In this document: positions 1 through 64,000 of the stretch, piece after piece
How the letters are laid out: every line of letters begins with the position of its first letter
Position numbering within the stretch: position 1 is the first letter of the stretch
Assembly: GCA_034926675.1 (NCBI GenBank)
Contig: JAYFQW010000003.1
Coordinates: 1-64,000 of the forward strand
DNA length: 64,000 nucleotides
Origin: Clostridia bacterium
GTDB lineage: Bacteria > Bacillota > DTU025
Direction of reading: 5' to 3'
Translations under genes and position numbers: made by a program
The notes under the pieces: model-generated
The model's input: the letters and a program-made list of their open reading frames with translations, nothing else
Databases searched by the model: none
Told to the model about the DNA's origin: nothing

Positions 1-1062
1 CTGGCTCAGGATCTGGTACTTCGTGAAGCTCATCATCTCCACTGCGATGTCGACGTCACGGATGCGGCTCTCGGCCGCCGTCAGGTTCTCACTCGATGTG
101 GCCAGGTTGGCAATGGTGTGATCAAGCCTGTTCTGGATCGCACCAAGCTTCGAGCGCTCGCCCGACACCGTGTTGATCGCACTGTTGATCGTCGTAATTG
201 CGGAGTTGGCATTGGTCTGCGACGATACGTCGATGCCCTGATTCATGAGATCAACGGTCCAGGCATCGTTGAGAGCCACTGCCACAGTGCCCTGCTCAAA
301 CGTAACGCCATTCTCTGTGTCGCCGCCTGAGACCCCGACGGTTTGGCCCAAATCGGTTGACAGAACATTCCCGGCGGTGTCAAGCCAGTCAAGCCTCGCG
401 ATTTCGGCGCCTGCAGTGGCATCGGTTATGGTGACTCTCACCTGCACTGCGTTCACTTCGGTTCCCGCTGTGTTCACCGTGCCGAAGAGCCTGAGCTTGT
501 CGCCGCCAACCTGCAGACCACCTGCATAGTTGGCCCCGAGATTCCTGTTCTGGTGCACTCCCAGGGCCTTCGCGCTCATGTCGCTCACGTCAACTGTCAG
601 GCTCTGCCCCGCGTTCGCGCCGATGTGGACGGTCTTGCCCTCGAAATTGCCAGCCAGCAGATTCTGAGTGTTGAACTCGGTGGTGCCAGCTATTCGGTTC
701 AGTTCCACCGCAAGGGCGTCGACTTCCTTCTGGATCTCGCCCCTGTCAGCGTTCGTCACAGTGTCGGATGCGGACTGCACAGCCAGCTCTCTCATCCTCT
801 GAAGGATTGAATGGGTCTCACCTAGAGCTCCCTCAGCCGTCTGAAGAAGGGATATCCCGTCCTGGGCGTTTCGCGATGCCTGGTTCAGCCCCTTGATCTG
901 GCCCCTCATCTTCTCCGAGATGGACAGCCCAGCCGCATCGTCGGCTGCGCGTCCAATTCTCAACCCGCTCGACAGCTTCTCCAAGGTCTTGTTCTGGCCG
1001 TCATCATTGGTGACCAGGTTCTTCCACGCGTTCAGCGCGGAGAGGTTGTGGTTAATTCTCAT
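1..1062 (-). CDS. fliC: Flagellin, copy 1 (3' end beyond window)
   Basis: Flagellin, the filament subunit exported by the flagellar type III system. The start at 1062 has an AAGGAGGT ribosome site. The reading frame is open across all 354 visible codons and ends in the C-terminal helix; about 21 residues are missing, judging from the two complete copies. The N-terminal D0/D1 part (starting MRINHNLSALNAWKNLV) and the C-terminal part (ending EMMSFTKYQILSQ) are nearly identical to copies 2 and 3. The centre, about residues 150-290, is different and is the surface-exposed D2/D3 part. It has its own sigma-D promoter (1206-1232), so it can be transcribed apart from copy 2. Confidence 0.95.
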   Translation of the reverse strand, partial: MRINHNLSALNAWKNLVTNDDGQNKTLEKLSSGLRIGRAADDAAGLSISEKMRGQIKGLNQASRNAQDGISLLQTAEGALGETHSILQRMRELAVQSASDTVTNADRGEIQKEVDALAVELNRIAGTTEFNTQNLLAGNFEGKTVHIGANAGQSLTVDVSDMSAKALGVHQNRNLGANYAGGLQVGGDKLRLFGTVNTAGTEVNAVQVRVTITDATAGAEIARLDWLDTAGNVLSTDLGQTVGVSGGDTENGVTFEQGTVAVALNDAWTVDLMNQGIDVSSQTNANSAITTINSAINTVSGERSKLGAIQNRLDHTIANLATSSENLTAAESRIRDVDIAVEMMSFTKYQILSQ

Positions 1063-1205
1063 CTAAGTCATACCTCCTTGTCATTTCGCGACCCGCATCC
1101 ATGCAGGCCAGCATGTTGGTCTTCTTCCGCAGCGCCCCACAGGGCGGTCGTCGCCGCATCCTGTCTCGGCTCAACGCCTCCCTGCGATACTCACTTCTGA
1201 TCCCA

Positions 1206-1232
1206 TTATCGGCATGTCACCGAGGAGGTTTA
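1206..1232 (-). promoter_or_regulatory. Sigma-D (sigma-28) promoter of flagellin copy 1
   Basis: On the minus strand this reads TAAA, 15 bases, GCCGATAA. That matches the B. subtilis sigma-D consensus TAAA-N14-16-GCCGATAT. It lies directly after the stop codon of flagellin copy 2 and about 145 bases before the copy 1 start, leaving a fairly long leader. Confidence 0.8.
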
Positions 1233-1234
1233 GC

Positions 1235-2365
1235 CTACCTGAGCAGCTGCAGCACCGCCTGGGGCTTCTGGTTCGCCTGCGCGAGCATCGCGGTGGAAGC
1301 CTGGCTTAGGATCTGGTACTTCGTGAAGCTCATCATCTCCACTGCAATGTCCACATCGCGGATGCGCGACTCTGCGGCCGTCAGGTTCTCACTCGACGTC
1401 GCCAAGTTCGCAATGGTATGGTCGAGCCTGTTCTGGATCGCGCCGAGCTTGGAACGTTCGCTCGACACATACGTAATCGCAGTGTTGATCTGAGTGATGG
1501 CGGTGTTCGCATTGCCCTGGGTTCTTACATCAATCCCGCCGCCAGTGTTGGAGATCGCGATGCCGTTGAACGCAGCCCCAGCCGTGCCTCCGGCGAATGT
1601 GAAGTCGACTCCAAAGCGGGTCACCGTACCAGTGCCGGTGTTGGCGATATCCACATCGCCGGTGGCTGCCTCAGCGCCGGAAGCGTCGCGCTCACTGAAT
1701 CTTATCTGCAGGTCTCCGGCTCCCACGTCGACCACGGACACATTGAGAGCCACAGTTGCCGCGTTCCACCCCGTGGCCTTGCCTTTCATCGAAAGAGTGC
1801 CCGCACCTCCGGTCCTGACTGCTGACTGGTTGTCGAAGGTGGTTCCAGCAGCCACGTTGATCTCTACTGCAGTGGAACGCATGTCGGAAATAGTCACCTT
1901 GAGGTTCTGCGTTGCGTTCGCGCCGATGTGGATGGTCTTGTCGGCGAACCCGCCGGTGAGAAGAGATTGGGTGTTGAACTCGGTGGTGTTGCCGATCCTC
2001 GTAATCTCTGAGGAGAGCGCATCCATCTCCTTCTGGATCTGATAGCGGTCCTCGCCGGTCACCGTATCGGACGCGGATTGCACTGCGAGTTCTCTCATCC
2101 TCTGCAGGATCGAGTGAGTCTCTGAGAGCGCGCCCTCAGCCGTCTGCAGGAGCGAGATCCCGTCCTGGGCGTTTCGGGATGCCTGGTTCAGCCCCTTGAT
2201 CTGTCCCCTCATCTTCTCCGAGATCGATAGTCCGGCTGCGTCATCAGCCGCCCTGCCGATCCGAAGACCGCTCGACAGCTTCTCCAAGGTCTTGTTCTGC
2301 CCATCGTCATTGGTGACCAGGTTCTTCCACGCGTTCAGCGCGGATAGGTTGTGGTTGATCCTCAT
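1235..2365 (-). CDS. fliC: Flagellin, copy 2
   Basis: Complete flagellin of 376 residues. The conserved D0/D1 ends frame a central part (about 150-300) rich in Thr, Gly and Ala that is unlike the other two copies. The C-terminal motif ending NQKPQAVLQLLR forms the D0 helix. The ATG is preceded by AAGGAGGT. The copy differs from copy 3 by single changes in the shared D1 region (for example SGLRIG against SGVRIG), so the copies are divergent paralogues and not a recent duplication. Its own sigma-D promoter lies at 2506-2532. Confidence 0.96.
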   Translation of the reverse strand: MRINHNLSALNAWKNLVTNDDGQNKTLEKLSSGLRIGRAADDAAGLSISEKMRGQIKGLNQASRNAQDGISLLQTAEGALSETHSILQRMRELAVQSASDTVTGEDRYQIQKEMDALSSEITRIGNTTEFNTQSLLTGGFADKTIHIGANATQNLKVTISDMRSTAVEINVAAGTTFDNQSAVRTGGAGTLSMKGKATGWNAATVALNVSVVDVGAGDLQIRFSERDASGAEAATGDVDIANTGTGTVTRFGVDFTFAGGTAGAAFNGIAISNTGGGIDVRTQGNANTAITQINTAITYVSSERSKLGAIQNRLDHTIANLATSSENLTAAESRIRDVDIAVEMMSFTKYQILSQASTAMLAQANQKPQAVLQLLR

Positions 2366-2505
2366 TCTGTTTACCTCCTTGTCGTTTCGCGACCCGCATC
2401 CTTGCAGATCAGCATTTTGATCTCGTCAGAGCGTCCCTTGAGGTCGTCGTTGCCGCATCCCGTCTCGGTCCAACACCTCCCCTGCAGGACTATCTTCTGA
2501 TCACA

Positions 2506-2532
2506 TTATCGGCATATGTTCGTCCACATTTA
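2506..2532 (-). promoter_or_regulatory. Sigma-D promoter of flagellin copy 2
   Basis: The minus strand reads TAAA, 15 bases, GCCGATAA, the same boxes and spacing as the promoter of copy 1. It lies about 140 bases before the start codon of copy 2. Confidence 0.8.
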
Positions 2533-2583
2533 GGGGCAAGAACTTGCCCTAGGGCATGTGCCCGAAGGCAGCCGCAACGCACG

Positions 2584-2640
2584 AAAACACGTGAACCAGA
2601 TCAAGAAGGGGCGACCGCGCCGCCCCAGTTCTGGTTCACG
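2584..2640 (-). terminator. Terminator after flagellin copy 3
   Basis: Two nested inverted repeats: an outer 11-bp stem (2590-2600 with 2630-2640) and an inner GGGGCG/CGCCCC stem (2608-2613 with 2621-2626). On the minus strand the outer stem is followed by TGTTTTCG. It sits 16 bases after the stop of flagellin copy 3 and separates that unit from the copy 2 promoter. Confidence 0.7.
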
Positions 2641-2655
2641 CCATTGCCGGTCAGA

Positions 2656-3753
2656 TTACCTGAGCAGCTGAAGCACCGCCTGTGGCTTCTGGTTCGCCTG
2701 CGCGAGCATAGCCGTGGAAGCCTGGCTCAGGATCTGATACTTGGTGAAGCTCATCATCTCGACTGCAATGTCCACATCGCGGATTCGCGACTCGGCAGCC
2801 GTCAGGTTCTCACTCGATGTGGCCAGGTTGGCGATAGTATGGTCAAGCCTGTTCTGGATAGCGCCAAGCTTGGAGCGCTCGCCTGAGACTGTATTGATGG
2901 CATCGTTGATCTTGGTAATCGCAGCGTTCGCGGAGGATTGGGTAGACACGTCGACGCCGCCTTTTAGGTCGACCATGATCGTGTCGCCATCCTTCAGCGT
3001 GCCTGTATCTGCCGCCCCGAAGGTGAGGCCTGCATGTGCGACAGTAGCAGTTACAGCTGTCGAAGCTGATGCAGCGCCAACGTCCGTGCCATCCGCCTTG
3101 AGCAGCTGAACCGTGAAGTTTCCTGCAGCGACAACGACCTTCGCCGTTGCTGCTCCCTCGAATCCCGTGTAATCTGGAGTCCCGTACACGGCCAGCTTGC
3201 CTTCGAACACATTCTTGTGCGATGCATCTGCGCCGAACACCCAGTCCACCGAAAGCGCCTTCGCGTCCATGTTTCCGATGTTCACCTTCAGGCTCTGGTC
3301 AGCGTTTGCGCCAATGTGGACGGTCTTGTTCGTGAAGTTGCCCTCAAGCAGTTTCTGAGTGTTGAACTCAGTGTCGGTGGAGATCCTGTCGGCCTCATTC
3401 CTAAGTGCATTGACCTCCTTCTGGATCTCTGCACGATCGGAGTCAGTCACAGTGTCTGAAGCCGACTGCACCGCAAGTTCTCTCATCCTCTGCAGGATCG
3501 AATGGGTCTCTCCCAGCGCGCCCTCAGCGGTCTGCAGGAGCGAGATTCCGTCCTGTGCGTTCCTCGACGCCTGATTCAAGCCCTTGATCTGGCCGCGCAT
3601 CTTTTCTGAGATGGACAGCCCCGCTGCGTCGTCGGCTGCCCGCCCTATCCTAACGCCGCTCGACAGCTTCTCTAAAGTCTTGTTCTGCCCATCATCATTC
3701 GTCACAAGGTTCTTCCATGCATTCAAAGCAGAAAGGTTATGGTTGATTCTCAT
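2656..3753 (-). CDS. fliC: Flagellin, copy 3
   Basis: Complete flagellin of 365 residues with the same D0/D1 ends as copies 1 and 2 and a third, distinct central part (about 160-280). It starts with ATG at 3753 after an AAGGAGGT site. It lies just downstream of fliW, the gene for the flagellin-binding regulator. No sigma-D box like those of the other two copies is visible upstream; a sigma-A-like pair with a short spacer is present at 3814-3840. This copy may therefore be transcribed differently from its sisters. Confidence 0.95.
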   Translation of the reverse strand: MRINHNLSALNAWKNLVTNDDGQNKTLEKLSSGVRIGRAADDAAGLSISEKMRGQIKGLNQASRNAQDGISLLQTAEGALGETHSILQRMRELAVQSASDTVTDSDRAEIQKEVNALRNEADRISTDTEFNTQKLLEGNFTNKTVHIGANADQSLKVNIGNMDAKALSVDWVFGADASHKNVFEGKLAVYGTPDYTGFEGAATAKVVVAAGNFTVQLLKADGTDVGAASASTAVTATVAHAGLTFGAADTGTLKDGDTIMVDLKGGVDVSTQSSANAAITKINDAINTVSGERSKLGAIQNRLDHTIANLATSSENLTAAESRIRDVDIAVEMMSFTKYQILSQASTAMLAQANQKPQAVLQLLR

Positions 3754-3813
3754 TACGGGTCCTACCTCCTTGTCAAATTCTGTAGATCATCCACGTCCAT
3801 GTGGAAGTCCGCT

Positions 3814-3840
3814 GTTATATTCTGTTTCACCCCCTATCAA
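3814..3840 (-). promoter_or_regulatory. Possible sigma-A type promoter of flagellin copy 3
   Basis: The minus strand reads TTGATA, 15 bases, TATAAC. Both boxes are five-of-six matches to the sigma-A consensus, but the spacer is two bases shorter than the usual 17. It lies in the 157-base gap between fliW and the flagellin. No TAAA/GCCGATAA pair was found in this gap. Confidence 0.35.
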
Positions 3841-3910
3841 GACGAGGAGGAGGCTTACGCCTCCATCCTTCCACTCCCATGTGTGTCATCGATGCAACCG
3901 CATCGAAGGC

Positions 3911-4381
3911 TCATTCCCCCGCAACTTGATCGTGCTTCCCACAGCCAACAACCCCATGCCTCGTCGAGTACTCCGTGCCCCTGAGCACCACCTGCTCTCC
4001 TTGGCGCCTGCTCCGAGATATGACGATCGGCGCCGCGAGGTTCGCGGTTACGCTCACCGAACCGTCTGCCTTGCCCTCATGCCCCCTGACGCTCACCACT
4101 GCAAGCACGAGCGCATCCTCGGGGCATTTCACTCCGATCTCCGCCAGGCTCTCATCTGGGATGTCCGGCTCGTAGCCTGCGAAGACGAGAAATGGATCGA
4201 TCACCAAGAGGGCAAGTTCGGGATTGTCGGCGGAGTGCAGCCACATGAGGTTGGCGCCGCCTGAATGGTTCAACACGAAGAAGCTCCGCGTCTCCTCGAA
4301 CGCAGGCAGTCCACGGGGAAAAGTGATGATGCTATCCTCATCAATAGATAGCATCCCAAACCTGCTGCTGTTGACCTCCAT
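3911..4381 (-). CDS. fliW: Flagellar assembly factor FliW
   Basis: FliW (156 residues) binds free flagellin in the cytoplasm and, in other Firmicutes, relieves or controls CsrA repression of flagellin mRNA. Recognisable family features are the N-terminal GMLSIDEDSIITFPRGLPAFE stretch and the central LLVIDPFLVFAGYEPDIPD stretch. The ATG at 4381 is chosen because GGAGGG lies seven bases upstream; the ATG at 4387 would sit against that site. It is placed between the HD-GYP gene and flagellin copy 3. The csrA gene that normally follows fliW is not in the next 157 bases, nor seen elsewhere in the window. Confidence 0.92.
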   Translation of the reverse strand: MEVNSSRFGMLSIDEDSIITFPRGLPAFEETRSFFVLNHSGGANLMWLHSADNPELALLVIDPFLVFAGYEPDIPDESLAEIGVKCPEDALVLAVVSVRGHEGKADGSVSVTANLAAPIVISRSRRQGEQVVLRGTEYSTRHGVVGCGKHDQVAGE

Positions 4382-4401
4382 GCTCATCCCTCCAGGCGCA
4401 C

Positions 4402-5439
4402 TCAGTCTCTCAGAACCTCTGTTACCAACACCGTCTGATTCTCCGCCGCTGCCAGCACGATCTCCCGCATCTGGAGCGCCTCTGATCCGTCCGCCTCGTA
4501 GAATACTCGCACCGTGGGCCGTGTAGTGAGCCCTTTGTAGACTCGCGTCACTACGCCCTTCTCGCCGCCGTTAAGCTTCACCATAGTGCCAACCGGATAT
4601 GGGGCCACGTACTGCATGACGCCCATTACAGTTGTGCGGTCGAACTCGAACCCCGCGGTGCTCGTTACGTAGTCGAAGGCCTCCTGTCGGCTCAGCCGCT
4701 CACCCATTGGGTTTCCCTCTGATATGATGCTGCAGTATGTATCGGCAACCGACACGATTCTCGCTAGTGGGTCGATGTCATTCCCAGCAATTCCTCTCGG
4801 AAACCCGCTCCCATCGTGCCTCTCGTGGTGCTGAAACACAATCGCCCTGCTGTAAGCGGAGAACCTCGCGTCCTGCCTGAGAACCCTCAGTGAGTAGTCC
4901 GGATGTTTCTCCTGCTCCTCCGCGAATACCATGCCAACATCGCACAGCAGAGCCCCGAGCCCCACATCCACGACACGCTTGGGAAGCCCCGCCTTCTCGG
5001 TCACGAACATCGCGAGGGCCGCAGCGTTGATCGGGTTCAGATACGGGCAATCCTCCACCCTGGCAACCGGAGTGATCTCCACAGTGCCCTGCCCCGCCGA
5101 AGCCAGCCCTTCCTCTATGCTGTGCACCAGGCCCAGGAGGTCGTCGAAAGGAAGCGAGGTCTTCTCCACGGCGCCGGCAGCACGCAGGTTCTCGTGGAGT
5201 GCCCTCAGTATCTCCCTGCCCTGAGTTATCACCGCCCGCGGCACCGATTCCACCACGCTCAAGTCGTCGACGCGCGGATCCTCTATGGCCACCTCGGCCA
5301 CTCCGAATTCGGCGAGACGGGTTACGAGCACATCGGTGAGCGCCGTTCCCGCCTGTACCCGAATCACCCCTGCTTCGTTGTAGATATGCTCGGCGAGCCT
5401 CATCCCCGGCTTCGCATGCTCCACTCCGACCTTTCTCAT
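4402..5439 (-). CDS. Degenerate HD-GYP domain protein in the chemotaxis operon
   Basis: A 345-residue protein. The N-terminal part (1-90) resembles the DUF3391-like segment before many HD-GYP domains. The HD-GYP domain spans about 100-290 and a small beta-rich end follows. HD-GYP enzymes hydrolyse cyclic di-GMP. The motif HHERHDGSGFPRG is present (GFP in place of GYP), but the position of the HD pair reads LLCDVGM, so the metal-binding His is Cys. The first conserved His also appears to be lost. Catalysis is therefore doubtful and a binding role is possible. The start at 5439 overlaps the cheR stop in an ATGA, which fixes it and implies coupled translation. Confidence 0.8.
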   Translation of the reverse strand: MRKVGVEHAKPGMRLAEHIYNEAGVIRVQAGTALTDVLVTRLAEFGVAEVAIEDPRVDDLSVVESVPRAVITQGREILRALHENLRAAGAVEKTSLPFDDLLGLVHSIEEGLASAGQGTVEITPVARVEDCPYLNPINAAALAMFVTEKAGLPKRVVDVGLGALLCDVGMVFAEEQEKHPDYSLRVLRQDARFSAYSRAIVFQHHERHDGSGFPRGIAGNDIDPLARIVSVADTYCSIISEGNPMGERLSRQEAFDYVTSTAGFEFDRTTVMGVMQYVAPYPVGTMVKLNGGEKGVVTRVYKGLTTRPTVRVFYEADGSEALQMREIVLAAAENQTVLVTEVLRD

Positions 5440-6263
5440 TGCACTGCAGCTTCCTTCCAATTAGGAACACGTTTGTAGAAGAACGATGAAACAGCGGAAA
5501 GCCCGATATCTCGGGCGTTCAGGATCGTCTCGGTCCCGCCCACGAACAGCACACCGTTATCCTTGAGGCTTGCCTGGAATTTGCGGTACAGCTCCTGCTT
5601 CGCAGGCTCAGTGAAGTAGATCACGACGTTCCTGCATAGTATCAAGTCGAACCCTCGGTCGAACCTGTCGGCCAAGAGGTTGTGCATCTTGAACTGCACC
5701 TTCGACTTGATCTGCGATGAAAGCACGTAGTTGTCTCCGGACACTGTGAAGTACTTGGCCTGCCGGACAGACGAAACATTCCGAACATCAGCCGACCCAT
5801 ACACTCCAGCCACAGCCTTCGACATTATCCCGGTGTCCAGGTCTGTCGCAAGCAACCTGTGATAGCCTTTCGGCGCCACAGAGTCCAGTATCATCGCTAC
5901 GGAGTAGATTTCTGCTCCATTTGAGCAACCCGCACTCCAAACAGATAGATTCGGCGATTGCTGCAAAAGCATGGGGATGATCTTCTGCTCAAGCTCCGCG
6001 AATTTCTCGGGGTTCCGGAAGAACTCCGATACATTGATGGTTATATAATCAGTGAACTTGTCGAGCTCGCGCTTGTCTCTCTCGATCAACTGTCCGTAGG
6101 CCGTGAATGACGACGCGCCTGCCCGGTCCATCAGCCCGGCGATTCTCCGCTGCATCTGCTGGGCCTTGTATAGGCCCAGGTCGATGCCTGTGAGGGCCAC
6201 AACCTTCCTGCGGAACACCTCATAGTCCGCAGGATCCACTGCAATCTCTGCTGCAATACTCAT
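5436..6263 (-). CDS. cheR: Chemotaxis protein methyltransferase CheR
   Basis: CheR (275 residues) methylates glutamates of chemoreceptors using S-adenosylmethionine. The N-terminal helical domain covers about 1-75, with the NVSEFFRNPEKF motif leading into the methyltransferase fold. The SAM-binding loop SAGCSNGAEIYS, the ATDLD acidic motif and LILCRNVVIYF are all present. The ATG at 6263 has GAGG nine bases upstream. It follows cheB and overlaps the HD-GYP gene by four bases. It acts with CheB and CheD in adaptation. Confidence 0.96.
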   Translation of the reverse strand: MSIAAEIAVDPADYEVFRRKVVALTGIDLGLYKAQQMQRRIAGLMDRAGASSFTAYGQLIERDKRELDKFTDYITINVSEFFRNPEKFAELEQKIIPMLLQQSPNLSVWSAGCSNGAEIYSVAMILDSVAPKGYHRLLATDLDTGIMSKAVAGVYGSADVRNVSSVRQAKYFTVSGDNYVLSSQIKSKVQFKMHNLLADRFDRGFDLILCRNVVIYFTEPAKQELYRKFQASLKDNGVLFVGGTETILNARDIGLSAVSSFFYKRVPNWKEAAVQ

Positions 6264-6280
6264 CGGCAAATACCTCGCAG

Positions 6281-7450
6281 CTACAATGATAGAACAGCGT
6301 CTACTATCTCATCGGCGATCTTTGGAAGTGGGACTATCCGATCCGCGTCTCCTCTTTCAACTACCGATCTGGGCATTCCATATACAACACAGGTTGATTC
6401 GTGTTCGATTACGGTCTTGCCGCCGAGCCTCTTGACCCTTGCCGCGGCATCGGCGCCGTCGGAGCCCATACCGGTCATGATCACCCCGACCGTCTTGTTT
6501 CGGAACAGGTCAACAGCTGAGTTCATAGTCATGTCCACTGCCGGGCGCACTCCATGCATAGGAGGGCTGGAATCGAGGGCCACTGTTCCATCGGGCTTCA
6601 CTAGCATGTGATATCCGCCCGGAGCGACTAAGGCCTCGCCTTCAGTTATGAGCTCCCCGCCCTGCGCCTCGGCAACCTTGATTCGAGATGTGTCGTTAAG
6701 CCGATCCGCCAGGGACTTCGTGAACCCGGCCGGCATGTGCTGGATTACAAGAACTCCCGCAGGCAAATTCGGCGGGAGGAAGGGCACTACCTGAGTGAGC
6801 GCCCTAGGCCCACCAGTGGATGTGCCTATCACCACCACGGCTCTGGCCTTAGCCCCTCGTGGCCTTGCCTCTTTGGCCGCAACCGTCGCCCCCGGACGCA
6901 GGGCAGTCGCCTCGCTCGTCGCTGTCGACTTCGGCCCGTTGGCAGACCCAGCCGGCCCAACCAGCCCAGCCCGTCCAGGGCCTCCCGATCCTCCCTGGGC
7001 CCCCACCGGCGTTCGCATCTCTCGCACTAGCGCCCGCACCCTGCTGCGAGACACGCCCGCCGCTGCCCTGACCTTCGCAAGCAGCTCATCCCGGACCTTT
7101 TCAATATCGAGAGATATTGCGCCCGATGGCTTGGGCACGAAGTCCACTGCACCGAGAGACAGGGACCGTATGGTGACCTCCGCGCCTGCCTGCGTCAGCG
7201 ATGAGAGCATCACGACTGGAATTCCCAGTTCCCCCGCGAGCACTGGGAGAGCCGACAGCCCGTCCATGACAGGCATCTCCACGTCTAGAGTGATCACATC
7301 CGGGCGCACGGTCCTCGCCTTTGCGATGGCATCAGCCCCATCTCGCGCTGTTCCAGCCACCGAGATCTCTGGGTCGGAGGAAAGCATCTCCGATATGATC
7401 TTGCGCATAAAGGCGGAGTCATCCGCAACGAGCACAGATATCTGACCCAT
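6281..7450 (-). CDS. cheB: Chemotaxis response regulator methylesterase CheB
   Basis: CheB (389 residues) removes receptor methyl groups and deamidates receptor glutamines. The receiver domain (1-120) has the phosphoacceptor Asp in ITLDVEMPVMDG. A linker rich in Gly, Pro and Ala spans about 145-200. The C-terminal methylesterase domain has catalytic Ser in GTSTGGP, His in QHMPAGF and Asp in MTGMGSDGA. The linker is longer than in most homologues. The start overlaps the last bases of cheY (TGATG), so the two are translationally coupled. Confidence 0.97.
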   Translation of the reverse strand: MGQISVLVADDSAFMRKIISEMLSSDPEISVAGTARDGADAIAKARTVRPDVITLDVEMPVMDGLSALPVLAGELGIPVVMLSSLTQAGAEVTIRSLSLGAVDFVPKPSGAISLDIEKVRDELLAKVRAAAGVSRSRVRALVREMRTPVGAQGGSGGPGRAGLVGPAGSANGPKSTATSEATALRPGATVAAKEARPRGAKARAVVVIGTSTGGPRALTQVVPFLPPNLPAGVLVIQHMPAGFTKSLADRLNDTSRIKVAEAQGGELITEGEALVAPGGYHMLVKPDGTVALDSSPPMHGVRPAVDMTMNSAVDLFRNKTVGVIMTGMGSDGADAAARVKRLGGKTVIEHESTCVVYGMPRSVVERGDADRIVPLPKIADEIVDAVLSL

Positions 7451-7806
7451 CAGCCAACCAGCTTCTTCACGGAGGACAGGACCTTATCAGGCTCGAACGG
7501 CTTGAGCACGAAGTCCTTCGCCCCCGATTTAATCGATTGAATCACCATGGCCTGCTGCCCCATGGCCGACACCATCACTATCTTGGCGCCAGGATCGGCT
7601 TCACGGATCTCCTTGAGTGCAGTGAGCCCGTCCATGACCGGCATGGTGATATCCATTAACACCACGTCTGGCTTATGCTCCCTGTATTTCTCCAATGCAT
7701 CGAGTCCGTTCTCCGCCTCCAGCACATCGTACCCATTCTGGCTGAGCAGTTTTGCACACCTCATGCGCATGAAGGCAGCGTCATCAACAACCATCACAGT
7801 GGACAC
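7450..7806 (-). CDS. cheY: Chemotaxis response regulator CheY
   Basis: A single receiver domain of 118 residues. It has the acidic pocket VVDDAAFMR, the phosphoacceptor Asp in VVLMDITMPVMDG, a switch Ser in MVSAMGQ and the Lys in FVLKPFEPD. Phosphorylated by CheA, it binds the flagellar switch and sets the sense of rotation. It starts with GTG at 7806 behind a GGGGGTGTGAG stretch. It lies between cheD and cheB. Confidence 0.95.
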   Translation of the reverse strand: MSTVMVVDDAAFMRMRCAKLLSQNGYDVLEAENGLDALEKYREHKPDVVLMDITMPVMDGLTALKEIREADPGAKIVMVSAMGQQAMVIQSIKSGAKDFVLKPFEPDKVLSSVKKLVG

Positions 7807-7828
7807 CAGCTCACACCCCCAAGTGATC

Positions 7829-8470
7829 CTAGAGCTCGCGTTCGGTCATCCCGGGCAGACGCACATACACCTTCCTTGCGCCCACATGGAACCGCATCGT
7901 CCGTCCGTTGCTTCCTCCGACATCGGCTGCTACAATTGGCACTCCCGCCTCCAGCAGCGCCGCCCTCACAGCCTCCGCGTTTCGGGCGCCGATGTCGAGC
8001 CCGGCGCCTTGCCCGGGCACATCGAACATCCTGGCGCCTCCGGCGATCTTCGCTTGAAGCCTGCCACGGGAACCGCCTCTACGAACCGTCTCCCCCACGA
8101 GCCTTCCTACGCCCAAGTCTGCGTACCTCGCTACCTCGTTCTCACCGGATCCCAGTGAGCTCGTTGGCAGCACCACATGGGCCATGCCGCCGATCCTGGT
8201 CTCCGGATCCTGAATGACGACCCCGACGCAGGACCCGAGGCCGTAGGCGACAAGCACCGAATCGAAGTCCGCGGTAACGTGCAGTCCGCCCATGCCAATC
8301 GACACGACTCCGTCTACGCCCGCATTTTCCTGAGAATCTCCGACAATCGGCTCCTGTGCCTGAACCTGCGCGAGCCTCTTGGTCGGCGCCGCTGCCATGG
8401 CCTGTCCGGCCCGGGCTAACTCTGCGGATGCGAGCTTGAGAAGGGCTATTACATTGTCGCTATTCTGCAT
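7829..8470 (-). CDS. cheD: Chemoreceptor glutamine deamidase CheD
   Basis: CheD deamidates receptor glutamines and in B. subtilis-type systems works with CheC-class phosphatases. The catalytic Cys is in YGLGSCVGVV, the His in GGMAHVVLP, and GRTMRFHVG supplies the Thr. At 213 residues it is about 50 longer than the common length of around 160. The extra part is an N-terminal extension (about 1-55) with no recognised domain. GAGGAG lies five bases before the ATG, and the gene overlaps the cheA 3' end by 11 bases, which supports the long form. Confidence 0.93.
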   Translation of the reverse strand: MQNSDNVIALLKLASAELARAGQAMAAAPTKRLAQVQAQEPIVGDSQENAGVDGVVSIGMGGLHVTADFDSVLVAYGLGSCVGVVIQDPETRIGGMAHVVLPTSSLGSGENEVARYADLGVGRLVGETVRRGGSRGRLQAKIAGGARMFDVPGQGAGLDIGARNAEAVRAALLEAGVPIVAADVGGSNGRTMRFHVGARKVYVRLPGMTEREL

Positions 8471-10556
8471 TTCGCTCCTCCACGACTCTCCTCACGAGGC
8501 TCGGAACGTCCACAATAAGCGCCACACGACCGTCTCCGAGAATTGTGACGCCCGATACCCCGGAGATGCTGCCGATATACGAGCCGAGGCTCTTGATGAC
8601 AATCTCCATTTCCCCGGCCAAGGAGTCAACTACCAGACCCACCTGTCCTTCATGTGATGAGGTTATGACAACGAAGATGCGCCTTGTCCGGTCTTCCGAT
8701 GCCTCGCGCACTGAGAACACATCGGAAAGCCACACCAGCGGTATGATCTCGCCCCTGAGCAGGATCGCCTCACGCCCGCGAACACTCTGGATATCTCCTA
8801 GCTCAACTCTCCTGATCTCAACCACAGACGCAAGCGGCACCGCATACATCCTGTTGACCAGGGCCACCAGAAGCGCACGGATGATGGCCAAGGTCAGTGG
8901 AAGCTTCACTGTGAACGTGGCGCCCTTACCCGGCACGCTATCTATGCTTACGCTGCCGTTCAACCTCTCGATGTTCTTCCTGACGATGTCCATTCCCACG
9001 CCCCGGCCCGAAACCTCGTCCACAACCTCAGCAGTTGACAGGCCCGGTGCGAATATCAGGTTCATTGCGTCCTTTGTTGATAGCCGGGCCGCGGCTTCCT
9101 CGCTGATCTGGCCCTTCCTAACTGCGGACGCCTTAACCGCCTCTGTATCGATTCCTTGGCCATCGTCTGACACCTGGATCACTATGTAGTTCTCCTGGTG
9201 GAACGCTGAGAGCTTCACAGTGCCGCGCTGCGGTTTTCCGGCTGCAATACGCTCTGCCGGAGTCTCAATGCCGTGGCCGATGGCATTCCTTAGCAAGTGG
9301 ATTATGGGATCGCCTATCTCCTCCGAGACAGAACGATCTAGCTCAGTATCTTCGCCTTCCACGATGAAGTCGACTTCCTTGCCATGCTTCTGGGCGAGAT
9401 CCCGAACCATTCGCGGAAATCGTTTGAAAACGTTGTCGATTGGCAGCATCCTCGCCTTATTGATTGCCTCCTGAAGCTCCGTTGTGAGCCGCCCTATGTG
9501 AGTGGAGGTGCGGTTCAACTCTGATACGAGTTCGTCTCCTCCGTGCTTTTCTGCAAGCTTGCTTTCGAGCTGCGCAAGGTGGGTGCGATCTATCACCATC
9601 TCAGCCACGAGGTTGGAGAGCGTGTCGAGCCGCGCCACATCCACCCTCACCGTCGTGGATTTCGAAGCGGCGCCTGCTCCCAATGCCTTTCCCGTGCTCT
9701 GATGGGCAGTCGTGGCTTGTTTTTCCACCGGCGTTGCCGGGAAAGCAGCAGCTGCAGCCTCCGCTATCGTTGCGCCCATCTCAAGCTGCGACCCATTCGA
9801 GACGGTCACCGTCTCCACATCGCTGATGCTCTTTGCAGCCTCAACCAGCTCTGCGGTGGATTCCTCATGCCACTCCACCATCACTACGATGGCGCCCATG
9901 TCCACGCCGGCCTCAACGCGGTCCATAGCTGGATCAGTCCAGAGCACCCGCGCCAATGAGGACAGCCTGTCGACCACCTGGTATGCCCTGACCGAAGGCA
10001 TCGGGCAGTTCGCAGTGAAGGAAACATCAAGCCGCGCAGCACCAGCCATGGCATCGGCCACACCTTCCGCCGCCTTCTCGCATTCTGCAGCAGTCGATGC
10101 GCACTTGGCGCCATCGGCTCCAGGTGTCATGCCCTCAGAATTGGCTGAGCGACCGCCCTCAGCGCACGCCACAAGATCCAGCAAGCGGCCGATCAGGCCA
10201 GATACATCAGCCCCACTATCCTGCCCTGAGGAGATCTCGCGGTTCAGTACTCTTAGGATATCGAGGCATTCGAACATCGTATCCATCATCATCGGGGTCA
10301 CGGCCATCTGCGCCTTACGGACTCCGTCCAGTACGCTTTCCATGGCATGGGTCAGCTCCGCCATCTTCTCATGCCCCAGCGTCGCCGATGAGCCTTTCAG
10401 TGTGTGGGCAGCTCTGAATAGATCACCGATTACCGTCTCATCATGCCGACCCTGCTCTAACGCTAGGAGGCCATCTTCAAGCATCTGAAGTTGTTCATCT
10501 GCTTCAATTAGGAACACCTTAATGTCATCAGCCGTCATGCCCGGAAACTGAATCAT
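8460..10556 (-). CDS. cheA: Chemotaxis histidine kinase CheA
   Basis: CheA (698 residues) autophosphorylates and passes phosphate to CheY and CheB. Domains in order: P1 Hpt with His51 in AAHTLKGSSATLG, a P2-like ferredoxin fold (about 170-250), P3 dimerisation, P4 ATPase, and the P5 CheW-like end. The G1 (VSDDGQGID) and G2 (GRGVGMDIVRKNIE) boxes are intact. The N box reads HLLRNAIGHGIE, where CheA proteins usually have Asp before His (NAIDHG). A GGGGG site lies nine bases before the ATG. It sits between cheW and cheD in the operon. Confidence 0.97.
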   Translation of the reverse strand: MIQFPGMTADDIKVFLIEADEQLQMLEDGLLALEQGRHDETVIGDLFRAAHTLKGSSATLGHEKMAELTHAMESVLDGVRKAQMAVTPMMMDTMFECLDILRVLNREISSGQDSGADVSGLIGRLLDLVACAEGGRSANSEGMTPGADGAKCASTAAECEKAAEGVADAMAGAARLDVSFTANCPMPSVRAYQVVDRLSSLARVLWTDPAMDRVEAGVDMGAIVVMVEWHEESTAELVEAAKSISDVETVTVSNGSQLEMGATIAEAAAAAFPATPVEKQATTAHQSTGKALGAGAASKSTTVRVDVARLDTLSNLVAEMVIDRTHLAQLESKLAEKHGGDELVSELNRTSTHIGRLTTELQEAINKARMLPIDNVFKRFPRMVRDLAQKHGKEVDFIVEGEDTELDRSVSEEIGDPIIHLLRNAIGHGIETPAERIAAGKPQRGTVKLSAFHQENYIVIQVSDDGQGIDTEAVKASAVRKGQISEEAAARLSTKDAMNLIFAPGLSTAEVVDEVSGRGVGMDIVRKNIERLNGSVSIDSVPGKGATFTVKLPLTLAIIRALLVALVNRMYAVPLASVVEIRRVELGDIQSVRGREAILLRGEIIPLVWLSDVFSVREASEDRTRRIFVVITSSHEGQVGLVVDSLAGEMEIVIKSLGSYIGSISGVSGVTILGDGRVALIVDVPSLVRRVVEERNAE

Positions 10557-10570
10557 TTGTCCGATGCCCC

Positions 10571-11053
10571 CTATAGAGCCTCAGCCACGGCCTCACCTAT
10601 CGACTCCTGCTCACGCCTTGAGAGCACGAAGTCCAGATCCAAGAGGACCACCAGCTTCTCCCCGAGCTTCGCAATCCCTCGCAAGTACTTCGAGTCCACA
10701 CTCGCAAGGACCCGCGACGGAGGTTCAACCACATCTGCGGAGATCCTGAGCACCTGCGACACTGCATCCACTATCATGCCGATGGATGTTTCACCCATCC
10801 GCACTACTACAATGCGCGTCGACTTGGTGTGCTCCACCCCGGGAAGGCCGAACCTCATCCGAAGGTCGATGACTGGTATGACCCACCCGCGCAGGTTGAT
10901 CACCCCCACCACCGACTCAGGAGCGTGCGGAATCTGGGTGATCTCCTGCATTCTGTTGATGTCCTGCACCCTCGAAATGTCCACTCCATACGATTCCCCG
11001 CCAAGCTCGAACACTACCAGCTGCATCTCATCGCCGGATATCGCCTGATCCAT
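10571..11053 (-). CDS. cheW: Chemotaxis coupling protein CheW
   Basis: CheW (160 residues) links receptors to CheA in the membrane array. It is a single CheW domain with the typical core INLRGWVIPVIDLRMRFGLP and a C-terminal LVVLLDLDFVLS strand. The ATG at 11053 is chosen because a GGGGGG stretch lies ten bases upstream; an in-frame start at 11092 would run into flgL. The end lies 14 bases before cheA. Confidence 0.95.
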   Translation of the reverse strand: MDQAISGDEMQLVVFELGGESYGVDISRVQDINRMQEITQIPHAPESVVGVINLRGWVIPVIDLRMRFGLPGVEHTKSTRIVVVRMGETSIGMIVDAVSQVLRISADVVEPPSRVLASVDSKYLRGIAKLGEKLVVLLDLDFVLSRREQESIGEAVAEAL

Positions 11054-11066
11054 TGCGCCATCCCCC

Positions 11067-11963
11067 CTACCTGAGATACTGGAGCAGTCCACTCTGAACT
11101 GATTTGCTTGCTGCTGCGAGTGCTGCGTGATACACGATCTCCTGCTCGGATAGGCGCATCACCGCTTCGGTGAAGTCGACCCCCTCTGTCTTGCTGAGGA
11201 GTTCCGTAAGGGAGACCTTGTCGCTATCCAGCCTGTTGATTACGAGCTCGAGCCGGTTTCCCTTTCCTCCCAATTCGGCCCGGAATCTCAGCACCTTGTC
11301 CATGGCCGCATCGACAGCCGACAGGTCGGAACCGGAAAGGCCCTGCACATTATCGTTCTTCAGGTGGTTCTCGACGGTAAGAAAAGTATCGAACAGGTTG
11401 ACCCCGTTCACAAATACCTCGTCCCCGGTGAGATTCGGGGAGAGCACTACTCCGGGACCCACCTCGACAGTGTTCTTGCCAGCATCGCCCCGGTAGATCA
11501 CACCTGTGGGTGGGTTGCCAAGAACCTCGAACGGAGGTTCCATTCCCTGATGGCCCGCGAACATGTACTGCCCGTTGTGCATTGAGTTCGCGGATTGCAC
11601 GACCTCTTCGAAGAGCTGCCCCACTTCCACTGCGATTGCCTGCCGCTCCGTTGGAGTCACGGAATCAGTGCCAGCTCGCACAACCAGCTCCCGTGTTCGG
11701 TTCAGGATGTTCCCGATCTTATCGAGAGTATCATCATAAGCTGTGATCTCTGTTGAGGCGTTCTCGGCGTTCTTCTTATGCTGATCAGCCCCTCTGAGCG
11801 CGGATCGCAGCCTCACGGCCTTGGCTGCGCCGTGCGGATCATCAGAGAGCCGATTGATGCGACGACCGGAGCCTACCTGCTCCTGCATCATCTGGTAACG
11901 CTGAAACGCGGAGTTGATATTCCGTATCGACCTCTCGATCATCACGTTGTTAGTGATCCGCAT
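11067..11963 (-). CDS. flgL: Flagellar hook-associated protein 3 FlgL
   Basis: FlgL (298 residues) forms the hook-filament junction next to the filament. It is flagellin-like at both ends. The N terminus MRITNNVMIERSIRNIN and the D1 motif GRRINRLSDDP are typical, as is the C-terminal helix ending KSVQSGLLQYLR. It follows flgK by 11 bases and precedes cheW, so the structural and signalling genes are in one transcript. Confidence 0.95.
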   Translation of the reverse strand: MRITNNVMIERSIRNINSAFQRYQMMQEQVGSGRRINRLSDDPHGAAKAVRLRSALRGADQHKKNAENASTEITAYDDTLDKIGNILNRTRELVVRAGTDSVTPTERQAIAVEVGQLFEEVVQSANSMHNGQYMFAGHQGMEPPFEVLGNPPTGVIYRGDAGKNTVEVGPGVVLSPNLTGDEVFVNGVNLFDTFLTVENHLKNDNVQGLSGSDLSAVDAAMDKVLRFRAELGGKGNRLELVINRLDSDKVSLTELLSKTEGVDFTEAVMRLSEQEIVYHAALAAASKSVQSGLLQYLR

Positions 11964-11974
11964 GGCCTACACCC

Positions 11975-13306
11975 CTAACGCCGGCCGACTAGTCCGGTAC
12001 CATTGATGAGCCTATCCAGCATCTCGTCCATGACGTTAACCAGGCGTGATGCAGCATCATAGGCCGCCTGGTGTTTGATGAGCTCCAGCAACTCCTCGTC
12101 TGGCGACACTCCAGACACGGCCTCGCGCCGCATGTGTTGCTGATCGAGGACCCCAGCATACACATCACTCGACCTTATGGATTCCTGGGTATCCAAACCC
12201 AGCCCTGTGATCATTCCCCCGTAGAAATCACGGAACGAGGCTATTCCACCATTCATGGTGAGGACGTCTTTGAGCTGCGCAATCTTCAGGGCATTCTTCC
12301 CATTTCCTGGGCTCCCAGCAGCATCGGCGGCGGCGATCTTCCCGGAATCGTTCACGATCGCCTGCGCCACTCTGATCCCTCCGGCGCCATGGCCCTCGAA
12401 GAAATCCCCGCCTGGATTGCCCTCAATGTCGAATCCGCTGCGATGGATCTGGTTCACCGCTGCTATGACGCCATCCGCCAGATCGTCGATCTGCCGAAGG
12501 TAGCTCGGGATGACCTGGTTCGCCGCCTCAAGAAGCCCCTTGACACGCCCGCCAGTGATCGGAGTCTCGAGAGAGATCTCCCGGCTCTCCGGGCCTGCCA
12601 CCAGCATCCGACCACCGACCGTGACATTCACGGCCCCGTTGCTCTCCTCGACCGCCGTCACGTCCACATCCGACGCTAGCTCCTCAACGAGGAGGTCACG
12701 TCTGTCGAGAAGGTCGCTCACGTTTTCACCCACAACCTGCCCGCGGATGATCTCCCGGTTGATCGACGCAATGTTCGCAGCTGTCGCGTTCACCCTCCCG
12801 ACCATGGCGCCGATGTTCCGCTGGATATCGTCGGACATCTCCTTCAGCTGGGTAGAGGCGAGGTTGAAGGCAGAGGCGAGAGAGGCGCCTTCCTGCTGTA
12901 TGCTGGTGCGCCTGCCCGGGTCCCTGGCCGCCCCGGAAAGCTCGTGCCAGGAGATCCAAAACCGGTCCATCATCGCAGAGAGCCCGATGTCGCTGGGTTC
13001 CTTGAATACCTCCTGCATCTCCTCGAGCACTCCGTTACGGGCTTCCCACCGTCCGAGAGACGCCAGTGTGTTTCGGATCTGAGTATCTACGAACTGGTCA
13101 CGCATGCGCTCAATGCTCGCCACTGTTACCCCTGTTCCAGGGGCTAGCCCTCCGGCTGCCGGGGGTGTGGCCACGAGAAGCGCACGCTGCCGACGGTAGC
13201 CTGGGGTGCTGGCGTTCGCAAGGTTGTGGCCTGTTATGTCTATCGCGGCTCGCTGCGCAAAAAGCGCCCTTCGGGCAGTCTCAAGTCCAAAGAACGACGA
13301 ATACAT
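11975..13306 (-). CDS. flgK: Flagellar hook-associated protein 1 FlgK
   Basis: FlgK (443 residues) joins the hook to FlgL. The N-terminal rod/hook motif TGHNLANASTPGYRRQR and the C-terminal VSPDEELLELIKHQAAYDAASRLV are family hallmarks. The variable centre is short, so the protein is at the small end for the family. GGGGGAGGAG lies upstream of the ATG. It follows flgN, its export chaperone. Confidence 0.95.
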   Translation of the reverse strand: MYSSFFGLETARRALFAQRAAIDITGHNLANASTPGYRRQRALLVATPPAAGGLAPGTGVTVASIERMRDQFVDTQIRNTLASLGRWEARNGVLEEMQEVFKEPSDIGLSAMMDRFWISWHELSGAARDPGRRTSIQQEGASLASAFNLASTQLKEMSDDIQRNIGAMVGRVNATAANIASINREIIRGQVVGENVSDLLDRRDLLVEELASDVDVTAVEESNGAVNVTVGGRMLVAGPESREISLETPITGGRVKGLLEAANQVIPSYLRQIDDLADGVIAAVNQIHRSGFDIEGNPGGDFFEGHGAGGIRVAQAIVNDSGKIAAADAAGSPGNGKNALKIAQLKDVLTMNGGIASFRDFYGGMITGLGLDTQESIRSSDVYAGVLDQQHMRREAVSGVSPDEELLELIKHQAAYDAASRLVNVMDEMLDRLINGTGLVGRR

Positions 13307-13365
13307 CGAACGCTCCTCCCCCTTCCTGGCGCGCCAGCCCGATCACCCTATCTGGTAGACCCGGG

Positions 13366-13866
13366 CTACGCCCTGTCATCCACTGCTACCGTGGCTGCCT
13401 GCCGGTTCATCACACCGAGGCGACTGTAGATGGAGTTCGTGCCATCTGCCTGAGCGATCATCTTCATGGTGTTCTCGATGTAGGCCAGGGAGTCACGCAG
13501 CAGCTCCGCGTTGACTGCATTGTCTGACGCGATGTCAGAGAGAGTGCTGCCGATGCCATCCCTCAGTGTGGCCACATTCGCCGCCTCTCCCGAATCTAAA
13601 GATGAAAGGAGGGCAGCCATGGCTGACTCCGGGTCTTCAGTAACTGCCAAAGCCTCGGTCGCGAACTCTCGTGCCAGTTCAACGAGGGAGACTTCTACAT
13701 CCCTGAGCTTCCGGATCGTCCCCTCTGCCCGTGCCACCAGTTCCGCCAGTCGAGCTACGTCGCCCCCGGTTATCACGGACTGCTGTGCCCGCGTCGCCGC
13801 CAGGAGTTCTGAATACAGGCTGAGCTCCTGCTCAAGAAGTCTCGTCAGATCCTCTGCGTATCTCAT
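13366..13866 (-). CDS. flgN: Flagellar export chaperone FlgN
   Basis: A 166-residue, largely helical protein matching the FlgN family, which escorts FlgK and FlgL to the export gate. It starts MRYAEDLTRLLEQELSLY and carries the usual C-terminal MNRQAATV-type tail. The frame is open far upstream, but the ATG at 13866 is the one with a ribosome site (GGGGTGA) and family-like N terminus. It overlaps the 3' end of flgM by 35 bases. Identification rests on length, helical pattern and position between flgM and flgK. Confidence 0.88.
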   Translation of the reverse strand: MRYAEDLTRLLEQELSLYSELLAATRAQQSVITGGDVARLAELVARAEGTIRKLRDVEVSLVELAREFATEALAVTEDPESAMAALLSSLDSGEAANVATLRDGIGSTLSDIASDNAVNAELLRDSLAYIENTMKMIAQADGTNSIYSRLGVMNRQAATVAVDDRA

Positions 13867-14155
13867 CGAGGTCACCCCGCCGCATGGCCCGGCCGAAGAG
13901 GGCGCGAACAATCTCCTCGCCGCTGACCTTATAGGCGCCCGCGTCAACCTTTGCGCGGACGCTCTCGACCTTCTCCACACGCACATCTGGCACGGACGAT
14001 AGGGCCTGCATGGCACGGTGAATCTCCTTGCTTTGCTCGGAGATGGATACCTCATCGGCCTTTGCGCCCTGGCGCGCGCCTGCGCCCTCCGGCCTCTTTG
14101 CGGTCTGGGAGTATAGCTTAACAGGATCAAAGCCCCGGCTCCCGGAGACCTTCAT
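13832..14155 (-). CDS. flgM: Anti-sigma-28 factor FlgM
   Basis: FlgM (107 residues) binds and inhibits the flagellar sigma factor until the hook-basal body is complete. It starts MKVSGSRGFDPVKLYSQ. The C-terminal sigma-binding part contains VRAKVDAGAYKVSGEEIVRAL, which is typical. ATG codons at 14161 and GTG at 14164 are also in frame; 14155 has GAGG at eight bases and the usual family start. A sigma-D promoter (14186-14213) lies upstream, giving the normal feedback loop. Confidence 0.93.
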   Translation of the reverse strand: MKVSGSRGFDPVKLYSQTAKRPEGAGARQGAKADEVSISEQSKEIHRAMQALSSVPDVRVEKVESVRAKVDAGAYKVSGEEIVRALFGRAMRRGDLDEIRRGSDETS

Positions 14156-14185
14156 GGCCATCACCTCACCGTCGTTCTGACTTGG

Positions 14186-14213
14186 TTATCGGCATGGCCA
14201 TTCGATTACTTTA
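14186..14213 (-). promoter_or_regulatory. Sigma-D promoter of flgM
   Basis: The minus strand reads TAAA, 16 bases, GCCGATAA. It lies in the 80-base gap after yvyF, about 31 bases before the flgM start. It would let flgM, flgN, flgK and flgL (and perhaps the che genes) be boosted late in flagellar assembly. Confidence 0.75.
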
Positions 14214-14235
14214 GGCCGGGAATCAGGGGTTCAGA

Positions 14236-14709
14236 TTACTTGTCCCGCCGCCGCTCTGGGCTTACCATTCGCACTGCACTTGAACCGTGTGCTCCAGATT
14301 CCTCTGAATCACGTCGCGTCAAGGCACTGCGCGCCCTGCCGCTCTCATCGGACACGCCCCTGGTATCCAGCGCACCTGCTGCACCGGTGGAAGCAAGCTC
14401 CCGTCGGAATTTGCTGGCGCACGATGCGCAATATGCACCGGAGGTTATCTGGGTTCCACACGCCCTGCAGTGCAGTCCAAGGCTGTGCGGCGACACCCTC
14501 ACACGATCCTGCCGCATGAGATGAAGGATGATCTTTTCATCCACTCCAGTCGCATCTGCGATCTCGTCGATAGTCGCGTCCCCGTGCTTCCTGAGGTAGC
14601 CGAGCACCCTCTCGGATTCGTCCTGCTCCTTTTGCATACACTCAGAGCATATCGAACGCCCCACTCTGTTGAACAGCTTGCCGCATCTGCTGCAATTATC
14701 TAGAGGCAC
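14236..14709 (-). CDS. yvyF: Flagellar operon protein YvyF/TIGR03826 family
   Basis: A 157-residue protein. Residues 5-25 form a zinc ribbon (CSRCGKLF and CSEC). A winged-helix-like region follows (30-75, TIDEIADATGVDEKIILHLM). A second Cys cluster is CRACGTQITSGAYCASC (about 80-100). The C-terminal 50 residues are polar and look disordered. This is the small protein found before flgM in many Firmicutes; in B. subtilis it influences flagellar gene expression. It starts with GTG at 14709, with AGGTGAG upstream, overlapping the flgJ-like gene by 14 bases. Confidence 0.85.
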   Translation of the reverse strand: MPLDNCSRCGKLFNRVGRSICSECMQKEQDESERVLGYLRKHGDATIDEIADATGVDEKIILHLMRQDRVRVSPHSLGLHCRACGTQITSGAYCASCASKFRRELASTGAAGALDTRGVSDESGRARSALTRRDSEESGAHGSSAVRMVSPERRRDK

Positions 14710-15073
14710 AGGGTCTCACCTGCCTGTTCTTGCGGAGAACGTCCTCCTTGATGAACTTGGCGAGGCCGATCCCACTCCCCCTGGCCATCTGTTGGGCCAA
14801 TTCTGAATCGAGCATCTCGTTCATGTTGTTCTCTGCCTCCGACGAAAAGAGCCCATCTTTGGGCAGCGAGGCTCTGGCGGACTTGAGCATCGTTTCGATG
14901 AAGACCGATTCGAAATCCTCACATGCCTGATCGAGCTTACGTTCCTCCGCAACCGAGTCAGACACAGCCGTACCTGGCTCGGTCGGATGAAGTGATGCTG
15001 CGCTATGCCCAAACATCGCGTCAGCGGGCCTCGCCGTGGAAACGGCTGTCACTGCCGAAATCGGATAAGCCAA
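14696..15073 (-). CDS. flgJ: FlgJ-like rod-binding protein
   Basis: About 125 residues, matching the N-terminal rod-binding domain of FlgJ only; there is no muramidase domain. The core CEDFESVFIETMLKSAR and the end SELAQQMARGSGIGLAKFI are typical. It should cap or scaffold the growing rod. The frame is open to GTG at 15082, but the TTG at 15073 has GGAGG at a normal eight bases, so it is preferred; the start is uncertain by nine bases. It follows flgI by 16 bases. A GH73-type glucosaminidase that could supply the missing activity lies at 27666-28124. Confidence 0.88.
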   Translation of the reverse strand: MAYPISAVTAVSTARPADAMFGHSAASLHPTEPGTAVSDSVAEERKLDQACEDFESVFIETMLKSARASLPKDGLFSSEAENNMNEMLDSELAQQMARGSGIGLAKFIKEDVLRKNRQVRPCASR

Positions 15074-15089
15074 ACCCCACACCTCCGGT

Positions 15090-16226
15090 TCAGATCACCT
15101 GAAGCTCTGCCTGAAGCGCTCCGCTTGCCCGTAGAGTCTCCATGATGCTCATAATATCCTTCGGCCTCGCGCCAACGGAGTTTAGGGCAGTGATGAGAGC
15201 CTGTATTGTGGACCCCGCTTCGAGCATCACGGTGCTTCCGCCGAGAACTCCACCGGCGCCGAGATCACTCTCCTCGCCCACCTTCACACTGAAGCCGTTG
15301 TACGAGACTGCCGCAGGGCTGACCCTCACATTCCCACCGATCACTACTACCCCGGTACGCGAGTTGAACACCACCTTGGCAGGCGCGTCAGGAGATACTT
15401 CAAGCGCTCCCACCTCAGCGACGAACGGCGTGGGGATGTCTCTGAGAGGCTCCGGAACGGAAACCCGCACCGTTCCCGCGTCCAGCGCAGCGCCTACGTT
15501 CTCTCCGAACCTGTCGCACACGGCCTTGGCGATTCTGGAAGCTGTGGCGTAGTCCGGGTTAATCAACGAGAGAAGGAGTAGGCCATCGCTCGTGATCATC
15601 TGCATCTCAACATACCCTTCGACAGTTGCCCCGCCGGAAATCCGGCCAACAGTGGGGAGCAAATCCGCTCCTGCATTGATTGGCCCCTGAGCCACTGCGT
15701 ACACCTGCCCGTCGGCGCCAGAGAGCTCGGTCATGAGCAAGACCCCGCCGAGCAGGTTCTTCGCATCACCGACAGATGATGCTGACACATCAATCAGGTC
15801 TCCCGGCTTGGCGAACGGGTGTAGGGTAGCCGTGACCATCACTGCGGCCACATTCTTCGATTTGACCTCCAGCGGATCGACTGTGATCTTGAACTTCTCA
15901 AGCATGTTTGCGAGGGACCGGGAAGTGAAAGGAGTGCTCTTTGAATCGCCAGTCCCACGAAGGCCCACAACCAGCCCGTACCCGATAAGCTGGTTACCGC
16001 GGACGCCGTACACTCGGGTGATGTCTTTCACCCGCACAGTCACACCGCTGACTGGGGATGCAGCAGGCATAACCCCAGTTGGCGCCGTCTCGGCGGGAAC
16101 TGCCCCCGTGGGAACTGCCCCCGTAGATGCCGAAACCGCTGGCTCTTCCAGCCCTGCGGCGCCGACGCTCGCCCCAAACACGAGGCATACCAGTATCAAC
16201 CCAGCGAAAACTCGCCATGTGCGCAT
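15090..16226 (-). CDS. flgI: Flagellar P-ring protein FlgI
   Basis: FlgI (378 residues) forms the periplasmic P ring around the rod. It has a signal peptide (about 1-23, ending SVGAAG). A 40-residue low-complexity stretch rich in Ala, Pro, Thr and Val follows. The FlgI domain starts at TVRVKDITRVYGVRGNQLIGYG. The GLRGTGDS motif and the C-terminal RPKDIMSIMETLRASGAL are family signatures. The ATG at 16226 has GGGGGG nine bases upstream. P rings need a periplasm, so its presence in a Firmicute-type genome implies a diderm envelope. Confidence 0.95.
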   Translation of the reverse strand: MRTWRVFAGLILVCLVFGASVGAAGLEEPAVSASTGAVPTGAVPAETAPTGVMPAASPVSGVTVRVKDITRVYGVRGNQLIGYGLVVGLRGTGDSKSTPFTSRSLANMLEKFKITVDPLEVKSKNVAAVMVTATLHPFAKPGDLIDVSASSVGDAKNLLGGVLLMTELSGADGQVYAVAQGPINAGADLLPTVGRISGGATVEGYVEMQMITSDGLLLLSLINPDYATASRIAKAVCDRFGENVGAALDAGTVRVSVPEPLRDIPTPFVAEVGALEVSPDAPAKVVFNSRTGVVVIGGNVRVSPAAVSYNGFSVKVGEESDLGAGGVLGGSTVMLEAGSTIQALITALNSVGARPKDIMSIMETLRASGALQAELQVI

Positions 16227-16240
16227 GTCCGCACCCCCCG

Positions 16241-16897
16241 CTAGAAGATCCAGTTGAACACCGTGACCAGGCCGTCCCATAATGTCTTGAATACCCCGCC
16301 CTTTTCACCAGTGTAGATGGCGCCAGAGAACGCGATCTCCGCATTGGCTACCATTGATGAGGATATCGTGTTGTTGGGCAAGATGTCCCGCTGCCTCACT
16401 GTCCCCACCACGGTCATCTGTTCCTTCTCCCTGTTCACCGACACCTCTCTGGCGCCACGTATCTTCAGATCCCCGTTCGGCAGCACCTCGATGATCTCCG
16501 CCGTCATGATCCCGGTTAGCCTGCCCGAGCGGCTGGTTTGGGTGGAGTCCTTCGAGGAATCCCCCAAGTCGAGCCTGGCGAGGGGCAAAAAGTCGAAGAG
16601 CCCCAAGCCTGGCTTGGCATCCACCCCGATTGCCTTGCCAGTCTGAGTCTGGGTGCGATTCTGAGCATACGACGCCTCTGAGACGATTATCGTGAGCAGA
16701 TCCCCGACCTGACGGGCCTTATAATCGGAGAACATGGATGTGAACGGCGAATCAGCCGCCTTGTAGAGCGACTGAGCCGATACAGTGCCTACCAGAGCGA
16801 GGAGGCCGATTGCGATAGCGAACGCGGTCGTTGCCGCACGCCGAATCGCGGTCCTTCGGAAGCCATTCACCTGGCAAAATGATGCTTTCTTTTTCAT
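16241..16897 (-). CDS. flgH: Flagellar L-ring protein FlgH (no lipobox)
   Basis: FlgH (218 residues) forms the outer-membrane L ring. It starts at 16897, where ATGA overlaps the flgA stop. A signal peptide covers about 1-38 and ends VGTVSAQSLY. The mature part has the family motifs YKARQVGDLLTIIVSE and LPNGDLKIRGAREVSVN. Enterobacterial FlgH is a lipoprotein, but no Cys follows the signal region here, so this protein should be released by ordinary signal peptidase. That trait is an observation; how it is anchored is unknown. Confidence 0.95.
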   Translation of the reverse strand: MKKKASFCQVNGFRRTAIRRAATTAFAIAIGLLALVGTVSAQSLYKAADSPFTSMFSDYKARQVGDLLTIIVSEASYAQNRTQTQTGKAIGVDAKPGLGLFDFLPLARLDLGDSSKDSTQTSRSGRLTGIMTAEIIEVLPNGDLKIRGAREVSVNREKEQMTVVGTVRQRDILPNNTISSSMVANAEIAFSGAIYTGEKGGVFKTLWDGLVTVFNWIF

Positions 16898-17775
16898 TGT
16901 TGTGTTTGACCCCCCTGCGTACCGATGATTGCTCGCACAGTGCGGCAATCCACAACGCGAGCGACAACCTCCACTCCAGATGCGGTGTTGCGCACTTTGA
17001 TCCTCTGCCCTGGCCGCCCATCCTCCAGCGCTACGGCTGGCACGGCCACCTGAACCCCGCCTGTGTCGACCACAAGCGCAACATCTGACTGCCTGACCAC
17101 AACGGGTGCAGCCGTTATCCTGAGCCATACCGAGACGGTTCGCATCAATGTTCCGTCCACGAGCACCTTCACATCAGCCCGCGGGTTGACTCCATCCGCC
17201 CCCGGGGCAGCGACACGCGCATCAAGCCGCACACTGCCAAGGCTCACCCTGGCGCCCTGGGGCGCGTCGTTGCGAACCACAGCCACGTCCTGCTCCGACA
17301 GCACATAATCCGCAGACGCGATCAGCGCCTGAGTTGCCGCCCGCTCAACCGCAGACGCCTCCACGAGGAACGTGGCCGCTTCCACAGTCACTTCCGGCGG
17401 ACCGACGAAGGTGAACATCGCAGGGTCGAGCCTCCTCTGCCTCATGCGCACCTGTATCTGCCCGATATTAACCCTGCGGACGGCGCCTGGGAGAGGCGCC
17501 GGTGCAACCTCCACACGCTCGAGCTCTGCCTTGAGCGACTCGTCTGCCACATGGATCTGGGCGATGTCGCCCAGCATTATCTGAGGCCCGCCTGCAACGG
17601 CCGGGCTCACCAGCTGAATGATCATCGCAACCGAAGCGCTGGTCTCTCCGGGCTCCAGTGCGCAAGCGACCGCTGCCCCGAGAGGAGCAGGCGATGCATG
17701 CGCAGCGCCCGCCACGAGCATGCCCAATAGCACCATCGCTCCAATGAGCGCAGTAGTGCGTGGAGCAGTCGGCAT
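16894..17775 (-). CDS. flgA: Flagellar P-ring assembly chaperone FlgA
   Basis: FlgA (293 residues) is the periplasmic chaperone for P-ring assembly. A signal peptide spans about 1-28 (ending AGAAHA). The C-terminal SAF/FlgA domain contains AAPVVVRQSDVALVV, GRPGQRIKVRNTASG and VVARVVDCRTV. The ATG at 17775 is preferred over GTG at 17802 because GGGG lies eight bases upstream. It overlaps flgH by four bases. Confidence 0.92.
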   Translation of the reverse strand: MPTAPRTTALIGAMVLLGMLVAGAAHASPAPLGAAVACALEPGETSASVAMIIQLVSPAVAGGPQIMLGDIAQIHVADESLKAELERVEVAPAPLPGAVRRVNIGQIQVRMRQRRLDPAMFTFVGPPEVTVEAATFLVEASAVERAATQALIASADYVLSEQDVAVVRNDAPQGARVSLGSVRLDARVAAPGADGVNPRADVKVLVDGTLMRTVSVWLRITAAPVVVRQSDVALVVDTGGVQVAVPAVALEDGRPGQRIKVRNTASGVEVVARVVDCRTVRAIIGTQGGQTQQ

Positions 17776-17807
17776 TCCATCAACCCCAGTTCCCGCCCTC
17801 ACTCACA

Positions 17808-18596
17808 TTACCGCCTCAGGTTGTTGGCAGTAGCCAGCATCTCATCGGAGGTCTGAATCGCTTTGGAGTTGACCTCGTAAGCTCTCTGGGCAATGATCAT
17901 GTTCACCATTTCCTCGACTACCTTCACGTTCGACATCTCAAGGAACTGTTGTGCGATTGTGCCCATTCCGGTGAGACCTGGAGTCCCCACCGCGGCCTGA
18001 CCAGATGCGGCTGTGGACTTGTACAGGTTGCGACCGAGCGACGTCAGCCCGCCTGGGTTGAGAAACCGGACAAGCTGGATCTGGCCGAGTTCCTCGGCAT
18101 CTTCCGCTCCTGCTCTCTTGATTGTCACAGTTCCATCGGTGCCAATGGAGATGTTGGTGGCATCCTCTGGGATCACGATCTCCGGCTGCATCACGAACCC
18201 ATCAGACGTAACGATGCGACCTTCAGCATCCATTTTGAATGCCCCGGTGCGGGTATAGGCGGTTGAACCATCAGGCATGAGGACCTGGAAGAAACCATCT
18301 CCCTCGATCACGAGGTCAAGGGGGTTCTCAGTCTGGACGAAGTCTCCCTGTGAGAAGACCTTCTGTATGGCCGCGGCCCTCGTTCCCAGACCCACCTGAA
18401 TGCCTGTTGGGACCTTAGAACCAGCGGCGACCGTGCTTCCGGCGGTCCTGAGGGTCTGATACATGAGGTCCTGGAAATCGGTGCGGCTCTTCTTGAAGCC
18501 CGCGCTATTCAGGTTGGCCAGGTTGTTGGCGATAACGTCCATGTCGAGCTGCTTAGCAAGCATTCCGGTGGCCGCACTCCACAATGCCCTCATCAT
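17808..18596 (-). CDS. flgG: Flagellar distal rod protein FlgG
   Basis: FlgG (262 residues) is the main distal rod protein. The N-terminal motif [12 protein letters not shown] with [16 protein letters not shown], the central [14 protein letters not shown] and the C-terminal [27 protein letters not shown] are diagnostic. AGGAGG lies nine bases before the ATG. It follows the FlgF-like gene by about 100 bases. Confidence 0.96.
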
Positions 18597-18697
18597 GGGG
18601 ATTATCCTCCTTTATGATGGGCTGCCTCAGTCGTTCAGCAGCCAGCGGCCCCCGCATGCGCGGTCCGGCCGCAAGTAATGAGTAGCGCTGGTTCCGC

Positions 18698-19447
18698 TTA
18701 CCCTACCCTTCCGACTTCGTTCACTGCCTTGTCGAGGCACGCATCCTGCGAGACGACCGCGCGCTGCAGTGATTCGAACACTCTATACCCTGCTATCATC
18801 TGAACCATCTCACGAACTACGTTCACGTTTGAAAGCTCCACCGCTCCCTGTACGATCCTCGCCTCTCCCGGCGCCGCTTCGCGCATGCCTCCGGTTCCAC
18901 CCTCTGCCGCGAATAGGTTCGCGCCCTGCTTCGTTAGGACGTCAGGCTCTAGCGGGACCTTGATGAGAAACCTGCCACGGGCGCGCCCTCCTGTGTAGAT
19001 CGTCCCGTCTGCTGTAACCTCCAGAGCGCCATCCACAACGACAGGGCCTTCAGTAGTGAGCACCCTATTGCCATCGGCGGTGGAAAGATATGATTCAGTA
19101 TCGAGCCTGAAATTCCCCGCCCTTGTGTACCGCTCCCCGGCAGGCGTTTGCACCGCGAAGCAGCCATCTCCCTCAATGGCGAAATCGAACGGGCAATCTG
19201 TGTTCGAGGCCGTCCCGGCTGAACTATCGAAGTAGACGGCAGACGCGTACGCCGCCGTGGATAGCTTGCCTATGGGGGCCTTCCCCGCTCCGGCAAGCAT
19301 CTCAGCGAATGACTCTCCCACTGCCAGATCGCGCTTGAACCCAGGAGTCGAAGAGTTCGCCAGGTTATTGGCAATAGTCGTCTGCATGGCCTCTGCGAAC
19401 TTCATCCCTGACGCAGCAGTGTAGATCCCCCTAAGCGTTCTACTCAC
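18698..19447 (-). CDS. flgF: Flagellar rod protein, FlgF/FlhO-like
   Basis: A 249-residue rod/hook family protein with ANNLANSSTPGFKRD near the N terminus, IEGDGCFAVQTPAGERYTRAG in the middle and VNVVREMVQMIAGYRVFES near the C terminus. Position directly before flgG and length fit FlgF (FlhO in Bacillus naming). It starts with GTG at 19447 next to a GGGAGG stretch. Confidence 0.9.
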   Translation of the reverse strand: MSRTLRGIYTAASGMKFAEAMQTTIANNLANSSTPGFKRDLAVGESFAEMLAGAGKAPIGKLSTAAYASAVYFDSSAGTASNTDCPFDFAIEGDGCFAVQTPAGERYTRAGNFRLDTESYLSTADGNRVLTTEGPVVVDGALEVTADGTIYTGGRARGRFLIKVPLEPDVLTKQGANLFAAEGGTGGMREAAPGEARIVQGAVELSNVNVVREMVQMIAGYRVFESLQRAVVSQDACLDKAVNEVGRVG

Positions 19448-19669
19448 CTCCCTTCACATCGACCGCGATGAGCGTTCGACCGCTGCCTGCCGCCACCGCC
19501 GGCCTATCTCCCCGTTCAACATTCAAGCAAAACTCATGCCATGCGTGATCGCCTGTGTCGTTCACCCGTCAGCAGCCCGGATCTCACCGATGGACCAAAC
19601 CCTGAGCTGCATCCATGACCGACGCGTGGATGAATCCGGGATTGTAGGCTCACTCTTGAAAAGCGGCGG

Positions 19670-19693
19670 GGGCGCCAGTTCGACATGGCGCCC
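19670..19693 (-). terminator. Weak terminator after cheX
   Basis: An 8-bp stem (GGGCGCCA with TGGCGCCC) and 8-base loop, followed on the minus strand by CCGCCGCTTTTC. It lies 45 bases after the cheX stop in the 290-base gap before the FlgF-like gene. The T run is short and offset, so the assignment is tentative. Confidence 0.5.
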
Positions 19694-19737
19694 TCGATCA
19701 GATCATGCTTTTGTTTCTCGAGCCGAGCAAGAATTTC

Positions 19738-20196
19738 TCACTTCTCCCTGAGAGCCACGTGCACTGTGACGGCGCCGAAGTCGGTATGAAAGGGAATAGT
19801 GAGTATGGGCGCGAAAGTAGTCATGATTAGTTCCTTGCCCGTGAGGATTGTCGGAGGAGTCAGGACGCATGAGTATCCATTCTCCGACAGCCCGATGGCG
19901 GCATTTCCAGTGATGATGTTCCCGAGCTCCGCAACCGCGCTCTTCGCGATCTCGTCGAACTCCTGGCACTCCTCGCCCATCAGAGCACCGGCAATGCGAA
20001 GAGCAACTCCCTCGTCGAAGGTGTAGATGACCTGCCCCTCAAGCTGACCAGTCACACCCAGGATCGTGTTCACATCCGCACCTGTAACAGGCGACAGGTG
20101 CATGTTGAGCTGTTCGCGCATAACGTTCATGCCGAACTCCTTCTGGAATACCATGACGACCGCTGACGCAAAAGGATTGATGAACTCCACTTTCAT
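19738..20196 (-). CDS. cheX: CheY-P phosphatase CheX
   Basis: CheX (152 residues) dephosphorylates CheY-P. The signature ExxN motif is in SAVAELGNIITGNA. The start MKVEFINPFASAV is typical. The frame is open to 20220, but the sigma-D promoter -10 box at 20230 and the GGAGGG site 11 bases before 20196 show that 20196 is the start. It is transcribed as its own unit, which lets the phosphatase be made with late flagellar genes. Confidence 0.92.
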   Translation of the reverse strand: MKVEFINPFASAVVMVFQKEFGMNVMREQLNMHLSPVTGADVNTILGVTGQLEGQVIYTFDEGVALRIAGALMGEECQEFDEIAKSAVAELGNIITGNAAIGLSENGYSCVLTPPTILTGKELIMTTFAPILTIPFHTDFGAVTVHVALREK

Positions 20197-20229
20197 GTGC
20201 ACAAACGCCCTCCGTTCCACTCCAATCCT

Positions 20230-20257
20230 TTATCGGCCGGAAGGCCCGTTTTGTTTA
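20230..20257 (-). promoter_or_regulatory. Sigma-D promoter of cheX
   Basis: The minus strand reads TAAA, 16 bases, GCCGATAA. The -35 box overlaps the stop codon of the kinase-like gene upstream. The -10 box is about 34 bases before the cheX ATG, leaving room only for a short leader. Confidence 0.75.
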
Positions 20258-21061
20258 GCCCGACGCGCAGGAGTCAACGGCGCTGGCCCATAGCTGCGGA
20301 AATGCCAGCGCCATGTCGGCCATCACGCGATCTTCGCGCCAGACCGACATGCGTTCGAAGGCCCGCACTGCGAAGGGCACGACATCTCGGCATGCCTTCT
20401 CCTCTGCCCCCGCAAGGCCTCCGTACTCTCGAACGAAAGCCACGGCAGATGCCCACCGATCCATTGTAAACCCAGGTCTATGGCTCACTATTCTCATGCA
20501 GCCCTCTCCCACATCATCCATGGGATTGCCCTCTCGGCTGTCGCCGAAATCGATGCCGCACACCTGCCCGCAGGCCACATCGATTACGAAGTTTCCCAGG
20601 TTCATGTCCCCTACAAGCCAAGTGCGATGCGGCGCCCCCTGTGCCAGCGTTCGATGGAACAGATGAAGCCATCTGGCGAGCGAGCGGGTGAAGGCCGTTC
20701 CGCAGTGGAGATCGCGCGCAACTGGGCCCACAGTGTAGCTCCTGAGCAGAGCAATGTCACTAGCCTTCACGAGACGTGGCGCCGTCACGCCCGCGCGTGC
20801 AAGCTCGGCGAGAACAGCCGCCTCCCGTTCGGCAGGGCCCGGCGCCTGGTATATCTTCAGGACGAGCGGCTCTAGGCGTAGGCTGGCAGGCGCCCACGCG
20901 TCCCCCTCGCGACATGGCCCATGATCCCCAACATCCGCCTCAATGAGAAAAGCCCTGCTCTTTTTGGATGGCAGGGCCGTCACTACCCTTGCGCCTCGTG
21001 CTGAAGCCCCAAGCAAAGATCGAAGGGCCAAAGACGTATCACTCTCAGTCAAACCAGCCAT
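20255..21061 (-). CDS. APH-family kinase-like protein
   Basis: A 268-residue protein of the aminoglycoside phosphotransferase/choline kinase fold. The catalytic loop reads WLVGDMNLGNFVID and the metal site CGIDFGDSREGNPMDD, so the Asp, Asn and DFG-like residues needed for phosphotransfer are present. The N-terminal lobe has LEPLVLKIYQAP with the ATP-binding Lys. The substrate is unknown. It follows mobB with a two-base gap and may be made with it. Nothing indicates drug resistance specifically. Confidence 0.75.
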   Translation of the reverse strand: MAGLTESDTSLALRSLLGASARGARVVTALPSKKSRAFLIEADVGDHGPCREGDAWAPASLRLEPLVLKIYQAPGPAEREAAVLAELARAGVTAPRLVKASDIALLRSYTVGPVARDLHCGTAFTRSLARWLHLFHRTLAQGAPHRTWLVGDMNLGNFVIDVACGQVCGIDFGDSREGNPMDDVGEGCMRIVSHRPGFTMDRWASAVAFVREYGGLAGAEEKACRDVVPFAVRAFERMSVWREDRVMADMALAFPQLWASAVDSCASG

Positions 21062-21063
21062 GA

Positions 21064-21786
21064 CTATGCCCTCGTTATCTCGATCTTCACCTCGAGCCCA
21101 GGTTCGTACCCCTTCAGCGACGAGAGCATCCCCAGGACGGTCCTGGCCACGAAATCCTGAACAAAAGGCGCCAGAGTGAGGTCATGCCCATCAATGGAGA
21201 CCAGCGCACCATAACTCACCACGCCTGGCTGCGCGCCCAGGGCCTCATCGCCGACTGCTCCAGCCCATGATCCCGGCCCGACCGCCGACTCTGCCTGGTA
21301 AACCGGGACTCTCAATTCAGCCATATCGACTACCTCCTTAACTCGCCTGGCAGCGTCGATCACTGGAATACCGTTGTACGACTCCATCGAGTCCGCAACC
21401 TCACCACACACCATGAATGTCTGCGCATCCAGACGCTCGATTATGTCGGGTTCAGTTCTGGCGCATATGATCCTAGGCACGGGCCACTCGTGACCGCCCT
21501 CGATGATCACCCAGTCGGTGTGGTAGAACCTGAGCACTTCGTGCACGGGAAGCTTCTCGTATATCATGATGTCTGTCTCGCGCGGAGCAATAGCCGCAAC
21601 CACGCTGGCTCCGGAAGTGCGATGCCGTGCAGTATTGCTTCCGGGCCTGTCGATCGAGAAGTCATCCTTGTGTATGTTCTTGATAGTGCCAACCGTATAG
21701 CCCCGGCGCACCATCTCCGCGGCAATGTGCTCAACAGCGGTCGTCTTTCCGGTACGATGAACCCCCGATACTGCGAAAACCCGCAT
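21064..21786 (-). CDS. mobB: Molybdopterin-guanine dinucleotide biosynthesis protein MobB
   Basis: A 240-residue P-loop GTPase-type protein. The Walker A motif is SGVHRTGKTT at the N terminus. The MobB motifs TIKNIHKDDFSIDRPGSNTARHRTSGA and WVIIEGGHEW follow. The C-terminal 70 residues (DLTLAPFVQDFVARTVLGML) are an extension seen in anaerobe MobB proteins. It helps attach GMP to molybdopterin for enzymes such as formate dehydrogenase. The ATG at 21786 has GGAGGG five bases upstream. No molybdoenzyme gene is nearby. Confidence 0.85.
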   Translation of the reverse strand: MRVFAVSGVHRTGKTTAVEHIAAEMVRRGYTVGTIKNIHKDDFSIDRPGSNTARHRTSGASVVAAIAPRETDIMIYEKLPVHEVLRFYHTDWVIIEGGHEWPVPRIICARTEPDIIERLDAQTFMVCGEVADSMESYNGIPVIDAARRVKEVVDMAELRVPVYQAESAVGPGSWAGAVGDEALGAQPGVVSYGALVSIDGHDLTLAPFVQDFVARTVLGMLSSLKGYEPGLEVKIEITRA

Positions 21787-21843
21787 GTGCACCCTCCACA
21801 CCATCAAGCACAGCCCGAGCGCCAGTCCACGATGGGCTGTGAA

Positions 21844-22392
21844 CTACTCATCCCGCGATTGCCTGATGATCCCGAAGATCCTGCGTGCAACCGCCCACGC
21901 CAATAGACCTCCCCCTGCTCCGGAAACTGCGCCTCCAACAGTTGACGCCATCCACGCAAACGGCGGAAGGCGATAGTAGATCCACGACATCAGCCCCACG
22001 CCAGTGGCGTTCGCTGCGGCGCCCGCCAGGAGGCCAGCCGAAAGCGGCAGGCGCCCGCCTGTGTAGCGCCACAGCACAAGATCCACCGCTACTCCCGGAG
22101 CTGCGTACAGCCCAATCATGGCGGCTCCCGGGTGCCAAAGAGTCCCAGAAACCCACGCAAGCCCCACCTGCACGACGCCTACGAGAGTAGCAGCCCATGG
22201 TTTGCCCGTGAACACCCGACCCATCACGAGCCACATCATGAAGAGCCCTCCAGCCACCGTGCCAGTCGGAAGCCCAAATGGAGCCGTAGCCACGCGCACG
22301 ATTGGGATGATGAGCGGCTTCACTGCCACTCCTCCCGCAGCAAACAGGGCGATCAGCACCAGATCCCTGGTCGTGTATCGCAGTGGGTCCAT
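21844..22392 (-). CDS. ThiW/ECF-type membrane transport subunit
   Basis: A 182-residue membrane protein with about five or six hydrophobic segments. It resembles substrate-binding (S) components of ECF vitamin transporters, with RDLVLIALFAAGGVAVKPL at the N terminus and PFGLPTGTVAGGLFMMW following. No ECF ATPase or T component is close, so it would share a module encoded elsewhere. The ATG at 22392 has GGCGGAG nine bases upstream, one base after the stop of the dapA remnant. The substrate cannot be told. Confidence 0.65.
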   Translation of the reverse strand: MDPLRYTTRDLVLIALFAAGGVAVKPLIIPIVRVATAPFGLPTGTVAGGLFMMWLVMGRVFTGKPWAATLVGVVQVGLAWVSGTLWHPGAAMIGLYAAPGVAVDLVLWRYTGGRLPLSAGLLAGAAANATGVGLMSWIYYRLPPFAWMASTVGGAVSGAGGGLLAWAVARRIFGIIRQSRDE

Positions 22393-22393
22393 T

Positions 22394-22591
22394 CTATACA
22401 GCTCCGCCTGACACTCGGCTGCAAACCCGCCCGATGATTCGCTCAAGCTCCGCTCGATCCCCGTCGCCTAGCAGGAGCATGGGCAGACGCGGAGGACCGC
22501 CGTAGCACCCTCGAATATCGAGAGCAGCCTTCAGACCAGCCACTGCCCATCTGCTCGTTGCGGCCCGGTTGACCTCAATGCTGTGCCCCAT
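22394..22591 (-). pseudogene. Remnant: C-terminal end of a DHDPS/DapA-family gene
   Basis: About 65 codons whose translation matches the end of dihydrodipicolinate synthase-family proteins: VAGLKAALDIRGCYGG, then PPRLPMLL and DRAELERIIG before a stop. The rest of the roughly 290-residue enzyme is missing; upstream sequence in this frame has no similarity and contains a terminator. The catalytic Tyr and Lys lie in the lost part. It appears to be a deletion relic between the degV unit and the ECF-type gene. Confidence 0.65.
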
Positions 22592-22612
22592 GGGTGACTT
22601 GGCCCCTTTCGC

Positions 22613-22641
22613 AGAAAAAGCGCAGCCAGAAAGGCTGCGCT
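22613..22641 (-). terminator. Rho-independent terminator of the degV unit
   Basis: A 9-bp stem (AGCGCAGCC with GGCTGCGCT), loop AGAAA, followed on the minus strand by TTTTC. It lies about 72 bases after the stop of the chemoreceptor remnant, so it may have belonged to that receptor gene. Confidence 0.8.
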
Positions 22642-22712
22642 CTCCAACTTGATCGTCTCTGGGCCCTGCAGGCCGCCCGGTCCAGCACTGAGCGGAAGCG
22701 GTCGGCGCGGGG

Positions 22713-22880
22713 CTAGGCCAGCTTGAACTGGCCGGATAGCTTCTGGAGATCATGGCCCATCGATGCCAGGTTCTGCGCCGATGCGGTCATCTCCTCTATC
22801 GAAGCGTTCACTTCTTCCGCAGAGGCCGATACCTCTTCCACTGCTGCCGCATTTTCCTGCGATATTGCCGCAACATCTCT
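22713..22880 (-). pseudogene. Remnant: 3' end of a methyl-accepting chemotaxis protein gene
   Basis: Read on the minus strand from the degV stop, shifted by one frame, the sequence encodes DVAAISQENAAAVEEVSASA, then EEVNASIEEMTASAQNLA, and ends SGQFKLA before TAG. This is the standard C-terminal tail of chemoreceptor signalling domains. No receptor sequence lies upstream: the match begins at the very bases of the degV stop codon. The fragment has about 55 codons and no start. A recombination joined the two gene ends. Confidence 0.85.
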
Positions 22881-23730
22881 ACACCTCGTACGGCCGCCAC
22901 ACCACTCCTAGGGTTCCTGGGCCAGCGTGAGTGCCTACGACCGGGCCTATCTGGGCAGTAAACAGTTCGGCGCATTCGAATCGCAATCTGATCCCTTCGC
23001 TCCACTGCGCCGCCCGCTCCTCCGCATCGGCGTGGAGCACGGCGACTCTGATTGGCTGGGGTGCGCCTCCCATGGACTCTTCCATCAGCTCCAGCACCCG
23101 GGGAAGAACACGCCCTGATCCCCGGACCTTCTCAACAGGCGTAACAACGCCATCTGCCACAGAGATTATGGGCTTGATGGCGAGCAGCGTGCCGAGCAGA
23201 GACGAGGCCTTGCCAATTCTACCGTTGCGCTGCAAGAACTCGAGGGTGTCAACAGTGAACAGAATCCGGGTCGAGGCTATGGACGAGTGAATGGCTTCCC
23301 TCACGCGTGCAGGATCCAACCCTGCCTTCACAGCTCGAGCGCCAGCCAATGCCGCGAAACCCTCGGCAGCGCTTGCGTTTGCCGTATCAATCACTTCGAT
23401 CTTGCCGCTCTCCAGAGTATCGCGGGCTATAGTTGCGCTCTGGAATGTCCCGCTGAGCTTGGCGGATGCGTGAACCGAGAAGACATAATCGTACTCTCGG
23501 ATGAGCCTATCGTACACCTCAATGAACTCCGCGGGCGACGGCTGGGATGTGCTCGGCATCGTCTTTGCCGTGCGCAGCCTGGAGAAGAACTGCTCAGATG
23601 TGATATCGATCTGGTCGTGGAAGATCTCGTCGCCGAATATCACCGATAGTGGGACCACAGTGATCCCGTTCTCGCGGTACAGCGAAGCCGGCAGGTCCGC
23701 TACGCTGTCCGTCACGACTGCCATCTTCAA
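22879..23730 (-). CDS. degV: DegV family fatty-acid-binding protein
   Basis: A 283-residue DegV protein. In Gram-positive bacteria some members present fatty acids to the fatty acid kinase FakA. The family motifs are VTDSVADLP, KTMPSTSQPSP, SAKLSGTFQSA and VDTLEFLQRNGRIGK. TTG at 23730 has GGGAG at eight bases; ATG at 23724 is the alternative. A consensus promoter lies at 23849-23877. The last codons are followed at once by chemoreceptor sequence, but the length and C terminus look complete. Confidence 0.9.
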   Translation of the reverse strand: MKMAVVTDSVADLPASLYRENGITVVPLSVIFGDEIFHDQIDITSEQFFSRLRTAKTMPSTSQPSPAEFIEVYDRLIREYDYVFSVHASAKLSGTFQSATIARDTLESGKIEVIDTANASAAEGFAALAGARAVKAGLDPARVREAIHSSIASTRILFTVDTLEFLQRNGRIGKASSLLGTLLAIKPIISVADGVVTPVEKVRGSGRVLPRVLELMEESMGGAPQPIRVAVLHADAEERAAQWSEGIRLRFECAELFTAQIGPVVGTHAGPGTLGVVWRPYEV

Positions 23731-23836
23731 TGATCATTCTCCCTCTCGCAGCATTGCGCTGCCCATGCAGAAGGCCGCCTGATCCAGAGCCGCGACACTC
23801 TTCCCGCAATTCGCAGCAGCCTTCAGCAGCATATAG

Positions 23837-23849
23837 TTTGATAATCAAA
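23837..23849. promoter_or_regulatory. Palindrome at the degV transcription start
   Basis: TTTGATAATCAAA, a perfect 6+6 inverted repeat around one base. It lies directly downstream of the degV -10 box, where the start of transcription is expected. This is a position for an operator; the regulator is unknown. Confidence 0.4.
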
Positions 23850-23877
23850 GTTTATGACCAGATCGGACTCCTGTCAA
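23849..23877 (-). promoter_or_regulatory. Sigma-A promoter of degV
   Basis: The minus strand reads TTGACA, 17 bases, TAAACT. The -35 box is a perfect match and the -10 box has four of six matches with ideal spacing. It is about 119 bases from the degV start. Confidence 0.75.
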
Positions 23878-23912
23878 GCGCCCAACTCGGCGCCCCGGGC
23901 GCCTCTCCTGGT

Positions 23913-24890
23913 TCACTGCGCCGCCTTCCCAACGCAGCTTGATTCCCATTTCCCGCATCGACCGCCCCACCGGGCAATGACCGTTGAATCGCAAGTGATC
24001 TCCACCACATCGCACCTATTCGCGCAGTCGCAGCACTCCCACGACGCAGTGGAGTGCCTCCGCTCGGTCGCCTCCCATCCCACGAATGAAGTTGCTCGAA
24101 GCGAATCCACCGCCTGCCTCCGCGCCAGCATAGCCGCGCCAACCGCGCCCATTACATCGAAATGATCTGGCACGAGTATTTGCATTTCGAGAGCGTCCTC
24201 GAACGCCTTTCTCATTCCGATGTTAGCTGCTACTCCGCCCTGGAATACGACAGGAGCAGCGATATCCTTGCCTTTCGCCACATTGCTCAGGTAGTTGCGC
24301 ACCAGAGCCTCGCACAGACCCCGCACGATGCTAGGCAGGGAGCATCCCACCTGCTGCTTGTGAATTGCGTCGGATTCCGCGAAGACCGCGCACCTTCCTG
24401 CGATTCTCACTGCGGAGTCGGCCGCGCATGCCAGAGCGCCAAACTCCTCAATGGGAACGCCAAGCCTCTGTGCCTGGTGCTCAAGGAACGACCCAGTGCC
24501 TGCTGCGCACAGTGTGTTCATGCCGAAGTCCACCACAATGCCAGAGCGCAATACGATGATCTTCGAGTCCTGCCCGCCTATCTCAATAACGGTACGCACA
24601 TCGGGAGCTGCCGCCATGGCGGCCACCGCATGCGCAGTTATCTCATTCTTGACGACATCTGCTCCGATCACAACGCCGGCAAGCTTTCTGCCACTGCCAG
24701 TCGTGCCAGCGCCGAGCACGCAGAAGTCGGGGTGGGCATGGGCAAGCGTGCGCATGCCGTCCTTCACAGCGTCTATCGGCTTCCCCTGAGTACGCAGATA
24801 GACAGAGTCGATGTACTCCTCCGACTCGCCAAGAAGAACCAGATTAGTGCTCACTGAGCCTACGTCAACCCCGAGGTATCCCCGAGTCAC
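23913..24890 (-). CDS. 2-hydroxyacyl-CoA dehydratase activator (BadF/BcrA ATPase family)
   Basis: An ATPase of the ASKHA fold (325 residues) that activates radical-type 2-hydroxyacyl-CoA dehydratases by ATP-driven electron transfer. It has the phosphate loops GVDVGSVSTNLV and IEIGGQDSKI. The Cys of NTLCAAGTGSFLE and of RIAGRCAVFAESD hold the [4Fe-4S] cluster between subunits. A C-terminal tail has CCDCANRCDVVEI and RCGKW, as in the first part of longer activase-related proteins. GTG at 24890 is preferred (GGGGGCGG upstream). No dehydratase subunits are in the window. Confidence 0.85.
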   Translation of the reverse strand: MTRGYLGVDVGSVSTNLVLLGESEEYIDSVYLRTQGKPIDAVKDGMRTLAHAHPDFCVLGAGTTGSGRKLAGVVIGADVVKNEITAHAVAAMAAAPDVRTVIEIGGQDSKIIVLRSGIVVDFGMNTLCAAGTGSFLEHQAQRLGVPIEEFGALACAADSAVRIAGRCAVFAESDAIHKQQVGCSLPSIVRGLCEALVRNYLSNVAKGKDIAAPVVFQGGVAANIGMRKAFEDALEMQILVPDHFDVMGAVGAAMLARRQAVDSLRATSFVGWEATERRHSTASWECCDCANRCDVVEITCDSTVIARWGGRCGKWESSCVGKAAQ

Positions 24891-25201
24891 ATTACCGCCC
24901 CCACGTTCAAAGCTTGCCCGCAAGGCAGGCATGCGATTCTGCGCCGGTCCGGTCGATGGCGCCAGAATCGCCTCCGATCAGCGGCAGACGCGTACACCCG
25001 AGGCCAAGTGCCGAAACATCCAATCCGGTACGCCCAAACCGTGCAACATTACACCGAATCATGCTGGTATTTCACGATATCGCGTAGAAGGGCGATACAG
25101 CTCTCCGTCGAATTCTGTGGCAGTTAGACTGCGAAACGAGATTCTTCCATTGATATGGAGGAGGGCGCAGGATTCCTACGAATCGCTGCAGTACGGGTTG
25201 C
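24891..25201. other. Divergent intergenic region
   Basis: A 311-base gap between the divergently read activator and sensor kinase genes. No ORF with a credible ribosome site fills it. A 16-codon frame (25155-25205) starts ATGGAGGAGGGC and ends in a TGA overlapping the kinase ATG. No strong promoter boxes were seen. Confidence 0.4.
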
Positions 25202-27145
25202 ATGATGATCATCCAGAATCGTCCCTCGTTGCGTGCCATCAGCCTCCATGTGAAGCTTCTCGCCCTTGCTCTTCTCGTGACTGTTCCGCTGTTGATCACG
25301 AGCATATGGGGAGCAGTCAGCAGCGCCAGGATCTTCGCCAAGATCGAGGTCCAGGCGAATCGGAGATGCGCAGAGGACCTTAGTGACGGTTTCACTGGCT
25401 ATCTCAGCCGCCTGTGGGATGCGCAGGAGAGAATATGCGCACCCGTCTGCAGGCCGGAAGCGTCGTCTCAGTGTTCCCGCGCGTACCCGAACTGCCTCGA
25501 TAAGTTCGAATCATATCCCGCGGTGGCGGCGTGCGCCATTCTCACACCTGATGGTTCACCCCTGGCATCTACCTCTGCATGGAAGCAGCCTGCGGACGTC
25601 CGCGGAGAAGAGTGGATGAGCAGCATCGCCTCGGGCGCGGATTCAGTGGTTTCGGGCATCGTGACAGATCAGGAAGATCCGGATGCAGACCCCCTCATCT
25701 ACGTAGCGACGGCGCTTCGTAGCGGTAAATCAGTGAATGCCATCACCGTGGCGCAAGTCAACGTGCGAATCGTCGGGAAGATCCTGTCTCAGCGCCAGTC
25801 CAGCGCGAGTGGATTCGCCCTCGTGGACCCGACAGGCCGCGTGGTGCACTGGCGGTTATCCCGTGACGACCCGCAGACGTTTGTTCTGGCAGTCTTCGAC
25901 CACGGCTGCGATAGTGCGGATCTTCTTGGAGGCGGCGACTACGTGGCTGCCAGTCACGCGAGTCCGCGAGCCACGGGCAGCATCGGACACGTGGCCATGG
26001 TGGCCATGGTGGCCATCCGCTCGGTGGGATGGACAGCGATCGCAATGAACCGTCCCAACGTGGCAGCAGTCACGGCGCGCCTGAGCGCCCGAAGGTGGCT
26101 ATTGGGAACCGTCGCCTGCATGATACTCGGGGCCACTGCCGCATGGGACATTGGGCACTCCATAGTGTCGCGCGTGGGCGCACTGGAGCAGGCCGCCAAC
26201 GCACTTACCGCCGGCGACTTCTCTGCCCGGGTCGGCCTTCGCGGGGAGGATGAGTTTGCATCGGCGGGGCGGGCCTTTGACCGGATGGCCAAAACTCTTT
26301 CCGATCATGAGATAATCTGCGACAGGCTCGTGAGAGTGTGTGCACACGAACTCCGAAACCCTCTTGCCTCCATGAAAGGCGCGGTCTCCCTGATGCGCCT
26401 GCAGACTGCCTCGAATCCTTCAGGTCACGAGCTGGAGGTCCTTATTCAGGTGGTCGAGCGAGCGTCCGATAGGATCTCGGATCTGCTCACTCAGGTGATC
26501 CAAACCTCCACAGTTTCCCATTCTCAGCGACTGACCAAGCGTAGCCTGATAGACATGCGCGACGTGGTGAACAGCTCACTCCGGTCGCGCGGAGCATCCT
26601 GCGCAAGCGGCCGCCTGGTGGTCTCTGGCGCGGATTCCGCCAGCCTCGCTGCTCCGGTGCTTGGGAACAGAGAGCAACTCGCCATAGTAATCGAAAATCT
26701 CGTAGGCAACGCGGAGAAGTACTCCATGGGACGGGGTCGGATCAGAGTGATGCTCACAGTACATCCTGCCGAGGAATCTGCCGAACCGAGCCGCGATGGC
26801 GGCAAAAGCAGCAAGAGCGCAAATCACAGGCGGCATCACCGGACGCAAGGCGGAGGTGGGGTGGGCGCTGTCCATCTGACGGTATCTGATGACGGCGTTG
26901 GAATCCCCGAACGCGATCTCGACACGCTCTTTGACGTGTTCAAACGCGGCAGCAATCTGGAGAATTGCGATCCTGGCGGCATGGGTTTGGGGCTGTACGT
27001 AGCACGTATCATAGTGAGTCAGCACGAGGGAAGAATATCAGTTAGGAGCAATGAGGGACAAGGCTCATCTTTCCATGTAGAGCTTCCGATTGCATCAACG
27101 CCAGATGGGAGGAATCCTGATGGCCAGGGTCCTAGTAGTCGATGA
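25202..27145 (+). CDS. Membrane sensor histidine kinase with Cys-rich sensor domain
   Basis: A 647-residue kinase. Membrane segments lie at about 18-38 and 300-320 and flank an extracytoplasmic sensor domain. HAMP, HisKA (His in RVCAHELRNPLASMKG) and HATPase (NAEKYS, SDDGVGIPERD, GGMGLGLYVAR) follow. A Ser/His/Arg-rich insert lies inside the ATPase domain. The sensor domain has Cys at 56, 79, 83, 91, 98 and 111, which could bind metal or sense redox. The only strong ribosome site, GGAGGAGGG, is about 40 bases before the ATG. The partner regulator overlaps its 3' end. Confidence 0.88.
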   Translation: MMIIQNRPSLRAISLHVKLLALALLVTVPLLITSIWGAVSSARIFAKIEVQANRRCAEDLSDGFTGYLSRLWDAQERICAPVCRPEASSQCSRAYPNCLDKFESYPAVAACAILTPDGSPLASTSAWKQPADVRGEEWMSSIASGADSVVSGIVTDQEDPDADPLIYVATALRSGKSVNAITVAQVNVRIVGKILSQRQSSASGFALVDPTGRVVHWRLSRDDPQTFVLAVFDHGCDSADLLGGGDYVAASHASPRATGSIGHVAMVAMVAIRSVGWTAIAMNRPNVAAVTARLSARRWLLGTVACMILGATAAWDIGHSIVSRVGALEQAANALTAGDFSARVGLRGEDEFASAGRAFDRMAKTLSDHEIICDRLVRVCAHELRNPLASMKGAVSLMRLQTASNPSGHELEVLIQVVERASDRISDLLTQVIQTSTVSHSQRLTKRSLIDMRDVVNSSLRSRGASCASGRLVVSGADSASLAAPVLGNREQLAIVIENLVGNAEKYSMGRGRIRVMLTVHPAEESAEPSRDGGKSSKSANHRRHHRTQGGGGVGAVHLTVSDDGVGIPERDLDTLFDVFKRGSNLENCDPGGMGLGLYVARIIVSQHEGRISVRSNEGQGSSFHVELPIASTPDGRNPDGQGPSSR

Positions 27146-27518
27146 CGAGCCCGACATTGCGATGATCCTCCGAGAGATTCTGGAATGGGACGGATATGAA
27201 GTGACCGTGGCTTCAAATGGAGTCGACGCACTCTCACGCCTTGAATCCGGAGTCATCCCCGACCTGGTCATAGCTGATCTGAAGATGCCTCGAATGGATG
27301 GCAAGGAGCTCATCGGCGAAATGCGCGGCAGCCCAAGAACAGCCCGGATACCGGTGATCCTAGTGACAGCGGCAGTTCCCCAGGCAGACGATTTCCCACC
27401 AAAAGATGCTTACCAGGGATTCGTAGCGAAACCCTTCGAGCTGTCGGAGATACTCGCAGAAGTCAGCAGGGTGCTTGGCGTGAGGACTAGCTTTCAGCCT
27501 GCACAGGAATCGCAGTAG
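27120..27518 (+). CDS. Response regulator (receiver only)
   Basis: A 132-residue single receiver domain with VVDDEPDIAM, the phosphoacceptor Asp in LVIADLKMPRMDG and the Lys in FVAKPFE. There is no output domain. ATG at 27120 has GGAGG seven bases upstream and overlaps the kinase gene by 26 bases, so the two form a coupled pair. Without a DNA-binding domain it must act by protein contact or pass phosphate on. Confidence 0.9.
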   Translation: MARVLVVDDEPDIAMILREILEWDGYEVTVASNGVDALSRLESGVIPDLVIADLKMPRMDGKELIGEMRGSPRTARIPVILVTAAVPQADDFPPKDAYQGFVAKPFELSEILAEVSRVLGVRTSFQPAQESQ

Positions 27519-27546
27519 TCAGCACCGCACAGTTGAGGCATCCCGT

Positions 27547-27598
27547 GCCGGGAATCCTTCCGCTGCCCGCGTGACCGCGCCAGGATTCCCGGCGTTTT
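27547..27598 (+). terminator. Terminator after the two-component pair
   Basis: A perfect 11-bp stem (GCCGGGAATCC with GGATTCCCGGC), a 25-base loop and GTTTTC after it. It lies 28 bases after the response regulator stop. Confidence 0.7.
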
Positions 27599-27665
27599 CA
27601 GTCGCCAGATGACTCATTGGCTCACACGGCGCCGATTGTCGCGAAATCACGCCGCGCCATGGCGC

Positions 27666-28124
27666 CTAGCTGACTCTCATGTGTCGTCTCATGATGGCTG
27701 TCAGCTTCTCAGCGTACTTCGGATCAGTAGCGTATCCACATCGCTGGAGTTCCCAGGCGAAGGCGATGGGGTCGTCGCGGACCGCCATTGCAGAGGCGTA
27801 CCGAGGTGAATTGGCAATCAGCTGCGCATAATCGGAAAAGGATTCTTCATAGCTGTTGTACGCCCTGAACTGCGCCTCCACCACGATCTTCTTGCCCTTA
27901 GGATACTCATGGTCATTGTGAACTACGTATCCTGCTGGCCCTTGTCCCTTGATATTGAACAGGTTAAGGGCCTCCTTGCCTGTTGCCTTGTCTCTTACAG
28001 GCGCGGAAAGCCACCCCGTCTCCAGGGCAGCCTGGGCCAGCATGACTTCTACGGGTATGCCCGTGGTTTCGTGCACGCGCTCTGCGTGGGGCATCAGGAG
28101 CTGAACGAACTCGTCAGGAGTCAT
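27666..28124 (-). CDS. GH73-type glucosaminidase (FlgJ C-domain-like)
   Basis: A 152-residue protein matching the mannosyl-glycoprotein endo-beta-N-acetylglucosaminidase (GH73) domain, which cuts peptidoglycan. Motifs are LAQAALETGWLSAPV with the catalytic Glu, NLFNIKG and YNSYEESFSDYAQLI. No signal peptide is seen. It corresponds to the catalytic half that is absent from the FlgJ-like protein at 14696-15073, so it may open the wall for the rod; this is inference. The start at 28124 has GGAGGTG upstream with a rather long spacer. Confidence 0.85.
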   Translation of the reverse strand: MTPDEFVQLLMPHAERVHETTGIPVEVMLAQAALETGWLSAPVRDKATGKEALNLFNIKGQGPAGYVVHNDHEYPKGKKIVVEAQFRAYNSYEESFSDYAQLIANSPRYASAMAVRDDPIAFAWELQRCGYATDPKYAEKLTAIMRRHMRVS

Positions 28125-28387
28125 GGCAGTTGACACACCTCCGAGATGAAGTATACTTATGTCCAAGTTTATGCTATTCCACGTGCACAAGGAAGGTTAC
28201 TTCTCCATTCTTGCATTCGCCGTGGGATACTTGATCGCATATACACGCAAGCTCGCAGGACAATGCATGGCCTCAGGAGAATATGGAACCCTGCCATGGA
28301 TAGGCATGGCGCTGTTAACTATCAGGTGGCAGTCCAGAAGAACCGAAGACCCGTTGAGGCCAATAAGACTATGGGAGGTGTTGTTCA

Positions 28388-29533
28388 GTGAAGAAAAATC
28401 GGTCGGGATTGCTGCTCCTAGTCCTCATGGTGTTCGCCCTATCACTCGGCGTCGCCGTGCATGCCGGCCCTGAGCCTATCAAGATCGGTCTACAAGCGCC
28501 CATCACGGGCCCCTGGGCATACGAGGGCGAAATGGCACGAAATAGCGTGCAGATTGTGGCAGATGAGATCAACAGGGCCGGAGGAATCCTCGGACGCCCT
28601 CTGGAGATCGTCCTCGGCGATGATCAGGGCTCCCCGAAGCAGAGCGCGCTAGTAGCGCAGAGAATGCTAAGCGAGAAGGTAGTCGCCGTTGTCGGCACAT
28701 ATGGATCCTCAGTCAACGACCCCGCTTCAGCCATCTATGAGCGGGCGGGATTGGTGAATATCGCCTACGGATCCACAGCGGAGAAGCTCACTGAGCAGGG
28801 ACGTAAGTTCTTTTTCAGAACATGTTTCAGGGACGACAGGCAAGGGTCATTCTTCGCCAAGTTCGCCACCGACACCCTAAAGGCAAAGCGTGTTGCCATC
28901 GTGCACGATAACACCACCTTCGGCAAGGGCCTTGCCGAGGCAGCGCGAAGGCCTCTCGAAGCCGCGAAAAAGGCTGACCTGGTGTTTTACGATGCAATAA
29001 CCCCCGGCGAGCGTGACTTCACCGCGATTCTCTCCCGCATGGGCAAGACCAACCCAGATGTGCTCTATTTCACAGGCTACTACTCTGAGGCAGGTCTTGT
29101 CATCCGCCAGATGCGCACCCTTGGGATCAAGGCCACATTCGTGGGAGGCAATGCCGCCATCAACGATGAGTTTGTGAAGATCGCCGGGCTCGACATGGCC
29201 AAGGGCGCTCTCATGACACAGGAACCATTGCCCAAGGATCTCGCCTATCCTGAGTCCAAGTCCTTCCTTGCCGAGTACCAGCGCAGGAACAAGGAGATTC
29301 CGAGCAGTCCATGGCCTGTCTATGCCGCCGATGGCCTCAAGTGCATTGCAGCGGCGATCAAAGCGGCCGGGTCCACTGACTCAAAGAAACTCGCAGACTA
29401 CCTCCATGATAAGCTAGAGGATATGCCTGGCATCACCGGTCCCATCTCATTCGACGAAGTCGGCGACAGAGAGGGCGCAATCTACCTAGCTTACCAGGTG
29501 ACGGCAGACGGCAAGTTCGTGCCGCTCCAGTAG
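28388..29533 (+). CDS. livJ: Branched-chain amino acid type ABC transporter, substrate-binding protein
   Basis: A 381-residue periplasmic binding protein of the Leu/Ile/Val (HAAT) family. It has a signal peptide (1-26, ending AVHA) and a type I binding fold starting IKIGLQAPITGPWAYEG. The GTG start has GGGAGGTG eight bases upstream. No lipobox Cys follows the signal, in keeping with a soluble periplasmic protein. The ligand may be an amino acid or another small acid or amide. It leads the livJHMGF operon. Confidence 0.92.
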   Translation: MKKNRSGLLLLVLMVFALSLGVAVHAGPEPIKIGLQAPITGPWAYEGEMARNSVQIVADEINRAGGILGRPLEIVLGDDQGSPKQSALVAQRMLSEKVVAVVGTYGSSVNDPASAIYERAGLVNIAYGSTAEKLTEQGRKFFFRTCFRDDRQGSFFAKFATDTLKAKRVAIVHDNTTFGKGLAEAARRPLEAAKKADLVFYDAITPGERDFTAILSRMGKTNPDVLYFTGYYSEAGLVIRQMRTLGIKATFVGGNAAINDEFVKIAGLDMAKGALMTQEPLPKDLAYPESKSFLAEYQRRNKEIPSSPWPVYAADGLKCIAAAIKAAGSTDSKKLADYLHDKLEDMPGITGPISFDEVGDREGAIYLAYQVTADGKFVPLQ

Positions 29534-29730
29534 TCTTGAACTGATGGGAGGTGTGCGCACGGGGCGTCCCTCCACTACGCCTTCTATGCCGCTCCGCGGC
29601 GCCAAGCTGGTGTAACCGAAGGGCCGGCGGCGGTTTACAGCCGTCGGCCCGTGCGCTGGCAGTGGGCGCAGCCTGAGATGGCGGGATGGGAGACATCGTG
29701 GCGGCTGGCGCGTCTCCGTGCTGCGGCAGC

Positions 29731-30636
29731 ATGGTATTCTTCCTTGAACAACTGGTGAACGGCCTTACGGTTGGTGCAGTGTATGCCCTGGTTGCTCTGG
29801 GATACACGATGGTCTACGGCGTGATGCGCCTGATCAACTTCGCCCACGGCGATTTCTTCATGCTCGGCTCCTACGTGGGCTTCACCGTGCTTGTGAAGGT
29901 AATGGAAAACGCAGCTCTCCCGCTTTGGCTCACTCTCATCCTGACTACGGTAATCGCCTTAGCATCGGTGGCCTTGCTTGGAGTGTTCGTGGAACGTGCG
30001 GCCTATCGTCCGCTGCGGAAGTCCAGCCGGCTCACAGCAGTGGTGTCGGCGCTGGGAGTGTCGATTTTCCTTCAGAACGCCGCCATGTTGATATGGGGCG
30101 CACGTTACCAAGCATATCCCCCCTGGGCATCCCCCACTGCCAAATGGATCATTGGCGGCGTGACCCTCAGCCTGATGCAGGCTCTGATTATGGGAGTATC
30201 GCTCGTGCTCATGGTGGCTCTCTATCTGTTCGTTCAGAAGACCACGGTGGGCGCCGCCATCCGAGCAACTGCGATTGACCACGATACCGCAAGGCTCATG
30301 GGCATAGACGTAGATAGCATCATCCGCCTCATATTTCTCATCGGCCCGGGGCTAGGCGCCATCGCAGGGGTGCTGCTCGGCCTCTACTACCGGCAGATCC
30401 ACTTCACGGTTGGTTGGGCATACGGCCTCAAGGCATTCACAGCCGCGATACTTGGGGGCATCGGGAACATACCAGGCGCCATGGTGGGCGGACTGCTTCT
30501 CGGGATCCTCGAAATGCTCGGGGCCGGCTACATTTCCGCCGCATGGAAAGACGTATTCGTCTTCCTGATTCTGATTCTCCTTCTCATGTTCCGGCCGACG
30601 GGCTTGCTTGGCGAGCGCGTGGCCGAGAAAGTGTGA
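29731..30636 (+). CDS. livH: ABC transporter permease LivH
   Basis: A membrane permease (301 residues, about eight segments) starting MVFFLEQLVNGLTVGAVYAL with YGVMRLINFAHGDFFMLG, the LivH signature. The frame opens at 29686, and GTG at 29698 has GGGAG upstream; 29731 is chosen from the family N terminus and is uncertain. The conserved cytoplasmic loop near the end (FTAAILGGIGNIPGAMVGG) contacts the ATPases. Confidence 0.9.
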   Translation: MVFFLEQLVNGLTVGAVYALVALGYTMVYGVMRLINFAHGDFFMLGSYVGFTVLVKVMENAALPLWLTLILTTVIALASVALLGVFVERAAYRPLRKSSRLTAVVSALGVSIFLQNAAMLIWGARYQAYPPWASPTAKWIIGGVTLSLMQALIMGVSLVLMVALYLFVQKTTVGAAIRATAIDHDTARLMGIDVDSIIRLIFLIGPGLGAIAGVLLGLYYRQIHFTVGWAYGLKAFTAAILGGIGNIPGAMVGGLLLGILEMLGAGYISAAWKDVFVFLILILLLMFRPTGLLGERVAEKV

Positions 30637-30648
30637 GGCAGCGGGGGT

Positions 30649-31629
30649 ATGGGAGTGTTGAAGCTGAAGCGCATGAACCCCGATCAACCGGCTGTGAAAT
30701 GGCTAGCGCCGGCGATCATCCTGGCAGCAGCGGTGTTGCCATTCAGGGCCTCCGACTATTGGGTCGACGTGTGCGTGTTCTGGGGAATCAACGTCCTTCT
30801 GGGGCTCTCCCTCAACATCATCGTGGGCGAGGTTGGCCTTTTCAACATGGGGCACATGGCGTTCTTCGCCATCGGCGCCTACACGACCGCGATACTCTCA
30901 GCGAGATACGGCATTTCGCTCTGGATCCTGATGGTCGCTAGCGGCCTGACAGCTGCAGGCGCAGGCTACATACTCACAGCGCCCATCATCCACCTGCGTG
31001 GCGACTATCTGCTCATGGTGACGATAGGGCTCAACGAGATGATACGGATAAGCCTGATCAACAACCCGTTCGAACTCACGGGAGGTCCCAACGGGCTTAT
31101 CGTGCTCGATCAGTTCAGGTTCTTCGGATATGTAATCCAGAAGCCGCGCGACTTCTATTTCCTTGTATGGAGCCTTGTAGCCATCGTGTTGTTCGCCCTG
31201 TCGCGCCTGCAGCACTCCCGCATCGGGCGTGCGTGGAACTACGTTCGTGAAGACCCCATTGCCGCCGAGGCAACTGGTATCGATACGCGATGGGCAAAGC
31301 TCCTTGCGTTCACCCTCGGCGCCGGGATTGCGGGCGCCGCAGGGACCGTGTTCGCAGCCAAGATGATGGTGATATCCCCGGATAGCTTCACGTTCATGGA
31401 ATCGGTGACCCTGTTCGCTATCGTGATTCTGGGCGGAATGGGCTCGATGCCCGGGGTCATTCTGGCGTCAGGAGCGATGATCGTCCTTCCTGAACTGCTG
31501 CGGAATTTCGCCCAGTATCGAATGCTCTTCTTCGGGCTTGCCATGGTCCTGATGATGATCTTCAGGCCGCAGGGCCTCTGGCCCAGCAAGAGATGGACTA
31601 CCAAGCTGAAGGCGGGTGAAGGCGAATGA
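30649..31629 (+). CDS. livM: ABC transporter permease LivM
   Basis: The second permease of the system (326 residues, about nine segments). LivM-type motifs are NIIVGEVGLFNMGHMAFFAIG and the loop TLFAIVILGGMGSMPGVILASG. A GGGGGT stretch precedes the ATG. It ends in an ATGA overlap with livG. Confidence 0.92.
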   Translation: MGVLKLKRMNPDQPAVKWLAPAIILAAAVLPFRASDYWVDVCVFWGINVLLGLSLNIIVGEVGLFNMGHMAFFAIGAYTTAILSARYGISLWILMVASGLTAAGAGYILTAPIIHLRGDYLLMVTIGLNEMIRISLINNPFELTGGPNGLIVLDQFRFFGYVIQKPRDFYFLVWSLVAIVLFALSRLQHSRIGRAWNYVREDPIAAEATGIDTRWAKLLAFTLGAGIAGAAGTVFAAKMMVISPDSFTFMESVTLFAIVILGGMGSMPGVILASGAMIVLPELLRNFAQYRMLFFGLAMVLMMIFRPQGLWPSKRWTTKLKAGEGE

Positions 31630-32495
31630 GTGCGGTTGGGGCAACGTCGGGAGCCCCCGTGCAATCCGAGGCGCACGCTCTGCTCTCTATGAAGAACGTC
31701 AGTAAGAACTTCGGCGGGCTGCGCGCAGTCGATTCATTCGACCTCGACGTGCCCGCGGGCAGCATAACCAGCCTCATCGGCCCGAACGGCGCCGGCAAGA
31801 CCACCATCTTCAATCTGATCACGGGGATCTACCGCCCAGACGAAGGCAGCATCAGCTTCCGCGGCATGGAGCTGATCGGGAAGCGTCCTCACCAGGTGGC
31901 TGTGGCGGGGATCGCCCGAACCTTCCAGACACTGCGCCTGTTTGAGAACCTCACATGCTTCGAGAATGTCCTCGCGGGTCAGCACTGCCGCTGCAAGGCC
32001 GGCCTGGCCGCATGCATTTTCAACACCAGGAGCAGGCGAGATGAGGAGCGTCGGGCGTACGAGGAAGCGGAGCGCTGCCTTAAGCAGATGCGCATCTGGC
32101 ACTTCAGAGACGAGCTCGCCAGAAACCTATCCTATGGCGACAGACGCCGACTCGAGATAGCCCGGGCGATGGCCACCAGGCCGCACCTTCTCATCCTAGA
32201 TGAGCCTGCAGGAGGGCTCAATGAGGCGGAATCCCAGGAACTCATGGTGATCATCCGCGAAATCCGCGATTCAGGCCTCACTATCTTCCTGATCGAACAT
32301 GACATGCGTGTTGTCATGGGCATATCCGACCTCGTGGCCGTCGTGGAATACGGCAAGAAAATCAGCCAGGGCGCCCCTGACGAGGTGCAGCAGGACCCTG
32401 CAGTGATCGAGGCGTATCTTGGCGCAGCAGATGAAGCCGACGACGACGATGACGACGACAGGGTCGCGGGGAAAGTGGGTGAATCGCGAGCATGA
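31626..32495 (+). CDS. livG: ABC transporter ATPase LivG
   Basis: ATPase of 289 residues with Walker A GPNGAGKTT, signature LSYGDRRRLEIARA, Walker B HLLILDEPAGG and H-loop IEHDMR. The insert ILNL-type region after Walker A is typical of LivG. The C terminus carries an acidic stretch (ADEADDDDDDDRV) that is unusual for the family. It overlaps livM and livF by four bases each. Confidence 0.93.
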   Translation: MSAVGATSGAPVQSEAHALLSMKNVSKNFGGLRAVDSFDLDVPAGSITSLIGPNGAGKTTIFNLITGIYRPDEGSISFRGMELIGKRPHQVAVAGIARTFQTLRLFENLTCFENVLAGQHCRCKAGLAACIFNTRSRRDEERRAYEEAERCLKQMRIWHFRDELARNLSYGDRRRLEIARAMATRPHLLILDEPAGGLNEAESQELMVIIREIRDSGLTIFLIEHDMRVVMGISDLVAVVEYGKKISQGAPDEVQQDPAVIEAYLGAADEADDDDDDDRVAGKVGESRA

Positions 32496-33205
32496 GCCTG
32501 CTTGAACTGAGGGATGTGCACATCTCATATGGCAACATCGAGGCGGTGCATGGAATCAGCCTATCGGTTGAACGCGGGGAAATCGCGACTGTTCTTGGCG
32601 CAAACGGCGCTGGCAAGACCACTACCCTGCGCGCCATCTCCGGGCTAATCAGGCCGCGCTCTGGGAGCATAAGTCTTGGAGACGTGGACATAACCCACCT
32701 TCCCGCTCATCGGATAGTGGAGCTCGGAATTGCGCATGTCCCTGAGGGGCGCCGGGTATTCTCCACTCTCACTACCGAAGAGAATCTCAAGCTTGGAGCG
32801 TACAAGCTTCGCCGGAACCCAGCCAAGATAGCCTCCAACATCACCAAAGTGTATGATCTGTTTCCCCGGCTTCGCGAGCGTCGCGTCCAGCTCGCTGGAA
32901 CCCTCTCAGGGGGTGAACAGCAGATGCTGGCCATGGGGCGCGGCCTAATGGCAGACCCAGAAGTGCTTCTGCTCGACGAGCCGTCTCTGGGACTCGCACC
33001 CAAGCTCGTTCAGGAGATATTCCGGGTGGTCAAGGAGATCAACTCCCTGGGTGTTACGATTCTGCTGGTGGAACAGAACGCACGGATGGCCCTGAGGATC
33101 TCGCACCGGGCCTACGTCCTTGAGACAGGGAAAATGGCCCTATCGGGCCCTGCGCGGGAACTGCGACGCGATCCCAGGGTGCGGCAGGCGTACCTAGGAG
33201 AGTGA
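32492..33205 (+). CDS. livF: ABC transporter ATPase LivF
   Basis: The second ATPase (237 residues): Walker A GANGAGKTT, signature LSGGEQQMLAMGRGL, Walker B EVLLLDEPSLGLAPK, and VEQNARMALRISHRAYVLETG near the end, as in LivF. It closes the operon and is followed by a terminator shared with the convergent TRAP operon. Confidence 0.94.
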   Translation: MSLLELRDVHISYGNIEAVHGISLSVERGEIATVLGANGAGKTTTLRAISGLIRPRSGSISLGDVDITHLPAHRIVELGIAHVPEGRRVFSTLTTEENLKLGAYKLRRNPAKIASNITKVYDLFPRLRERRVQLAGTLSGGEQQMLAMGRGLMADPEVLLLDEPSLGLAPKLVQEIFRVVKEINSLGVTILLVEQNARMALRISHRAYVLETGKMALSGPARELRRDPRVRQAYLGE

Positions 33206-33299
33206 GAACGAGGCTGGTAGGCGCCTGCAAGCCCCGTTCTGCCATTTGCGTCTTCAATGCTCTTGATCACGCCTATGTGAGCCGAGCGCACGTAGCAGG

Positions 33300-33340
33300 A
33301 GGAGGGCCGCCGTACGAGGCCGCCCTCCTGATTGCGTTTG
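33300..33340. terminator. Terminator between convergent liv and TRAP operons
   Basis: An 8-bp stem (AGGAGGGC with GCCCTCCT) and a GC-rich 14-base loop, followed by GATTGCGTTT. It lies 95 bases after livF and about 50 before the dctM stop. The T run is weak. Confidence 0.5.
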
Positions 33341-33381
33341 TGGTCGTCAACCGTAGCCTTTGAGCGCCCTGCCTCACTTCA

Positions 33382-34710
33382 TCACTTCACAACCAGGCTG
33401 GGCAGCCAGGTTATGATTTTCGGAAACACGATGCATAGCAGCAGACCGATGGCCTGAATGCCTATGAACACGGGCACGCTCTGGCACGCTTCCTGAAGCG
33501 TCATATCCTTCTCTGACATGGTCGACTTGAGGAAGAATATTGCATATCCGAACGGTGGAGTCAGGAACGATGTTTGCAGGTTTATGGCGACAGTCATGAG
33601 GAACCACAGCGGGTCGAAGCCCAGTTCTACTGCGATAGGAACGAAGATGGGCAGACACATCATGGCTATGCCGATCCAGTCGATGAACATGCCCAACACG
33701 AACACGATCAGCATCATCACGGTGAACACCACCCATCTGTTCCCGCTGCCCAGCGAGAAGAGGAGGTTCCTGACCATGTCGCCGCCGCCGATGCCGATAA
33801 AGGTGCCTGTGAAGAAGCTAGCGCCCATGACGAGCATCAACACCATAGCCGTTCCCTTGGCGGTATCGAAAATCGCGGCCTTGAATGTGTTCCATTCGAA
33901 TCGCCGATAAGCGATGACCATGACGAACGCCACAAACGCACCAATTGCCGCGGCCTCAGTGGGAGTGGCGATCCCAGCGAAGATCGATCCGAGCACCCCG
34001 ATGATGAGCAGCACAGGAGGAACCAGGTTGGTCAGCGCTTCTTTGATCACATCGGACCTGGAGAAGCCCGCCAACTCCTCCGCCGCCATGGCCGGACCGT
34101 CCTCCGGATGCCTGTAGCACCGGATCAGGACATACACTACATACAGGATAGCTAGGAAAATGCCAGGAACGACAGCGGCCACGAAGAGCTTGCCCACGGA
34201 GACGTTTGAGTACGACCCGAACAGGATCAGCATTATGCTGGGCGGAATCAGAATTCCGAGTGTCCCTCCAACCATGACGGTGCCTGCGGCAAGCTTCTTG
34301 TCGTAGTTGTACTTGAGCATTATCGGCATCGATAGGATCGCCATGGTAGTGACGGAAGCGGCAATCACTCCGGTGCATGCGGCGAAGACTGTCGACACGA
34401 TTATCACCGCGACGGCTATTCCTCCGCGCAGGCGGCCCATGAGCTTGTACAGTGCGTCGAACAGCTTGTCGGCCACCCCCGAAGTGGCCAGAATGTTGCC
34501 CATCAGTAGAAAGAGAGGTACTGCTAGCATCTCCCAGTTGCTCATGATCCCCCAGAGGCGGTTCATGTAGAAGGGGAGATACGAGGGGCCCATCGCCAGC
34601 ACGCCCACGATTAGGCCCGAAGACATGAGCACGAATCCCAGGTGATGCCCCATAAGCATCCCTATGAGCATGAGAGTGAACTGAAGTATCATAGCCAGTA
34701 CATCGCTCAT
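33382..34710 (-). CDS. dctM: TRAP transporter large permease DctM
   Basis: A 442-residue membrane protein with about 12 segments. DctM features are VPLFLLMGNILATSG, CTGVIAASVTTMAILSMPIM, GGTLGILIPPSIMLILFG and a C-terminal LTPPFGYAIFFLK. It uses the sodium gradient to take up the acid delivered by DctP. The ATG at 34710 lies just after the dctQ stop, and GGGAG is upstream. It is the last gene of the GntR-UxaA-nitrilase-TRAP operon. Confidence 0.95.
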   Translation of the reverse strand: MSDVLAMILQFTLMLIGMLMGHHLGFVLMSSGLIVGVLAMGPSYLPFYMNRLWGIMSNWEMLAVPLFLLMGNILATSGVADKLFDALYKLMGRLRGGIAVAVIIVSTVFAACTGVIAASVTTMAILSMPIMLKYNYDKKLAAGTVMVGGTLGILIPPSIMLILFGSYSNVSVGKLFVAAVVPGIFLAILYVVYVLIRCYRHPEDGPAMAAEELAGFSRSDVIKEALTNLVPPVLLIIGVLGSIFAGIATPTEAAAIGAFVAFVMVIAYRRFEWNTFKAAIFDTAKGTAMVLMLVMGASFFTGTFIGIGGGDMVRNLLFSLGSGNRWVVFTVMMLIVFVLGMFIDWIGIAMMCLPIFVPIAVELGFDPLWFLMTVAINLQTSFLTPPFGYAIFFLKSTMSEKDMTLQEACQSVPVFIGIQAIGLLLCIVFPKIITWLPSLVVK

Positions 34711-34711
34711 C

Positions 34712-35224
34712 CTAGTGCGCATCTCCCTTCTGCAACTCGACGATTCTCTTGAGGAATTCGGAGAGGCCGGCCATGAACAGAAGGGCAAATGCAATCGGGA
34801 TCACAGTCTTAATAGGGTACAGCGGGATTCTGTCGAGTGACTGAGTGACTTGCTTTCGCGCCCAGGCCATCGCGGCGTACCTGTATCCTTCCCTGACGAG
34901 CATTAGGGAAGGAATGAGCAGCATGACAGGGTACGTGATCAAATCGAGTACGGCCCTCTTCTTGGGTGGAAGTCTTTGATACAGGATGTCCACTCGCACA
35001 TGTGCGCCCTTGATGAGAGCCGTCGAGCTGTACAACAGGAAGTGCAAGGCGAATATCTGAGTGGCGACTGTCACCGTCCAGATGTGCGGATTGTTGAATA
35101 TCCTTCTTGTGACGACTTCATAGACCAGCAGTAGTGTCAGGGGGACTACGAGCCATTGCACGACCCGTCCTACCCATTCAAGAATCGAATCGAGAATCCG
35201 TATCGCTTTCTCTAGAGCGCTCAT
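34712..35224 (-). CDS. dctQ: TRAP transporter small permease DctQ
   Basis: A 170-residue protein with four membrane segments, including VVPLTLLLVYEVVTRRIFN, the DctQ hallmark. It pairs with DctM. ATG at 35224 has GGAGGGG six bases upstream, so the longer frame to 35239 is not used. It ends one base before the dctM start. Confidence 0.93.
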   Translation of the reverse strand: MSALEKAIRILDSILEWVGRVVQWLVVPLTLLLVYEVVTRRIFNNPHIWTVTVATQIFALHFLLYSSTALIKGAHVRVDILYQRLPPKKRAVLDLITYPVMLLIPSLMLVREGYRYAAMAWARKQVTQSLDRIPLYPIKTVIPIAFALLFMAGLSEFLKRIVELQKGDAH

Positions 35225-35356
35225 CAAGGTCCCCTCCATTGGGCTTGTGATATGCTCCCCTGGCTCGCGCGCCTTGGAGCATCCAAGCTCTGCCCTCGGG
35301 CAGGGGAAGAGGCGGCTATCGTCCCCTTCCTCCGCCGTTCGCGGCAGCAGGCAGAA

Positions 35357-36466
35357 CTACTTCTTCAACCAGGCATCCTTGACTTCTGGGAGGCTCTTGG
35401 TGATTCTTCCCGAGTGGAACGGTTCCTCAAGCTCCCTCCACAGGTTGTAAGTCTTCAAGTAGTCGACCTGCGACTTCAGAGTCTTTGCGTAGTCGGGGTT
35501 CTTTGAGGCGAAGTCCTCCATGACCTTCTTGGCCACGACCTCCATATCAGACCAGAACTTCTCGTCAGCCTTGCTAACCTTCACCCCGTAGTCGAGGAAC
35601 TTCTTGGTGCCCAGTGCACTCTGCCAGTTCATGAAGGACGTGCTCTCCACCACACACCCCTTGGTGACTTCCTCGAAGATGACCCGGTAGTTCTCTGGCA
35701 GTGCCTTCCAGGCATTCGCATTGACTAGTGTGTAGTAGACGCAAGCAGTCTGATACCATGCAGGTGCAATCCAATACTTGGCTACCTCCTGGAATCCCAG
35801 ATCCCAGTCGACGTTGGGGGTCATGAACTCGAACGCGTCGATGATGCTTCTCTGCATGGCGTCATACAGCTCGCCGCCGGAGACGTTGGTGGGAGCGGCG
35901 CCCAGCCTGCGCAAGATCTCCTGGCTTTCTGGGGGAGCGATTCTGATTTTCATGCCCTTGAAGTCAGTGACCTTTTTTATCTCCTTGTGGCTTCTGAACC
36001 CGGCCTCGAGGTCGAAGATGGAGTTGGGGAAAGCCACAATCTTGTACCTCTGGAGTATATCGTTCATCTGTTTCAGCCCATCCATTTGATACAGCCAGTT
36101 GAGATAATCCTGCTGTGACATGTACAGAGGAACGGTAGAGAACAGCGTGAATGCCGAGTTGAGACCGGCCTGATACGCGGGCGCAGTGCTTCCAGCCTGG
36201 AATGCTCCGGAACTTACAGAGTCGAAAGTCTCGAAGGCCGGGACCATCTCGCCCGCCGCGTAGACCTTGATCGAGAACTTGCCGTTCGTTGCCTTGCCCA
36301 CTTTCTCGGCTATGTACTGGTCATACTTGTACAGAGGGTTGTTCACATCCCACGCGGACACATAATGCCACTTGACTGTCGGATTGTCGGCCGCAGCAGA
36401 CGCAATGCCCGCCACCAGGATCAATGTCAGAGCAAATGCTACTACCGTTAGTCGGTTCTTTGCCAT
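35357..36466 (-). CDS. dctP: TRAP transporter substrate-binding protein DctP
   Basis: A 369-residue binding protein with a signal peptide (1-26, ending GIASAAA). The DctP core has KGMKIRIAPPESQEILRRLGAAP, including the Arg that usually holds a carboxylate, and SGGELYDAMQRSIIDAFEF. The ligand is probably an organic acid. AGGAGG precedes the ATG. It lies between the nitrilase gene and dctQ. Confidence 0.94.
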   Translation of the reverse strand: MAKNRLTVVAFALTLILVAGIASAAADNPTVKWHYVSAWDVNNPLYKYDQYIAEKVGKATNGKFSIKVYAAGEMVPAFETFDSVSSGAFQAGSTAPAYQAGLNSAFTLFSTVPLYMSQQDYLNWLYQMDGLKQMNDILQRYKIVAFPNSIFDLEAGFRSHKEIKKVTDFKGMKIRIAPPESQEILRRLGAAPTNVSGGELYDAMQRSIIDAFEFMTPNVDWDLGFQEVAKYWIAPAWYQTACVYYTLVNANAWKALPENYRVIFEEVTKGCVVESTSFMNWQSALGTKKFLDYGVKVSKADEKFWSDMEVVAKKVMEDFASKNPDYAKTLKSQVDYLKTYNLWRELEEPFHSGRITKSLPEVKDAWLKK

Positions 36467-36520
36467 TACAATTGCCTCCTTTAGTGGATACGCAATGTGT
36501 GGGTACGGTGGAACCTGAGA

Positions 36521-37492
36521 TCAGAATCCGCTAGTCCATTCAACAGGGATTTTTTTTTCCTCGTTCACAAGCAGTCTGAAGACATCAGAACGCGAGTACT
36601 GTCCGACAACATCCAGGTCAAACCTGCTTTTGGCAATGAGACTGAGATCCAAGTCTCCGACGATTATGTCCTCTTTGCCAAACACCGGACCAGCCACGTA
36701 CTTGCCCATTGGATCCACGATCGCGCTTCCTCCGGTGCACATCACCTCCGGCGCAGAGGCCAGTTCGTCATAGCAGGCCAGATCTGTGGGGTACATGTCT
36801 TTCGTCGTGAACTGGTTGCAGCCGATCACGAAGCATCTCCCCTCGACAGCAATGTGGCGCAGCGTACACTGCCACTCGTCGCGCGAATCGGCCGTTGGCG
36901 CCAGATACAGGTCAACGCCTTTTGCGTACATCGCCGCCCGCGCAAGGGGCATGTAGTTCTCCCAGCAGATCATTGCGCCCATTTTGCCGTAGGGCGTGTC
37001 GACGGCGGTAAGAGTGCTGCCGTCGCCCTCTCCCCAGATAAGCCGTTCGGAAGCTGTGGGTTTGAGCTTTCGATGCTTGCCAAGCAGCTTGCCGTCGGGA
37101 CCGAAGAAAAGCACTGTGCAGTACACAGTGCTGCGGCTGAACTCCGTGTCGCGCTCGATCACTCCGATGGATAGATATGCATTAGCCGTCTGAGCTGCCT
37201 TGCCCAGTGTGTCAGTTGTCTTGCTTGGCACTGGCACCGAGTTCTCCAGATAACGCTCCCAGTCTGCCCTGCCTTCTGCCGAGCGGCTCCCCACGACTGT
37301 CTTGAAAGCGAGACCTCGTGGATAGCACGGGATGAACGCCTCGGGGAACACGATTATGTTGGCGCCCTTTTCCGTAGCCTGGGCAGTCAAAGCCACCGCT
37401 TTCTCGACTGTGGCCTCTCTGTCCATGATTACCGAAGCAGCTTGAACTACAGCTACACGAACCGATCCTACTTCTTCAGCCATGACCGACAA
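36521..37492 (-). CDS. Nitrilase
   Basis: A 323-residue carbon-nitrogen hydrolase of the true nitrilase branch, which converts a nitrile to a carboxylic acid and ammonia. The catalytic Glu is in VFPEAFIPCYPRG, the Lys in KHRKLKPT and the Cys in MICWENYMP. The VGSRSAEGR segment is typical of nitrilases and not of amidases. TTG at 37492 has GGAGG six bases upstream; ATG at 37483 is the alternative. It sits between the UxaA genes and the TRAP genes, suggesting the imported acid or its product carries a nitrile. Confidence 0.88.
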   Translation of the reverse strand: MSVMAEEVGSVRVAVVQAASVIMDREATVEKAVALTAQATEKGANIIVFPEAFIPCYPRGLAFKTVVGSRSAEGRADWERYLENSVPVPSKTTDTLGKAAQTANAYLSIGVIERDTEFSRSTVYCTVLFFGPDGKLLGKHRKLKPTASERLIWGEGDGSTLTAVDTPYGKMGAMICWENYMPLARAAMYAKGVDLYLAPTADSRDEWQCTLRHIAVEGRCFVIGCNQFTTKDMYPTDLACYDELASAPEVMCTGGSAIVDPMGKYVAGPVFGKEDIIVGDLDLSLIAKSRFDLDVVGQYSRSDVFRLLVNEEKKIPVEWTSGF

Positions 37493-37575
37493 CTAGAACC
37501 TCCTCTCATTCGACGCCAGATGCAAGCGATAGTGAGCGCAGAAGTCAACCTCCTTTCGTTCCCGATACCGCCACC

Positions 37576-38736
37576 TCAGATGACGGGGCCGAGCGTGTAG
37601 ATGTCCATGGACGTGGTGTATCTGATTTCCTCGCTCTTGGTGACCTCTCCCGACATGACCCTGATGAGATGGGCCAGGGTCTCCTCGCCCAACTCCTCGA
37701 TGCTCTTCTCGCCGGTGATGATCAACCCGGCGTTCACGTCCATGTCGCCAGCCATGTTCTCATAGGTCAAAGGGTTTCCGCAAATCTTCAGAACAGGCGC
37801 GATAGGAAAGCCCTGGGGAGCCCCGCGCCCAGTAGAGAACAGAATCGCCTGCGCGCCGGCGATGGACATGGCCGTCAGCACCTCGATCTCCCTGCCCGGA
37901 GTGTCTTTGATCCACAGGCCCGGGCTGGAAGGGGCTTCCGTGTACTCCAGAACTCCTTCGATGGGTTTAGTGCCTGACTTGACGATCGCGCCCAGCGATT
38001 TCTCCTCGATGGTACTCAGGCCGCCCTTGATGTTCCCGGGAGTTGGCTGCCCGTTGCGCATGTCGACACCCATGGACTTGGCCCTATCTTCCATGCGGGC
38101 CACAATCTCGTATATCCTGGCGGCAACCTCCGGCGTTTTGGCCCTTCGGGCCAGTATGTGCTCAGCTCCGATGAACTCAGTCGTTTCGCCAAAGATCACC
38201 GTGCCGCCGGCTTCGACAATCCTGTCTGCCAGGTATCCTATGACTACATTGGATGCCAGGCCCGAGGTTGCGTCTGATGCGCCGCACTTGATGCCTGTGA
38301 TCACAGACGCCAGGTCCACGTCCTGCCGCTGTTGACCGGAGATCCCTATAGCCAGCTTCTGAGCAAGGTCCATGCCGGCCTGAATAGCCCTGGCCGTACC
38401 GCCGATCTCCTGCACATTCACCCGTTCCACAGGTTTGCCCGTTGCCGCGATCTCCTCCACAAGCCGGTCGGTGTCGACGCCTTCGCAACCCAGGCTGACC
38501 ACCAGAACCGCGCCAGCATTCGGATTCTGCCCCAGCTTAATCAGGGAATCCGTGACTCTTGTCAGGTCGGGCGGGAGTTGGCAGCATCCCTGGTGATGGT
38601 AGATTCCCCTGGTCATTGTGGTGCGGTCTGTAATGGCCTCGACTACCTCGTTCACGCAGACGACAGAAGGTATGACGGCAACGTAGTTCCTGGAACCCAC
38701 TGTTCCGTCTGAACGTACGTATCCACGGAATTTCAC
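37576..38736 (-). CDS. UxaA/GarD-type hydro-lyase, large (C-terminal) subunit
   Basis: A 386-residue protein matching the C-terminal catalytic part of altronate and galactarate dehydratases. Motifs include RSDGTVGSRNYVAVIPSVVC, YHHQGCCQLPPD and the Cys-bearing ITGIKCGASDATSG. Such enzymes remove water from sugar acids at an iron site. The gene starts with GTG at 38736 in a GTGA overlap with the small-subunit gene. The exact substrate is not known; many relatives act on other hydroxy acids. Confidence 0.88.
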   Translation of the reverse strand: MKFRGYVRSDGTVGSRNYVAVIPSVVCVNEVVEAITDRTTMTRGIYHHQGCCQLPPDLTRVTDSLIKLGQNPNAGAVLVVSLGCEGVDTDRLVEEIAATGKPVERVNVQEIGGTARAIQAGMDLAQKLAIGISGQQRQDVDLASVITGIKCGASDATSGLASNVVIGYLADRIVEAGGTVIFGETTEFIGAEHILARRAKTPEVAARIYEIVARMEDRAKSMGVDMRNGQPTPGNIKGGLSTIEEKSLGAIVKSGTKPIEGVLEYTEAPSSPGLWIKDTPGREIEVLTAMSIAGAQAILFSTGRGAPQGFPIAPVLKICGNPLTYENMAGDMDVNAGLIITGEKSIEELGEETLAHLIRVMSGEVTKSEEIRYTTSMDIYTLGPVI

Positions 38737-39053
38737 CTGGACTCCGCCTCTCTTTCCCAGTCGCCCCGCCCGCGAGTGCTTTCGACGTTGTGAACATGAA
38801 CATGCTGCCCAGTGCGGATATCGCTTGTCGCGACGCCGATCTGCTCTCCATACTTGATGATGCCCTCGCCCTTTCGTGTATCTCTGAGAGCGATCTTGTG
38901 TCCATATGGGATGTCGCCAGTCACCACCACACTGGTCCGTCGCCCCTGCCTGTCCACTACCTCCACTTCATGCGACGCGCAGGCGCTGCAGAAGAGAGTA
39001 GCTACATTATCGCGATCATTGACTTTGAGACCGGTGAGTCTGTCATCATGCAC
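38733..39053 (-). CDS. UxaA-type hydro-lyase, small (SAF domain) subunit
   Basis: A 106-residue SAF-domain protein, the N-terminal part of UxaA made as a separate chain. It contains VNDRDNVATLF, IPYGHKIALRD and IIKYGEQIGVATSDIRTGQHVHVHN. The frame is open further upstream, but GTG at 39053 with GGAGGAGG ten bases upstream gives the usual length. It overlaps the large-subunit gene by four bases. Confidence 0.85.
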   Translation of the reverse strand: MHDDRLTGLKVNDRDNVATLFCSACASHEVEVVDRQGRRTSVVVTGDIPYGHKIALRDTRKGEGIIKYGEQIGVATSDIRTGQHVHVHNVESTRGRGDWEREAESR

Positions 39054-39111
39054 GAGTACATCGCCTCCTCCTGGCTGCCATTGATTGTTGCCCTTGACGC
39101 ACCTATCTCGT

Positions 39112-39777
39112 TCACTCCTGCGTGTCTTTCTGCAATTGCAGGCGTTCCACAACGGCCGCACGAGTGCTCGTAATGTGCTCACGCATCTGCTTGCCTGCCT
39201 CTCGTGGATCGCCCGCGGCAAGCGCCCTGAGCACACTCCGGTGTTCTTCCACAGAGTCAGGAAACCGGCCAGGCAGTGCCACTGATGCCTTCATCACCAC
39301 ACGGATCTTGTCGTGGAGCAGCGGCATGATCTCTTTAAGCGCGATGTTGTCGCCCATATTGATGATGGCGCTGTGGAAGGCGGAATCTAGCACGCTGTAA
39401 CTGCTCAGATCCCCATTGGCCCCGGCCGCCTCGCTCTCGTCGATGATGCTCTCGAGTTTCGCAATGTCGCCCTGCGTGACCCGGACCGCGGCTTTCTCTG
39501 CGGCCAGTTCCTCCAGAACCTCTCTGACTTCCAGGTAATCAGCAACTTCCTCGTAGGACATTGTCCGCACTGCGACTCCCTTTCCGGGAACCCGCTCCAC
39601 CAATCGTTCGCTAGCAAGACGCGCCAGTGCCTCTCGCACCGGAGTTTTGCTCACATTGAGCTCCTCTGCGAGAGCGCTTTCAACCAGGCGTTCTCCTACA
39701 CTTGTCTCCCCGCATACGATTCGATGCTTGATGGCTTTGTACACTTGGTCTGTTATGTTCTCCGGACGAGTTATCAT
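39112..39777 (-). CDS. GntR family transcriptional regulator (FCD subfamily)
   Basis: A 221-residue regulator. The winged helix (about 8-72) contains SALAEELNVSKTPVREALARL, and the helical FCD ligand domain follows with the metal-binding pattern Asp/His/His. Members usually respond to the acid whose catabolic genes they control. It is the first gene of the operon, 58 bases before the UxaA small subunit, so it probably controls its own operon. AGGAGG is upstream, with a long spacer. Confidence 0.92.
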   Translation of the reverse strand: MITRPENITDQVYKAIKHRIVCGETSVGERLVESALAEELNVSKTPVREALARLASERLVERVPGKGVAVRTMSYEEVADYLEVREVLEELAAEKAAVRVTQGDIAKLESIIDESEAAGANGDLSSYSVLDSAFHSAIINMGDNIALKEIMPLLHDKIRVVMKASVALPGRFPDSVEEHRSVLRALAAGDPREAGKQMREHITSTRAAVVERLQLQKDTQE

Positions 39778-39898
39778 GCTGTGTAAGCCTGCCTCCTTGA
39801 CCTTATGTCAGACGCTGCGAATCTCGCTCTGCACAAGTCCACACTCCGCTTTCTGAAGCGGTCACGCGAACACGCCGGATACGGTATTCGACATACGG

Positions 39899-39918
39899 CA
39901 TATGGTATATGATATATC
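39899..39918. promoter_or_regulatory. Possible operator for the GntR regulator
   Basis: CATATGGTATATG (5+5 inverted repeat) is followed at once by the palindrome GATATATC. On the minus strand TTCGCG, 17 bases, TATATC could be a weak promoter over the same bases. GntR-FCD proteins bind short AT-rich inverted repeats at such places. The assignment is inference from position. Confidence 0.35.
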
Positions 39919-40005
39919 GACGTTACACTTCTACGCGAACTCACGAGTTCCTGCCGTAATATATCGTTCTTTTCACATTTCGCTGGCGAGTTCGATACTG
40001 AGGGC

Positions 40006-40043
40006 ACAAGGAAGCGCGAGGCCAGAGCCTCGCGCTTCCTTGT
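40006..40043. terminator. Strong hairpin after the M20 peptidase gene
   Basis: A perfect 17-bp stem with loop CAGA. The T run (TTTT) is on the plus-strand side, while the peptidase gene it follows reads on the minus strand. It may stop transcripts in both directions or shield the GntR promoter region. Confidence 0.65.
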
Positions 40044-40121
40044 TTTGCCGTCAGCTGCCTTCGGGCTTACCTAGCTCCCATACCAGGATGTCTGGTGGAT
40101 CTCCTCGGAGTATGCGTCAAC

Positions 40122-41774
40122 CTACTTGGCATGAATGTACCCGTATAGCCACTGGTCGCCTCCGATTGCCGACACATACACAACCTTCAGGCGCTGACCC
40201 ACCGCTACTGGTGCGCTGAGCGGGAAGGAGATCTCGTTCTGATCAGCCGACGCCCCTGAAGCTATGGTATACTTCCCAAGCTCGGCCCCTGCCATGTCCG
40301 TGACAATGATCTGATCTCCCGAGGCCTCCTTGAACTCAGTTTGTAGTGCAACGAATCTGGCTGTCCCGCTCGACGCAGTTACTCCAACTCCGGGGGCCTC
40401 AGGATACGCCACATCCGGGATTATGGCCTTGCCCTCGTATGGCGGCAGTCCCTTCATCCTCTCGGCAAACTCCGCCTTGACCTTGCCAAGGGAATCAGCA
40501 TTCGTGAGCAGTTCCATTCCGATGGATGCGAGGCCCTGCGATGCCACGATTGCTCCCTGAATGCCATACACGGAACCCGACTGCACAGCTGAACTCGCGG
40601 AATGGCCTGGGGCGCCAGGCGTCCAGGTGGCAACACTCATGGTCGCACTCGGTGTCTTCCATGTTACATCGCCGATGGGGTCCGATCCGAAACTCTGCCC
40701 ACCTGTGGGCTCCTTCACCTCGGCATCGGGCACGCCCTTCACGCCGAGAGCTTCCATGGCGGCCATGTCGGTGGCACTGAACTGCGCAGGCTCTATCGTT
40801 TTCAGAGTGTCGGCCATCATGTATGCAAGGGTCTTGTTGGGCACCTTGTTATATATGCCGGAACTGAATCCTATCTCAAGCTCGGTCCCTGTGGCGAGAG
40901 CCGCCCCCTTGGCGCAGTCGTCGATGCGGGCCCTGGCTAGGGAGACATCGGGGTACTTGGGGCCGCGGATGAAGTATCGGCTCGCGGCTGTGGCAGGCAC
41001 GATATTGGGCGCTGCTCCGCCATCAGTGATCACGTAGTGGATCCTCATCTCCTGTATGAGATGCTCTCGCAGGTAGTTCACGGATACGTTCATTATCTCA
41101 ACGGCGTCGAGCGCACTCAGGCCCTTCTCAGGCGCAGCCGAGGCGTGAGCAGCTTTGCCCTTGAACTTATACTCGACATGGTCCATGGCCATGGTGCTGC
41201 CGTACTCGGACCCGTTCTCATCACTGGCATGGAAGCTAATGAGAGCATCCACATCATCGTAGTAGCCTGCCGCAGCAACCAGAGGCGCGACATCCCACAC
41301 TTCTTCCGCTGGGTTAATGAAGATCTTAACAGTGCCTGGCAGACCGTGAGCCTGCAGGGCCTCCTTGATCGAGATCGCAGCCACCACCCCAGCAGCAGTG
41401 TTCAGGTTGTGCCCGCATCCATGGCCAATCCCAGGCAGGGCGTCGATGTCTTCATATATCCCTAACACGGGAGCGCCCGATCCCCAGGCAGCCACAAGGG
41501 CGGTGGGCACTCCGGCCACCGACTGCACGATGCTGAAACCAGCGTCAGCCAGCACTTGATGCACCTTTATGTATGATTTGTACTCAGCGAGGCCAATCTC
41601 AGCGTAATCCCAGAGCGACTTGGCGATATCGGTGGTCAAGCCGGCGTGGGCAGCAGCGTACTGAGCCGCAGTCGCCTTCGGATCAGCCGCAGTCGCCCCG
41701 GGCAGGGCAAGGAATGCGATTGATATACATGCAGTAATCAGTGAAATTGATGCAATCCTCCAGATGTGTTTCAT
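40122..41774 (-). CDS. Secreted M20D amidohydrolase (AbgB-like)
   Basis: A 550-residue protein. It has a signal peptide (1-30, ending ATAADP) and then an M20D fold similar to p-aminobenzoyl-glutamate and acyl-amino acid hydrolases. Metal-site motifs are DIDALPGIGHGCGHNLNTAAG and NPAEEVWDVAP. The usual span between the Asp and the HGCGHN motif is shortened. A C-terminal beta-rich part of about 90 residues follows the peptidase domain. It likely frees amino acids or aromatic acids outside the cell. AGGAGG lies upstream, and a TATAAT promoter is at 41813-41841. Confidence 0.85.
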   Translation of the reverse strand: MKHIWRIASISLITACISIAFLALPGATAADPKATAAQYAAAHAGLTTDIAKSLWDYAEIGLAEYKSYIKVHQVLADAGFSIVQSVAGVPTALVAAWGSGAPVLGIYEDIDALPGIGHGCGHNLNTAAGVVAAISIKEALQAHGLPGTVKIFINPAEEVWDVAPLVAAAGYYDDVDALISFHASDENGSEYGSTMAMDHVEYKFKGKAAHASAAPEKGLSALDAVEIMNVSVNYLREHLIQEMRIHYVITDGGAAPNIVPATAASRYFIRGPKYPDVSLARARIDDCAKGAALATGTELEIGFSSGIYNKVPNKTLAYMMADTLKTIEPAQFSATDMAAMEALGVKGVPDAEVKEPTGGQSFGSDPIGDVTWKTPSATMSVATWTPGAPGHSASSAVQSGSVYGIQGAIVASQGLASIGMELLTNADSLGKVKAEFAERMKGLPPYEGKAIIPDVAYPEAPGVGVTASSGTARFVALQTEFKEASGDQIIVTDMAGAELGKYTIASGASADQNEISFPLSAPVAVGQRLKVVYVSAIGGDQWLYGYIHAK

Positions 41775-41812
41775 AGCAGGTGGCGACCTCCTTATGTTGT
41801 CCGCATGCACGG

Positions 41813-41841
41813 ATTATACTCCGTATGTTTATGCAATGCAA
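41813..41841 (-). promoter_or_regulatory. Sigma-A promoter of the M20 peptidase
   Basis: The minus strand reads TTGCAT, 17 bases, TATAAT. The -10 box is perfect and lies inside the inverted repeat ACGGA-N6-TCCGT, which could be an operator. Confidence 0.65.
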
Positions 41842-41962
41842 GCGCATTTTAACGTTTTGCAGAGCGTCTCCATGTGCATTTCCGCACTTACTGGCGTTCC
41901 CTGAGCGCTCCGACGCATCTCATGCCTCCCCTGCCTCATTGCTATTCCGACCATGCCCCTCT

Positions 41963-41986
41963 GTCCTCATGTCCTCATGTCCTCAT
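41963..41986. repeat. 8-base tandem repeat, three copies
   Basis: GTCCTCAT occurs three times head to tail just before the nucleotidyltransferase remnant. No function is apparent. Confidence 0.8.
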
Positions 41987-41991
41987 GCCGA

Positions 41992-42240
41992 TCATGCCGG
42001 ATCCGCACCACAGTAGTCAACTCCGTGGTGCTTCACAGGGAACAGCTCGAAAAGGCCCTCAAGCGAAAACACTTGATGGGCAATGACATGGAGGTCCACA
42101 GAATCCTCCTTGCTTCCTCGGATGGAGGCGGCGGTGATCTTCATCAGGCCAATGTCCCTGGCATCTGCGATCTGCACACCTCGAAATGGCACAGTCGGAA
42201 ACAGCAGTCCATGCCTATAATGCATGAACGTTGCTCTCAC
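41992..42240 (-). pseudogene. Remnant of an AbiEii-type nucleotidyltransferase toxin gene
   Basis: An 82-codon frame whose translation resembles the C-terminal part of AbiEii/AbiGii nucleotidyltransferases: FRGVQIADARDIGLMKI, then RGSKEDSVDLHVI and SLEGLFELF. The N-terminal catalytic part with its GS...D motif is absent and no antitoxin gene is seen. It reads as a decayed abortive-infection or toxin-antitoxin locus. Confidence 0.55.
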
Positions 42241-42337
42241 GCGGGCTGAAGAAGTCCAGATCTAGCGACTGCCTGTGGCCGAGCTGTAGGGATGCCCCAG
42301 TGCCATCGGCCAGGTAGTAGTTCTGCTAAAGGCGCGC

Positions 42338-42396
42338 GGTTTTCAGCGATAGGCGGCAGTTGTTTCTGATAACCTCGACTATCGGCTGAAAAAACC
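42338..42396. repeat. Inverted repeat
   Basis: GGTTTTCAGCGATAG (42338-42352) faces CTATCGGCTGAAAAAACC (42379-42396). It pairs over about 14 bases with a mismatch and a small bulge across a 26-base spacer. Confidence 0.6.
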
Positions 42397-42539
42397 TTCA
42401 ATCCTGTGCCGTCAGGGTTCCGAATGTGGGCTGGGGTTCCGAGGGCGCCCAGAATACTGGCGCCTCGGCCCCCAGACCACCAGCATTGTTGGCGCCCCAG
42501 CGGGCATGGAGACACACGTTTGGCCAGGTCGGGTGGTCA

Positions 42540-42571
42540 GCGTGGCGCGCTGCTGCAGCTGCGCGCCACGC
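42540..42571. repeat. 32-base near-perfect palindrome
   Basis: Perfect 11-base arms (GCGTGGCGCGC and its complement) flank a centre with the palindrome GCTGCAGC bordered by a T on each side. Only one base pair is mismatched over the full 32 bases. Confidence 0.85.
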
Positions 42572-42633
42572 ATATGGTCCCCGGCTGCGTCCCCGCGCCG
42601 CCTGACGAGGTGTGACCGAGCACTGGAGTGATA

Positions 42634-42689
42634 ATGTCGATGAAACCAGCATTGAGACGCCCGCGATGTCGATGAAACCAGCATTGAGA
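42634..42689. repeat. 24-base direct repeat, two copies
   Basis: A perfect 24-base unit at 42634-42657 and 42666-42689, period 32, containing ATGAAACCAGCATTGAG. Two copies only, with no further units on either side. Confidence 0.85.
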
Positions 42690-42860
42690 TCCTCCAAACG
42701 CGCGTTCCGGCGAGATTGGCGATACTGCGCGCGAGAGGGCGGGATCATGGCATAATGTGGCGCGGCTGACTTGCAGCTAGACGTGTTTTGGGATATTGCC
42801 CGCGCGCGTCATGGAATCTGCGCGAACCTCGACCGCAGGAGTCGGATCGTCAATGTCGAC

Positions 42861-42896
42861 CAATTGGACACTGACCCCGTGGTCAATGTCCAATTG
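42861..42896. repeat. 16-base inverted repeat
   Basis: CAATTGGACACTGACC (42861-42876) faces GGTCAATGTCCAATTG (42881-42896) across four bases, with one mismatch. Confidence 0.8.
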
Positions 42897-43275
42897 AGTG
42901 GCATTGAGCGCGCGATAATGCCGGTTTGGCCGACATTGACAGCCTGCGGGACCGGAATCTTGAGAACAACGGCGCCGCATCAGCGGCTGTAAACGGCATG
43001 CGAGACGTTGCCTTCCGCGATGCCAAGGCAATGCCCCAGGTGCAAAGCACCCAACGAACTCAGGGTTGCAGCGAAAACCGAGCGATTGAACGCCCAAGGG
43101 TGCTGAACACGAGTTATGCCATTCCTATAATGCCCACCGTACAACCCACAAGCCCACCTGGCTCCCTTACTGACTTGGGCGCGGGAGCATGTCGTGCGGG
43201 GATGCGCGGTCAGGCGCCGTCTGTGTCCTTCATGGGCTCGATTATGCTATGATCATCCCATAAGAGGTGATCTTC

Positions 43276-44091
43276 ATGGACTGTGAAAAGGTCGCAGATA
43301 CGCTCGTAGGCTGGCTGCGTGAGCAGGTGTCGGCGGCTCGCTGCCGCGGAATGGTGTTTGGGCTCTCCGGGGGTCTTGATTCCGCGGTAGTAGCTGGCCT
43401 GGGAATGAGGGCGATACCCGATGAATGCCTTGGCGTTATCATGCCGTGTCATTCCGACCCTGGCGACGTGCAAGATGCACAGCTCGTGGCCAGCGCGTTC
43501 GGCCTTCCCGTGATTACGTACGAGCTCGGACCAGCCTATGATCTCCACTTCGCTAACCTCTCCAAGCTACTCTCAGGCTACGCCCATGAGGAAGGCAAAC
43601 CTGTGGATGTGGCCAGCAAGGACACGAGCGCCGTCCCTCTTGGGCCGACCTTTGATCCCTCGCGCGCCCGGATGGCGAAGGCCAATCTCAAGCCCCGCCT
43701 TCGCATGACTGCTCTGTACTACTTCGCCAACATGCTGAACTACTTGGTGGTAGGCACGAGCAACAAAAGCGAGCTCACAGTGGGCTACTTCACGAAGCAC
43801 GGAGACGGCGGATCCGATTTGCTGCCCATAGGCGGGATGGTGAAGATGCACGTCCGGGAGCTGGCTGCCTACCTCGGAGTTCCGCAGCCGATCATTGACA
43901 AGCCGCCAACGGCCGGGCTGTGGAGCGGGCAGACTGACGAAGGCGAGATGGGCATGACCTACGCAGAGCTGGATCGCTACATACTCACCGGCATCGCACC
44001 AGACAGCGTACGTGATCGGGTAAGTTGTTTGAACCGTGCTGCTCAACACAAACTCAGCAGGCCTCCGATTCCGAACCTGACGCTTGACTGA
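43276..44091 (+). CDS. nadE: NH3-dependent NAD+ synthetase
   Basis: A 271-residue NadE, which amidates nicotinic acid adenine dinucleotide to NAD+ using ammonia. The ATP-pyrophosphatase loop reads GLSGGLDSAVVAGL. GTSNKSELTVGYFTKHGDGGSD and KPPTAGLWSGQTDEGEMG are diagnostic. There is no glutaminase domain. ATG at 43276 has AGAGGTG six bases upstream and is preferred over the GTG at 43267. It is a single-gene unit converging on gatD. Confidence 0.95.
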   Translation: MDCEKVADTLVGWLREQVSAARCRGMVFGLSGGLDSAVVAGLGMRAIPDECLGVIMPCHSDPGDVQDAQLVASAFGLPVITYELGPAYDLHFANLSKLLSGYAHEEGKPVDVASKDTSAVPLGPTFDPSRARMAKANLKPRLRMTALYYFANMLNYLVVGTSNKSELTVGYFTKHGDGGSDLLPIGGMVKMHVRELAAYLGVPQPIIDKPPTAGLWSGQTDEGEMGMTYAELDRYILTGIAPDSVRDRVSCLNRAAQHKLSRPPIPNLTLD

Positions 44092-44121
44092 TCTCCTCCG
44101 TCACCCAGAACTGCACGTTGA

Positions 44122-44158
44122 CTGCCCCCGGGTCCGCCACAGCGCGGGACCGGGGGCC
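44122..44158. terminator. Hairpin between nadE and gatD
   Basis: GCCCCCGG...CCGGGGGC arms with a GTCC/GGAC inner part form a GC-rich hairpin between the convergent stop codons. It has no clear T run. Confidence 0.4.
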
Positions 44159-44911
44159 TCATAGCCTCACGCGAGCATGGGCGAGTGCTTCATCACGGGC
44201 CTGTTCCTCCAGCCGGTCATCAAGGGGCGGCAGTGCACAGAGGCCGCTGGCTTTGCCATATTTCCTTGCGACAGCCGCCTTGATCAGCTCGTCGCATAGG
44301 GCCGGGTTTCTCGGAAGAAGGGGGCCGTGCAGGTAGGTGCCTACCACGTTTCTGAAGACCACCCCTTCTCCCATGTCTCTGCCATTGTTCCCCGACCCCC
44401 TGAGCACTCTGCCCAGTATTCGCACCCGTGGCCCCAGGTAAGTCCGGCCTGAGTGGTTCTCGAATCCCACCAGGGTCATTCTCTTTCCTCTGAACTCGGC
44501 ATCTACCACGATATTGCCTGTGAGGCGCACGGCGCCTGACTCAGTCCAGGCATCAAGCACTCCTATGCCTGGCAGCTGCTCGCCGGTAGGCAGCCGGTAG
44601 TACCTCCCCAGTAATTGATAGCCGCCGCATACCGCCAGGACAACCGCATCGGATTCAACGGCGCCGGAGAGATCCTGTGCCTTGTAAGACATCAGATCGT
44701 GGGCGACAAGTCGCTGCTGACGGTCCTGCCCTCCGCCGATGAACAGGATATCGCATCTGGATAGGTCGCCCGGTCCGCCAAGCGATACCTCTACAATCCT
44801 CACCCTGATGCCTCTCCACTCACACCTTCGCCGAATGGTTAGCATGTCGCCTGCGTCGCCGTATGTGTTCATCAAGTCGGGGTACAGGTGGCATACGCGC
44901 AGCTCCATCAT
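44159..44911 (-). CDS. gatD: Lipid II glutaminyl synthase, glutamine amidotransferase subunit GatD
   Basis: A 250-residue CobB/CobQ-like amidotransferase. It releases ammonia from glutamine for MurT, which amidates the D-Glu of lipid II. The nucleophile Cys is in LAVCGGYQLLG and the His in GTYLHGPLLPRNP. The start MMELRVCHLYPDLMNTYGD is typical. It lies 46 bases after murT, the usual pairing in Gram-positive bacteria. Confidence 0.93.
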   Translation of the reverse strand: MMELRVCHLYPDLMNTYGDAGDMLTIRRRCEWRGIRVRIVEVSLGGPGDLSRCDILFIGGGQDRQQRLVAHDLMSYKAQDLSGAVESDAVVLAVCGGYQLLGRYYRLPTGEQLPGIGVLDAWTESGAVRLTGNIVVDAEFRGKRMTLVGFENHSGRTYLGPRVRILGRVLRGSGNNGRDMGEGVVFRNVVGTYLHGPLLPRNPALCDELIKAAVARKYGKASGLCALPPLDDRLEEQARDEALAHARVRL

Positions 44912-44957
44912 GTCATGTGCAGTCTCCTTTTCGGATCCTAGGCGATACTGGCCCAGG

Positions 44958-46439
44958 TCAGGAGCGCCAGAATTCCGGAAGATGAGCCCGACGTCTCATT
45001 CGCTCACGCACATCTAGCATTGCCGTGTATGTGGGAAGGATCGCGAGGGTCTCACCTGGCTTCACGGAAGCGAGGGTTCTCTCCAGTGCTCGCCCGATGG
45101 ACGGCTCGCAAGCGATGCGTTCCTGCGCAACGCCGGCATACTTCAGCCTCAGAGCCATATCCCACGCGCGAGTCCCTGAGCATACCAGGGTCCGGATCCG
45201 AGGAAACCTCGACACCAGGGCGCGGAGGTCCGCGTCCCATATCCACGACACATCTCGCCCATCAGCGTACCGATCGTTCAGGCACATAAGGATCGCCCCG
45301 ATGGACTCGTCCAAGGCCACCGACTTCGCAACCTCAGAGAGCCCGACCGGGTTCTTCACGAGGATTAACCTGACCCTGACCTGGCCAATCATCATCTGTT
45401 CCATCCGGCCAAACGCCGAATGTGTTCCCTTGATGCCTTCCGCGACGGCTCTTTCCGAGGCCCCGAGCGCAAGCGCGCACGCTCCGGCTGCGAGTGCATT
45501 ATACACGTTATACAGACCAGGTATGGCGAGCGATACGTCTAGAGCAATCCGGGCGCCGCCAGGCTGCCCCCCAAAGGAATCCGGGGCCTCCAGCGTGAAC
45601 GACCACAGAGACCCGGGCCTCTCGGCAAGATCGCGCGCCACGAAGTGTGCTCGCGGGTGGGATGCTCCGCATTTGGGGCAGGTATAGCGCCCCAGATGGC
45701 CGAGTATGGTGTACTCGTAATCGTAATGCGCCCCACACACAAGGCAGTTCACGGCGTCCCTTGCGCCTGCTGCGGCAGGGTCGCCCCCAGTGCACGGCCC
45801 AGAGGGCGTGCTTGCGATCTTCTGCTTCTGAGGTTCCACGCTGAAGAATAGCGACTTGCACCGTGCAGTTCTGGCCAGATCTGCGACTAGAGGGTCGTCC
45901 GCGTTGAGAATTAGGACGCTCCGAGCCGAAAGCTTATCCGTGGCCTGCCTTATCAGGCTGAGGGTTGTGTCCACCTCCCCATATCTATCCAGCTGATCCT
46001 TGAAGCAGTTGGTCACTACGACCGCAGCCGGGGCCACCTCAGGCACTACGCACCGCATGCTGGCTTCGTCCACCTCCAGGACGAGCAGATCAGCGGAAAG
46101 CCGTCCCGATAGAGACGATGCGCCGATCACAGCGGAGGCGACTCCGGCCGGCATGTTTGCCCCAGATGCGTTGCCGGCAACACGGAGCCCCTCCTTGAGA
46201 AGGGCCTGTGTGATCAGGCGGCAGGCGGTGGTCTTGCCATTGGAGCCGGTGACGACCACTGCCCTGCAGTGTGAGCGTCCGACTATCTCCGCCACGACGC
46301 CAGGGGCAATCCCCTCGGCCAACAGGCCGGGAAGGGATGATCCTCCGCCAACGCGGGCAAGCCGTGAGCCCGCCCGTGCCGCCCTTCCCACCAATACGAC
46401 TGCCGCAGTGCGCACTGACTGACACAACCCGCGGTTCAC
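44958..46439 (-). CDS. murT: Lipid II glutaminyl synthase, Mur ligase subunit MurT
   Basis: A 493-residue Mur-ligase-like protein with the ATP loop VVVTGSNGKTTACRLI, the DQLDRYGEVDTT segment, the Cys4 zinc ribbon (CLVCG...YTCPKCG) and the C-terminal DUF1727-type domain. It activates the glutamate carboxylate of lipid II for amidation with ammonia from GatD. GTG at 46439 gives the family N terminus (a hydrophobic stretch, then RVGGGSSLPGL). The longer open frame upstream is not expected to be used. Confidence 0.93.
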   Translation of the reverse strand: MNRGLCQSVRTAAVVLVGRAARAGSRLARVGGGSSLPGLLAEGIAPGVVAEIVGRSHCRAVVVTGSNGKTTACRLITQALLKEGLRVAGNASGANMPAGVASAVIGASSLSGRLSADLLVLEVDEASMRCVVPEVAPAAVVVTNCFKDQLDRYGEVDTTLSLIRQATDKLSARSVLILNADDPLVADLARTARCKSLFFSVEPQKQKIASTPSGPCTGGDPAAAGARDAVNCLVCGAHYDYEYTILGHLGRYTCPKCGASHPRAHFVARDLAERPGSLWSFTLEAPDSFGGQPGGARIALDVSLAIPGLYNVYNALAAGACALALGASERAVAEGIKGTHSAFGRMEQMMIGQVRVRLILVKNPVGLSEVAKSVALDESIGAILMCLNDRYADGRDVSWIWDADLRALVSRFPRIRTLVCSGTRAWDMALRLKYAGVAQERIACEPSIGRALERTLASVKPGETLAILPTYTAMLDVRERMRRRAHLPEFWRS

Positions 46440-46805
46440 AGCATCACCAAGTTTCCATGGGCGTTGGCGCGGTTGGCGAGACCGCCGCCACCGATAGCTC
46501 TGTGTAGTCCCGCAGTATGGTCGGAGAAGTGAATACCCCATTCTGCCCTACGACTAGTGTATTCTCGAAGCATTGATGGACGGAACGTATGCTGAACGAA
46601 CCAAACTCCCCAACCGCCGCGCTGATTCTTGGCATGCCCCATCAGAAGGGTTCGCACCGGTATTCGGCGAATGAACCCGAGACAAATCACCCTGTCTCTG
46701 TAATGTCGACGCTCATCAACCCTTCAGCCTTCGGGGGGCCCATCCTTGCTGATTGCGCTCGCCCGAGAGACAGGGTTCGGCAACGCAAGAATGGAGGAGA
46801 TCTGA
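46440..46805. other. Divergent intergenic region murT / sensor kinase
   Basis: A 366-base gap between divergent genes. A GGAGGAG ribosome site for the kinase lies at its right end. No convincing -35/-10 pair, riboswitch or small gene was recognised. Confidence 0.4.
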
Positions 46806-49214
46806 GTGGCGATGGAAGCGCCGGTGAACTGCGTCCTCTCTGCCTCAGAGCAAGCCAGTCTCCTTAATTCGATCCTCCAGGCATCCAAGTGTGACATCAT
46901 GTATTTGGACTCAAGTCTGGTTCTGCGTGCATTGAACGCGAAGTGCGCCGAGAGGGCAGGCGGCTCCGCTGCAAGTTTCATAGGCAGGCGGCTTACCGAC
47001 GCTTTCCCCCATTTCTACGTTGCCGTGAAAGACGCACTGTTCGAAGCACAGCGATCTGGCAACCCTATTCCAGAGCGTTCGCTGCGCATGATCACCGATT
47101 CTGGCGAGCGTGATTATGAATGCAGCATTATTCCAATTCACGAAGATGGCAGATTCACTGGATGGATCGTGTTCAAGCGCGATCCCATGCAGAGACCAGA
47201 TGCGGATTGTGTTGCGCAGCAGATCCCAGAAGGCCAGGATGCGATGGCGGACTTCATCGGCAGTATGGTGAATGCAGCCCCCGTGGGCACCGCGATCATC
47301 AACGCGTCATCCCTTCGATATCAGGCCGTGAACTCGAGATTCACCGCCATGGCCGGGATATCCACTCCCGCGTCGAAGCTGCGCGGCGTGGCAGTGCGTG
47401 AGACGCTGCATAAGCACAACTCGGGAGTCACGCACTCCCTTATAAAGGAAACAATCGAGACAGGCAGACGCATCAGCGTGTGCACATACTCCTCAGCCCC
47501 CGAACGTGTGCTGGGTTACACGTGTTGGACTGTCGACTACATTCCGATCTCGGGGCCTTCTTCAGGAACAGCGAGTGTCATGGTGACGGTCTCCGACATT
47601 ACCGAACAGGTCTCATCCATGAGAAAGCAGGAATCCCTTGCGGCAATCGCACACGATCTGAACCGCGGCAACGATCTCTCCAAGGCGCTCGCGGCAACCG
47701 GGTCGAAGTGCGCGGCCATGCTATCTGCGGACTACTTCTCGTTGTTCCTAGACACACCGTCCAGCGACTCGCCATATGCCTTCGTGGAGTCTTCCGCCTC
47801 TGGCTGGAAGCCAGATCTCACACCCGACATTGCCCAGGCATGTCTGAAACAGGTCATGGAGTCATCCAGACCGATCTATTATGCTGCGCGCGAGGCCGCC
47901 GCGGGAGACCACGCTCTTCTACAGGTCGCCGGAGCGCAGAGGGCCCTCTGTGCGCCTCTGATCTCCCTCGGCAAGTTCCTGGGCATGCTTACATTCCTGT
48001 TCCGCAGCGAAGGCCCTGAACTCACCCCGGAAGACATGTCATACGTAGGTCTAGTAGCCGAGCAGTGCTCAATGGCAATCGCGCGTGAAGGAGCCTTCGC
48101 CGAGCAGGCGAGGTTTCTCGCTGCCGAACAGGAAGCCAGAGCGATCGCCCAGCATTCCGCGGAGACGATGGCGGCACTCCTGCAGAGTTTCGAGGACGGC
48201 GTCATCATATTCGACGGGTCCGGCAACCTCGTGCTGGCAAACCCCAATGCTCAGAGGCTGACCGGCCTGTCGCCCCAGGAATTCGGCAGGATGCTTGTCT
48301 CCAGCAGCGCGGAGATGGTCTCTCTCGATGGCTCAGAAGTGCTCGAAACTGAAATGCCATATCGCAAGTTGGTGGATGGACGCAGCGTCGCGAATGATGA
48401 ATACCTTGTAAGCTGCGGCGATGGACAGCGCAGAATCCTTTCCTTCAGTGGAGGGGTGCTGAGGGACCCAGATGGCAGGGTCACATCGGCCATCATCACA
48501 TTCCGCGACACCACGGATATTCACGAATTGGAGCAGACGAAAGAGGAATACGTGAGGATTGTGTCCCACGATCTCAGGACTCCCCTCACACTGATCATGG
48601 CCAGGGCCCAAATGGCTCTCAAAATGACCGATAGGCCTGATGCCGTCCACGCTCATGCAGATGCTATCGTGAAGGCCGCGCGGAACGCAAACTCGATGAT
48701 ATCTGACCTTACAGAGTCCTCGAGAATCTACTCGAGGCAGTTGCACCTCAGAAAAGGGCTGTCTGATCTTGTCATGTTCCTCCGCGATCTCATGGAACGG
48801 AGTGCGGATAGTCCTGGATTCCACAGGGTAGCCCTGCACCTCCCAGCAGAGCGGCTCATGGTGGATATGGATTCGGCGCGGGTGGAGCGAATGGTGATGA
48901 ACTTGGTGTCGAATGCTCTCAAGTACTCCCCGTCAGACTCCGAGGTATTAGTGTCTGTAGCACGAAACGGCAACGAGGCGGTCGTGTCTGTGGTGGACAA
49001 GGGCGATGGAGTGTCTCCTGAGGATGCTGTCCGGATATTCGAGAAATACTACCGTTCCCGCGAGGCCCGGGACAGATGCGAAGGGCTAGGGCTCGGTCTA
49101 TATATAACCAAGGCTCTCGTAGAGGCGCACGGAGGGCGAATTTGGCTAACAAGCGCGCTCGGCGCCGGAAGCACCTTCACGTTTGCCCTACCTCTTGAGG
49201 AGGACCCGCGCTAG
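46806..49214 (+). CDS. Cytoplasmic PAS-GAF-PAS histidine kinase
   Basis: An 802-residue kinase without membrane segments. Order: PAS-like (about 15-125), a second PAS (145-275), GAF (285-430), PAS (455-580), HisKA with His in IVSHDLRTPLTLIMARAQ, and HATPase with NLVSNALKYS, VVDKGDGVSPED and CEGLGLGLYITKAL. It should sense a soluble signal or ligand in the cytoplasm. GTG at 46806 has GGAGGAG six bases upstream. No response regulator is adjacent; the partner is encoded elsewhere. Confidence 0.9.
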   Translation: MAMEAPVNCVLSASEQASLLNSILQASKCDIMYLDSSLVLRALNAKCAERAGGSAASFIGRRLTDAFPHFYVAVKDALFEAQRSGNPIPERSLRMITDSGERDYECSIIPIHEDGRFTGWIVFKRDPMQRPDADCVAQQIPEGQDAMADFIGSMVNAAPVGTAIINASSLRYQAVNSRFTAMAGISTPASKLRGVAVRETLHKHNSGVTHSLIKETIETGRRISVCTYSSAPERVLGYTCWTVDYIPISGPSSGTASVMVTVSDITEQVSSMRKQESLAAIAHDLNRGNDLSKALAATGSKCAAMLSADYFSLFLDTPSSDSPYAFVESSASGWKPDLTPDIAQACLKQVMESSRPIYYAAREAAAGDHALLQVAGAQRALCAPLISLGKFLGMLTFLFRSEGPELTPEDMSYVGLVAEQCSMAIAREGAFAEQARFLAAEQEARAIAQHSAETMAALLQSFEDGVIIFDGSGNLVLANPNAQRLTGLSPQEFGRMLVSSSAEMVSLDGSEVLETEMPYRKLVDGRSVANDEYLVSCGDGQRRILSFSGGVLRDPDGRVTSAIITFRDTTDIHELEQTKEEYVRIVSHDLRTPLTLIMARAQMALKMTDRPDAVHAHADAIVKAARNANSMISDLTESSRIYSRQLHLRKGLSDLVMFLRDLMERSADSPGFHRVALHLPAERLMVDMDSARVERMVMNLVSNALKYSPSDSEVLVSVARNGNEAVVSVVDKGDGVSPEDAVRIFEKYYRSREARDRCEGLGLGLYITKALVEAHGGRIWLTSALGAGSTFTFALPLEEDPR

Positions 49215-49360
49215 TCGGCGCAGGAGACGACACTATCGGGCGAAGGGGGCGAAGCGGCAGGCGGCGAGGCCAGGAGCTGTTGTCCTGGGTGTCTGGATTC
49301 ACGTCGGATGTGACTTGCTTTGCGGGGATATGCTGCAGAACGCACAGGTCAGGTCGTTCT

Positions 49361-49394
49361 TGGCATTCGTGGCGAATTGGCATTCGTGGCGAAT
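49361..49394. repeat. 17-base tandem duplication
   Basis: TGGCATTCGTGGCGAAT twice in a row. Each unit contains the inverted repeat ATTCG-TGG-CGAAT. Confidence 0.85.
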
Positions 49395-49540
49395 GCGACC
49401 AGCCTGTTGCTTGAGGCAGAGTAGTGCTGTAGAGAAAACCGAATGGAGAAGACTCTCTCTCTTTCCTTCAGTACAACCTGTGCTATGCGATGGCGATGTA
49501 GGCCTAGTTCACATCGAAATGCGGGTCGTATGGGGCGACA

Positions 49541-49588
49541 GTACGGATTTCGTACTGGGAACGCTGAGTGCCTGTACGGATTTCGTAC
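49541..49588. repeat. Pair of GTACGGATTTCGTAC sites
   Basis: The same 15-base near-palindrome at 49541-49555 and 49574-49588, spaced by 33 bases. It differs at one arm position from the pair at 49742-49789. Confidence 0.85.
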
Positions 49589-49739
49589 AACACCGACGGC
49601 GAAACCGGCGAATGGCCTTCGAAGCGCGGACGATTATGCCAATAAGAGCACCAGATGCCAACCACGGAATGGCTTGATTACATAATTTAGGATGAAACGA
49701 GCCCTTTGGGGTCCCACTGGCGGCCGACTAGACCAAGCG

Positions 49740-49791
49740 CTGTACGGAATCCGTACTGGTTGCCCGGCGAACCAGTACGGATTCCGTACAG
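49740..49791. repeat. 22-base inverted repeat built of two GTACGGAWTCCGTAC sites
   Basis: Each arm contains the perfect 7+7 palindrome GTACGGAATCCGTAC or its complement (49742-49756, 49775-49789). The arms extend to 22 perfect bases (49740-49761 with 49770-49791) around the 8-base loop GCCCGGCG. Confidence 0.9.
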
Positions 49792-49899
49792 TACTCACGG
49801 TACGCATAGAACTATCGCCTCGAACCACAGTGAGTAAGCTCAGATGCCCCAGACTCAGAGAGCGGCGTGGATAATGGTGCTGAATACTGGTTTTGATGG

Positions 49900-49915
49900 C
49901 CCTGGCGCGCCAGGG
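49900..49915. repeat. 16-base perfect palindrome after grdCD
   Basis: CCCTGGCGCGCCAGGG lies 31 bases after the grdCD stop. It could stop or protect the transcript, but no T run follows. Confidence 0.6.
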
Positions 49916-49946
49916 CGCCAACTATTCTAGCGCTGCGACCGCCGAG

Positions 49947-52634
49947 CTATAGATACCCACTTCGTACGAGTGTTTCCTTTGCGGACTCTGTGTCTTCATG
50001 AGCCACCATCACTACCGGCCCTGTGCATCCCATTCCGGTGGACGCGTAGATTCCCGCGGCCCAAAGCGCCTGCACAGCCTCATCGAGCTGCAGAATGTCG
50101 ACGCCGGTGATCTCGTGAGTGGTTACCTTCGTCGGCGGCGCCGCTGCCTCAGCATGCGCGCTGCCATCGGCCCCAGCAGATGCAGCGCAGCCGGCCTCTG
50201 CCTTTGCTTTATCTGTTCCAGTAACAGCAGGCCACCCAGCCCCACGTGCCGCAGCGAACTCCGCCGCGGCCACCTCGCGCAAGCGCCCGTTTACCAGATC
50301 AGCAGCGTATCGGATCGCCGCGGCCACCACCGGAGCGCCTGATGCGCGAGAGAGGATCATGATGATCCTGTTGTACCCCTCGCCAACTCCAGGACCATAA
50401 CCGTACCCCGATGCCTCGTAGTCACCGCCTGTGGTGAATGCTGAGAAGATCTTCATGAGCAGGTTTCCCGTGAGAGTGTCGCAGACCATCACATCTGGAG
50501 ACCCCATGAGGAGATCGTTTCCGCGCATCACTGCTCCGCCGTCAGATCTTGCGGATCCCGCGAACGAGACGGCATACCCCGCCTCCGCGAGCCTCCGCAA
50601 TCCCCGCTCTACCTGCCTCGCTCCGTCCACATTGAGAATGCCCACAGTCGGCTCAGCCACTCCGCAGGCCTTAGCAGCGGCAACACCATACACCGCGTTC
50701 TTGATCATGTTCTCCACCCTGTCAGTGCCCGATGTGCCGGTTGTGGTGGCGATGAACATCTCCCGGCCCCTGCCTGGAGTCACAACGCGCCCTACCGTGG
50801 ATACGCCTATCGGGAAACTGTAGTGCATGGTGACACACGCGTCGATCTCCCCGGAATCCAGCAACTCCTCCATACGGCGGTGCTGCTCGTGCTCGTCGGC
50901 CGCGCAGTGCGCACCCCGGGGCCCGATGAGCACGACCTCAAGATCCGAGCATGACTTCGCCGCAAGCTCGGCGCCGCGGATGATCTCCTCGGGTCCATGT
51001 TCAGAGCCTAGCACTGTAAGCCCTATGCGCGGCTTACGGGCCGCATGTCCTGGTCCGAACCCGGCTTCGAGTCCGAGTCTGGGTCCGAGTCCGCGCCCGG
51101 GTCCGAGTTCGAGCCCGGTTCCGACTCCGGGTCCGGCGGCGCCGCCTCCGCAGCAGCCCGTCGTATGTCCTGCCTCGGCCGCTCCCGAATCCCCAGGGTT
51201 CGGCTCCAGTAAGAATGATACTCCATCGAACAGGTTGGTCATGCGCCCAAGGAACAGCGAACCCTTGCCGATGATCTGTGCGCGCCGCATCCTTCCGGCC
51301 ATGAGTTCCTCTCTGAAGTATCCGATTAGTGGTACGCCTGACGGAATGTGCCCCTGTGTGGGTGCGAACCCGGGCAGACTTTTGGCCTCCACGAACGCGT
51401 TTATGTCGGTACGTGCGATTTCGCCCTTCTTCACAGCAAGGGCAGCTATCATCTTGACGTTGGCCTTGGGCACATCGCCAGCCCCTGCAGGCTCGGTGAT
51501 CTCAGGGTTCTGCATCTCAGGAGAGTACTTGTCCACGTCCGAAAGCTTGAGCCCTACCCTCTCCAAAGGCTCAACCACAATTGCGGTCATAACGGCCTGC
51601 GGAGATGAGCCTGAGCCTATGGTGTGTCTACCCACAGCGTCAGTCCGGATGATAGGGCTGACGCCATCGTTTGCCGAAACCAGAACCGCGAACGCTCCCA
51701 GCACATCCTCGAGAATCGGCAACCCCTTATTCACGTGGTCTCGCCCGTTCATCCCCAGTTTGGCCGTGGCGCCGCCGGCGACCACCGCCACATTGCGGAA
51801 CACGCCCGCCTTCACAAGCGATGCAGCGTTGACCAGTGCATGGGAAGGCGCTGCGCAGAACCCGCGCACATCGCATCCAGTGGCATTCACACATCCGGCC
51901 ATCTCGCCCACTGCTTTGGCGAAGTTGCCGCCGCCGCGCTGGTTCATGTCTCCACACGCTTCCTCAGAGCACTCGATGATGTAGTCGATCTCCCCGGCAT
52001 CGATACCCATGTTGTGAATGAGGCGCCTGAGAGCCAGTACACCGGAGGCCTTGGCCGCAAGATTCTCCATCATCACATGGGACGACAGGTTCCGATCCCG
52101 CTCATGGGCTGCCCTCACACACCCCACGAGCCGCCCCGCGCTGTACAGAGGCTCAGCATGGGCATCGCGAACCAGGTGCTCGATCTCCTCAGTCGGCGCG
52201 CCGCTCCCGAGCCTGGCTGAATCGCTCTCTCGCCACACAGGGCTCGCCGCCATCGCGGCGGCAATGCCCTTCGCGAAGCTCTCCTCCAGTGCCACCAGGT
52301 CAAAACTGTCCACAATCCTCATCAGGCCGTAGAACTCGTCCTCCGGCAGCACCTCGCCGTACCTGCCGACTCGCTTCGCGCCTTCCAGGGGTTTGCCGTG
52401 CCAGGGCCGCGCAATGCCTGCGAGTTCAGCCGGGGTGATGTTTCCAATATAGGCCTGGTTCGGGGGATAACTCATGCACTGTTCATATGTGCGAAGATGT
52501 TTAGGCAGTTCCTTAAGGTATTCAGAATCCGGGTTGGCCTCTCGCTCCATCGTTTGGGTTGTTCCCATCTCGAGGAGCAGAGATGGGGCATGAACAAGGG
52601 CGTAGCTAACGCCACGAATGACGGGGTAGTCCAT
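49947..52634 (-). CDS. grdCD: Glycine/sarcosine/betaine reductase component C, fused beta and alpha subunits (GrdC-GrdD)
   Basis: An 895-residue protein. Residues 1 to about 510 match GrdC (FabH-like; MDYPVIRGVSYALVHAPSLL, CGDMNQRGGGNFAKAVGE). Residues from about 545 match GrdD (PlsX-like; starting KPRIGLTVLGSEHGPEE), whose conserved Cys is in GIYASTGMGCTGPVVM. A Gly/Pro-rich linker joins them. Component C turns the carboxymethyl-selenoether on GrdA into acetyl phosphate. The two are normally separate proteins. ATG at 52634 has AGGAGG six bases upstream. Another low-complexity stretch lies in the GrdD half before the last 60 residues. Confidence 0.93.
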   Translation of the reverse strand: MDYPVIRGVSYALVHAPSLLLEMGTTQTMEREANPDSEYLKELPKHLRTYEQCMSYPPNQAYIGNITPAELAGIARPWHGKPLEGAKRVGRYGEVLPEDEFYGLMRIVDSFDLVALEESFAKGIAAAMAASPVWRESDSARLGSGAPTEEIEHLVRDAHAEPLYSAGRLVGCVRAAHERDRNLSSHVMMENLAAKASGVLALRRLIHNMGIDAGEIDYIIECSEEACGDMNQRGGGNFAKAVGEMAGCVNATGCDVRGFCAAPSHALVNAASLVKAGVFRNVAVVAGGATAKLGMNGRDHVNKGLPILEDVLGAFAVLVSANDGVSPIIRTDAVGRHTIGSGSSPQAVMTAIVVEPLERVGLKLSDVDKYSPEMQNPEITEPAGAGDVPKANVKMIAALAVKKGEIARTDINAFVEAKSLPGFAPTQGHIPSGVPLIGYFREELMAGRMRRAQIIGKGSLFLGRMTNLFDGVSFLLEPNPGDSGAAEAGHTTGCCGGGAAGPGVGTGLELGPGRGLGPRLGLEAGFGPGHAARKPRIGLTVLGSEHGPEEIIRGAELAAKSCSDLEVVLIGPRGAHCAADEHEQHRRMEELLDSGEIDACVTMHYSFPIGVSTVGRVVTPGRGREMFIATTTGTSGTDRVENMIKNAVYGVAAAKACGVAEPTVGILNVDGARQVERGLRRLAEAGYAVSFAGSARSDGGAVMRGNDLLMGSPDVMVCDTLTGNLLMKIFSAFTTGGDYEASGYGYGPGVGEGYNRIIMILSRASGAPVVAAAIRYAADLVNGRLREVAAAEFAAARGAGWPAVTGTDKAKAEAGCAASAGADGSAHAEAAAPPTKVTTHEITGVDILQLDEAVQALWAAGIYASTGMGCTGPVVMVAHEDTESAKETLVRSGYL

Positions 52635-52762
52635 CCAGACACCTCCTGACGCATCTTTGACGATGGGTCCCGGCACATAGCGCCACCCCATGCCGCATGC
52701 ATTATGCAGCATGCAGAACAGAGCCTGGCGCTTGCGCCGGGACCCCCGACTCGCTCTTAAGT

Positions 52763-54073
52763 CTACTTCTCGAAGACGGTCTGGTCCTCCACTTCGGTCT
52801 GGAGAGCCCTAAGCGCCCTCTCAACCAGACCACGGCGGAGTCGCTTCTCATCTTCAGGTGTAAGCGATGGATTGCCCAGCGGGTGCGGAATCGCAACTGT
52901 AGGCACTATCCGGTTCGCCCCAACCGTAATGGAGATGGGGACCACGGTGCACATGTGCACGACTGGGAGCCCCGCGCGCTCTATTTCTTTGACCATCGTT
53001 GCACCGCAACGTGTGCAAGTGCCTCAGGTGCTGGTTAGGATGACGCCCTGGACTCCGGCCTCAACCAGTTCCTTTGCGATGGCCGCAGCGTACTTCTTCG
53101 CGTTTGCCACAGAAGTGCCGTTGCCAACCGTTGCGTAGTAGTAACGATGAAGCTTACCGATAACGCCTTCGCGCTCCAGGTCTCTCATGACATCCACTGG
53201 CAGAACCCGGTTTGGCGCGGCATTGGCATACACCGGGTCGTAGCCTCCGTGGGCGGTCTGATGGCTCTGATCGGTAAGGGTGCTGATCCCCTCAAGGTCG
53301 TACTTCCCGTACTTCGAAGCCGAGGAGGACTCAATGTGATCGGGGTTGCCCTTCGGCACGATCCCGCCCGAGGTAACCAGAGCGATAGTGGCATGGGCCA
53401 TGTCCTTGATCGCCGCGTTGGGATGCACCCGGTCGAAATGGGGCATCGCATACTCGGTTTCGAAGGAATCGCCCATGAGCTTCTTGACTAGCATATCCAC
53501 GGCGCGCTTCGATCCCCGCTCAGTGGCGAAGTAGTTCTGCCTTATGCCACGGCTGAGGTAACCATCGGTCGCAGGATTCGTGGGCTCCCCATGAACCAGC
53601 TTGCGCGCGAGCGCGGCCATCTTAGGGACGGCAGTGCGCATTCCGGCCGCGCTGTCGCCGGTTTGAACGATGTAGGCCTGCTTGCGGAACATGTCAACAC
53701 CGGGGTTCTCCTGATACATTCCGGTGACCACCGGAATCTGGAGTTTCTCCGCAACTGCTGCGCACACTGCGCCGCAGGCTACGCCGTAACGTCCCGCGTT
53801 GAAGGCAGGGCCGGCAATGAGCAGGTCGGGTTCGTACTTCTGGATGAGAGCAACCACCTCAGCTGTGGCCGTCTCCATGTTCTCGCCGAAATACGTGTCG
53901 CCGCAGATGACTGTCCCGACGATTTCCGCCTGATCCCACAGGGCCGCGGCAAACGCCATTCCGGGGCCTACGAGGCCTGCCTTGTCAAAAGGACGGATTC
54001 CAGCCTTGTCTTCTCCCCCAATCTGCCCGAAAAACTGGTTGAGGTAGTGGACTATCCGCACTTTCTTGGTCAT
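52763..54073 (-). CDS. grdB: Glycine reductase component B gamma subunit, selenoprotein GrdB
   Basis: GrdB (436 residues including selenocysteine) binds glycine with the pyruvoyl subunit made from GrdE. The frame is interrupted only by TGA at 53024-53026, codon 350, giving LTST-Sec-GTCTRCG, the GrdB selenocysteine site. Continuity of family sequence across it shows that it is not a frameshift. The N terminus is MTKKVRIVHYLNQFFGQIGGEDK. Expression needs SelB, tRNA-Sec and SelA/SelD, none of which are in the window. Confidence 0.95.
52999..53026 (-). promoter_or_regulatory. Possible SECIS hairpin of grdB
   Basis: Five bases after the UGA codon the mRNA can fold TTGCAC with GTGCAA around an 8-base loop (52999-53018). 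Bacterial SECIS elements lie directly after UGA. The stem is short, so this is a suggestion. Confidence 0.4.
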
Positions 54074-54115
54074 TACGCTCTCCCCCCCTGGGAGAAGCTA
54101 GCCCAACTCGCCGTC

Positions 54116-54583
54116 CTAGTACTTGCTGTACTGCTGGCGGATTGTGCTAACCTCCTTCTTGATGGCATCTACGTCGAGAACCATCTCCATCATGCTCACT
54201 TGGGCTTCCCACACTGCGGGGTCAATCTCTGCCTTGATCTCGTCCTCCAGAATGTGCCATACGCTCAGTCCCAACTGGACTCCCGCTAACGGACCTGCAT
54301 AGGTCGGGTCTCCGTTGCTCACAGTCTCCGCTGTGAGGCCTGACGCTTCCGCCTCGGCCCCTCCAAGCACGATGACTATGTTCTCTGGCCCGTACTTCTC
54401 GGCCAGTTCTTTAACCCGCCTCTGGTTCTCTAGGTCCATTGCGCCGGCGGCCGTTCAGACAAAGCACTCGCTGACGGAGAAGATAATCTCGCCACCAGCC
54501 GACTTGACGCACTCATCTATGGCGCCGCCAGGTATACCATCGCGGTCGCCCAGGGCTACGATCTTCTTACCCTTGAGGATCAA
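54116..54583 (-). CDS. grdA: Glycine reductase protein A, selenoprotein GrdA
   Basis: GrdA (155 residues) is the small selenoprotein that carries the carboxymethyl group between components B and C and is reduced by thioredoxin. TGA at 54455-54457 encodes selenocysteine in SECFV[14 protein letters not shown]. The C-terminal [17 protein letters not shown] and [11 protein letters not shown] are typical. TTG at 54583 (AGGAG nine bases upstream) puts Sec at residue 43, as in known GrdA; ATG at 54592 is possible but touches the ribosome site. Confidence 0.95.
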
Positions 54584-54624
54584 TTGCGGCATCTCCTTTC
54601 CCGTGTAATGTGAAGTTGCTGCTG

Positions 54625-55911
54625 CTACGCCTCGCGAGCGGAAAGCTCCGAGAAGCCAAGCTCGCAAGTAGCGCCGGTGATAACCTGGATCTCAGCGGTA
54701 ATGGACCCATGGGCTGCGAGGGATCCGTTCCAGCCGCCCGCTATGGTGTCGGCCGCGTCTGGATGGCCGATGACTTTCTTCATAGGAGGCAGGACGATCA
54801 CTTCGTTGGCATTCCCCGCCGTCACGACAGCGTCTGCCAGGGGGTTCGCATCAGCCAATGACTGCGATGCGCCATCCCGGCCAGCATACTCGTCGGTAAC
54901 GAGAACGGTCTTGATGCCCTTCTTCTCCAGCTTCACGCAGTTCATGATGAGGTCGGCATCGGGGTTTCCGAAGCCCTCCTCCGACACGATGGCTGCGTCG
55001 GCCCCGAGCATCTCAACGAGCTTCGACGCGAAGTTCGAGGAGCGCTCCTTGTCGGCCAGAGTCACGTTCTCGTTGGTGACCACCACGCCGATGAAGTTGA
55101 TGTCCTTCCCATGCCTGGCAAGGAGATCATGGATGACTGGCGAGTTCTGGTGATGGTAGGTAGTGTTCTTGTCGCACGCAGAGACGCAATTCCCGGAGAC
55201 TATGGCGCCGTCCATCACCTCAGTTGGGTAGATCAACGTGGGCAGAGTGCGCTTGGCATCGATGCCATACACGTAGGTGTCGTGCAACAGCCCCTGGCTC
55301 TGGAGCATGTATACATACACTACCTTCGGCAGACCCGGGAAGGCCTTGACTTGATCGAGAAGAGGCATAACCTCGAACGACTCGATCTCATCCGGCTCTA
55401 CAACCCGACCGGCCTCGCCGATGAACGTTGCGATCTTCAGCCCTGCCATGCGGACGACGGCCTCATGCTCGTGCTGGGGCAGGCCCGGCGCAGGTTCGCA
55501 CACGACCACCACGTTGTTGAGCTTTGAAAACGGAGTGTACGCGGCGCCAGGGCCGCTCATGTCGATGATGCCCTCCTGGAACCCGACGATCCGGCCGGTG
55601 GTGATCACGGCTGCGCCGGAAAGCACATGAGTGCGGCCATTGCCGACCATCTCGACCTTGCTCACCATTCCTGGGAACACGCCGCCAGTCCCGGAGACCT
55701 TGACTCGAGGTTCGATTACGTCCTTCACAGGGATGATGCGGATTTCCTCCCCGGGGCGGGCAAGCTCGACCTTGACATCGACGATCCTCTCATCCTCGCG
55801 GGCGATCGCCTCGATTGCGGCCTTGTCCACGTAGAGGACACCGTTCTCCACCTTGGTGACAGGTCCGAACTGAACGTCTTTGATGCGTATCTTGCCAAGT
55901 TCTAACCGCAT
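54625..55911 (-). CDS. grdE: Glycine reductase component B precursor GrdE
   Basis: GrdE (428 residues) is a proprotein that is cleaved to two subunits. The Cys of GNCVSACDKNTTYHHQN, residue 242, becomes the pyruvoyl group that binds the amino group of glycine. ATG at 55911 has GGAGGTG seven bases upstream and places the Cys at 242, as in characterised proteins. It follows trxA by 24 bases. Confidence 0.95.
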   Translation of the reverse strand: MRLELGKIRIKDVQFGPVTKVENGVLYVDKAAIEAIAREDERIVDVKVELARPGEEIRIIPVKDVIEPRVKVSGTGGVFPGMVSKVEMVGNGRTHVLSGAAVITTGRIVGFQEGIIDMSGPGAAYTPFSKLNNVVVVCEPAPGLPQHEHEAVVRMAGLKIATFIGEAGRVVEPDEIESFEVMPLLDQVKAFPGLPKVVYVYMLQSQGLLHDTYVYGIDAKRTLPTLIYPTEVMDGAIVSGNCVSACDKNTTYHHQNSPVIHDLLARHGKDINFIGVVVTNENVTLADKERSSNFASKLVEMLGADAAIVSEEGFGNPDADLIMNCVKLEKKGIKTVLVTDEYAGRDGASQSLADANPLADAVVTAGNANEVIVLPPMKKVIGHPDAADTIAGGWNGSLAAHGSITAEIQVITGATCELGFSELSAREA

Positions 55912-55935
55912 TTGTCTCACCTCCAGAGCAGTCAC

Positions 55936-56253
55936 TCAGATCTGCTCCTTGATCATCGCCTCGATGTTGGCGACAGTCGCATCGTCCTTCGTCAACTCCG
56001 CGATCTTCTCACCATTCCTGTACATGCAGATCGTGGGAAGACCCAGCACCCTCTGGCCAATGGCCAGCCTGCGATTTTCCAAGACATTGAGCTTGCAGAA
56101 CTTGATCTGTTTGCCATACTTCTCGGACAGCGCCTCAACCTCAGGAACCAGAGCCATGCATGGCTCGCACTTAGTGCTCCAGAAGTCCACAAGCACAGGG
56201 CCGGGAATCTGCAGCACCTCAGCTTCGAAAGTCTCCTTATTGACCTCAAGCAT
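55936..56253 (-). CDS. trxA: Thioredoxin of the glycine reductase system
   Basis: A 105-residue thioredoxin with active site Cys29-Glu-Pro-Cys32 (WSTKCEPC), unlike the common WCGPC. The cis-Pro is in GLPTICMY. It passes electrons from TrxB to the selenoprotein GrdA. Non-standard active sites are also known in thioredoxins of amino-acid-fermenting clostridia. ATG at 56253 has GGAGG eight bases upstream. Confidence 0.93.
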   Translation of the reverse strand: MLEVNKETFEAEVLQIPGPVLVDFWSTKCEPCMALVPEVEALSEKYGKQIKFCKLNVLENRRLAIGQRVLGLPTICMYRNGEKIAELTKDDATVANIEAMIKEQI

Positions 56254-56336
56254 CTCATTCACCTCCTTTGCAGTGACGCTAGAAGAATCCCACAGCTAGT
56301 CGCCATAGCTGCGCGCCACAATCACTCGCTGCAGCC

Positions 56337-56371
56337 ATTCGCCACCGCTATTCGCCACCGCTATTCGCCAC
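56337..56371. repeat. 13-base tandem repeat at the trxB end
   Basis: ATTCGCCACCGCT occurs twice and a third partial copy overlaps the trxB stop codon. The core ATTCGCCAC also appears (reversed) in the 49361-49394 repeat. Confidence 0.75.
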
Positions 56372-57602
56372 AACTGCGCATTATGCTCGCTACCTTCGAC
56401 TCGAGCTCCGGCCCTGCCGCCGCTTCCGCGACCTTCTCAATCAGGCGCCCCCTATGGAAGAAGGCCAGGGCTGGTGCTGCGGTGATGCCGTAACGCTTAG
56501 CGACACGCTGATTCTTGTAGATGTCGATCTTAACCAGCACGAGCTTATCCGCATTTGCCTCCGCGATCTTCTCAATGGCAGGCATCAGCTCGAGGGAAGC
56601 CGGAGATGTAGGACTCCAGAAGGTGACCAGCACCGGAAGCTCGGGCTCCAGAACCATCTCGCGGAAGCCCTCTTCCTCGTGGATGTACTTCTCGGCGGCT
56701 ATTGCAGCAGCGGCGCCGTCGCCGGCGGCCGTCACTACCTGCCTGATGAACTTCACCCTGGCATCGCCGGCGCAGTATACGCCGTCAACTGAGGTTTCGA
56801 GCATGTCATCAGCGATTACATAGCCGCGCTGGTCCATTTCGACCACACCGCGGAGAAACTCGGTCTTGGGCACGGTTCCGACGAACATGAACACCCCGTT
56901 GGTCTCGATCTCCATCATCTCGTTGGTCTTGATGTTCTTGACGACGACTGTTTCCACGATCCCGTCGCCGCGGATCTCGGCCAGGACTGAGTTCCATACC
57001 CACTTCAGCTTGGGATTCTTGAACGCTCGCTCCCGAATGATGGCGGTAGCGTCGAGAACTCCTTCGTCGTGGACCACGATGATTGTAGCCGAATTCACGA
57101 ATTTGGTGAGGTACATCGCCTCTTGCAGAGCAGAGTCGCCGTTGCCCACGATGACCACGTCGAGGTCGGTGAAGAAATCCGCATCACACGTCGCACAGTA
57201 GGAAACGCCCTTCCCACGCAGCTCCCGCTCGCCTGGAACACCCAGCATACGCGGCTCGGCGCCAGGCGCGACGATGACTGCCTTCGCGATGTAATCGTTG
57301 CCCTTGCGGGTCCGGATCAGCTTACGCTCTGGCGTGAACTCCACGGAGGCGACATCCTCTTTCAGGATCTCGGCCCCGAACTCCTGTGCGTGCTCGGCGA
57401 AGAGCTCCATGAGCTTCGGTCCGCTCATACCCTTGGCGAACCCAGGGTAGTTCTCCATCGACTCTGTTGTGCTGGCCTGCCCGCCCGGCCGTCCCTTCTC
57501 CAGCACAACAGTTGTGAGCCTGGCGCGTGAAGCGTAGATTGCGGCCGAAAGGCCTGCGGGTCCGCCTCCGACGATGGCGACGTCAACTTCTCTAGTGGCC
57601 AT
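56361..57602 (-). CDS. trxB: Thioredoxin reductase with C-terminal redox-dead thioredoxin domain
   Basis: A 413-residue protein. Residues 1-310 are a complete thioredoxin reductase: FAD motif VGGGPAGLSA, redox site C136-A-T-C139, NADPH motif VGNGDSALQE and AGDARVKFIRQVVTAAGDG. Residues about 312-413 form a thioredoxin fold with the active-site loop FWSPTSPAS: both Cys positions are Ser (333 and 336), while the cis-Pro (TAAPALAFF) is kept. Usual TrxB proteins end near residue 310. It follows grdX directly. The extra domain may dock TrxA or GrdA; this is inference. Confidence 0.93.
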   Translation of the reverse strand: MATREVDVAIVGGGPAGLSAAIYASRARLTTVVLEKGRPGGQASTTESMENYPGFAKGMSGPKLMELFAEHAQEFGAEILKEDVASVEFTPERKLIRTRKGNDYIAKAVIVAPGAEPRMLGVPGERELRGKGVSYCATCDADFFTDLDVVIVGNGDSALQEAMYLTKFVNSATIIVVHDEGVLDATAIIRERAFKNPKLKWVWNSVLAEIRGDGIVETVVVKNIKTNEMMEIETNGVFMFVGTVPKTEFLRGVVEMDQRGYVIADDMLETSVDGVYCAGDARVKFIRQVVTAAGDGAAAAIAAEKYIHEEEGFREMVLEPELPVLVTFWSPTSPASLELMPAIEKIAEANADKLVLVKIDIYKNQRVAKRYGITAAPALAFFHRGRLIEKVAEAAAGPELESKVASIMRSCGE

Positions 57603-58106
57603 TTATCGCTGCCCCCTCATCTTGCCCTCATCAGCATCGTTCAGCTGTGTAAAAACGCGGTTCGGGATGTGTTGCGCTCCCAGACTCTCCACAGCACTCT
57701 GCATGAGCGTGAAATCGATTAGCTGGAAGTCGTCGTCGAGCCTTGCAGGCATCTGCGCGGCAACGGCAGTTGCGACGCTCTCCTTGGCCCGCGTCGTGTC
57801 GCCGCGGCGAGCGAACCTCGGAGGCCCGAGTCGCGCGGCAACTGATAGCGCCCCCTCGATCAGCCGGAGCGAGTCGTAGTCGACTGTGGCAGCAGGAACA
57901 TCCCCCACGACAATCGACCGATATGGTGTTTGGTTAGGCTTGACCGAACCGGCCAACGGGTGAGTGAGAAGGCAGTGGCAACGGTGGACAAGGTCTCTTG
58001 CCCTGAGAAAAACCTGATTAGCACTGCCGTCGATCCATTCAGTGCTCTCGGGCCACCGCGCAGCTACAGACGGGTTGTTTGTGATGATCCGATAGTGCAA
58101 CGGCAT
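57603..58106 (-). CDS. grdX: GrdX family protein
   Basis: GrdX is a small conserved protein of unknown function that opens glycine reductase operons. The match is in the first 115 residues, including CHCLLTHPLAGSVKPNQTPYRSIVV. At 167 residues it is some 40 longer than usual, with a C-terminal part (from about 120) of no recognised family. ATG at 58106 has GGAGG 11 bases upstream. It is the first gene after the riboswitch and ends at the base before the trxB ATG. Confidence 0.85.
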   Translation of the reverse strand: MPLHYRIITNNPSVAARWPESTEWIDGSANQVFLRARDLVHRCHCLLTHPLAGSVKPNQTPYRSIVVGDVPAATVDYDSLRLIEGALSVAARLGPPRFARRGDTTRAKESVATAVAAQMPARLDDDFQLIDFTLMQSAVESLGAQHIPNRVFTQLNDADEGKMRGQR

Positions 58107-58162
58107 GATCGTGAGCACCTCCATTACGCCGCGGAGTTAGTGTGAGCATCCTTGCGGAAAAT

Positions 58163-58215
58163 GAAAAAGGCAGAGAAAACAAGTACGGCAATGCAGATGC
58201 CGTATTGCTTCTCTG
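58163..58215 (-). terminator. Riboswitch-controlled terminator
   Basis: Outer stem CAGAGAA/TTCTCTG (58171-58177 with 58209-58215) and inner stem TACGGCA/TGCCGTA, followed on the minus strand by CCTTTTTC. It lies just after the second aptamer, whose last bases overlap the stem, so ligand binding can favour or prevent it. Confidence 0.8.
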
Positions 58216-58393
58216 TCCTTGGAACCTGAGAGATTTACTCCTTCGGTGCCCTCGCGAAGCTTTCCAGAGGCGCCGTCCAGTCGCGGTCCTTCTGCCTGAG
58301 AGTTTGTGGATACTGCCTCGGCTTGGCAGAGTACCTTTGCTCCTTCGGCGCCCACTACAGGCTACACGCCACTAATGAGACTCTCCCGCGACC
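58211..58393 (-). promoter_or_regulatory. Tandem glycine riboswitch
   Basis: Two consecutive glycine aptamers. The first (about 58280-58393) has a P1 stem GTCGCGG/CCGCGAC, GGCGCCGAAGGAGCAA and AACTCTCAGGCAGAAGGACCG. The second (about 58211-58278) has CTGGAAAGC, GCACCGAAGGAGTAAA and TCTCTCAGG...AAGGACAG. These are the conserved cores of the family. It controls the grd operon, which fits glycine being the substrate; in other bacteria glycine turns such operons on. Confidence 0.95.
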
Positions 58394-58422
58394 TTCCTCC
58401 GGCTAGCACTATTACACCTGCT

Positions 58423-58451
58423 AGTGTATTATCTCACAATACCAGTGTCAA
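58423..58451 (-). promoter_or_regulatory. Sigma-A promoter of the grd operon
   Basis: The minus strand reads TTGACA, 17 bases, TACACT. It lies about 30 bases before the riboswitch, so the whole operon from grdX to grdCD should start here. Confidence 0.85.
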
Positions 58452-58577
58452 GACGAAGGCATTCCCAATTCCCTCGGTATCTGCAAAAGGACCACAGGCT
58501 TGTTCCTGATTGCCATCGAAATTCGAGAAGGATTCGGACGCGGAGTGTGTAAAGTATTCGCGCAGTGTCTCGGCGCC

Positions 58578-58608
58578 CGGCCTGCCGCGGGGCCGCCGCG
58601 GCAGGCCG
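58578..58608. repeat. 13-bp perfect GC-rich hairpin upstream of the permease
   Basis: Arms 58578-58590 and 58596-58608 (CGGCCTGCCGCGG and its complement) around a 5-base loop. It lies in the gap between the divergent grd promoter and the permease gene. No T run follows; it may act as a barrier or in the leader RNA. Confidence 0.7.
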
Positions 58609-58661
58609 AGCCGTTGGATGCTCGGTGGTGCGCATCGCATACGGCGTGAAGGGGTGGATCC

Positions 58662-59861
58662 ATGTCCGGCCAGCTCACAGAAGGCGCTCTGCGTTTTCGG
58701 AAACTCACCCTGTCAGAAGCGGTTTTGCTTCTTGTTGGCGCCAATGTTGGCGCAGCTATTCTGTCTCTCCCATACGCCGCGAGAGCCTCAGGGTACGCCG
58801 GAGCGGTCATCGTCTCAGTAGTGACGACGCTGTTCTCGCTCATCTCGCACTTATACATCGTGGAACTGATGCTTAGAACCAACAGCCCCGGACAACTGGT
58901 CGGCCTGATGCGCACCTACATGTTCAACTCCCGCTATGGACGGTTCTACCTGCTGCTCATGTCCACACTCACCGTGGGGCTGGCCATCCCGTCTCTCACA
59001 GCCTACGTGATAGGCGGAGGCGGGATCATCTCCTCTCTCTTCGAGCTTCCGCCGTCGGTGGGTGCGCTCCTATTCCTGCTGCCGGGTGCAAGTATCGTGT
59101 GGCTGGGCCTGAAGGCGACTGGCGCTGCGCAGAAATGGGCCAGCATTGCCATGGGGGCAGCCCTCGTGGCGCTCACCATAGCCTCCATTCTGCATCCCGG
59201 GTTCGACGCATCTCGCCTTTCGAGGTTCTCCCTCGCGCCAATAGTGGCCATTCTTCCGGTCGGGGTGTTCACGTCCATGTCCCACACCATAGTGCCTGAA
59301 GTAGTGCGCGGGTTGGCTTACGAACCCCGGCTAATACCTCGCGCAGTCAAGTGGGGGCTCGGGATCAACCTCCTATTTCTTGTCGCCTTTCCCATCGCCA
59401 TCTTCGGGCTGCAGAATCCGGAGCAGATCTCCGAGGTAGTGACGATATCATGGGGCCACGCCTTGGGGCCGGTCATCTACCTCGCAGTCAACATCTTCGC
59501 TCTATTGGCGCTGGTCACGTCGTTCTGGGGAGCGGCCGGCGCATCCCTGGGCAATGTCGTAGAGATTCTCCGATTCAAGTCGGAATGGAATGTTCGCTCC
59601 AGGCTGATCGCCTTCGGAATCACAGTCCTGCCTTCTCTTGCGATAGTCTTTGCGGGGAAGCTCGGGTTTCTTGATATGATCCAGGCCGCCGGGGCGGTTG
59701 GCGGAGTAATCCTCGCGGTGCTGCCCATCTTCGTTCTTAGCCGCGCCCGCGCGCGCTCGGAACGCACCCCGGAGTATCAAGTTGGGGTGCTGTACTCACC
59801 CGTGGTCAAAGCCGCACTTCTCCTCTTCTACGTGGGGGTTCTCCTGTATGCAGCGCTGTAA
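58662..59861 (+). CDS. Amino acid permease (HAAAP/APC superfamily)
   Basis: A 399-residue transporter with about 11 membrane segments. The N-terminal LLVGANVGAAILSLPYAA is the substrate-binding break in helix 1 seen in hydroxy- and aromatic-amino-acid permeases such as TyrP and Mtr. GGGGTGG precedes the ATG. It is divergent from the riboswitch-driven grd operon, so import of a fermented amino acid is a fair guess, but the substrate cannot be read from sequence. Confidence 0.85.
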   Translation: MSGQLTEGALRFRKLTLSEAVLLLVGANVGAAILSLPYAARASGYAGAVIVSVVTTLFSLISHLYIVELMLRTNSPGQLVGLMRTYMFNSRYGRFYLLLMSTLTVGLAIPSLTAYVIGGGGIISSLFELPPSVGALLFLLPGASIVWLGLKATGAAQKWASIAMGAALVALTIASILHPGFDASRLSRFSLAPIVAILPVGVFTSMSHTIVPEVVRGLAYEPRLIPRAVKWGLGINLLFLVAFPIAIFGLQNPEQISEVVTISWGHALGPVIYLAVNIFALLALVTSFWGAAGASLGNVVEILRFKSEWNVRSRLIAFGITVLPSLAIVFAGKLGFLDMIQAAGAVGGVILAVLPIFVLSRARARSERTPEYQVGVLYSPVVKAALLLFYVGVLLYAAL

Positions 59862-59882
59862 ATCTCCAGGAGGTCATTGACC

Positions 59883-60953
59883 ATGATCATAAGGCCAGCT
59901 GAACTCCGTGATGACGAGACCTTGCTGCGAATTGAGAAAACGGCCGGGCAGGGTGACCGAGTGCGCCTGCTAGATGAGCGGGATAGTTTCTTCAGCCGCG
60001 CGAAGCAGTTCGGCGATTACGTGCTCATGGTTGGAGAGAACGAGACGACGCACAGGATTCACGGGGTGATGGCTGCAGCCCTGTTGAAGCTGAGGATCGA
60101 CGGGGAAACGCGCATGGGCGCCTACATGTTCGACCTGCGTTCAAACCCCGAGACGAACACGGGCCTTTCCCGGGCAATGTATGTTCTCTGGAGAGCATTC
60201 GAGGAGAGGCTCCTCGAACAAGGCGCGGAGTTCATATTCGGACTGATCAAAGATGATAACTCCCGCTCAGAGAGTATCTCACAGCGCATGGGCGCAACGC
60301 GACGGGGAGGGAAGAAATTCCTGGTGTTCCCCGCCTTCCGGCGCCGTGCAGTCACGCTTTCTGTTGAGATAAGCAGTTCAGTAGATGCTGCCCAAGAGTA
60401 CCGCGTGTTGGAAGAGCACTATGCAGACTACGAAGCATGGCCCATGGCGCGCGACTTCGCCCACATGCAATCGCTGTATGATGATTGCTTGCTAGCGAAA
60501 CTGCAGTGCGGAGGTTCATCCCTGAAGATATGGGATGTTTCCCACCATTACACCAGGCGAGTGGCTGCCATGCCTCCCGGCCTCACCGCTTTTGGCACGG
60601 TCATGCGCGGAATCGGGCATGTGATCCCGGTTCCGAAAGTGCCACGCCCTGGTGAGGAGATCCGCGTGTGGAACGTGATCGATGTCATGGCTGAGCGTGG
60701 AACAGACGGGAGGCGCGGGCACAGCTGCAAGAGACAGGCTGAGCTGAGGGCGCTCCTGGCTACAGCCAACAACATGGCCCTCGAACACAAAGTCGACCAT
60801 CTCATCGTCGCAACCGATGATGAAGAGCCTGAACTCGCCTGGCTGCGCCGCGCCTCCATACTGCCGCTGAGCTACAACATCATGGTGAAGGAGTATAGGC
60901 CAGTCCCCGGGCTCGCAGGGAAAACATATCTCGATCCCAGATACCTGGGGTAG
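59883..60953 (+). CDS. GNAT-family acetyltransferase-like protein
   Basis: A 356-residue protein. The first 150 residues are a GNAT fold (IIRPAELRDDETLLRIE, MFDLRSNPETNTGLSRAMY, IKDDNSRSESISQRMGA). The rest is a second, partly GNAT-like half ending KEYRPVPGLAGKTYLDPRYLG. No specific function is known. ATG at 59883 has AGGAGG nine bases upstream; the in-frame TTG at 59877 is too close to it. It follows the permease by 21 bases, so the two are probably cotranscribed. Confidence 0.7.
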   Translation: MIIRPAELRDDETLLRIEKTAGQGDRVRLLDERDSFFSRAKQFGDYVLMVGENETTHRIHGVMAAALLKLRIDGETRMGAYMFDLRSNPETNTGLSRAMYVLWRAFEERLLEQGAEFIFGLIKDDNSRSESISQRMGATRRGGKKFLVFPAFRRRAVTLSVEISSSVDAAQEYRVLEEHYADYEAWPMARDFAHMQSLYDDCLLAKLQCGGSSLKIWDVSHHYTRRVAAMPPGLTAFGTVMRGIGHVIPVPKVPRPGEEIRVWNVIDVMAERGTDGRRGHSCKRQAELRALLATANNMALEHKVDHLIVATDDEEPELAWLRRASILPLSYNIMVKEYRPVPGLAGKTYLDPRYLG

Positions 60954-60983
60954 GCGCCGATCCGAAGCGGCGCACTGCTCCAT

Positions 60984-62102
60984 CTACCCAATGTGGGCCA
61001 GAAGCGCCTCAACGAACTCCTCCCTCTTCTCAACATGCGGAGAGTGCCCGCAGTCGGCGAACACGATCTCCCGGCATTCGCCTCCACGTCGCCTGTATTC
61101 GTCAAGCACCGCCCTGGTCTGCCCTATCATGGGCTGCGGCGGGAAAACGTCATCTCCGGGCCACCCGGGAACCAGCCCTATCCTGCCAAGCGTGCCAATA
61201 TCCCAGAACGAGGTGTCCGATACGATCTGGTCATCAGCGCCGCGAACCCACAATATCGGCGGCTTTGGCCATACATCGACAATACCGTCAGTGCGGAAGT
61301 ACTTGGATGAAAACGCGTTCAACGCCCCCTTCGGCCCAGGGGCAAACCCCGGCCAGTTGGGCGACGGGGTGAAATCGCCCGGGTAGTTCCATTCGCCAAT
61401 TGCAGTACTAAGAAGCGAGGTCAGGAAGTCCTCCTCTCGCGCCGCGCGAAAAGGCGGCTTCCAATAGGACATGTTCAGCACATTTCGGGGCAGCATCGGG
61501 TTGTCGCCGCCCTCCCGGGCCTTCTCCTTCACCAGCCTTGGGAAGTCCGGCGTCACGCCGCCGGCCCCGGACCCTGCATAGTCGGGGAAACATGGCTGAC
61601 CATCGCATCCCCTGACGCCGGAGAACCCATAAGGCGACACAGGCGCGACCAGAGTCAGGCTCATTACCTGATCTGGATGATCTATGAGGCACTGCATGGC
61701 CACCCCGCCGCCCAACGACCAACCCACCACGTGGAACCTGTCGAACCCCATTGCAGAGGCAAGCTCATCTATGTCGTCCGACCAGTCCCGAACACCCCTA
61801 GTAGCATCGATGGGCTTCACTTCCGAGAGCCCGTACCCTCTCATGTCAGGTGCGATGGGCAGGTATCTAGGGGGCAGGGCAAGAATGACCTCCTCCCAGA
61901 ACGTAGAGGATGAGGCATTGCCATGGAGGAACATGACCGGTTCCCCTGCCCCTGCAGGGCCGCAGAGCCTGGCTGCCGCACGGCCCCCAACTGTCCCACC
62001 TTCCCGAACTGTCCCACCTTCCCGAACTGCCCTGGTGAGTACGTGGAACCGCAGGCGAGGAACATCAATGTACTTGGATTCTATGCCTTCCAGAACTCCC
62101 AT
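60984..62102 (-). CDS. Alpha/beta hydrolase
   Basis: A 372-residue alpha/beta hydrolase. The oxyanion motif is VMFLHGNASSSTFWEE, the nucleophile Ser in VVGWSLGGGVA, the acid Asp in WVRGADDQIVSD and the His in DCGHSPHVEKREEF. A cap region of about 100 residues lies after the Ser. Near the N terminus a six-residue stretch (REGGTV) is duplicated by an 18-base DNA repeat (61989-62024). ATG at 62102 has GGGAGGTG upstream. The substrate is not known; it lies after the KAS III-like gene in the same direction. Confidence 0.88.
   Translation of the reverse strand: MGVLEGIESKYIDVPRLRFHVLTRAVREGGTVREGGTVGGRAAARLCGPAGAGEPVMFLHGNASSSTFWEEVILALPPRYLPIAPDMRGYGLSEVKPIDATRGVRDWSDDIDELASAMGFDRFHVVGWSLGGGVAMQCLIDHPDQVMSLTLVAPVSPYGFSGVRGCDGQPCFPDYAGSGAGGVTPDFPRLVKEKAREGGDNPMLPRNVLNMSYWKPPFRAAREEDFLTSLLSTAIGEWNYPGDFTPSPNWPGFAPGPKGALNAFSSKYFRTDGIVDVWPKPPILWVRGADDQIVSDTSFWDIGTLGRIGLVPGWPGDDVFPPQPMIGQTRAVLDEYRRRGGECREIVFADCGHSPHVEKREEFVEALLAHIG
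61989..62024. repeat. 18-base in-frame tandem duplication
   Basis: AACTGTCCCACCTTCCCG twice in a row, inside the hydrolase gene, adding six residues to a surface linker. Confidence 0.85.
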
Positions 62103-62122
62103 TCTCACACCTCCCTGCAATT

Positions 62123-62162
62123 GGTTGCGACTGGCTGCGACCGGCTGCGACTGGCTGCGCCG
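62123..62162. repeat. 10-base tandem repeat, four copies
   Basis: GGYTGCGACY units run head to tail between the hydrolase start and the KAS III-like stop. The last unit is degenerate. No function is apparent. Confidence 0.75.
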
Positions 62163-62181
62163 AGCTGAACCCCGTGATCCG

Positions 62182-63186
62182 TTACCGCATCCGGAGAGCA
62201 ACACCGGCCTGGTTGTAGCCGACACCCGATCCGACCAGCACTAGCAGATCTCCCGACTTGATCTTACCCTTCCTCATTGCATCATCGAGGCACATCGGGA
62301 TGCATGCAGAACCGGTGTAGCCCCACTCCTCCATGATCCAGTGAGCTTTCTCGATTGGCAGGCCCAATGTCTCCATCACCAGTTTGATTGAGTTCAGGCG
62401 GACCTGGGTGAAGATGATCTGATCGATATCGGAAAGGTCAAACCCACCTCGTTCCGCAAGAAAGCGCACGACCTTCGGCCAGCCCTCATGGTTCACCTCA
62501 GGAGGGTACTTGCCAACCAGTTTCACGGCGGTGCGGCCAGCCTGCACCGACTCACACGTGGCTGGCTCGAACGTGCCGCCGGAGTAGATGCCCCAAGCCT
62601 GGTGGTAGGCGCCATCTGCAACGTATGATGAGGTTATGAAGCCGGGCTTGGAGTCGACAGCGAGCACAGCAGCCCCCGCCCCATCTCCGTAGAAAAAGGA
62701 CGTGACGTCATTGGGGTCGGCAAGCTTGCTCATCATGTACGCCCCGATCACCAGGACATACTTCATCCACCTGTTCGTCGCAAGAAGGCTGGCCCCTGCC
62801 GCGATTCCGGTTGGGAACGATGCACATGCGCACCCCACATCGAACGTGCCCGCGTTCACCGCACCCAGCTTGTGCTGGACGACCACCGAGGTCGCTGGGG
62901 TGGTATAGTCAGGCGAATCAGTGCCCAGGATGATGAGATCAAGCTGCTCAGGTGCGATGCCAGCGTTCTTCAGAGCCTCCTGCCCTGCCCTAACGGCCAG
63001 GTCAGAGGTCGCCCACTCCCGTGGAGCATACCAGCGCTTCCGTATGCTCGAGGAATCCTGAAGCTTGAACACGACTTGCCCAAGCCCTGGGCGAACCGCC
63101 TCGAAATGCTCCGCCATCTTCTCGTTGGTCATCTCGGTCTCAGGAAGATACATGCCCGTTCCGACTATGGTGGCGTACCTGTCCAT
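62182..63186 (-). CDS. KAS III (FabH)-like protein with incomplete triad
   Basis: A 334-residue thiolase-fold protein close to 3-oxoacyl-ACP synthase III. The acyl-binding Cys is in FDVGCACASFPTGIAAGA. FabH also needs His (HQAN) and Asn (GNTSAAS). Here these read FTQVRLN and WGYTGSACIP, so both are replaced. Such proteins can act as acyl- or ester-forming transferases, not as condensing enzymes; the reaction here is unknown. ATG at 63186 has GGAGGTG eight bases upstream. It lies between the CoA-transferase and hydrolase genes, all in one direction. Confidence 0.82.
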   Translation of the reverse strand: MDRYATIVGTGMYLPETEMTNEKMAEHFEAVRPGLGQVVFKLQDSSSIRKRWYAPREWATSDLAVRAGQEALKNAGIAPEQLDLIILGTDSPDYTTPATSVVVQHKLGAVNAGTFDVGCACASFPTGIAAGASLLATNRWMKYVLVIGAYMMSKLADPNDVTSFFYGDGAGAAVLAVDSKPGFITSSYVADGAYHQAWGIYSGGTFEPATCESVQAGRTAVKLVGKYPPEVNHEGWPKVVRFLAERGGFDLSDIDQIIFTQVRLNSIKLVMETLGLPIEKAHWIMEEWGYTGSACIPMCLDDAMRKGKIKSGDLLVLVGSGVGYNQAGVALRMR

Positions 63187-63283
63187 TCGAAACACCTCCA
63201 TCCGTTGGTTGTCGTCGGCCCACTGCGCGCCGCGACCATGTAAAGCTGCTGCCTGCCATAGAGATCAACGACCATACAGACGA

Positions 63284-64000
63284 CTATACATATGAAAGCG
63301 CCCTGGCCTCCGCCCACAGCCCCTCCCGGAAATCCGGGTGGGCGATAGCGATCAGCCTATCGACACGCTTCCTGACGTTCATCGACTTCAGGTGGGCTAT
63401 TCCATACTCGGTCACTACGTAGTCGATATCCGAGCGGGTGATCGTGACAGCCTGCCCGTCCCTGAAACATGGCACGATTGTGGAAATTGTGCCATTCTTC
63501 GCAGTTGACCGCAGGGCCAGTATTGACTTGCCTCCCGCAGACCTCTGGGCCCCCCTACACGTGTCCGCGGCTCCGCCGGCGCCGCTGTACTGGCGCACGC
63601 CTAGGGTTTCAGAGTTCGCCTGCCCGGTGAGGTCCACCTGCAGGGTGGTGTTAATGCTAACCATCTTGTGGTTCTGCCCGATTACGTAGGGGTCATTGGT
63701 TATGTGTCCTCCGTAGAACTCAACCCCAAGGTTATCATCGACGAAATCGTAGAGCTTCTTCGTGCCAAGTGCGAAACACCCGACCATCTTCTCAGGCCAC
63801 AGCGTCTTCCTTCGACCGTTAAGCGCCCCGGCGTTGAACAGATCCACCATGCCATCGGTGACCATCTCAGTATGCACGCCGAGATCGTGCTTGTTAAGCA
63901 GGCACGACGTCACCGCATTGGGGATCCCTCCGATGCCGAGCTGGAGCGTGCTGCCATCCTCGATCAGGCTGGCAACATTCCGGCCGATCTCCGCCTCGGT
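63284..64000 (-). CDS. Acetyl-CoA hydrolase/4-hydroxybutyrate CoA-transferase family (5' end beyond window)
   Basis: The 3' 238 codons of a family I CoA-transferase-like protein; the frame is open to the window end. Recognised parts are LQLGIGGIPNAVTS, HTEMVTDGMVDLFNAG, QYSGAGGAADTCRGA and IDYVVTEYGIAHLKS. The C-terminal HPDFREGLWAEAR is usual. Members move CoA between acetate and other acids or hydrolyse acetyl-CoA. The catalytic Glu lies in the N-terminal to middle part and its setting cannot be fully judged. It is probably the first of three genes with the KAS III-like and hydrolase genes. Confidence 0.88.
   Translation of the reverse strand, partial: TEAEIGRNVASLIEDGSTLQLGIGGIPNAVTSCLLNKHDLGVHTEMVTDGMVDLFNAGALNGRRKTLWPEKMVGCFALGTKKLYDFVDDNLGVEFYGGHITNDPYVIGQNHKMVSINTTLQVDLTGQANSETLGVRQYSGAGGAADTCRGAQRSAGGKSILALRSTAKNGTISTIVPCFRDGQAVTITRSDIDYVVTEYGIAHLKSMNVRKRVDRLIAIAHPDFREGLWAEARALSYV

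Follow-up and report, generated by a model that had tools for sequence, protein, structure and literature searches.

A thioredoxin reductase with a fused thioredoxin domain lacking both redox cysteines, in a glycine reductase operon

The closest described system belongs to the grd operon of C. difficile, which has a glycine riboswitch upstream and encodes a dedicated thioredoxin reductase, TrxB3, together with an atypical thioredoxin, TrxA3, of active site (G/S)C(V/E)PC, proposed to reduce GrdA (PMC10880999). TrxB3 contains the motifs GxGxxA and HRRxxxR, the second of which binds the 2'-phosphate of NADPH (PMC8564101, PMC6262447), and no extra domain is mentioned for it (PMC10880999). HRRxxxR is absent from the ferredoxin-dependent FFTR and from the NADH- or F420-dependent reductases TaTR and MjTR, and TaTR uses NADH (PMC6262447). 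Chimeric TrxA-TrxB proteins are mentioned in the C. difficile study only in general terms, and no degenerate domain appears in its main text (PMC10880999).

Single chains in which a thioredoxin follows a reductase include the M. leprae-type TrxB-Trx fusions, which are active and carry a WCGPC site. The NTRC of plants and cyanobacteria also joins a reductase to a C-terminal thioredoxin, which is redox active; NTRC was not found in a grd context. A search of the literature outside subscription journals found no published description of a thioredoxin reductase with a dead fused thioredoxin domain. Reductase-thioredoxin fusions being already known, the protein described here appears to be a new variant among them.

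The reductase and its operon

The window is the whole stretch of 64,000 nucleotides that was analysed, and all the features below lie on its minus strand. The operon reads riboswitch, grdX, trxB-pseudoTrx, trxA, grdE, grdA, grdB, grdC-grdD. At its head, directly upstream of grdX, is a tandem glycine riboswitch (58211..58398, two matches to RF00504), followed by GrdX (57603..58124, NF038093 above cut-off) and by the gene under study (56361..57602, 413 amino acids). TrxA (55936..56262) scores above the cut-off of NF047697; GrdE, the protein B alpha subunit (54625..55935), is named from its position and relatives, its best model, sarcosine_GrdG, scoring below cut-off. Two selenoproteins come next: GrdA (54116..54592), above the cut-off of NF040748 when the TGA at 54455-54457 is read as selenocysteine, and GrdB (52763..54073, TIGR01917 above cut-off), with its TGA at 53024-53026 and a SECIS element at 52986-53023 (RF01990). 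The local RNA fold around the selenocysteine codon of GrdA was no better than that of shuffled sequences. A single frame of 921 residues (49947-52712) encodes GrdC fused to GrdD; NF040746 matches residues 30-505, NF040747 residues 555-921, and a linker rich in glycine and proline joins the two.

GrdX, a CEPC thioredoxin, GrdE, GrdA and GrdB under a glycine riboswitch are the marks of a grd-operon thioredoxin system. As with TrxB3 and TrxA3 of C. difficile, a dedicated TrxB and TrxA stand inside a riboswitch-headed operon (PMC10880999). Elsewhere the genome encodes one other, general thioredoxin, on contig C24 with a WCGPC site, and, on contig C27, a reductase relative 296 residues long; within this genome only the window gene reaches the cut-off of the TrxB model. 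The operon is a glycine reductase operon controlled by a glycine riboswitch, and the window gene encodes its dedicated thioredoxin reductase.

An earlier note on this DNA had described a complete TrxB carrying a thioredoxin domain, next to a separate trxA with CEPC and a GrdA selenoprotein. Both domains exceed their cut-offs, the gene being on the minus strand, and both neighbours are present, with the site FWSTKCEPC in TrxA and an in-frame TGA in grdA. The reductase part, residues 1-306 (56685..57602), matches TIGR01292 over residues 7-307 in a profile search (352.9 bits, against a cut-off of 343.45). It has the FAD-binding GxGxxG as GGGPAG at residues 12-17, and its redox pair C136-A-T-C139 (57186..57197) is intact and invariant in alignments. 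Since the reductase half is complete by sequence, electrons should pass from NAD(P)H through FAD and CATC to the separate TrxA, with its CEPC site, and from there to GrdA.

The choice of NAD(P)H may be narrowed. GxGxxA is present (GNGDSA), and in place of HRRxxxR the protein reads H178-DEGVL-D184 (57051..57071), after a loop two residues longer: this sets it apart from TrxB3 and from NADPH-specific reductases, which have both motifs, and also from FFTR, in which both are absent. The window TrxB shares the lack of HRRxxxR with FFTR, TaTR and MjTR, but keeps GxGxxA and has an acidic H[DE]EG for HRR, pointing to NADH; an acidic residue at this site usually goes with NADH. To our knowledge, FFTR, TaTR and MjTR have no fused domain.

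The comparison was extended to 161 distinct TrxBs drawn from relatives, a same-phylum sample and named genomes, of which 93 have a C-terminal thioredoxin domain. In 84 of the 93 fusions H[DE]xG (H[DE]EG, with the longer loop) stands in place of HRRxxxR, which is retained by 61 of 67 unfused TrxBs and by a group of fusions called clade C below. These counts suggest that the H[DE]EG-bearing fused TrxBs of grd operons are NADH-dependent. The link between motif and fusion may, however, reflect one or two shared ancestors, and so it does not indicate that motif and fusion function together.

Loss of the cysteine pair in the fused family

The C-terminal domain, at about residues 309-404 (56391..56678), matches PF00085 over residues 308-404 (54.4 bits, against a cut-off of 23.5). 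Alignments confirm what the earlier note had read there: the former active site is F328-WSPTSPA-S336 (56595..56621), with Ser333 and Ser336 in the cysteine positions, and the cis-proline is kept as P377 (56472..56474), as it is in 49 of 50 domains. The buried aspartate of thioredoxin, Asp26 in E. coli, is needed for its chemistry; at residue 327, the equivalent position, the window protein has Thr, and the fusions have A, V, T, M or L. Because both cysteines and the equivalent of the buried Asp are gone, the domain cannot cycle a disulfide and is unable to do dithiol chemistry. This separates it from the mycobacterial example of the M. leprae type in our set, L105, a reductase-then-thioredoxin chain with WCGPC and an interdomain insert of about 40 residues; the window fusion reads FWSPTSPAS and has a continuous helix instead of a linker. 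Thioredoxin trees also separate L105 from the grd-type domains.

The same open frame, also without CxxC, is found in five relatives of the same family at 70-73% identity, and dozens of further sequences agree. Read-through, frameshift, and assembly or sequencing artefacts are ruled out by open reading frames of equal length in many genomes.

CxxC is absent from 91 of the 93 fusions, 17 of them keeping the second cysteine only and 74 neither, and from all 65 that are linked to grd genes; 18 further sequences of clade B, the sister group described below, also lack the pair. The two exceptions are L105 and a clade B domain with an intact CELC, a single sequence from a Spirochaetales MAG (L045:5989-7209), which is likely a picture of the redox-active ancestor. 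An intact CxxC in close relatives would have spoken against the reading of the earlier note, and none of them has one. Ser-Ser itself is rejected as a conserved signature: in the 65 fusions linked to grd genes, position 333 varies freely, with S in 19, N in 13, V in 11, H in 6, D in 5 and K in 4, with others, and position 336 is S in 47, C in 10, T in 3 and A in 3, others including Gly and Gln. Serine at both positions is, in these alignments, a trait of near relatives only, and the widely conserved trait is the loss of the pair, which is old, family-wide, and more general than first claimed.

The tighter constraint on position 336 than on 333 leaves room for a chemistry of one thiol or hydroxyl in members with Cys or Ser336, for example the binding of a persulfide or selenenyl intermediate. 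We hold this to be very improbable: the position also accepts Ser, Thr, Ala, Gly and Gln, and helix capping would explain a serine too.

In a reductase tree obtained by a quick search, with a weak backbone, the fusions form three groups. Clade A, whose members almost all adjoin grd genes, holds the window TrxB together with sequences from Gammaproteobacteria; clade B includes Moorella and Paenibacillus, and clade C is mostly Synergistota. The motif D-x-Y-[KR]-[NS], in the window D360-I-Y362-K363-N364 (56511..56525), is common to the three clades. In the thioredoxin tree, a branch puts the domains of clades A, B and C on one side and every standalone TrxA on the other (SH-aLRT 88, on few columns). 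Motif and branch together favour a single origin of the domain, with a later loss in L039. A recent duplication of the neighbouring TrxA as its source is excluded by the same branch.

Among 399 genomes of the same phylum, GrdE is found in 100, and about 50 of these carry a clade A fusion (tables cross-read). A further small thioredoxin-type open reading frame or domain match is present at 66 of 68 grd-linked fusion loci, and an active TrxA adjoins the gene in most. The Gammaproteobacteria of clade A are records named Endozoicomonas (L041:458-1690) and Sansalvadorimonas (L042:5941-7146); their place in the tree implies either a transfer between phyla or mis-binned records. In Defluviitaleaceae, L039:5986-6963 keeps the grd operon and a TrxB with H[DE]EG, and has lost the thioredoxin domain. 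One genome, G122, has three near-identical fused TrxBs (L147, L148, L149), which lie in three separate grd-type operons with differing GrdB and GrdE relatives, of the glycine type and probably of the sarcosine/betaine type.

Clade B offers a second context. At L047:2900-7200, L043:5060-7209, L018, L021, L053 and L194, the neighbours are, in order, a LysR regulator, a YeeE/YedE half (PF04143), TusA (PF01206) and a second YeeE/YedE half, and no GrdA. Bacterial thiosulfate uptake by YeeE together with a TusA-like partner has been described (PMC11073785). The same build in these operons would mean that one design of reductase works with a different carrier of sulfur or selenium, and the clade B protein is possibly a dedicated reductase for such a carrier. 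GrdA, being absent there, cannot be the ancestral partner.

Selection, structure and the role of the domain

If the ancestor was probably active, as the CELC of L045 and the second cysteine of 17 of the 93 fusions indicate, the domain could be a relic, today weakly constrained. Its rate of evolution is about 2-3 times that of the reductase, and L039 has lost it. However, pairwise dN/dS is far below 1, with values mostly of 0.06-0.25 for the domain and about 0.02-0.07 for the reductase, so that purifying selection acts on the domain, which many bacterial families have kept. The fused set shows no frameshifts or truncations except in L039 and at contig ends, and long retention and the D-x-Y-[KR]-N motif, new to the fused family, also argue against a relic, which we consider quite unlikely. 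Since the redox pair is lost family-wide, yet the domain is folded and under purifying selection, the sensible interpretation is that it serves a non-catalytic role.

Where would such a role be exerted? Across 50 domains of clade A, residues F328, W329, P331, E344, K358, D360, Y362, R/K363, N364, R370, Y371, P377 and G385 are held, and positions 332-335 vary; the conserved motifs are D-x-Y-[KR]-N, R-Y, FW-P and the cis-proline. The usual docking patch of thioredoxin, which we take to be W31, G33, P34 and G74 in E. coli numbering, is not conserved in these domains, so that any binding would use an altered face. The lack of a conserved surface would also have spoken against the earlier note; the domain does have a group of conserved residues, different from the patch by which thioredoxins usually dock.

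An AlphaFold2 model of the window protein alone, as the earlier note had proposed to build, has a confident fold (mean pLDDT 94.3, pTM 0.89, about 95 for the pLDDT of the domain). The last reductase helix runs unbroken into thioredoxin helix alpha1 (residues 289-318, 56649..56738), and takes the place of the first thioredoxin strand, beta1, which is missing. A clade B protein is modelled with the same architecture (helix 291-319, pLDDT 91.4, pTM 0.85), and pTM may be read as a sign of a fixed orientation of the domain. The window model lies at about 2 A from solved thioredoxin reductases and at 5.6 A from an FR conformer, and the best model is of the FO type. The Foldseek matches listed were reductases only, with no solved structure of the whole fused architecture.

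A cysteine-free thioredoxin fold would naturally mimic the substrate, and cis-Pro and Trp are kept; the domain could fill the site of TrxA and gate access to it, for example until GrdA or glycine binds. The positions that canonically contact TrxB are variable, though, and in the modelled FO-type conformer the site would not be presented, which makes such a regulatory pseudo-substrate unlikely.

The main rival, ranked next after the reading that we prefer, is structural: the domain would bind no partner, and would stabilise the reductase dimer or limit the swing between the flavin-oxidising and flavin-reducing conformers. The single rigid helix without linker in both models agrees with this, as does the same build in grd and TusA/YeeE contexts, between which no protein partner is shared, and the conserved Y362, R363, N364, R370 and Y371 could face the reductase. 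We find this role somewhat unlikely: it leaves unexplained the concentration of the fusion in grd-bearing genomes, and a higher co-divergence of the domain with GrdA than with the reductase.

This co-divergence was computed on 28 operons with all genes, as the partial correlation of pairwise distances with all other proteins held fixed. It is 0.44 between the domain and GrdA (permutation p < 0.001; jackknife 0.33-0.47), and 0.20 between the domain and the reductase. The domain does not follow TrxA (-0.06), GrdE (0.06) or GrdB (0.10), and with TrxA no co-divergence is seen beyond that of the reductase. The positive controls gave 0.57 for GrdE-GrdB, which form one complex, and 0.28 for TrxB-TrxA; an unexpected 0.40 for TrxB-GrdB makes the noise of the method evident. 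The domain-GrdA value falls to 0.30, the lowest of the drop tests, when two divergent operons are removed, so these distances offer docking of GrdA as a weakly supported lead and not as proof. When TrxA and GrdA were contrasted residue by residue between operons with and without the fusion, differences appeared, but they are confounded by ancestry and nothing is drawn from them.

We tentatively prefer, at somewhat below an even chance, to see the domain as a non-catalytic adaptor for another protein of the pathway, rather than as an electron carrier. Mounted rigidly on the reductase by a single long helix, it would keep that partner close, most likely GrdA or the TrxA-GrdA exchange complex, and proximity would allow quick re-reduction after each turnover of GrdA. 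The docking module of the earlier note stands insofar as the domain is dead, folded, selected and family-wide; for the recruitment of an electron acceptor, the distances hint at GrdA, and not at TrxA. Against an adaptor, the grd operons of classical Clostridia use unfused TrxB, L039 lost the domain and kept the operon, the usual docking surface is not conserved, and clade B operons do without GrdA. A wider conjecture, and a rather doubtful one, is that of an old and widespread NADH-linked TrxB subfamily whose adaptor docks the chalcogen carrier of the pathway concerned, GrdA in glycine, sarcosine and betaine reductase operons and TusA in the YeeE/TusA operons, so that a general enzyme is turned into dedicated electron channels.

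The electron supply of glycine reductase has so far been described with a generic reductase and a thioredoxin. Should half of the grd-bearing genomes sampled indeed rely on a reductase with a dead thioredoxin domain, the electron path has an extra, so far un-assayed component, and may in addition draw on NADH instead of NADPH. If true, this would be a bacterial case of a catalytic domain turned adaptor inside the enzyme that once reduced it, with the transition visible in the CxxC of L045.
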